Program-made: the position numbers and the translations under genes
NCBI GenBank assembly: GCA_009885395.1
Contig: VFKT01000135.1
Coordinates: 1 to 33,202 of the forward strand
Source: Deltaproteobacteria bacterium
GTDB taxonomy: Bacteria > Desulfobacterota > Binatia > UBA12015
Length of the DNA stretch: 33,202 nucleotides
Reading direction: 5' to 3'
Shown: positions 1 to 33,202 of the stretch, piece by piece
How positions within the stretch are numbered: position 1 is the first letter of the stretch
Layout: each line of letters starts with the position of its first letter
The notes under the pieces: generated by a model
Seen by the model: only the letters and a program-made list of their open reading frames with translations
What the model was told of the DNA's origin: nothing
The model's database searches: none

Positions 1-1
1 C

Positions 2-391
2 GCCTGCGTCGGCATCCACCCCGAAGGCACCCGCAACAAATCCGCCGATCCCTGGGAGCTGCTGCCAGCTCGCCCCGGCGTCGGGCAACTCGTGCGCCGC
101 GCCCATCCCGACACAGTTGTGATCCCCTTCTTTATTTCTGGCTTGAGCAACGATTTCGTGCGCGAGGTGCGTGGCCGCATTTCACCCGCCAGAAACCCGC
201 TGCCGCCGATCCGCTGGACCTTCGGCGAGGTGCTGCGGGCAGGCGATCTGGTCGATCGCGGCTCGCCGCTCGATATCGCACACTACCTGCTGCACGACGT
301 CATCGGGTCGCTGCGCGATCTGCAGCGCGCCGGACTCTCCCGGTCCCACAGCCAGTCGCACTCTGCAAGCTCCGCCCTGGCTACCGGCTGA
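2..391 (+). CDS. Partial (5' truncated by window) 1-acyl-sn-glycerol-3-phosphate acyltransferase-like (PlsC family)
   Basis: Frame continues upstream of the ORF-track start; translation from base 2 is ACVGIHPEGTRNKSADPWELLPARPGVGQLVRRAHPDTVVIPFF, with the HPEGTRN block matching the (F/H)PEGTRS motif of PlsC acyltransferases. Confidence 0.75.
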   Translation, partial: ACVGIHPEGTRNKSADPWELLPARPGVGQLVRRAHPDTVVIPFFISGLSNDFVREVRGRISPARNPLPPIRWTFGEVLRAGDLVDRGSPLDIAHYLLHDVIGSLRDLQRAGLSRSHSQSHSASSALATG

Positions 392-415
392 GGCCTGTTC
401 CACTCAATTGTCCGT

Positions 416-1198
416 TCAATCGAAGGGATTGGCGAGATTGAATTGCGCCCCGAGCTTGGCATAATCAACACCCGGCTTGCGCTCGCATTCCTGTGGAAAG
501 AGTTCGCGCTTGCGAGCGTAATACGCCTCGCGATGGTCGCCGGCTGCCTGCGGATTGTAGGTCACGTAATACGACCGCCGACGGCTGCTGCTCTGGTTCC
601 GTGCCGAGCGATGCGGCACCCATGAGTCGAAGAGGATCAAATCACCGGGCTTGGCAAGCATAGCTTCCCACTCGAGGGAATCAGCCACGTCCTGACGAAC
701 AGTCCCATCGGGATTTTGCGGCAGAACCTGGTTGGTCGACGCCGCACGCGCCATCTCCAGACAACCGTTTTCCACTGTGAAGGGATCGATCGGGAGCATC
801 GCCGTAACGAAGGTCTCGGCCCCGAAGCCGACATAGGCCGGGCCATCCTGATGCGGCGTAAAGCCGGCCCCGCCGGGTGCCTTCAGATTTATTTTATCCT
901 TGAAAACGATGAAAGACTCGCCTGTCACCGCCTCAAGGAGTCGCTTGAGTCGGGCTCCCTGGAAAAAACCGCCGATCCCTTCGTGGTGCGGCAGAAAGTT
1001 CTCGATCCGGGCGAGCATTCGAGAGTCGCCACCGGGTGCCTTCTCGTAGTACCGCATCCAGCGCCCCGGAGTGTCGGGCCAGGCTTCGAGCTCAGCGGTC
1101 CAGTTTGCGAACGCCGCGACCTCGCTACTGTCCAGCCAATTTTCGAGGTGCAGATAGCCGTGGGCGTGAAAGTGCTGGAGCTTCGCTGCGTCGATCAT
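416..1198 (-). CDS. Phytanoyl-CoA dioxygenase (PhyH) family protein
   Basis: Likely start MIDAAKLQHFHAHGYLHLENW at 1198 inside the longer ORF 416..1708; HxD in FTPHQDGPAY and distal His/Arg in PHRSARNQSSSRRRSYYVTYN fit Fe(II)/2OG PhyH enzymes. Confidence 0.85.
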   Translation of the reverse strand: MIDAAKLQHFHAHGYLHLENWLDSSEVAAFANWTAELEAWPDTPGRWMRYYEKAPGGDSRMLARIENFLPHHEGIGGFFQGARLKRLLEAVTGESFIVFKDKINLKAPGGAGFTPHQDGPAYVGFGAETFVTAMLPIDPFTVENGCLEMARAASTNQVLPQNPDGTVRQDVADSLEWEAMLAKPGDLILFDSWVPHRSARNQSSSRRRSYYVTYNPQAAGDHREAYYARKRELFPQECERKPGVDYAKLGAQFNLANPFD

Positions 1199-1294
1199 GG
1201 GTCGGCAACTTAGCAGCCTTGGTGCCGAGGCCTCCACGCAGGTGATCGACGAGGTCGATGGACCGGCCTCGACGACCGGCTCGCCCAAAACGAA

Positions 1295-1438
1295 ATGCTC
1301 TGCCCCGTCTGCAAGGTTGTGATCCGTTCGAGCCGGGAACTGCGGCCGGGAGATCGGGTCTACCGCATGCCCTGCATATCGCGTTTGATCGTGATGGTCG
1401 GACTCGGGGGAAGACTCGAAGCGACGGTTGCCTACTGA
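1295..1438 (+). CDS. Short zinc-ribbon-like ORF (47 aa), possibly decayed
   Basis: My own translation: MLCPVCKVVIRSSRELRPGDRVYRMPCISRLIVMVGLGGRLEATVAY*. CPVC knuckle followed by GDRVYxMPC; below the length cut-off of the ORF track. Confidence 0.4.
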   Translation: MLCPVCKVVIRSSRELRPGDRVYRMPCISRLIVMVGLGGRLEATVAY

Positions 1439-1530
1439 TTTTCTCTTGCGCGGCACGAATGGTTTCGGGAGGATCCTGTGGCTCCCCGCCGTTGTCCTTT
1501 CGCCAGCGGCCGTACCCACGTGGACCCACC

Positions 1531-2763
1531 ATGCACCGCCCATTTGTCTCCAGCGCCACGCTTGCCCTCGCCAATCTGTTGGCCCTGATCGTCCTGACCG
1601 CAACGCCTGCTGACGCCCAACTCGCCGTCTCGGCCTGGCCGAAGCACCAGCACGATCTGCAGAACACCGGCCGCAGCGACACTCTGCGCGGGCCCGTCGG
1701 ACCGACACCGCGCATCCTCTGGCGCTACACCAGCCGGGGCGGCGAACGCCGCGCGGCGGTCTCGGTGATGCCCGACGGAACGCTGGTCGTGCCCAACGGC
1801 CGCCACCCGGTCAGCGCCCACGATCCGGCCACCGGCACCGTCCTTTGGGATACCAAGCAACGCGGCGACATCTGGGCCGTGATCGAACGCTCGCAGCCCG
1901 CGATTTCGGCCGATGGCCACATCTATTTCGGCGAGCGCGGCAACAACCTCTGGTCCTTCACGCCACCCAGCACGATTGATTGGCGCTACAAGGTGCGGGC
2001 CGACGGCGACGTCATGACGCCCCCCACGGTCGGGCCGAACGGCACGATCTACATGGCCTCCGACGCTCTGGCCGCGGGATGGTTCTTTGCCATCAACCCC
2101 GACGGCTCGGTCAAATGGAAAGCCGTCATTGGTGGCTCGCCGCATAACGTCTCGCCTGCCCTCTCGCACGATGCGAGTACCGTCTACATCACGGCCGGCG
2201 GCAACAAGCTCATCGCCGTCGATGTCGACACCGGTGCCGAACGCTGGCGCATCGTACTCGCGCCGGGCGGCTCGGGCAGTCGTCACCCCAATTTTTCACC
2301 GGTGATCGCCGCCGACGGTACCATCTACGTCGCCAATATGCACGGCGTCTCTGCCGTCGAGCCGGTCGCCGGGGTGCGACTCTGGGAAGCGCGCTTTCCG
2401 GCAACCCAGTTTCTGTCGCCACCCGCACTCGGCGCCGACGGCACCCTCTACGTCGGTGGCACCAGTCAGCCGAGCACCTTCTACGCGCTCGATCCCGTCG
2501 ATGGCTCAGTCCTCTGGAAGCACCGCATGACCCTGCCAGGACGCTTCAGCAACACGCCGCCAATTGTCGATGCCGATGGCAATGTTTTTGTCGGCAGTGC
2601 GACAGCGTTTTACGCCTTCGACGGCGACGGGGACGGCGCCGGGGGCGGGCGCGTGCTTTGGACCCTCGACATCGGGCTCGTGATCCAATCCGGCCTGACG
2701 CTGGCGGCCGACGGGCTGCTGGTCGGCGGCGGTGGCCGCGAGCTGATGGCGATCGTCGACTAA
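1531..2763 (+). CDS. Secreted PQQ-binding-like beta-propeller repeat protein
   Basis: Start [30 protein letters not shown] gives a signal peptide; repeated blocks such as [59 protein letters not shown] are typical PQQ-like propeller blades. Confidence 0.85.
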
Positions 2764-4592
2764 AGCTCGCGCACCGCGCCGCGATCGGCACTGGTCGCCA
2801 TGCTTGCGTAGGCCCGCAGCGCTGTTGAAACCTGGCGAGGACGCACGTGTGCCGGCTGCCAGGCCGCCGCCCCGCGAGCGTCCATGGCGGCACGACGACG
2901 CGCGAGTTCGCCGTCGGGGAGCAGGATCTGGATGGTGCGCGCCGGGATATCGATCCGGATGCGATCGCCCGCTTCGACCAACGCGATCGCGCCGCCCGAT
3001 GCGGCCTCGGGTGAAACGTGCCCGATCGCAAGACCCGATGTACCGCCGGAGAACCGACCATCGGTAACCAGCGCACAAACCTTGCCGAGACCCTTCGATT
3101 TCAGGTAGCTCGTCGGATAAAGCATTTCCTGCATACCCGGACCGCCACGCGGACCTTCGTAGCGCACCAACACGACATCACCCGGCTTGACTTTATCGCT
3201 GAGGATATCCTCGACCGCCTGCTCCTGGCTCTCGGTGAGGTGGACCGGGCCTTCAAAAACGAGATTATGGGCGTCCACTCCGGCAGTCTTCACCACACAG
3301 CCATCGGGGGCCAGGTTGCCCCGCAACACGGCCAAGCCACCGTCCTGCGAATAGGCGTGCTCGATGTCGCGGATGCAGCCGGTGGCACGATCGTCGTCAA
3401 GCGTGTCCCAGCGCGTGTCCTGACTGAAAGCCACCTGGGTCGGAATCCCCGCCGGTCCGGCACGGAAGAGCTTGCGCACCGCATCGTCTTTTGTTTGCCG
3501 CACGTCCCAATGTTCGAGGGCGGCAGCGAGCGTCGGGCTATGCACCGTGGCCTCGTCGAGATTCAGCAAGCCGCCGCGCGCCAATTCGCCGAGGATGCCC
3601 ATCACGCCGCCGGCCCGGTGGACGTCCTCCATATGATACTGGGGCGTGGTCGGCGCCACCTTGCAGAGGTTTGGTACCCGATGCGAGAGCCGGTCGATAT
3701 CGGCCATTGAAAACTCGACACCGCCCTCCTGCGCCGCCGCCAAAAGATGCAGGATGGTGTTGGTGGAGCCGCCCATGGCGATATCGAGGCTCATCGCGTT
3801 CTCGAAAGCCTTGAACGTCGCGATGCCACGCGGCAGGGCACGCGCGTCGTCCCCTTCGTACCAACGCTTCGCCAGGTCGACGATCACCCAGCCCGCCCGC
3901 TCGAAGAGGCCGCGCCGGTCGGCATGGGTTGCCAGCAGAGAGCCGTTGCCCGGCAGCGACAAGCCGAGCGCCTCGGTCAGGCAATTCATCGAATTGGCGG
4001 TGAACATACCCGAACACGAGCCGCAGGTGGGGCACGCCGCGCGCTCGTATTCGGCGACCGTCTCGTCGTCGACGTTTGGGTCCGCGGCGACGACCATCGC
4101 GTCGATCAGATCCAGCTTATGGTCTGCGAGTCGTGTCTTGCCCGCTTCCATCGGACCGCCCGAGACGAAAACGCACGGGATGTTGACGCGAAGGGCCGCC
4201 ATCAACATCCCCGGAGTGATCTTGTCGCAGTTCGAGATGCAGACCATGGCGTCGGCGCAATGCGCATTCACCATGAATTCAACACAATCCGCGATCAGCT
4301 CGCGCGAGGGCAGCGAGTAAAGCATGCCATCGTGGCCCATCGCGATGCCATCATCGACGGCGATGGTGTGGAATTCGCGCGCGACGCCGCCGGCCGCCTT
4401 GACCTGCCCGGCCACAACGTCGCCAAGATCCTTGAGATGCACGTGCCCCGGCACGAATTGCGTGTAGGAGTTGACGATGGCGACCATCGGCTTGGTGAAG
4501 TCTTCGTCTTTGAGGCCGGTGGCGCGCCACAAGGCACGAGCTCCGGCCATATTGCGTCCCGCTGTCGTGGTTCGCGAGCGATAGGTTGGCAT
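2760..4592 (-). CDS. ilvD: Dihydroxy-acid dehydratase
   Basis: 610 aa; [102 protein letters not shown] are IlvD hallmarks. Confidence 0.97.
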
Positions 4593-4653
4593 GGCCGATC
4601 TTAACCCTCGTGCCGCGCCTGCCGCAACGACGGCCCGGCCTGCGCCTTGAGCC

Positions 4654-5775
4654 TCAGAGCATCCGGGTCAAGAGGGCGCGGTGCATGATTGCGTCGTCGG
4701 GGTCGTCCGGCCAGACGGCTTCGCCAAAATGCGCCCGCCGGGCATGTACCCGCGCCATCACCAACGCGTGCCGGAGTGCGGCGTAGACCGCATAGAAATG
4801 CCGATCCGTCGCCGACACCACGACGCCACTACCCGCCTCGTAGCTGGCCCAGGCGTCGTCTGGCCGCATGAACTCGGGCAAGCCAGGCAAATTCATTTGA
4901 GCCGCGATGTCCTCGAAAAAGGTGTGCAGGAAGATCATCCAGCCGACGTCCACGCCACGCGGCGCGATCGAGGCCATCTCCCAGTCCAGCACCGCGACCG
5001 GCCTAAATCCATCAAAAAGCATATTGCCGATGCGCGAGTCGCCCCAACTCACCACGGGTGCACCCTCGTCGGCGGGCCAGTTTTCGTCGATCCAAGAAAA
5101 AGCGCGTTCGATCAGGGGGAAGGTGCGGCCCTCGCGCATCCATTCATAGAAAGCGCGCCAATCTTCGACGTGGCGCCGCAGGGCCGTCTCGCCGGCCGTC
5201 GTCGGGCTGAGAAAGGCGAACGCACCGTCGCCGAGATCGATCGCGTGCAAATCGACCAGCACGCGGAGCGAGGCCTCCTGAAGCTCGCGCCGTTGCTCGG
5301 CCGTCGCCTCGGTCATCCAACTGCCAAAATTATAGGGCATCACATCGGGCGGCACCCGGCCATCAACGCGTTCCATCACCAGAAAGGGCGACCCGATATG
5401 AATCGGGTCGGGTTCGAGCCAGCGCGCCGGAGGCACGGGTACGCTGCTGCGCTCGCCCACGAGACGCATGACCCGGAACTGCGCCTCGAGATCGTAGCGT
5501 GGGAACACGGGGATGTCGGCCACGTCGGGGGCCAAACGGGCGACGAACGAGCCGCGCATCTTGCGACCGGCTTCCTTCCAGCTTGCGTCAAAACAAAGTG
5601 TCTCACTCGACATACCATTGGCATCGGGACTTGTGACCGAGGGCACGCGCGGCCCCGCACCCGGAACAAGAATTCTCGCAAGCCAAAGTTCAATGGTGCG
5701 CCTCACCTCATCGGGATTGCGCGAGGTGCGCTTGATCGGTTCGCCCGCAGCCGCTATTGCATTTTTGTCTGACAC
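4654..5775 (-). CDS. Phosphotransferase (APH) family protein, FadE36/ACAD10-like type
   Basis: GTG start ([16 protein letters not shown]) after the MaoC-like gene; [40 protein letters not shown] matches the APH catalytic/metal region with WGD in place of HGD. Confidence 0.75.
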
Positions 5776-5818
5776 GTTTTCGTCTCTCCACTTCCGTACA
5801 GCGCCAAGCCTCGGGGCC

Positions 5819-6697
5819 TCAGCTGCGCTCAGCCAAGAGGTAGATGGCGCGATGGCGGGTGGCGAGCACCGGCCGATCACCATCGAAGGCCGCCACCGCA
5901 AGCTCGACGATCTCGCCGGAAGGGCGGCTCTCAAAGCCGACCACAGAGGCCTCGACCCGCAGCAGGGTGCCGAGCGGAATCGTCCCCAGATGCCGGGTCT
6001 GACTCGAAACGTGGATCCAGGGCCCAAGCCGTACATTTGCCGCCAGGATCCAGTTGGCGAGACCAAGAACGAAGCCCGGATTCGCCAAGCCCTCGCGGTC
6101 CGCCCGGACGAGATCCTGCATGGCCTCGGGGTCGCGGGTGGTGGTCGCCATCTCAGCGGTCGCCCGCCACTCGATATCGATCGCGCCGAGCCGGCCGTGT
6201 GGCATCGCTTCGAGGGCGGCGCGGGAGGCCTCCGGTCGGTGTTCGCGGGCGGGTGCCAGCGCGTCGCCGCGTCGAATCGGGGCGCGCGGCACTTTGGCCA
6301 AGGCCTCCCTCTCGGCTGGGGCTTGAAGTCGTGACGCCGGGTCTGCGATCGTCGTCGCGTCCGGGTCATTGCGGGCCACCAGTCCCTCGGCGCAGAGTTC
6401 GCCCTCCTGGTCCAGCACGCGGCCACGGTAGGCCGCTTCGCCGATCGGCTCGACCTCAACCCGAAAGGCCGTCCCTTCGTAGAGTGGCCGGCGCAACGCA
6501 AGGCTGGCAACCCCCTGCTCAAGCCAGTCTCGACCCCAGGCGATCAGAGCCGGCTCGACCAGGTAGGCGTAAACCACCACGCCTGGCACCAGCCCGCCCC
6601 GGAAGCCGAAGCGCTGCGCCACGTCGTCGGCGTGGATCCGGTTCTCGGATGCGGTGGCGGGATTGAAGGCGATGCCGCGAACTTCGGCTGGAAGCAT
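5819..6697 (-). CDS. MaoC-like / hotdog-fold hydratase or thioesterase-like protein
   Basis: [45 protein letters not shown] resembles the MaoC-like DxxAxxxGFxxxxxPG pattern; neighbours fit lipid metabolism. Confidence 0.65.
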
Positions 6698-6798
6698 GGG
6701 CGCAGCGTGCCGGATCGTTTGCTGGAGGGCCAGCGGCGGAGGCGGCTCTTGGACGTCCGGGCTCGACGCGGCGCACTCCCGTCTCTACGGAATCGCCC

Positions 6799-7521
6799 AT
6801 GGGACGGATCTTCGAAGTACGCAAATCGACGATGTTCGCGCGCTGGGACCGGATGGCGAAGGCGTTCCACCGCATCGGCAAGGAGATCGCGATCGCCGTC
6901 AAGGCGGGCGGCGCAAATCTCGACGGCAATCCCGCCCTCCGCCGGGCGCTGCAAAACGGGCGCGCAGTGAACATGCCCAAGGAGAAGGTCGAAGCTGCGA
7001 TCAAACGCGCCAGCGGGCAACAGGCCGAGAACTACGAAGAGGTACTTTACGAGGGCTATGCGCCGCACGGAGTGGCCGTGATCGTCGAAACCGCGACCAA
7101 CAACCCGACCCGCACGGTCGCCAATTTGCGCGCGCACTTCAACCGCCGCGGCGGCAACGTCGGTGCGACCGGCAGCGTCGCCTTTCAATTCAAGCGCATG
7201 GGCGTGTTCCGCCTCGCACCAGAAGGCCTCAACGCCGAAGAACTCGAGCTTGAAATGATCGACCATGGTCTCGAGGAAATGGGCGAAAGCTCGGGCGAGA
7301 AGGGCGAACCCCAATTGCTACTGCGCTGCGCCTTCGCTGATTTCGGCCATCTACAGAAGGCGCTTGAAGACCGTGGCATCCATCCTGTCGCGGCCGCTTC
7401 CGAGTACGTCGCACAAACGTTTGTGCAGCTCCCCGACGGCCAGGCCAACGAGGTTTTTGCCTTGGTCGATGCGCTCGAGCAGGACGACGACGTGCAGCGG
7501 ATCGCGCACAACCTCGGCTGA
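6799..7521 (+). CDS. yebC: YebC/PmpR family protein
   Basis: 240 aa; [49 protein letters not shown] ... [48 protein letters not shown] is diagnostic of YebC. Confidence 0.95.
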
Positions 7522-7549
7522 GGTTGTGGGCGGGAGCAGAATTTCCAGC

Positions 7550-7578
7550 TTGGAGACTGGTGTCCATGCTGGTATGCT
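7550..7578 (+). promoter_or_regulatory. Predicted sigma70-type promoter of the vapBC pair (TTGGAG-N17-TATGCT)
   Basis: TTGGAG at 7550-7555, 17-nt spacer, TATGCT at 7573-7578; first codon of the antitoxin at 7584. Confidence 0.55.
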
Positions 7579-7583
7579 GAACC

Positions 7584-7793
7584 ATGCTGAAACCAGCCAG
7601 AAAAATCACGGTTGAAGTACCAGAAGACCTGCTCCGAAAGGCCCAGGCGTCGACCGGCGAGGGCGTCACCTCGACCATCCGCCAAGGCCTCGCGATCCTG
7701 GCCGCCTCGCAAGCCTACGACGAACTCCGAGCCCTGCGCGGAAAAGGGCGCTTCTCAGTCGACCTCGCCAAACTGCGCGAGGACCGGCGGTGA
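7584..7793 (+). CDS. Type II antitoxin, VapB-like
   Basis: 69 aa MLKPARKITVEVPEDLLRKAQASTGEGVTSTIRQGLAILAASQAYDELRALRGKGRFSVDLAKLREDRR, ribbon-helix-helix-like, immediately upstream of and overlapping a PIN toxin. Confidence 0.75.
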   Translation: MLKPARKITVEVPEDLLRKAQASTGEGVTSTIRQGLAILAASQAYDELRALRGKGRFSVDLAKLREDRR

Positions 7794-8167
7794 TCGCAAT
7801 CGATTCAAGTTCGTTGATCGCCTACCTCGGAGGTGACCAGGGGCGAGACGTCGAAGCCATCGAATTTGCCCTCATGGAACGACAGGCCTGCCTGCCCCCG
7901 GTGGTCTTGACGGAGATCGGCAGCGACCCAAAGCTGTCCCAACGGATCATGGCTTCGCTCGGGCAGATCCCGCTGCTCGAACTGACGGCAGGCTATTGGG
8001 AGAGGGCTGCGGTCTTGAGAGCGAGCATCCTCGCGCGCCGAATGAAGGCTCCGTTGGCCGACGTGTTGATCGCGCAGAGTTGTATCGATCACGATGTTTA
8101 CCTGGTAACGCGGGACGCCGACTTCGGGCGCTTCGTCCAATTCGGCGGGTTGAAGCTCGCGATTTGA
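7790..8167 (+). CDS. PIN-domain ribonuclease toxin, VapC-like
   Basis: GTG start overlapping the antitoxin stop (GTGA); MIAIDSSSLIAYL, LTEIGSD, APLADVLIAQSCIDHDVYLVTRDADFGRF give the expected PIN acidic residues. Confidence 0.88.
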   Translation: MIAIDSSSLIAYLGGDQGRDVEAIEFALMERQACLPPVVLTEIGSDPKLSQRIMASLGQIPLLELTAGYWERAAVLRASILARRMKAPLADVLIAQSCIDHDVYLVTRDADFGRFVQFGGLKLAI

Positions 8168-8216
8168 TTTCGTCGGGAAGTGGAGCTGGCCGAACCTCGG
8201 CCGATCTTGAACGGAG

Positions 8217-8249
8217 AGCCGGGCCAAGACGCTGCGCCCGGGCCCGGCT
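8217..8249. terminator. Candidate hairpin between vapC and the convergent tRNA-Leu
   Basis: AGCCGGGCC (8217-8225) / GGCCCGGCT (8241-8249), perfect 9-bp inverted repeat with 15-nt loop; no convincing T-run on either strand. Confidence 0.35.
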
Positions 8250-8265
8250 TCGCTGGATTTCAAAC

Positions 8266-8348
8266 TACCGGAGATGGGACTCGAACCCACACACGGTTTC
8301 CCGTACCGGATTTTGAGTCCGGCGCGTCTGCCATTCCGCCACTCCGGC
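8266..8348 (-). tRNA. tRNA-Leu (anticodon CAA)
   Basis: Reverse complement GCCGGAGTGGCGGAATGGCAGACGCGCCGGACTCAAAATCCGGTACGGGAAACCGTGTGTGGGTTCGAGTCCCATCTCCGGTA folds as tRNA with a long variable arm; anticodon loop CTCAAAA gives CAA; CCA not encoded. Confidence 0.95.
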
Positions 8349-8551
8349 CAAGCTGCTGCGGGCAGAGCGCTACGCCATGGGCTCCACGTTCGCCAGCCGG
8401 GCAGAATCGCTCTGCCTACCCCGACCAGCCCCTCTTGAAAGAAAAAAGCTCGCCCCCCTGCCTTTTTCTCTCAGGAACCGCTAGGGTCGTCCCCAACGGG
8501 TGGCCCACGAGAGGACCGGCGGGCCCCCATAACGAGGGAGAGGGAGAAAGT

Positions 8552-9268
8552 ATGTTGAAGAGGAGTTTTATTGCGATGGCCGCTTTGGCGGCTGGATTTG
8601 TGCTCGTCGCCGATGCGCGGGCCGATGTTGTGGAGGCCGAAGAGGTCATCGTTGGCGAGGAAGCACCTCCGCCGGCACCGATGGTCGAGCCCGAGCCCGA
8701 TTACAACCGGCTTGGACCGTACTTGGGGCTTGGCGCGTCTTACTACGTCGAGAACTTCGGCAGTGGCGAGTATGGCGTCGGTGCCGGCGGTCCGGTCAAC
8801 GTCGACTTCGAGGACACCTGGGGCTTCAACGCCCGTGGAGGCTGGCGGTTCCTGCCCTGGCTCGCCGCAGAGGGCGTCTACGAGTACGCGAGCAACTTCC
8901 GCGCAAACCTTAGCCGCGCAACCCCTGGCCGCCCCGGAGAGGTGGACGTGGGTACGGCCAAGGCTCCAAGCAATACCTTCACCGTCAACGCAAAGGGCAT
9001 CCTGCCCTTGGGCCGCGTTCAGCCCTACCTGAGCGGGGGTATCGGCTTTGTCAATGTCCGCATCCGTAGCATCAGTACCGCGCAGCGCGATTTCGACGAC
9101 GTCAGTCGCTCGCAGACCGATTTCGCCGGCCGGGTTGCCGCTGGCAGTGACGTCTTCATCACCGAGCATATCGGCCTCTTCGTCGAAGGGTCCTATCTGA
9201 TGCCGATCGACAATCTGCACCAGTTCAACTACTTTGGCGTCCATTTCGGCGGCAAGTACGCGTTCTGA
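8552..9268 (+). CDS. Outer-membrane beta-barrel protein (OmpA-like barrel)
   Basis: Start MLKRSFIAMAALAAGFVLVADARA (signal peptide), purine-rich RBS GAGGGAGAGGGAGAAAG upstream, YLGLGASYYVENF ... GFNARGGWRFLPWLAAEGVYEYASNF ... HFGGKYAF* with C-terminal aromatic. Confidence 0.85.
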   Translation: MLKRSFIAMAALAAGFVLVADARADVVEAEEVIVGEEAPPPAPMVEPEPDYNRLGPYLGLGASYYVENFGSGEYGVGAGGPVNVDFEDTWGFNARGGWRFLPWLAAEGVYEYASNFRANLSRATPGRPGEVDVGTAKAPSNTFTVNAKGILPLGRVQPYLSGGIGFVNVRIRSISTAQRDFDDVSRSQTDFAGRVAAGSDVFITEHIGLFVEGSYLMPIDNLHQFNYFGVHFGGKYAF

Positions 9269-9308
9269 GTCTACCAAAACTCGGTCGGCCTGAGCCGCCC
9301 GGTTTGAA

Positions 9309-9343
9309 GGGGCCTCCTGCGATGCAGGGGGCCCCTTTTTTTT
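9309..9343 (+). terminator. Rho-independent terminator after the beta-barrel gene
   Basis: GGGGCCTCCTGC-GAT-GCAGGGGGCCCC (12-bp stem with one G-T) followed by eight T. Confidence 0.92.
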
Positions 9344-9372
9344 CTGGCACCAGACGTGCCATCCATTCCCCG

Positions 9373-11649
9373 GTGACCTCAGCAAGCGAGCCGATCCGCC
9401 CTTTCGAGTGGGCGCTCTGCCTGGCGCTTGCCGTCGCAGCGGCTCTCGTGCACCTGCCGCTTGTCGCCACCAGTGCGGGCGGTTGCGACGAGTGGCACGT
9501 CCTGCAGATCGGCGTCAACCTGCTCTCGGGCGAGGTGCTCTACCGCGACACCAACCATGTCGCGGGCCCCGGCGCCTTTCATCTGATCGCCGGGCTGTTC
9601 CGGATCTTTGGCGAGCGCTTCGAGGTCGGCCGCTTCGCCATGCTGGCCATCTACTCCTTTGTGGTCACGGCCACCTGGGCTCTCACCCGGCGACTCACCG
9701 GCCCCTGGCCCGCGCTCGCCGCCGGACTCTGGATGCTCGGCTACCGTCTCTGGTCGTTCCCACATTTTCATATCTTTCATTATGCGACGATCGGGTTCGC
9801 GCTGGTGCTCGCGGCTTTCGTTGTCCTGCACGCCGAGCGAAAACAGAGCCTCTGGCGCGTCGCGGTGGCAGGCCTGCTCGTCGGCGCGGCCTTCACCACC
9901 AAGCAGGATTCCGGAGCCTTCGGCGCGCTGGCCTGCGTCATCTCGCTGCTCCTGGTCCATCGGCTCGGTGTTGGCACGGACGGTCGTCAAGGCCGCGGCG
10001 GGCTTCGCTCGGCGCTGATCCTTGCCGCGTGGGCAACCCTGCCCCCGCTCGCCTGGGTGGTCTGGTTCGCCGGCAACGATGCGCTCGGGCCATTTCTATG
10101 GCAGACGGTATGGGACCCGATCGTCCTGAATCCGCTCTTCACCGCCGGTGGTGGCCCGCAGGCTGGCGATTATCTCGATCTGGCGCCACTTCGTCCCCTC
10201 TTTGGGCAGGATCCGACACTGCGACAGTTTGCTTTCAGCTGGATGCCGGGTCTGCTGCTTGATCTGCACCTGCAGCAGATCTTCTCAAGCGCGTTATGGA
10301 CCAACACCAACCTGATCGATCTTGGACTGAAGGCGCTCTACCGGCTGCCCTGGGTGATTCTTCTGCTGGAGGGCTTCGCCACCCGGCGCGCCTGGTCGAG
10401 GACCCGCGCCCGGCCCATAGACGGCGATCTGCTTCGCGCCACCAGCGCGCGTCTCGTCCAACTCGTTTTCGCGGCGGCACTCTGGGCCGCCTTCTCGAAG
10501 CCGCGCGACTGGATTCATTTCTCGGTGGTCATCGTGCCATTGGTGCCCATCATCGCTCGTCAAGCTTCTGCGTTGTTGGCACGGTTGCACGGCCTGCGCC
10601 GTGGCTTCGCCATCGCAACCACGACCGGGGGACTGCTCCTCTGGCTCGCCGCCAGTGCGCATCTGGCCCTCGGTGCGGCACGCACCTACTCGACGCCTGT
10701 CGAAGGTGTGCGCGGCACGGTCTTCGTCCGCCCCGAGGATGCCAAAAGTTTCTCGACGCTGCTGCAACGGCTCGATGCCACGCCCGCGGACCAGCCCGTG
10801 CTCGTTCTGCCCTGCCTGCCGGTGCTCACCTTTCTCGCCGACCGGCCCCCCCTTTCGCGCTTCATCTGGCTTTGGCCGCGCGATGCCTATGCCGACCGTG
10901 ACCAGCAGATCCTCACCCGCCTGAAGGAGGTGCCCAACGCCACGGTCGTGCATGTGCTGATGCACACCCCCTTCACACCACGGCCGCAGCAACTGGTTCC
11001 TGAACTTTTTGAGTCTCTGGCGACCACGCATCGGATCGGCGAGGTGGTGGGCGAGCGGCCTGACCGAATGCTTTGTGCGCTCGCGACGCCTCGCAGCCTG
11101 CCGCCCACGCTGTCGTCGATCGGCGCGCTGCATCTCGACACGCAGCTCGATCAGGCCCGCCTCGAAAACGGCGCCGCTTCGCCCAGGAGCGAGACCCTGG
11201 AGAAGTCTCCGCCAACCGCCAGGGCCCGCTCGGCGAGCGAAGCAGTCGCGATCGAAAACTGGCCCCTCACCCCCCGCGTGCTGCATTTTCTCCCTGGCAC
11301 CGACGCGCCGAATCGTTTGATCATCCCGGTCGAGATCCCGGCTGGGGGGCGGCTTCGCCTCGAAGCGGGCGTCAATCCTGATTTATTCCAATCGATCGGC
11401 CCCCTGCCTCTGCGACTCGAAGTGCTGCTCCGCGATGCGAATGGGAAGGAGCACAACCTGCTCGAGGTCGAGAAGGATGTCTTTTCGCGTACCGCTGATC
11501 GAACCTGGACGCCGCTCGACGTGGACCTCGCCCCCTTTGCGGGGCAGCGGGTCGAAATCGTTCTCTCGCTGCAGGCTCTCGGCTGGAAGCCCGGCAGCCA
11601 TGCTCTGGCCGGCTTCGAGGATCCAAGAATCGAGCCGAACTCGCCGTGA
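9373..11649 (+). CDS. Multi-pass membrane protein, GT-C / glycosyltransferase family 39-like, with C-terminal soluble domain
   Basis: Many hydrophobic helices; GGCDEWHVLQIGVNLLSGEVLYRDTNHVAGPGAFHL fits the acidic first-loop region of GT-C enzymes. Start set at GTG 9373 because the ORF-track start lies inside the terminator. Confidence 0.65.
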   Translation: MTSASEPIRPFEWALCLALAVAAALVHLPLVATSAGGCDEWHVLQIGVNLLSGEVLYRDTNHVAGPGAFHLIAGLFRIFGERFEVGRFAMLAIYSFVVTATWALTRRLTGPWPALAAGLWMLGYRLWSFPHFHIFHYATIGFALVLAAFVVLHAERKQSLWRVAVAGLLVGAAFTTKQDSGAFGALACVISLLLVHRLGVGTDGRQGRGGLRSALILAAWATLPPLAWVVWFAGNDALGPFLWQTVWDPIVLNPLFTAGGGPQAGDYLDLAPLRPLFGQDPTLRQFAFSWMPGLLLDLHLQQIFSSALWTNTNLIDLGLKALYRLPWVILLLEGFATRRAWSRTRARPIDGDLLRATSARLVQLVFAAALWAAFSKPRDWIHFSVVIVPLVPIIARQASALLARLHGLRRGFAIATTTGGLLLWLAASAHLALGAARTYSTPVEGVRGTVFVRPEDAKSFSTLLQRLDATPADQPVLVLPCLPVLTFLADRPPLSRFIWLWPRDAYADRDQQILTRLKEVPNATVVHVLMHTPFTPRPQQLVPELFESLATTHRIGEVVGERPDRMLCALATPRSLPPTLSSIGALHLDTQLDQARLENGAASPRSETLEKSPPTARARSASEAVAIENWPLTPRVLHFLPGTDAPNRLIIPVEIPAGGRLRLEAGVNPDLFQSIGPLPLRLEVLLRDANGKEHNLLEVEKDVFSRTADRTWTPLDVDLAPFAGQRVEIVLSLQALGWKPGSHALAGFEDPRIEPNSP

Positions 11650-11680
11650 AAGCCCGATGAGGACAAACCACGGCGCCAGA

Positions 11681-11798
11681 GGGACTGGAAGTTGCCGAGA
11701 CTCTGCGAGGGGCGCGCCGCGACCAGGTGCGCCTTACCCGTGCCGGGCCGACCGGGCTGAAACTTGCCGAGACTCTGGTAGGGTCGCGCCGCGATGAG
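11681..11798. repeat. Imperfect direct repeat, two copies 72 bp apart
   Basis: Copy 1 11681-11726 GGGACTGGAAGTTGCCGAGACTCTGCGAGGGGCGCGCCGCGACCAG; copy 2 11753-11798 CGGGCTGAAACTTGCCGAGACTCTGGTAGGGTCGCGCCGCGATGAG. Copy 2 includes the ATG of the next gene. Confidence 0.85.
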
Positions 11799-13455
11799 CC
11801 AGTCCCGCAAGCAAGTTCAACTCTTCGCGGCAGCACTGAGCATCGTCGCGATTGCCGCTGCTCTGCGATTCTGGGCGCTTGACTTCGGCCTGCCCCATCT
11901 CATGACCCGCCCCGACGAGGAGGTGATTCTTCTTGCGACCCGCTCGCCGGCCAGCGGCCACTTCGATCTACAATACGGCATCTACCCCAGCGCCTATATC
12001 TATCTCTCCTGGGGCTTCGGCGAGCTGGCCCACGCGGCCCTTCGCCTTCTCGGCGTGCATCCGGAAATCGGTTACGCCGGCGCGATCGACACGATGCCGT
12101 GGCGTATTCTTTTGCTGCTACGGCTGCTCTCGGCACTTGGTGGCATCGCGGCCGTGGGTTGGCTGATCCGCATCACCCGACGCGAACTCGGGAACTGTGC
12201 CGGGCTGATCGCCGGCGCCTTGCTCGCCGTGAGTTTGATCCATGTGCGCGACAGCCATGCCGCCAAGCCCGACGCGCTGATGAGTCTTGGCGTGGTCGCC
12301 GCACTCGGCGTGATGGCACCGCTGGGGCGGGGCACCACCCGGGCGCGGGCTCTCGGCACCGGCGCCGTGATCGGATTGGCGATGGGGATGAAATACCCCG
12401 CCGTCCTGCTGCTGGTTCCAGCCTGGGCGCTCTGCTGCCTCGGCTCAACCGGCCAGGGCTGGCGGCGGCTCATGCCGGCACGCGGTTTCGCCATGGTGGT
12501 GGCGGCGGCCCTGGCCTTTCTTGTCACCTCACCGGATCTTATCGTCAATCCTAAAACACGAGAAAAGGTTCTTTCAATCGTGGTGCTGGTCTTTCCCCAG
12601 GCTTTCCCCGAGGTGTCATCGCCGGGGGCGGCAATTCCGCCGACTCTCGCAAATCCGAAAAACTTGACGCATCCTCAAAGTATTTTTGATGGTTGGCTGT
12701 TTTACTACGGTTTCGCACTCCGCTACGGCATGGGCTTGCTGGCGACGTTGCTGGTGCCCATCGCCCTGCTCTGGGGTCTGGTCGCGCAGCGTCCGTTGGC
12801 GTTGGCCAGTGCGCTCTTTGTGCTGGTCTCGTTTCTGCTTTTCGGGGCCTCGCCGGCTCTGCTCTCCAGATACTTGACTCCTCTCGTGCCCGCCCTGGCA
12901 ATCCTGCTCGCGGGCCTGCTGAGCAGCGCCGTACGACGCCTGGGAGCCCGGCGCGCCGGACTCGCGCTGGCCGCCGCGACGCTGGCGCTGATCGGCGAGC
13001 CGCTCTGGCGTTCGCTCGAGCACGACCGACTGCTCGCCCAAACCGATACGCGCGTGCTGACCACCCGTTGGCTGCGGGAGAACCTCCCCGCCGGCCAGAC
13101 TGTCGCCGTTGCCGGGACCGTGTTCTGGGGTTGGGGCGAACCCGCTTTGCCGGCCGGCGCCCGATTGGTGCGGGCACCCCTCGAAGAAAAGGCTCTCGAT
13201 GCCGCGGGCGTGCAATGGATCGTGACGCACGACCATCTGCTCTTCTCGTCGCAGCTCCCGACAGAAGCCCTCGCCGCTCTCGCTGATCGTCTGGTTCTGC
13301 GGGCAAGCTTCGAGCCCTTCATCGGAAAGCGCGAGCGGGCGATTTACGACCAGCAGGACGCCTATTACACGCCGCTTGGGGGCTTCGACGCGGTCGAGCG
13401 GCCGGGCCCGAGCGTGCGGGTCTACGAATTGCGACCGCAGAATCCGGCGCCCTGA
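11794..13455 (+). CDS. GT-C / glycosyltransferase family 39-like membrane protein
   Basis: 553 aa, FAAALSIVAIAAALRFWALDFGLPHLMTRPDEEVILLATR and multiple TM segments; RPDE acidic first-loop motif resembles ArnT/PMT-like enzymes. Confidence 0.75.
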   Translation: MSQSRKQVQLFAAALSIVAIAAALRFWALDFGLPHLMTRPDEEVILLATRSPASGHFDLQYGIYPSAYIYLSWGFGELAHAALRLLGVHPEIGYAGAIDTMPWRILLLLRLLSALGGIAAVGWLIRITRRELGNCAGLIAGALLAVSLIHVRDSHAAKPDALMSLGVVAALGVMAPLGRGTTRARALGTGAVIGLAMGMKYPAVLLLVPAWALCCLGSTGQGWRRLMPARGFAMVVAAALAFLVTSPDLIVNPKTREKVLSIVVLVFPQAFPEVSSPGAAIPPTLANPKNLTHPQSIFDGWLFYYGFALRYGMGLLATLLVPIALLWGLVAQRPLALASALFVLVSFLLFGASPALLSRYLTPLVPALAILLAGLLSSAVRRLGARRAGLALAAATLALIGEPLWRSLEHDRLLAQTDTRVLTTRWLRENLPAGQTVAVAGTVFWGWGEPALPAGARLVRAPLEEKALDAAGVQWIVTHDHLLFSSQLPTEALAALADRLVLRASFEPFIGKRERAIYDQQDAYYTPLGGFDAVERPGPSVRVYELRPQNPAP

Positions 13456-13672
13456 ACCGCCCCCTGGATCCGCGAGGCTCCACCGGAACCAAACCCTCAA
13501 CCGGCCAGCGAGTGTCCCTCAACGCGCCGTCCGTAAGAACCCGCCCGCGAGTGCGAAGGCCTGCGAGAGGTCTCGCGCTCAGCCGCAAGCGGATCCACCC
13601 GCCAGGGGTATCGCGATATCTTGTCTCCTGACACGGCCTATGCCACGACCGCTGCGTCCCTTTCTGAAGAGA

Positions 13673-14785
13673 ATGAGCGCCATGACACAACAGATGAACT
13701 CCCCCTTTCTTTTTTACGCGCACGAGGTGTCCTACTTCTCTGGAAAAGTGCGCCCCGCGCTGCGCTACAAGCGGGTGCCGTTTGCGGAACTGCTGTGCAC
13801 CCCGGATGTGTTCCGCCGGGTGATTCTGCCGCGTACCGGCCTTGGTTTCATCCCCATCGTCGTGACGCCCGAGGACGAAACCTGGCAGGACACGAGTGAT
13901 ATCCTCGATGCCCTCGAAGCACGCTTCCCCGACCCGCCGCTGATGCCGATGACGCCGCTGCAGCGGGTGGTCGCTCTGCTTTGGGAGATCTACGCCGACG
14001 AGTTCCTGATCTTGCCGGCGATGCATTACCGCTGGTCGACTGCCGAGGGCGAGACCAAGGCGCGCGGCGATTTCTCGTCGGGTTCGGGCAACCCGGTCAA
14101 CTCCAATGCCTTCGCCGACAAGATGAGCGGCTCGCTGCTGGCGCTCGGCGTCCTGCCCGAGACTCAGTCGGTGATCGAAGCCCATACCCACGATCTACTC
14201 GATCTGCTCGAGGCACATTTTTCATCGACGCCCTATCTGCTCGGCTCAAAGCCCTCGCTGGCCGACTGCGCCCTGATGGGCCCGTTCTATGGGCATCTCT
14301 TCCTTGATGCCGTGCCCGGACGCCTGCTCCGAGAGCGCGCTCCCCGCACCTGCCATTGGATCAACCGCATGAATTGCCCGGATCCAGAAGCCGTCGGTGC
14401 CTGGATCGAGGACGACGGGCTGGCCCCGACGTTGCGCCCGCTGCTTGAGCTGATCGGACGCGACGCGGTCCCGCTGCTGCTCGATGGCCTGCGCGACTTT
14501 GAAACCTGGGCCGACAATCGACCGGAAGAGCATCGCGACGCACCGCCGCGCGCCACCGGCTTTCATCAGACTTCCCTGCGCGAGGTTGCCTTCACCCGCT
14601 ACACCAACGCCTATTCCCTCTGGCTGGCGACGCGCCTTTTCGACGCGATGGCCGAGCTGGATGAGGCGGCGCGCAACCGTGTCGAGGCAGCGTTGGCCGG
14701 CACCGGCTGCGAGCCCCTGGCGCAGTATCGGCCCCGCCACCGCATCATCAAGCGGAAGTTCAAGCTGGCGTTCGAGAACAGCTAG
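13673..14785 (+). CDS. Glutathione S-transferase family protein
   Basis: FLFYAHEVSYFSGKVRPALRYKRVPFAELLC ... GFIPIVVTPEDETWQDTSDILDALEARFPDPPL (thioredoxin-like N-domain) and PYLLGSKPSLADCALMGPFYGHLF (GST C-domain). Alternative starts at 13640 and 13682. Confidence 0.8.
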   Translation: MSAMTQQMNSPFLFYAHEVSYFSGKVRPALRYKRVPFAELLCTPDVFRRVILPRTGLGFIPIVVTPEDETWQDTSDILDALEARFPDPPLMPMTPLQRVVALLWEIYADEFLILPAMHYRWSTAEGETKARGDFSSGSGNPVNSNAFADKMSGSLLALGVLPETQSVIEAHTHDLLDLLEAHFSSTPYLLGSKPSLADCALMGPFYGHLFLDAVPGRLLRERAPRTCHWINRMNCPDPEAVGAWIEDDGLAPTLRPLLELIGRDAVPLLLDGLRDFETWADNRPEEHRDAPPRATGFHQTSLREVAFTRYTNAYSLWLATRLFDAMAELDEAARNRVEAALAGTGCEPLAQYRPRHRIIKRKFKLAFENS

Positions 14786-14803
14786 ACCAGGAGGATCCCC
14801 ACG

Positions 14804-15220
14804 ATGCCAATGGCTCAAATGCCGAGCGCAGAACAGCTGAAGCACCTGCTCGAAGGCCCGGTAGGTCAGCCCTTCGTCATGGTGAATCTGATCCGCTTCA
14901 AGCCGGTGGCCGACGGCAGCGACGGGAAAGTATCCGGCGCGGAGTCCTACCAGCGTTACGGCGGCCCGATGCAGAAGATCATCGGCTCGATCGGTGGCCG
15001 CCTGCTCTGGAGTGGCTTCGTCGACTCCGTCGTCATCGGCGAGCCCGACGACGACGAAATTGTGCAAATGGTGGCGCTGGTCGAGTACCCCTCTCGCGAG
15101 GCCTTCGTGACCATGCTGCAGGATCCGCGTCTGGCTGAAATCGGCGGTTTCCGGATGGCCGGCCTCGATGGACAATGGCTCTTCGCCTCGACCCAGGGGT
15201 ATCCTCCCCGTACAGTCTGA
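14804..15220 (+). CDS. DUF1330-like small protein (ferredoxin-like fold)
   Basis: AGGAGG RBS; GQPFVMVNLIRFKPVADGSDGKVSGAESYQRYGGPMQKIIGSIGGRLLWSG ... VALVEYPSREAFVTMLQDPRLAEI. Confidence 0.75.
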   Translation: MPMAQMPSAEQLKHLLEGPVGQPFVMVNLIRFKPVADGSDGKVSGAESYQRYGGPMQKIIGSIGGRLLWSGFVDSVVIGEPDDDEIVQMVALVEYPSREAFVTMLQDPRLAEIGGFRMAGLDGQWLFASTQGYPPRTV

Positions 15221-15222
15221 GC

Positions 15223-15978
15223 ATGGATCTCGGACTCAGGGGCAAAGCCGCTATCGTCACCGGAGGAAGCCGGGGCATCGGCCGCGCCATCGCACTTACG
15301 CTCGCCGACGAAGGCTGCGCCGTCGCGATCTGCGCGCGCACCCGCGCCGACCTCGACACCACGGCAGACGAGATTCGTCGCCGCGGCGTCGCTGTCCACG
15401 CCGCGATCTGCGATATGCGCGACGCCGAGCAGCTCGGCAGTTTCCTCGACGGCGCCCATGCCGCACTCGGCCGCCTCGACGCCCTCGTCAACAATGCCTC
15501 GGGTTTTGCGCTCGGCGATGACGACGCCGCCTGGACCACCAATTTCGAGATCGACGTGCGGGCGACCGTGCGAGCCAGCCAGCATACTTTGCCGTGGCTC
15601 GAGGCCTCGGGTGCCGGCAGTATCGTCCACATCGCTTCGACTGCCGCGCTCGAGGCCCCCGGTCCTTCGGCCTACTCGGCGATGAAGGCCGCCCTCATCA
15701 GCCACTCGAAACATCTCGCAGTGGCACTCGCGCCGAAAAAAATTCGCGTCAATTGCGTCGCGCCGGGGGCGATCGAGTTTCCCGGCGGCATCTGGGACCG
15801 CGTGCGCCGGGACGAGCCGGCCTTCTACGATGCCATGCTCGAGACGATCCCCTGGGGCCGCATGGGTACGCCCGAGGAGGTCGCCGCCGCTGTCGTCTTT
15901 CTGCTCTCTCCCCGCGCCGCATGGATCACCGGGGCTTGTCTCCCGATTGACGGCGCCCAGCACAAAGCCAATCTCTGA
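15223..15978 (+). CDS. Short-chain dehydrogenase/reductase (SDR)
   Basis: AAIVTGGSRGIGRAIALTLADEG (TGxxxGxG), LVNNASG (NNAG-like), S ... YSAMKAALISHSK (YxxxK), INCVAPGAIEFPGG. Confidence 0.95.
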   Translation: MDLGLRGKAAIVTGGSRGIGRAIALTLADEGCAVAICARTRADLDTTADEIRRRGVAVHAAICDMRDAEQLGSFLDGAHAALGRLDALVNNASGFALGDDDAAWTTNFEIDVRATVRASQHTLPWLEASGAGSIVHIASTAALEAPGPSAYSAMKAALISHSKHLAVALAPKKIRVNCVAPGAIEFPGGIWDRVRRDEPAFYDAMLETIPWGRMGTPEEVAAAVVFLLSPRAAWITGACLPIDGAQHKANL

Positions 15979-15979
15979 A

Positions 15980-17212
15980 TCAGTCGAAGCTCCAATTCTC
16001 GCCGCCATGCACTTGCCCGAGAACGTTCTTTGCGATCAGAATGCGATGCACCTCGTCGGGTCCGTCGGCCAGGCGCAACGTCCGGGCGCCCTGCGCCATC
16101 GCCCAGAGCGGCAGATCGCCTGAGACGCCAGCGGCTCCCCAGACCTGGATCGCCCGATCGACCACCCGCTCGAAGCAGGCCGGCACGAAGACCTTGATCG
16201 CCGAGATATCGGTGCGAGCGTCGCCGCCACCGTCCATTTTTTCGGCGCAGGCGATCGTCATCAAACGCGCCGCCTGAATGTCGATATAGGAGTCTGCGAT
16301 GAAGCCCTGGACGAATTGCTTGGTCTCGAGCAGCCCGCCGTGCACCTCGCGCATCGTCGCCCGTTCGACCATCAGATCGAACGCCCGCCACATATGCCCG
16401 ATCGAGTTCATGCAATGGTAGACGCGACCGGCACCCAACCTATGCTGCGCGGCCTCGTGGCCTGATCCAACCGTGCCAAGCTGGTTCTCGACCGGCACCC
16501 GCACATCGTCATAGCGAATTTCACAATGGTCGCTGTCCTGCCCCCAGACCTCGATGCCCCGGACGATCTTCAGGCCGGGGGTGTTTGTCGGCACAATCAT
16601 CTGCGTCATCTTGCCGTTGCGTTCGGCCGGTCCGGTGGGATCCTCGGTACGGCACATCACGATGAGAAAATCCGCACGCTTGCCGTTGGAGGTGAACCAT
16701 TTATGGCCATTGATGACCCAGAAATCGCCATCGCGCCTTGCTGTCGTGCGAATTGCCCGCGGATCAGAGCCTGCCGACTCGGGCTCGGTCATCGAGAAAC
16801 CCGATTCGAGACGGCCCTCGGTCAGAGGAACCAACCAGCGCTGCTTCTGCGCCTCGGTGCCATAGCGCAGAAGAATTTGTTGATTGCCTGAATTCGGGGC
16901 AACCACGCCGAAAAGCCGTGCCGCGATCCCGCTATAGGCCAGGATCTCGTTCATATAGGCGTGTTCGAGGAAGGTGAGGCCCGCCCCGCCATATTCCGGA
17001 GGCAGATGCGGTGCCCAGAGACCAGCCTCGACAACCTCGGCCCGGACACGCGCTCGCGCCTCGGCGGCGGTCGGGCCCTCGCCCGGCTCGGCACGACCGG
17101 CCAGCAGACGCTCGAAGGGAAGTATTTCATTATTGACGATGCGGGCCGTCGTCATGCGGATGTGATTGATCCGCTCGTTGAGCGCCAGGACCGGTCGCAC
17201 ATTCATCGGCAT
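15980..17212 (-). CDS. Acyl-CoA dehydrogenase family protein
   Basis: Start MPMNVRPVLALNERI with GGAAGGAGA RBS; FSMTEPESAGSDPRAIRTTARRDGDFWVINGHKWFTSNGKRADFLIVM, QVWGAAGVSGDLPLWAMAQGARTLRLADGPDEVHR. Confidence 0.95.
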   Translation of the reverse strand: MPMNVRPVLALNERINHIRMTTARIVNNEILPFERLLAGRAEPGEGPTAAEARARVRAEVVEAGLWAPHLPPEYGGAGLTFLEHAYMNEILAYSGIAARLFGVVAPNSGNQQILLRYGTEAQKQRWLVPLTEGRLESGFSMTEPESAGSDPRAIRTTARRDGDFWVINGHKWFTSNGKRADFLIVMCRTEDPTGPAERNGKMTQMIVPTNTPGLKIVRGIEVWGQDSDHCEIRYDDVRVPVENQLGTVGSGHEAAQHRLGAGRVYHCMNSIGHMWRAFDLMVERATMREVHGGLLETKQFVQGFIADSYIDIQAARLMTIACAEKMDGGGDARTDISAIKVFVPACFERVVDRAIQVWGAAGVSGDLPLWAMAQGARTLRLADGPDEVHRILIAKNVLGQVHGGENWSFD

Positions 17213-17267
17213 CGTGGCTGGTCTCCTTCCAGGTTCTGAACTCTTTCGCGGCGCCGCATGGCTTTCA

Positions 17268-18392
17268 TCACCGGGCCGGGTCGAGGAACTCGCGGAACCC
17301 CGACGGCGCATGTGGCCCGATGCAAAGCTGTTCCATGACTCCGATGCCCTGCTCCTGGCCCATGCGCGCCCGCATCACTTGTTGGACGTGCAGATTGTCG
17401 AGTGCCATCGGATCCAAGTCGGCGTTGCGCCAGGATTCGCCGGCGAAGGCGAGTTCACCCTTCCAGCGGCCATGGCTCCACTCGGGGTGCATATAGCCGA
17501 TGCCCTTCATGCGAAAACAGAGCAGCGGCTCGAGTGAAATTTCATGGCGACGACCGTCTTTACCCACCAGGATGGTCTCGGCGCTGGCCGCCCGTCGCGT
17601 GCCGGGCACATAGTTGATCTTATGATCGACACGCGCCATATATTCGATGGCCGGATCTTCGACGCCAGGAATGTGCGACGGATCCTCGTACGCCGGCACG
17701 ATGGCACCATCCATATGCCAGGGGTGCCCGTTCGCTTCCTCGAAAATGCCAAGGTGGGTGCAGCGATTCGCCCAATGGACCGGCGACCAGAGGAAATAAA
17801 CGCCGGGAAACTGCGTCATCGGCGCCCCACCCGGATCGGCATCGCCGACGGGACGTACGCCCCAGGAACGGTCCTTGGTGCCGTAGACGTGTTCGCGATC
17901 GACCTTCAGCTGGCGCCCGCCGTAGTGGATTTCGCCCTGCCAACGACCGAATTGTGCAAAGCGGGTCGAATCCATGATCAGCTTGCCGGCACTGCGCAGC
18001 GTTTGGCGCCCTTCTTCGATGCAGGCCGTGCGCGCGGTGAAGGTGAGGTCGCAAGCAATCCCGGTTTTGTTGTCATCGATCACGACCCGCATCCGGCGCA
18101 TCGGCTCGATCATCTCGATTCGGAAGGGCCCGACGCTCAAATCGGTCGGGTCGGTCGGGCGGCGCCGCGAGGCATGGAAAGCATGCTGCTGCTCGGGGTC
18201 GACAATGCTGAAGCCGCAATCAAGAATTCCGAGATTCGGATACAGGCCCATGCCGATTCCGAAGTAGAACGAACCATCGTCCGCGTAGCCGTTGAACCAG
18301 TAGCGGTCGTAGGCGTTGCGGTCGGAGGTGGCGGGCACCGCGACGGGTTCGGGCGTTTGATGGATCGGATAATCGTCAAAACGGCTCAGCAT
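17268..18392 (-). CDS. Hypothetical protein, possibly lipocalin-like CrtC/AttH-type
   Basis: FNGYADDGSFYFGIGMGLYPNLGILDCGFSIVD ... GTKDRSWGVRPVGDAD ... YFLWSPVHWANRCTHLGIFEEANG; pattern recalls paired lipocalin-like proteins. Family assignment is tentative. Confidence 0.5.
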   Translation of the reverse strand: MLSRFDDYPIHQTPEPVAVPATSDRNAYDRYWFNGYADDGSFYFGIGMGLYPNLGILDCGFSIVDPEQQHAFHASRRRPTDPTDLSVGPFRIEMIEPMRRMRVVIDDNKTGIACDLTFTARTACIEEGRQTLRSAGKLIMDSTRFAQFGRWQGEIHYGGRQLKVDREHVYGTKDRSWGVRPVGDADPGGAPMTQFPGVYFLWSPVHWANRCTHLGIFEEANGHPWHMDGAIVPAYEDPSHIPGVEDPAIEYMARVDHKINYVPGTRRAASAETILVGKDGRRHEISLEPLLCFRMKGIGYMHPEWSHGRWKGELAFAGESWRNADLDPMALDNLHVQQVMRARMGQEQGIGVMEQLCIGPHAPSGFREFLDPAR

Positions 18393-18441
18393 GGCTGCGA
18401 CATAGTCGAGGCGAGCTCGCCTGCAAAGCTTGCGGCGCGGT

Positions 18442-18738
18442 TCAATCGCTCGAGGGCAGCGGCTTCGCTTCCTTCAGCTCCATCGGCTGGCCGTCGTAGT
18501 GCAGAGCACAGGGCCCGGGCTTGTTGATCAGAACCTCGACGGCGCCATCGGAGGAGCGGTAGCGTTTGCCCAGCGCCAGTTGGCCGCTGCCGGCGGTGGC
18601 CCCCTCGGCGAAAGCCTCCGGCGAATCCTTCAGCAGAAGGGCTGCTGCACCGTCGGTCAAATCACCAGGGCCCCCCTTGGTCACGATGAGCTGCGCGCCT
18701 CCGGGCGTCCGATAAATCTTGCCAATCTTCGCGGGCAT
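18442..18738 (-). CDS. 98-aa protein with two tandem degenerate desulforedoxin-like repeats
   Basis: Repeat 1 IGKIYRTPGGAQLIVTKGGPGDLTDG, repeat 2 LGKRYRSSDGAVEVLINKPGPCALHYDGQPMELKEAKPLPSSD; resembles the desulforedoxin/desulfoferrodoxin N-terminal pattern with CxxC and CC/CH positions replaced. Confidence 0.6.
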   Translation of the reverse strand: MPAKIGKIYRTPGGAQLIVTKGGPGDLTDGAAALLLKDSPEAFAEGATAGSGQLALGKRYRSSDGAVEVLINKPGPCALHYDGQPMELKEAKPLPSSD

Positions 18739-18886
18739 ATCCGTTCTCCGTGTGGGCCGGGCCTGGGAGGGCCGGGGTTACCTATCACCGTGTCCCCCGA
18801 CTGTGTCGCAGAGGAGATCTCGTCTGCCAACGTCGCACGGCAATCGTCGGCTTGCATCGCCCAGCCGCTCCTAGTTCGCTCCTTGG

Positions 18887-20950
18887 GTGACGCTCGCGAG
18901 CGCAGGCCGGCTGGGTCGAGAAGCCGCCGGGCGCCGTCGCCACGCGCCGGGCTACGCGCTGCTGGTCGCCGTCGCCGCACTCTGCGCCTGCAGCAACAAC
19001 CCCTACCCCGAAAGCGACGGAGCCAAACGGGTCGAATACGGCTCGTTCCCGATCGCACCCAAAACGCTCGATCCGGCCGTCGCCTACTCGACCGTCGACC
19101 ACGCCGTCACCAGTCCGGTCTACGACACGCTGCTGCAATACGCGTATCTCGAGCGACCCTATCGTCTGATTCCAGGACTGGCCGAAGAAATCCCGGAGCC
19201 GCGCCAACTTGAGGACGGGAGCACGGCCTACCGGGTACGCCTCAGGCCCGATCTCCTCTTTCATCAGGATCCGTGTTTTGAATTGGCTGCCCCGGGGCGT
19301 CGCACCCGGAAGATCCGGGCGAGCGATGTCGCCTTTGAAATCATGCGGCTCGCCGACCCCGCGGTCGGGAGCCCGGTCGCCGCAAATTTCGAGAGGGTTG
19401 TGGATTTCACAGCCTTCGGGAAACGCCTGAAAGAGCGAAGGCAGGCCGAGCCCGCGTTCCGAAAGCTGCGCATCGACCGGCAATACGCCGGGGTAGGCGG
19501 GCTGGGCGGCGTGCGGCTGCTCTCGGCGCGCGAATTCGAGATCGTCGTTGACGAGCCATGGCCGCAAATCATTTATTGGCTCGCCATGGAATTCACCACC
19601 CCGATGCCATGGGAGGCCGTCGCCTTCTACGATGGCGAGGAAGGGCGTCCAACACTCGCTGACCATGCTGTTGGCAACGGCCCCTTCCGGCTGGCGATCT
19701 TCGACAAACGCAGTCGGATCTCGTTGGTTCGCGCGCCGCAATGGTATGGCGTGCGGCATCCCGAATGGCGTGCGCCGGGCGCGACGTATCCATCACAAGG
19801 ATCGGCCGAGGACATCGCCGCGGGTCTTCTCGATCCGGAATACGCCGGACGGCCGCTTCCCTTTCTCGATCGCGTCGAGCTTCGCATGGAGAAGGAGCCG
19901 CTCCCCGCGTTCACGAAATTCTTGCAGGGCTACTACGATCTTTCGCAAATCGTCGAGGAACAATTCGACCAGATCGTGCCCGAGGGTAGCCTTTCTCCAG
20001 AATTGAAGGAACGCGGACTGAAGCTCGCCACCACGGTTGTTCCGGCGGTCTTCTATGTCGGCTTCAACATGGACGATGCCATCGTCGGCAGCCCGGCAAA
20101 ACGACGTGGCCTCTTGCTGCGACAAGCCATGAGCCTGGCCATTGACTCCGCCGAGTTCATCCGGGTGTTCATCAACGATCGCGGCCAGGCAGCCGAATCA
20201 CCCATCCCACCCGGGATCGAGGGGCATGGCGCTGGGGCACCAAACCCCTTCCGCAAGCCCGATCCGGGCCTTGCCCGCGAGCTCTTGCGTCAGGCCGGTT
20301 ACAGCGATGGCATCGACCCGGCGACGCATCGGCCGCTCAAGCTCACCTTCGACACCAGCGATACCAGCGCGCGCGGCATGGTGCGCTACCAATGGCTGGT
20401 TGACTCTTGGCGACGCATCGGGCTCGACGTCGAAATCGTGGCGACGACCTACAATCAATTCCAGGACAAGGTGCGGCGCGGCACCTACCAGATCTTCTTC
20501 TGGGGTTGGGTCGCCGACTATCCCGATCCAGAAAATTTCCTTTTCTTGCTCTGGGGACCGATGGGCCGCACGGCGAGTGGCGGACCCAATACCGCCAACT
20601 TCGCGAACCCGCGTTTCGACGAACTTTTCCTCCGCATGCGGAGCTTGGCGAACGGCCGGGAGCGCACGGCCCTGATCGCAGAAATGGTCGAGATCCTGGA
20701 ACAGGAACGCCCCTGGATCGAGCTCTTTTACCCCGAGGATTACACGCTCCACCACGATTGGCTGCGCAACGTGAAGCCGCTGGGCATGTCGTTCTCGGTG
20801 CTGAAATATCTCGCCGTCGACCCAGCGCAGCGCAGCCGGCTACGCGACGATTGGAACCAGCCCGTGGTCTGGCCCGTGCTCGTGTTGGCGCTCTTGGTCG
20901 CGGCTGCGGTCTTCCCCGCGATCCGGACCTGGTTGCGCGAACGTCAATGA
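18887..20950 (+). CDS. ABC-type solute-binding lipoprotein, family 5 (DppA/OppA-like), with C-terminal TM segment
   Basis: LLVAVAALCACSNNPYPES lipobox-like; YGSFPIAPKTLDPAVAYSTVDHAV, YRVRLRPDLLFH, NGPFRLAIFDKRSRISLVR, FFWGWVADYPDPENFLFLLWGP; hydrophobic tail VVWPVLVLALLVAAAVFPAIRTWLRERQ. Confidence 0.88.
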   Translation: MTLASAGRLGREAAGRRRHAPGYALLVAVAALCACSNNPYPESDGAKRVEYGSFPIAPKTLDPAVAYSTVDHAVTSPVYDTLLQYAYLERPYRLIPGLAEEIPEPRQLEDGSTAYRVRLRPDLLFHQDPCFELAAPGRRTRKIRASDVAFEIMRLADPAVGSPVAANFERVVDFTAFGKRLKERRQAEPAFRKLRIDRQYAGVGGLGGVRLLSAREFEIVVDEPWPQIIYWLAMEFTTPMPWEAVAFYDGEEGRPTLADHAVGNGPFRLAIFDKRSRISLVRAPQWYGVRHPEWRAPGATYPSQGSAEDIAAGLLDPEYAGRPLPFLDRVELRMEKEPLPAFTKFLQGYYDLSQIVEEQFDQIVPEGSLSPELKERGLKLATTVVPAVFYVGFNMDDAIVGSPAKRRGLLLRQAMSLAIDSAEFIRVFINDRGQAAESPIPPGIEGHGAGAPNPFRKPDPGLARELLRQAGYSDGIDPATHRPLKLTFDTSDTSARGMVRYQWLVDSWRRIGLDVEIVATTYNQFQDKVRRGTYQIFFWGWVADYPDPENFLFLLWGPMGRTASGGPNTANFANPRFDELFLRMRSLANGRERTALIAEMVEILEQERPWIELFYPEDYTLHHDWLRNVKPLGMSFSVLKYLAVDPAQRSRLRDDWNQPVVWPVLVLALLVAAAVFPAIRTWLRERQ

Positions 20951-22089
20951 GCCGCAATATCGGGGTTGGGAACCCGTTTCACGGCCTTGAGGATCTTCCT
21001 CGCATAAAGATCCTGCATGATGTTGGCGTGCTCGACCTGCAAGCTCCGATTGACCCTCCTCGCGATGCGGTCGGCCACCATGCCAAGGGCTTCTTCACTG
21101 AGATGGTTCTGATGGTCGCGAAACGAGCTGTCCGGCAAGGCCGCCGACAGATTCAGCCATTCGAGGCTGGAGGCGGCAAGCTCGACCTGCAGACGGTCGA
21201 TGCGGGTGTTCAGATCGATCTGAGCACTGACGCCGAGTTTGCGCAGCAATTCGAGTCGCACCGGTGCAACGACGAAGAGGACGGGAATGCCGTGCGCCTG
21301 AAGTTCATCGCGAACCCCACGCAGGGCTTCGACTCCCGGATGTTCGCTCGGCTCCCAACCATACATCAGCTCGGCCTCTTCGACGGTATCAAGCTCTTCA
21401 AACGGATTGAGACGTCCGATGGCAATGAGCCCCAGCCAGGCATTGGTCTGATTCCCCAGATCGGTCAACATCCCACGTCCGAGGTCGCGCACCCCCTCAA
21501 GAGCATAGAGCGTGCCCATTGCCTCGCTCGCCTTCCAGACAAAGGGTTCGACGGGATCGATCTCCTCGACCTGCATGGCCGTGCGCAACATCCCCATTCT
21601 CCGCAGTGGAAGACGTCTCGAGAGCCCTGCAAAGCGGTAGCTCGCCGGCAGGTGACGCTGCAGCCCGAGCAGGCGCAGATTGATTTCAATGACCACCAGA
21701 TCCGGCCGGGTTTCCAGGATGTCGTCCAGAATATACCAGAAATGGATGGGTCGAAAGGCGGTCTGGACCAGGGGCAGAACCGCGGCCGGGACGCGCTCCT
21801 CCTTCAGGCTCTCCGCCAGCGGGATATGGTGCACCTGCTGCGCGTGCTCCTCGTCGCGGGAGAGGAAAAGCGAATCGCCCAGCACGACGACGCGGAACAG
21901 GCCTTGCGGCAGGTTCGCCTGCCATAGCAGCATCGCCATCATCGCCGAGCGTTCGATCGGCACGTAACGCATCCCATACTCAGCCAGTTCCGCCCGGCGC
22001 GACCAACCCCAGGCTGCGGCCAAAGCAACCACCACAAAGGCCGGAACCAGAATCCGGCGCAACCATCGATCTCGAGGAGCGTCCATCAT
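20944..22089 (-). CDS. SGNH-hydrolase-like protein paired with MBOAT
   Basis: Start MMDAPRDRWLRRILVPAFVVVALAAAWGW; VVVLGDSLFLSRDEEHAQQ (GDS) and FRDHQNHLSEEAL (DxxxH-like) near the C-terminus. Confidence 0.65.
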   Translation of the reverse strand: MMDAPRDRWLRRILVPAFVVVALAAAWGWSRRAELAEYGMRYVPIERSAMMAMLLWQANLPQGLFRVVVLGDSLFLSRDEEHAQQVHHIPLAESLKEERVPAAVLPLVQTAFRPIHFWYILDDILETRPDLVVIEINLRLLGLQRHLPASYRFAGLSRRLPLRRMGMLRTAMQVEEIDPVEPFVWKASEAMGTLYALEGVRDLGRGMLTDLGNQTNAWLGLIAIGRLNPFEELDTVEEAELMYGWEPSEHPGVEALRGVRDELQAHGIPVLFVVAPVRLELLRKLGVSAQIDLNTRIDRLQVELAASSLEWLNLSAALPDSSFRDHQNHLSEEALGMVADRIARRVNRSLQVEHANIMQDLYARKILKAVKRVPNPDIAAH

Positions 22090-22093
22090 GACC

Positions 22094-23536
22094 TCAGAAC
22101 TGGAAATAAATAAAGCGGCCGCTTTGGGCCGAGAACAAAGCCACAGCAATAACAACGGCGCCGTAGGCCATCCCCTGCACCGGCTGCGGGACGCGGCCCC
22201 AAAGATGCTGCAGATCGCGGCGCAAGGCCAGCCCGTGCGTGAGCAGCCCGATCAGAACGATCAACAACGGGCCGATCGGAAACGCGCCGGGCAAGACACT
22301 CGGTGTAACCAGAGCACGCATGAAGGCGGTAAAACTTTCGATCGACCCGGCCCGGAACAGGATCCAACCAAACGAGACCAGATGGAAAGTCACTACCCGC
22401 CGCAGCCAAAGCGGCGTGCGCGGCGCTCGTGCGATAGGCGCATTGGCCGGACCGAAAGCCAGCCGGCCGCCAATATAGCGGTGTATCCCAAGCCAAAGGC
22501 CATGGAACGCGCCCCATAGAACGAAGGTCCAGGCCGCGCCGTGCCACAGGCCGCCGAGCAACATGGTGAGGAATAGGTTGACGTAGGTGCGAACGCCGCC
22601 GCGCCGGTTGCCACCCAGCGGCACGTACAAATAATCGCGCAGCCAGGTCGAGAGCGAGACATGCCAACGCCGCCAGAACTCGCTCGGGTTCTCGGCGAGA
22701 TACGGGTGCCGGAAGTTCTCGGGCAAGCGAAAGCCGAGCAAGGCGGCTACGCCCATCGCGATATCGGTGTAGCCGGAAAAATCGAAATAAATCTGAAAGG
22801 TATAAGCGTACACCGCAAGAATGACACCGATCTGCCCGGCGGCGTCAGGTCGCGCGTAGACCCCATCGACGAAACCGCCGAGAGAATCCGCACAAACGAC
22901 TTTTTTGATGTAGCCCACCGCCAGCAGAAAGAGCGCAAACTCGATATGCTGCCGCCCGACCCGCGTCGGCGTGACAAGCTGCGGCCCGAAGAAACCCCAA
23001 CGCGTGATCGGACCGGCCACGAGCTGTGGGAAAAAGGCGACATACAGCGAGTAATCGCTGAAGCTCGAGCAGGGCGCGCGCACGCCGCGCCAGGTATCGA
23101 TCACATAGCTGATCGAGTGGAAGGTGTAGAACGAGATCCCGAGCGGCACCGCCATCTCAAGCCACTTTGGGGCGTTGGGAAGAGGGGCGAAAATCTCGAC
23201 CGAATCCCAGAAGAAAAGGCCGTACTTGAAGACCGCCAGCACGCCCAGGTTCAGGATCAGGCTCGTGATCAAAATCGGGCGAGCCTGCGCCGCGCCTCCC
23301 GGCTTCTCCTCGCCCAGCGTCACCCAGCGGCGCTTCCAGATGACACGCGCGAAGGCGAAATCGACCGCCGTGGTCGCGATCAGAAGCAACAGGAAACGCG
23401 GGCTCCACGAGGCGTAGAAGAGCCAGCTCGCCGCCAGCAGCAGGAGCTTCTTTGCCGACCACGACCGGAGCAGGCCGTGGAAGAGCAGCAGCACCAGAGC
23501 GAAGAAGAGCAAAAATCCGAGAGAATTGAACAGCAT
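22094..23536 (-). CDS. MBOAT-family membrane O-acyltransferase (AlgI/DltB-like)
   Basis: MLFNSLGFLLFFALVLLLFHG, PLGISFYTFHSISYVIDTWRG, YFDFSGYTDIAMGVAALLGFRLPENFRHPYLAENPSEFWRRWHVSLSTWLRDYLYVPLGGNRRG, LLGGLWHGAAWTFVLWGAFHGL. Confidence 0.97.
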   Translation of the reverse strand: MLFNSLGFLLFFALVLLLFHGLLRSWSAKKLLLLAASWLFYASWSPRFLLLLIATTAVDFAFARVIWKRRWVTLGEEKPGGAAQARPILITSLILNLGVLAVFKYGLFFWDSVEIFAPLPNAPKWLEMAVPLGISFYTFHSISYVIDTWRGVRAPCSSFSDYSLYVAFFPQLVAGPITRWGFFGPQLVTPTRVGRQHIEFALFLLAVGYIKKVVCADSLGGFVDGVYARPDAAGQIGVILAVYAYTFQIYFDFSGYTDIAMGVAALLGFRLPENFRHPYLAENPSEFWRRWHVSLSTWLRDYLYVPLGGNRRGGVRTYVNLFLTMLLGGLWHGAAWTFVLWGAFHGLWLGIHRYIGGRLAFGPANAPIARAPRTPLWLRRVVTFHLVSFGWILFRAGSIESFTAFMRALVTPSVLPGAFPIGPLLIVLIGLLTHGLALRRDLQHLWGRVPQPVQGMAYGAVVIAVALFSAQSGRFIYFQF

Positions 23537-23615
23537 TGAACGCCGTGATGATCCCTGAAAAGGCGCCCCCTGCGCAAGTCGAAAGCAGCGAAGGGCCCTG
23601 GATCGGCAACGCCAT

Positions 23616-23715
23616 GGCGGCGGCCAGAGCGGACACGTCCACGGCGCCCTACAGGGAATTGACGCTGACCGGGTTCCGCGCCCTTGGGGCGGCGGCCAGA
23701 ACGGACGGAACCGCG
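23616..23715. repeat. Short imperfect direct repeat, 72-bp spacing
   Basis: GGCGGCGGCCAGAGCGGAC (about 23616) and GGCGGCGGCCAGAACGGAC (about 23688) in the MBOAT-methyltransferase intergenic region. Confidence 0.5.
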
Positions 23716-23785
23716 GCAGCCCAAAGAGCTGCGGGATCCTGTTTCAGGCTTCTGCATCAGGGCGACGAAGTGTTAGTTTCGCGCC

Positions 23786-24694
23786 ATGCCGCATCCCGAG
23801 ATGGCCTCGTCCGCGCTCTCGACCGATCGCCGCCGGCGCACGAGCTGCCTTGTTTGCGGCTCAAGCGCGCTGCAGGCGCATGGCCCGACGGCGCTTTCGT
23901 TGCGGCGATGCCGGGGTTGCGGCCTGGTCTTCGTCGACCCACTGCCCACGGCCGAGGAGATCGCCCAGCGCGAGGACGCGGCCTTCCACGGCGGGGTCGC
24001 CGACCATACCGGCGAGATGTTCGAGGCCTACTATCGCAACTACGCCGACGACCCGGTCGTGCGCGGTTTTCGGACGGTGGTGCAGCATCTCGCCGAGGCG
24101 ACCGGCGGCGGCACCCTGGTCGATGTCGGCATCGGTACCGGCCTGCTGCTGCACCTCGCACGCGAGGCCGGCTTCAAGCCAATCGGCTGCGAAATCGCTC
24201 CCGATGCCGCAGCCCGAGCCCAGCAAGAATTCGGAGTCGAGGTGCGCGTCGGTGATTTCCTCGACGCCGATCTACCGCCGGGCCTCGACGCCATCACCAT
24301 GGGCGATGTGCTGGAGCATACCTACGACCCGCGACGCTTCCTCGAACGCGCCTTCGCCGCCTTGCGGCCTGGGGGCCTGCTCTACGTCGCCGTGCCGAAC
24401 CATCGCTCGACCACCTTCTGGGCGGCCGACCTTTTGATGCACTTGCCGGGTACGGCTGGCCTTGGCAGCCGCGTCTATGTCTCGAACCATTATTGGTACT
24501 TCTCGCCCGCGAATCTGGGCCACCTGCTCGAGCAGGTGGGTTTTCGGATCGAGACGACGCGACAGGAAGCGCCCTACCTCGGCCGCTACAATTTCTCACC
24601 ACCGGTGCGGGCCGGCCTGACGATGCTCAACGCGCTTGGTCGAATCACCGGACTCGAGGCGCGTGCCGAGGCCTACGCCCGCAAACCGGCTTGA
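23786..24694 (+). CDS. Class I SAM-dependent methyltransferase with N-terminal zinc-binding motif
   Basis: CLVCGSSALQAHGPTALSLRRCRGCGLVFVDPLPT then LVDVGIGTGLLLHLAREAGFKPIGCEIAPDA and ITMGDVLEHTYDPRRFLERAFAALRPGGLLYVAVPN. Confidence 0.93.
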   Translation: MPHPEMASSALSTDRRRRTSCLVCGSSALQAHGPTALSLRRCRGCGLVFVDPLPTAEEIAQREDAAFHGGVADHTGEMFEAYYRNYADDPVVRGFRTVVQHLAEATGGGTLVDVGIGTGLLLHLAREAGFKPIGCEIAPDAAARAQQEFGVEVRVGDFLDADLPPGLDAITMGDVLEHTYDPRRFLERAFAALRPGGLLYVAVPNHRSTTFWAADLLMHLPGTAGLGSRVYVSNHYWYFSPANLGHLLEQVGFRIETTRQEAPYLGRYNFSPPVRAGLTMLNALGRITGLEARAEAYARKPA

Positions 24695-27192
24695 TATTTT
24701 TCAACAGTCCGGCCTGAAAGAGGCCCGACGCCCGATTCGCTTCGCCGGAAGCGGCGGCACCGGATGGCCCAGGCCGCAACCGCCGTCAGATAGAGAAACG
24801 CGGACACGGCTGAAATCCAGCCACCGATGCGGGCCGCCGCCGGTGCATATTCGAGCCGGATCCGGTGCGTGCCTGCGACCAGCGGGATCCCGAGCAGCGT
24901 GTGATCCACCGGCAGAACCTCGTAGACGCGAGAGTCCTCAGGATCGAGGGCGACGGCCCGCCAGCCTTCGCTGAACGAATCCGTGACCACGAGCAAAGCA
25001 TCGGCATCGACCACCGCCTCGAAGTCAAGCTCGTCGGTCGACTCGCGGATCAGCTCGACTTGACCATGCACGGAGCCCTGGTGTTCGACCACATGCCCCG
25101 GTTTGCGATCGAGAAGGGCAACGCGGGCAGGATCGAATCCGGGATCGCCGAGCGCCGCAAGAACCTCCTGCCGATCCGCCAAGACGCGGAACTCGGAGAC
25201 GAAAAAGAAACGCGGCAAGGGTTCGGCATCGATCAATTCGACGCTATCGGGCGTCTCCACGCCACCGTTCTGCCGCTCGCCCCACATCCGGAACCCCTGC
25301 TTACCCGGCGGCAGTACCGGTCCGGCATCGCTGCCCGGTCGCAGCACTGCGTCAATCCGGAGCAATCGCATCAAGGAATGAAACTGCAGCGGCACCAGAT
25401 GCGTCATGCTCCAGGAAGGGAGCTCGAGACCCATCGCCCGAAGCATGAATTCGCCATAGCGGCCGAGCACGACCGGGTCGTAGCCCCAGATCGCCTGGCG
25501 GTGGTGCAAGAGCGCGCGGTTGCGGCCCCGATCCAACTGCCCCCCAAGGTCGAGCGTCCGGAGCGCGGGATCGACCTCGCGGAACCAGCGGTCGGCAACC
25601 GGTCGATCCAACTCGGAAACCGCGAAGGCGCCGCGGTAGGTGCGCGCGAAAACCACGAGTTCGAGAAGCGCCAACAAGACAATCCCCCAGGCCGCGGCTC
25701 GCCAGCGAGTGGCAAGCCAAAAGAGCAAGCCTGCGAGAAGCGCAACCGCTCCCGCGAGCAGGAACCCTTGCCGGGCCAGGATCCCGGCTCGCGCGATATC
25801 CGCATCGGAGAGCCAGAAGGCGACTTCGCGCGATTCCTGAACTCGACGCACGAGCGCAGACCAGTCTCCCGCCGCCACCAGAGAACCCACCAACGCCGCG
25901 CCCAGAAACAGCATCAAACTGAACAGGCCGAGACCGAGCGCGACGCGGCGCGTCCCACCCCCGGCCCCGAGCAGCCGGTCCACGCCAAGGCCGGCCAGCA
26001 AGGCCACGCCAAACACTGTGAACGATGAAAATTTCGATGGGGCCCGAAGCTGCGCGAAGCCGGGCAGCCATTCAAAGAGCAGGCGATGCAGTGGGGTATG
26101 TCGGCCAAGCGCCAGGACCAAGGTGGCGAAGATCAGAACGATCACCCCCCGCCGCGCCCGGGCACGGCCCGGCGCCGTCGCGCCGAGCGCCGCCAGCGCC
26201 AGCGTGACCACGCCGAAGAAAAGGTTCGCATCCCAGAAGAACGTCCGACCCCAATAGGGCACCGTCAGCACGTCGCCGAGAATCGCTGGCACGAAAAGCG
26301 TCAGCAGATTCTCCGGCGGCAGGGAATAGGTCGCCGCCCAATCGTACTCGACCCCACCGGCACGCAGCGATTCCTGTGCTGTCGCCAGACCCGTCAGCAG
26401 TTGAACCGCCGCGAGTGCCGCAGCGCCAACCCCGATTGCGAGCAAGGCCCCCAACGAGGCGGCCAGCGATCCACCGGAACCAGCTTGACCTCCGCCGCCC
26501 GCCACATCCGAGCCAGCGTCGCTCCGCGCCCTGCCGCGCCAGCCTCGTTCACCGAGCCGCGCCACCACGAGGCCCGCCGCGACGAGGCCCGTCATGAGGA
26601 CGTAGCCCGGATAGCCAGCCAGCAGCTGCATCGCGAGAGCCAAAATCGCGACCAGCACCCAGCCCGGTGTCGGTTTATCAATTATTTTTTCTACAGCGCA
26701 GAAAAAAAGCGGAGCCCAGGCCAGCACCGCCAGCACCGAAAGCTGCCCGGCCAAGAGCCGCTCGACGTAGGCCCCGCTGCAAACCGCCACCACGCCAGCA
26801 AAAAAAGCTCCGGCTGACCGAAGTCCGCGCTGCCTCGCCCAGAAACAGGTGAAACTCGCCATCAGAAAAACGTCGAGTGCGGCCTCGACATTCAGGCCAA
26901 GCGGAAGCGGAAGGGCGAGATGGAGCAGGTTTGGCGGGTAGAACATCGCCGACTGCCAGGCGCCGACAAACGGCGTCCCCGAAAACAGATACGGATTCCA
27001 GAAGGGCAGGTTCCCTTCAGCCAACTCGGAATAGCCAAAAGCGCGGGCGGGCAGAAAGTAGCGCGCCACATCGCCCATCGGATGCGAGACCACGAAGGGT
27101 GTCCCCGGCAGCAAGAGTGCGCCGAAGATCGCCACCACCAGCAACGCAAAGCCCAGCCCCGCGAACAAGCCGCGCCAGGCCCGATTGGTCAC
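24673..27192 (-). CDS. YfhO-family membrane protein (copy 2)
   Basis: GTG start VTNRAWRGLFAGLGF overlapping the stop of the upstream yfhO-like gene (GTGA); GNLPFWNPYLFSGTPFVGAWQSAMFYPPN; C-terminal DSFSEGWRAV ... VAGTHRIRLEYAP. Confidence 0.88.
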   Translation of the reverse strand: MTNRAWRGLFAGLGFALLVVAIFGALLLPGTPFVVSHPMGDVARYFLPARAFGYSELAEGNLPFWNPYLFSGTPFVGAWQSAMFYPPNLLHLALPLPLGLNVEAALDVFLMASFTCFWARQRGLRSAGAFFAGVVAVCSGAYVERLLAGQLSVLAVLAWAPLFFCAVEKIIDKPTPGWVLVAILALAMQLLAGYPGYVLMTGLVAAGLVVARLGERGWRGRARSDAGSDVAGGGGQAGSGGSLAASLGALLAIGVGAAALAAVQLLTGLATAQESLRAGGVEYDWAATYSLPPENLLTLFVPAILGDVLTVPYWGRTFFWDANLFFGVVTLALAALGATAPGRARARRGVIVLIFATLVLALGRHTPLHRLLFEWLPGFAQLRAPSKFSSFTVFGVALLAGLGVDRLLGAGGGTRRVALGLGLFSLMLFLGAALVGSLVAAGDWSALVRRVQESREVAFWLSDADIARAGILARQGFLLAGAVALLAGLLFWLATRWRAAAWGIVLLALLELVVFARTYRGAFAVSELDRPVADRWFREVDPALRTLDLGGQLDRGRNRALLHHRQAIWGYDPVVLGRYGEFMLRAMGLELPSWSMTHLVPLQFHSLMRLLRIDAVLRPGSDAGPVLPPGKQGFRMWGERQNGGVETPDSVELIDAEPLPRFFFVSEFRVLADRQEVLAALGDPGFDPARVALLDRKPGHVVEHQGSVHGQVELIRESTDELDFEAVVDADALLVVTDSFSEGWRAVALDPEDSRVYEVLPVDHTLLGIPLVAGTHRIRLEYAPAAARIGGWISAVSAFLYLTAVAAWAIRCRRFRRSESGVGPLSGRTVEKYQAGLRA

Positions 27193-29771
27193 GTCGTTAT
27201 CGTGGAGGCCGTCGGCCCCGTGTCGGAAATTTCCGTCGCCGGGGCCTGCAAACGTCCCTGCCTTCTGCGCGAGACGAGGCACCAGCCCAGCCAGGTCGCG
27301 ACAGCAAGCAGATAGAGCAAAGCCGATCCCGCCGAAATCCACAACCCGATCCGAACACCGGCGGGCGCGTACTCAAGCCGGATCCGATGGTGTCCGGCGC
27401 GTAACGGGATCCCCCGAACAATATGATCGACCGGCAAAACCTCATAGCGCCGCGTATCCGCGGGATCGACCGGAACGGCTCGCCAGCCCTCACTGTAGGC
27501 ATCGGTCACGACCAGCAGGGCTTCCGCATCGACCGTCACATCGAGAACCATATCGTCGGTCGATTCGGCGAGCAGTTTGATTTCACCCTTGACTGGTCCC
27601 GGATGGGGATGCACCCCGAGCGGCACCCGGTCCAGAACCGCAATCTGACTGAGATCCAGCAAAGGCTCCGCCATGAAGGGCAGCACCAGACCGCGCTCCG
27701 GGAGCGAAACGAATTCGGAGAGCAGAAGAAAGCGCGGTAGCGGCTCGGCCTCAAGCGGCAGGATCATGCTCGGACCTTCGCGTTCCGTGTTCTGTTCGTG
27801 ACCCCAGATGCGGTAGGCGGCTTGTTCCTCCGGCAGTGGCAGTGGATCGCCCGGGGCCGCCTGAATCATGGCATCGGCACGCACTAGCCGCAGCAAGGGG
27901 TGGGGCTCTCGTGGCGTGATGTTGGTCACGTACCAAAGCGGTGCCTTCAGGTTCTGGGTGAAGCGGATGAATTCGGCGTAGCGGCCCAGCACGATCGGAT
28001 CGTAGCCCCAGACCACCGAGCGCCGGAAGCGCATGGCGTGGTTGCGTGCCCTATCGCGCTGTCCACCGAGATCGAAGGTGCGGGTCAGCGGGTCGATGTT
28101 CCGGAACCGGCGCTCGGCGATCGGCCGATCGAGAGCCTCGACCGGGAACTCGCCCCGGTAGGTACGGGCAAACACGAAAAGATCAAGCACGCCAACAGCC
28201 ACCAACACCACCCCGGGCCAGCGCCGGCGACGAGAGATTCCTAAAAGCAGTGCCGCAAGCAAAGCGACGATCGCCCCCATCACGAGCCCGTTGCGGGCCT
28301 GCACGGCGGCTCGCGCAACATCTTCGTCGGAGAGCCAATAATAAACCTCCTGCTCCTTCTGCAGCGAATGCACCAGATCCTGCCATTCACCGCTGCCACT
28401 CAGGCTCTGCACCCAGGCCGCGAAAAACAGGAGCACCACGCCGAGCAGCGCGAGCCAACCTGCGGCATTGCGCGAGCCCGAACGGGTCGCCAGCAGGCGG
28501 TCGACCCCAACCCCGGCCAACAAAGCCACCGCGAAAACCGCGAATGATGAGAATTTCGAAGGCGCGCGAAGCTGCGCAAACCCGGGCACCCAATCGAAGA
28601 GCAGCCGGTGGATCGCCGTATGGTGGCCGAGCGAGAGCACCAGCATGGCGATGACCAAGGCGATCAGGCCACGTCGTTGCTCGTGACGGCCGGCGGCGGT
28701 CGCACCAAGGGCCGCCAGCGCCACCGTCACGACGCCGAAAAACAGGTTGGCATCCCAGAAGAACGTACGACCCCAATAGGGCACCGTCAAAATATCGCCG
28801 AGGATCCCCGGCACCAGGATGGTCAGCAAATTCTCGGGTGGAAGCGAGTAGGTCGACGCCCAGCGATAGTCGACGCCACCGCCGCGCAGCGATTCGCCGG
28901 CCGTTTCAAGGCCGGTCATGAGCTGAACCATCGAAATCAGGACAGCACCAATCCCGACCAGCGCGAGAGCAAAGAAGCTGGCCCGAAAATCCTTGAGCCG
29001 CCTCCAATGCACCCGAAGCTGCCAGCCCCCGGACACCGCCGTCGACCGCCCGATTTCGCGCAGCGAGCCCTCGACCACTAGTGCCCCGAGATAAAAAATC
29101 GCCACAAAACCGGCCATCAGGTTGTAGCCAGGGTGGCCGGCAAGAACCTGCATCGCGAGCGCGAACATCCCGACCAGCACCCAGCCCAGGCTGGGCCGAT
29201 CAACAATTTTTTCTATTGCACAAAAAAAAAGGGGCACCCAGGCCAGTGCACACAGCACCGTGAGCTGTCCTGCCAGCACCCGCTCGACGTAGGCACCGCT
29301 GCAAATCGCGACGACACCGGCAAAGAACGCGCCGGGCGGTCGAATATCGCGTTGACGCGCCCAGAGGAAGGTAAAGAGCGCCATCAGCAGGACATGCAGC
29401 GCGGCCTCGACGTTGAGGGCCTGGTAAAGCGGTAGCACCAGGTAGATGAGATTGGGCGGATAGAACATCGCCGACTGCCAGCCGCCGATGAAGGGCGTCC
29501 CTGAGAAAAGATAGGGATTCCAGAAAGGCAGATTGCCGCGAGCCAACTCGCCGTAACCAAAATCGCGGAAGGGCAGGAAGTAGCGATAAATATCGCCCGC
29601 ACCGTGCGAGACCACGGTTGCCGTCCACGGCACCAGCAGATCGCCATAAATGGCGGCAACCAGCCCGACCAGCCCCACAACCGCGAGGGCATCGGCCCGC
29701 CAGCCACCAAACCTGGCAGAACTTGCCGCCGGCGCGACACTCGACAGAGGCGGGGAGGCAGCGGCGCTCAT
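27189..29771 (-). CDS. YfhO-family membrane protein (copy 1)
   Basis: 860 aa; GNLPFWNPYLFSGTPFIGGWQSAMFYPPNLIYL, TDAYSEGWRAVPVD ... LRAGHHRIRLEYAPAGVRIG; strongly similar to the adjacent copy. Confidence 0.9.
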   Translation of the reverse strand: MSAAASPPLSSVAPAASSARFGGWRADALAVVGLVGLVAAIYGDLLVPWTATVVSHGAGDIYRYFLPFRDFGYGELARGNLPFWNPYLFSGTPFIGGWQSAMFYPPNLIYLVLPLYQALNVEAALHVLLMALFTFLWARQRDIRPPGAFFAGVVAICSGAYVERVLAGQLTVLCALAWVPLFFCAIEKIVDRPSLGWVLVGMFALAMQVLAGHPGYNLMAGFVAIFYLGALVVEGSLREIGRSTAVSGGWQLRVHWRRLKDFRASFFALALVGIGAVLISMVQLMTGLETAGESLRGGGVDYRWASTYSLPPENLLTILVPGILGDILTVPYWGRTFFWDANLFFGVVTVALAALGATAAGRHEQRRGLIALVIAMLVLSLGHHTAIHRLLFDWVPGFAQLRAPSKFSSFAVFAVALLAGVGVDRLLATRSGSRNAAGWLALLGVVLLFFAAWVQSLSGSGEWQDLVHSLQKEQEVYYWLSDEDVARAAVQARNGLVMGAIVALLAALLLGISRRRRWPGVVLVAVGVLDLFVFARTYRGEFPVEALDRPIAERRFRNIDPLTRTFDLGGQRDRARNHAMRFRRSVVWGYDPIVLGRYAEFIRFTQNLKAPLWYVTNITPREPHPLLRLVRADAMIQAAPGDPLPLPEEQAAYRIWGHEQNTEREGPSMILPLEAEPLPRFLLLSEFVSLPERGLVLPFMAEPLLDLSQIAVLDRVPLGVHPHPGPVKGEIKLLAESTDDMVLDVTVDAEALLVVTDAYSEGWRAVPVDPADTRRYEVLPVDHIVRGIPLRAGHHRIRLEYAPAGVRIGLWISAGSALLYLLAVATWLGWCLVSRRRQGRLQAPATEISDTGPTASTITT

Positions 29772-29841
29772 GCCGCTTCCCCGCGCATCGCGAAGCCGTT
29801 TTGGGCGCCAAAATCGCGCCCCAGCACTGCCAGGCGAGCCC

Positions 29842-32067
29842 TCATTCGACGTAGCCCAGGGCGCGAAGTTTTTTCTGGGTCTCCGGTTCGACCAACTGCG
29901 CCGGTGTCGCTGCCGGCGGCGGTGCCTTGATGCCGAGCTTGATATAACCGCCCCCGATCATTTCGCCTTTGTATCGAAGCGTCCTGTCGTCGAGCGATGT
30001 TTTTTCGGCCGGGTCTGCGTTGAGATCATAAATCTCAACGGTTTTCTGGTCGTCGCGGGAGCGAAAGATCCATTTTAAGTTGCCCTCTCGGGCGGCGAGC
30101 AGCTCGTCAAATGAAAAGGGTGGGCTCGGCTGGTTCTCGGAAAAGATCGTATGATCCGGAACCGATTCTCCCCGCACGAGCACCGGCTCGAGGCTGACGC
30201 CATGGATGAAGGCGGGCACGCGCACGCCCAGCAGATCCAGCAACGTCGGCACCACGTCGACCAGTGAAACAGGGGAAGCGACTACGCGGCCGGGTGGGAT
30301 CAGGCCGGGGGCACGCACCACCAACGGGACATGAACGCTCTCCTGGTAAAGTGTTGCGGAGTGTCCGCGCTCGCCGTGCTCCTCGAACTCCTCGCCGTGG
30401 TCGGCGGTGACGACGACAATCGTCGAAGGATCGAGCCCCAAACGAACCAAGCCGTCCATCAATTTTTTTATCAGACTGTCGAGATAAAGCGCCTCGCCAC
30501 TGTAACGGCGGCGGTCCGCATCGGCCGACGCCAGCCAGATTGATGGATCGACGCCTTCGGGAATCTTCAGCTCACTCTTGGAAAAAACATCGAACTCTTT
30601 CGGCGGCAGATAGGGGCTATGGACCTGATAGGTATGCAGGAAGAGGAAGAAGCGCTCGTCGGCGTGCTTCTCGAGCCAGCCGAGAGCCGCGTCAACTCCC
30701 TGGCGCCCCATACCGGCCAATTCCCATTTCGAGCTGCCGCTAAATTCACGATAATCGTCGAAGCCGCGCGAAAAACCGCTGCGTGCATTCAGCATCCCGT
30801 CTTCGGTGAAGGCGGCCGTCGCCCAGCCATCGATCGCGAGCAGCTCGGCCAGGGTCGGGATCATCGGCGACAGCCCCTGCTGCGCGCCGACCGTCTGGTG
30901 GGCGATCGGATAAAGCCCGGTGAGAAGGCTCATATGAGAGCCCGTCGTCGAGGGATAGGTGGCCGTCGCTTCGCCAAAGCGAACGCCTGCCGCAGCCCAG
31001 CGATCGAGTTCGGGCATGATCGCTCGATCGTCAAGCGAACCACCGAGCTGATCCGCCCGCAGGGTGTCGAGCGAAATCAGCACAAGGTTGCGACCCTTGC
31101 CGCGCAAGCGCGGCGCCAACAGGCGTGGCGCACCCCAGAGTGGCAGCGTGAAGCGGAGATCGCCCCCCCGGTCACCGGCGATATCGCTCTCGAAGACGAA
31201 GCGGACCGTCTCACCGGCGAACGCATCGAGCGCCACGCTATGGTCCTGCCACGCCAGAGTATTGGTTTCGGGATCAACCGTCGTACGAAAAATTTCCTGC
31301 TCGGTCGGCTTGCCGGCCACGGGCGAGAGTCGGCGCAGGCTGAGCCGCATGGTCGCGGGTTGGGCATCCTCAACCTGACCGTTGGGGTCGTAGCCGGTGG
31401 AAAACGCAAAGCGCGACCCTGCTGCGATTTTTGTCGGCGCGCTCACGCGCAACTGGTGCGACGGCGGCACGGGGAAGGTGGAAATCAGCGCGGGTTGCCA
31501 GTCCTCTGCCAGCGGTGCGTGCGTCCAGGCTTTGCGGACAGTGGGTGTCGCGAGTGCCGGGCCGCGCGTCACCCCAATCGTCTCCTCAATTCCATCCTCA
31601 AGACCATCTTTCCGCTTTTCAACCAGGGTCGCGCGAACAAGAAAAGACCGCAACGCCAGATCGGGGTTCACCCTTACTCTGACCTCGACCTCACCCGCAT
31701 CGGGTCCCCGTACCTCGCCGGGGAGAATCATCTCAGAATCCGAGAGGCATCCAAGCGCCGGCCGAATCTCGTCACCAAGCCGACACCGACCCTGTGGCAA
31801 GCGGCGTTGCGGCGAGATCGCCGAAAACTCATCGACGAAGCGCAGCACCGGCTCCAACACGGCCTGCTCCGCGGGCTGGGGCGCGCAACCCGACGGCAGG
31901 AGCGCACACAAAAGGCCCAGCGCGGCGACCACGGCCTGGTGGGTGCCAGCGAACCCGGTCCACCGAGCCCCCCCAGCGGGGCGCACGCCGGACGTCGAGC
32001 GCTGGCCTCGTAGCGGCGACGCGGGAGCGCTGCGGTAGATGCGGCCGGGATGGGTCGGTTGCGACAT
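29842..32067 (-). CDS. Sulfatase / alkaline phosphatase superfamily hydrolase with large N-terminal region
   Basis: LLPSGCAPQ lipobox-like; NLVLISLDTLRADQLGG, TYPSTTGSHMSLLTGLYP, VVVTADHGEEFEEHGERGHSATLYQESVHVPLVVRAPG, VSLVDVVPTLLDLLGV, C-term LRALGYVE. Confidence 0.92.
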   Translation of the reverse strand: MSQPTHPGRIYRSAPASPLRGQRSTSGVRPAGGARWTGFAGTHQAVVAALGLLCALLPSGCAPQPAEQAVLEPVLRFVDEFSAISPQRRLPQGRCRLGDEIRPALGCLSDSEMILPGEVRGPDAGEVEVRVRVNPDLALRSFLVRATLVEKRKDGLEDGIEETIGVTRGPALATPTVRKAWTHAPLAEDWQPALISTFPVPPSHQLRVSAPTKIAAGSRFAFSTGYDPNGQVEDAQPATMRLSLRRLSPVAGKPTEQEIFRTTVDPETNTLAWQDHSVALDAFAGETVRFVFESDIAGDRGGDLRFTLPLWGAPRLLAPRLRGKGRNLVLISLDTLRADQLGGSLDDRAIMPELDRWAAAGVRFGEATATYPSTTGSHMSLLTGLYPIAHQTVGAQQGLSPMIPTLAELLAIDGWATAAFTEDGMLNARSGFSRGFDDYREFSGSSKWELAGMGRQGVDAALGWLEKHADERFFLFLHTYQVHSPYLPPKEFDVFSKSELKIPEGVDPSIWLASADADRRRYSGEALYLDSLIKKLMDGLVRLGLDPSTIVVVTADHGEEFEEHGERGHSATLYQESVHVPLVVRAPGLIPPGRVVASPVSLVDVVPTLLDLLGVRVPAFIHGVSLEPVLVRGESVPDHTIFSENQPSPPFSFDELLAAREGNLKWIFRSRDDQKTVEIYDLNADPAEKTSLDDRTLRYKGEMIGGGYIKLGIKAPPPAATPAQLVEPETQKKLRALGYVE

Positions 32068-32396
32068 AAGAATTGGAAGGGAATCAGAAACGATTTGAAC
32101 CAGGAGAACCCCTTTTCGGTATCATGCCCGGCCGAGGAGCGGAAGCGAAAAGGGCCAAGGCTCGGCCGCCACGGCAGCATGCATCGCATCTGCTCTGGCC
32201 TTCGCGACAGCGGCTTGTCCGGCTCGTCGCAGCCCCCGAACTTGGGGGTCTGTCGGGTTTCCTGTTGCCCGGAGTCCGGCGATCTTGATAGGCACAAGCC
32301 CTCACAGACTCAAGCCGCTCCACGGCCCGCCTGCGGCAGACCTTGCTTCCTTCCTTGTTCACGACCCTTCACAGCCCGTTCATTTCGAGGCCCACC

Positions 32397-33113
32397 ATGC
32401 CAGAAAAAATCATCGTCATCCCAACCTACAACGAACGCGGCAACCTGGAGCGCATGCTCCGCGAGTTGCTCGATTCCGACCCGAACCTCGAGATCATCGT
32501 CGTCGATGATAACTCGCCCGATGGCACGGCCGAGCTGGCCGACGGCATCGGACGCGAGCGCGGCCGCATCCATGTCGTCCGGCGCCAGAAGAAAGAGGGC
32601 ATCGGGCCCGCCTATCTCGAGGGCTTCAAGCGTGCGCTCGAACTCGGCGCCGACTTCATCGTTCAGATGGACGCGGATTTTTCGCATCCGATTTCCTCGT
32701 TGCCCGAAATGTTCGCCGGCGCATTGACCCACGATATCGTCCTCGGCTCACGCTACATCGACGGCATCACGGTGGTGCGCTGGCCGATCGAACGACTTTT
32801 GCTGAGCTACTTCGGCAATGTCTATGTTCGTTTCCTCACCGGCATGCCGGTGCGCGACACCACCGGCGGCTTCAAATGCTGGCGACGCGCCACCTTGGCC
32901 GCGCTGGATCTCGATGCCGTCCGCGCCAATGGCTACGCCTTCCAGGTCGAGATGAACTACCGCGCCTGGTGCAAGGGCTTCTCGCTGCTCGAAATCCCGA
33001 TCATCTTCATGGATCGCGAGGTCGGCACGTCGAAGATGTCGAAGCGGATTGGCCTCGAAGCGATGTGGGTGGTGGCCGAGTTGCGGCTGCGCAAAGCCCT
33101 CGGACGGCTCTGA
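32397..33113 (+). CDS. Polyprenyl-phosphate mannose/hexose synthase-like GT2 (dolichol-phosphate mannosyltransferase family)
   Basis: IIVIPTYNERGNLERMLRELL, IIVVDDNSPDGTAELADG, FIVQMDADFSHPISSLPEM, GSRYIDG, VRDTTGGFKCWRR, MDREVGTSKMSKRI are Dpm1/Ppm1 hallmarks. Confidence 0.92.
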   Translation: MPEKIIVIPTYNERGNLERMLRELLDSDPNLEIIVVDDNSPDGTAELADGIGRERGRIHVVRRQKKEGIGPAYLEGFKRALELGADFIVQMDADFSHPISSLPEMFAGALTHDIVLGSRYIDGITVVRWPIERLLLSYFGNVYVRFLTGMPVRDTTGGFKCWRRATLAALDLDAVRANGYAFQVEMNYRAWCKGFSLLEIPIIFMDREVGTSKMSKRIGLEAMWVVAELRLRKALGRL

Positions 33114-33202
33114 TCGAGGGAGCCGGGGCGCCTCGAACAGGCCTCGGCGCAACCGAGAGCGTCGCCGCACGCGCCGCCAGTCGCCGTCAGCGTCGCACCA
33201 AG

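Follow-up and report, generated by a model that had tools for sequence, protein, structure and literature searches.

The 98-residue protein encoded in the 33,202-nucleotide stretch of DNA analysed here (the window) combines two different desulforedoxin-type proteins, termed S2 and S1 and fused in that order, and it has no cysteine at any of the eight metal-ligand positions. Free S1, free S2 and the fusion co-occur with one monophyletic subfamily of AMP-forming acyl-CoA ligases (ANL superfamily), usually within the same operon, which leads us to a strong inference that these small proteins are partners of the ligases. This link and a near-invariant KEAKPLPSSD C-terminus go beyond the preliminary description of this DNA, which had presented the protein as an internally duplicated, metal-free derivative of desulforedoxin.

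The open reading frame, previously given without a strand, is a real gene on the minus strand, and it lies upstream of genes for an Rv3169 family protein and an acyl-CoA dehydrogenase (Table 1). The sister species of the genus has these genes in the same order; the NCBIfam model matched by the Rv3169 family protein gives no description of function. The two repeats read GKIYRTPGGAQLIVTKGGPGDLTDG and GKRYRSSDGAVEVLINKPGPCALHYDG, and the C-terminal end reads QPMELKEAKPLPSSD. At the ligand positions we find T, a one-residue deletion, D and G in repeat 1 and S, G, Y and D in repeat 2. The protein has therefore, as first described, lost the ligand cysteines of both repeats and retains a single cysteine, C77, at a non-ligand position.

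Table 1. Positions of the fusion gene, its parts and the genes downstream of it in the window.
Feature	Position	Strand	Basis
98-aa Cys-less S2-S1 fusion gene; ATG at 18738, TGA at 18444-18442	18442..18738	minus	homologues, purifying selection
Repeat 1 (aa 1-36), from S2; no Cys, CxxC loop one residue shorter	18631..18738	minus	HMM cross-scores, hhalign
Linker (aa 37-53), lowest conservation of all parts	18580..18630	minus	alignments
Repeat 2 core (aa 54-88), from S1	18475..18579	minus	HMM cross-scores, hhalign
Codon of C77, sole Cys, non-ligand position	18508..18510	minus	invariant in 9/9 Cys-less fusions
C-terminal tail KEAKPLPSSD-COOH, near-invariant in S1, fusion and form iii	18445..18474	minus	alignment, tail pattern scan
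Likely ribosome-binding site GGAG, 8-11 bases 5' of the ATG	18746..18749	minus	sequence
Rv3169 family protein gene, next downstream, 49 bp gap	17268..18392	minus	NCBIfam NF053593, 384 bits; synteny (L048)
Acyl-CoA dehydrogenase gene, third in a putative operon and overlapping with the Rv3169-family ORF	15980..17311	minus	Pfam, synteny

The family occurs in three forms. Form i consists of two separate proteins, both with the full CxxC...CC set: S1, of 46-47 residues and ending in the near-invariant tail (for example MAQLGKRYMCEECGTEVLCNKPGDGALHCCDKEMPLKEAKPLPSSD), and S2, of 38-39 residues (for example MANQIGKIYVCSKCGAQVIVTKGGAGTIKCCGTEMQQKK). Form ii is the Cys-less protein of 97-98 residues found in the window. 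Form iii is a tandem of about 100 residues, present in six genomes of the class and on plasmids of Rhodococcus, Mycobacterium, Streptomyces, Sphingobium and Sphingomonas (L034-L046); its first repeat keeps at most two ligand cysteines, with two remaining in many of the proteins and one in others. The plasmid proteins are annotated as 'hypothetical protein' and lie directly beside class I adenylate-forming enzymes. S2 is a second, unannotated gene that ends the operon of the class (L061:12174-12278 and equivalents) and is easily overlooked because it is so short.

The relationship between the forms was established by scoring individual repeats against profile HMMs built from S2 and from S1 without its tail. 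Repeat 1 of the window protein scores 31.8 bits against S2 and 7.3 against S1, and repeat 2, with its tail removed, scores 27.7 bits against S1 and 8.1 against S2. The same preference is seen in all seven of the Cys-less fusions tested, where repeat 1 reaches 31-38 bits against S2 and 7-16 against S1, and the tail-less repeat 2 reaches 23-30 bits against S1 and 7-23 against S2 (the narrowest case being the fusion of genome G005). Six alignment columns separate S1 from S2; at these, repeat 2 of the window protein agrees with S1 in five and with S2 in none, and repeat 1 agrees with S2 once its one-residue deletion is allowed for. In form iii the HMM scores mark the second repeat as clearly S1-like, the first being too divergent for assignment. 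Two genomes from other families of the phylum, outside the class (G306 and G366), hold the genes in the order ligase, S2, S1, with S2 and S1 separated by 13 and 18 nucleotides; this is the order of the fusion. Internal duplication is ruled out by the cross-scores, in which repeat 1 prefers S2 and repeat 2 prefers S1 in seven of seven fusions, and by the existence of separate S2 and S1 genes.

Homology of the window protein to the desulforedoxin domain, as had been proposed, is well supported by way of S2 and S1. Neither Pfam nor NCBIfam holds a family that matches the window protein itself at E 1 or better, there is no significant sequence match in the PDB, and a direct search of the PDB with its profile gives no match to desulforedoxin. 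In hhalign, residues 1-36 match S2 (98.2%, E 4.7e-14) and residues 54-98 match S1 (99.1%, E 6.3e-19). S2 and S1 in turn score 27.9-40.1 bits against the desulfoferrodoxin N-terminal domain PF06397 (Pfam cut-off 23 bits, with some S1 sequences slightly under it), and their profiles match desulforedoxin (PDB 1cfw/1dxg, E 4e-5) and desulfoferrodoxin (1vzg, E 1e-4). These two sets of matches complete the chain of homology despite the failure of the direct match. An AlphaFold model built from a two-sequence alignment (the window protein and one homologue) was too poor to use, with pLDDT 45.8 and pTM 0.37, and the Foldseek run with this model, in which 1dxg came no higher than E 6.6 (TM by target 0.55), is uninformative.

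Desulforedoxin is a homodimer in which each domain binds one iron through four cysteines (CxxC and CC). The window protein, in contrast, lacks all eight ligands, combines two different subunits in one chain with a C-terminal LPSSD tail, and belongs to a family tied to an acyl-CoA ligase, not to superoxide reduction or to sulfate reducers. A precedent for a metal-free domain of this type comes from the class III superoxide reductases, of which the Treponema pallidum enzyme has a desulforedoxin-like domain short of ligand cysteines; there the domain is joined to an iron enzyme, whereas the window protein is free-standing, double and tailed. Judged by its sequence, the fusion protein is probably metal-free, and some residual metal binding may occur through D, H or C77.

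The full-length Cys-less fusion is found in nine of 148 genomes of the class, representing nine species in three families; in G009 the fusion copy is truncated by a contig end. Among 58 related genomes, 44 have a homologue of the window protein. By form, 28 of the 58 encode S1 and S2 as separate genes, two encode S1 alone and one S2 alone (all three of these being incomplete or having contig breaks), eight carry the fusion in the absence of any free gene, six have form iii, and 13 have none. Pairwise dN/dS values of the fusions are 0.06-0.51 (Nei-Gojobori; indicative only, given the high G+C content and short sequences), and the G-K-Y, C77, L-K and LPSSD positions are invariant among them. One ligand cysteine is kept in the G005 fusion. 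The fusion is maintained by purifying selection. It is scarcely credible that the gene is a functionless, decaying remnant of metal proteins that has survived by chance: the loss of eight out of eight ligands and the position of the gene outside its operon in most genomes would suit such a remnant, but the species and family range of the full-length form, the constraint on its sequence and the fact that it never occurs together with free S1 or S2 do not, and decay is largely refuted by the selection signal and the distribution. Taken as a whole, the preliminary description stands as regards the desulforedoxin origin and the loss of ligands, and gives way on internal duplication; the Cys-less form proves to be a conserved clade, which that description had proposed as a check.

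The usual operon of the class runs GcvT-like protein, S1, amidohydrolase, enoyl-CoA hydratase, ligase, enoyl-CoA hydratase, S2. G057 has the fusion where S1 would stand in this operon. The window genome (G000) carries genes for the GcvT-like protein, amidohydrolase, enoyl-CoA hydratase and ligase (the last at C90:5673-7211) on contig C90 (L125), which ends after the ligase; the S1 slot there is empty, and the window gene has the only KPLPSSD-type end that a tail scan finds in that genome. Of the other eight genomes with a full-length fusion, the six checked (all but G435 and G436) have the fusion gene unlinked to the ligase operon, which counts against a ligase partnership. In the ligase tree the S1/S2 genomes are interspersed with fusion genomes at three or more points, and this scatter points either to transfer or to sorting from an older coexistence of the forms. 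Identities between genomes are 75% for the fusion and 58% for the ligase in the pair G000/G020, and 59% and 60% in the pair G000/G005, so we lean towards transfer of the fusion.

The association with the ligase is apparent both in genomes and on plasmids. Searching with the ligase of the class gives an orthologue at E 1e-120 or better in 38 of the 58 relatives. With the six form-iii genomes set aside, 37 relatives have both the ligase and a family protein, one has the ligase only (G011, an 81% complete genome), one has the protein only (G052, where the ligase is cut at a contig end) and 13 have neither; the Fisher p value of 3e-10 overstates the association, because the relatives share ancestry and are not independent samples. 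Plasmids lend independent support: when they were searched with a form-iii ligase, the 18 records with a family protein were exactly the top 18 by ligase similarity of 1335 ligase-homologue records. These 18 ligases show at least 45% identity and at least 364 bits, against 38.9% and 241 bits for the next record, and the family protein adjoins the ligase in 17 of them. Ligases linked to the family, both in the class and at form-iii loci, make up one clade relative to the 30 nearest unlinked ones (SH-aLRT 99, in a quick tree with long outgroup branches). They have Asp at position 415 in a GRxDD motif where most others have Lys (numbering of L125 on contig C90 of G000). We take this position, within GRx(K/D)D, to belong to the ANL hinge region. 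Further clade-specific residues are Y184, R223, W236 and S311. Within the literature collection searched, nothing relevant turned up for desulforedoxin in combination with an acyl-CoA ligase, for 'desulforedoxin-like' proteins or for the tail peptide.

Other products of the class operon, namely the GcvT/YgfZ-like protein, the amidohydrolase or the two enoyl-CoA hydratases, could be the partners instead. The most developed alternative of this kind makes the family a redox or iron protein that works with the GcvT/YgfZ-like protein in Fe-S or one-carbon chemistry, the ligase being a passenger. S1 directly adjoins the GcvT-like gene in almost all class operons, the product of that gene passes the YgfZ/CAF17 domain cut-off (77 versus 49; L061:6170-7243 and equivalents), and BolA, glutaredoxin and Rieske genes lie nearby in some genomes. 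We nevertheless consider this alternative unlikely: at the actinobacterial, sphingomonad and class form-iii loci, and in G306 and G366, the ligase is adjacent and no GcvT-like gene is, and the Cys-less form would be incapable of one-metal electron transfer using its own cysteines.

The tail is conserved across the family, whereas the presence of metal ligands varies. Of 45 S1, fusion and form-iii sequences, 33 end in exactly KEAKPLPSSD; the remaining 12 depart from it at one to three residues, and all 45 have the terminal SD. A scan for the tail alone in 345 genomes of the phylum found it on the S1/fusion family, the other matches being chance-like. The scan rules out a general tag carried by unrelated proteins, and the tail therefore serves the function of the protein itself. 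Cysteines outside the metal site also recur: S1 has a fifth, non-ligand cysteine (EVLC) in 30 of 30 sequences (for example L061:7282-7419), and the Cys-less fusions are without it and have C77, a different invariant cysteine, instead.

These features raise the idea of a carrier or substrate protein that the adenylating ligase would load covalently, either at its C-terminal Asp or tail or at the C77 thiol. LysW, a small protein with a Cys4 metal site and a fixed C-terminus, works in this way with an ATP-using ligase and carries amino-acid intermediates on its C-terminal residue. The S1/fusion family resembles LysW in size, in the Cys4 site of its free forms, in its fixed C-terminus and in its likely ligase partner; LysW differs in its EDWGE C-terminus, where the window family ends in LPSSD, and in working with an ATP-grasp enzyme. 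An adenylate-forming partner, a tail fixed up to the last residue and the constancy of a free cysteine in the fusions and in S1 all fit such a carrier. However, the linked ligases resemble ordinary CoA ligases in beta-oxidation-like operons, the position of the free cysteine differs between S1 and the fusions and this cysteine is absent from some form-iii proteins (for example those of Mycobacterium and Sphingomonas), and there is no significant match to the LysW family, the best hit to its profile PF21344 being an insignificant E 0.45 for a single S1. A loaded carrier is thus distinctly improbable in our view.

We incline, with moderate confidence, to a reading in which the family provides a metal-independent accessory subunit of the ligase, the S1/S2 heterodimer having been replaced by the fusion, which would dock through its tail and act in trans. 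This interpretation draws on the fact that all forms share an S1-type domain with the tail, and share the ligase partner. According to this model, S1 and S2 would pair as a heterodimer and act as a small subunit accessory to the ligase, with the S1 tail KEAKPLPSSD docking on that enzyme or on an obligate partner of it. The Fe/Zn-Cys4 sites of the free proteins would mainly stabilise the fold and the dimer; that the metal is purely structural there is suggested by its loss in the fusions. Linking S2 and S1 in one chain would take the place of the non-covalent dimer and so render the metal sites dispensable, with the docking surface and tail kept. In the organism of the window the fusion gene would have been relocated from the ligase operon on contig C90, and it would now head the Rv3169-family/acyl-CoA dehydrogenase transcription unit and presumably act in trans. 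The evidence accords with the earlier suggestion of a protein-interaction module, which is the one we favour.

There is a parallel in the MbtH-like proteins, small (60-70 aa) partners that adenylating enzymes require for folding or activity and that are encoded next to these enzymes (PMC7593251). The accessory subunit proposed here, whose family shows both adjacency to and co-occurrence with an adenylating enzyme, would follow this logic; the partner of the MbtH-like proteins is, however, an NRPS adenylation domain and that of the S1/S2/fusion family a CoA ligase, and the MbtH family profile does not match the window protein in Pfam or NCBIfam up to E 1. A bolder variant, which we regard as rather unlikely, would have S1 and S2 as founders of an unrecognised accessory system in which the ligase loads, or is gated by, the tail or free thiol and the iron site is a mere scaffold; such a system would be spread over several phyla with one ligase subfamily, and its iron site would have been discarded in at least two fusion lineages. 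We also considered a regulator, such as a metal or redox sensor controlling the acyl-CoA pathway, with the Cys-less form locked in one state. Small metal-site proteins beside catabolic operons and a fusion acting from a different locus would accord with such a role, but the protein has no DNA-binding feature, and both fusion types can lack three of the four ligands and still keep their link to the ligase, which makes regulation a very doubtful explanation.

The family amounts to a natural experiment on the role of a metal site, since all of its forms (free Cys4 proteins, a fusion whose repeat 1 retains two of its four ligands, and a fusion devoid of ligands) are tied to the same type of ligase. 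The series suggests that the job of the helper is now independent of metal and, if the fusion works, that covalent linkage can replace the metal of desulforedoxin-like helpers. It also indicates an unannotated partner for a ligase subfamily of soil and pollutant-degrading actinobacteria, sphingomonads and uncultivated bacteria; such a partner could account for ligases of this subfamily failing to be active alone. Counting against a ligase partner, two form-iii copies (L033 and L047) have no clade ligase adjacent to them. In Rhodococcus gordoniae (L047, L194) the family protein lies 28 kb from a clade ligase on the same plasmid; it adjoins an alpha/beta hydrolase and FAD oxidoreductases. Rhodococcus sp. 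BH4 (L033:6001-6300) carries a second, diverged form-iii copy with the tail RLPASD.
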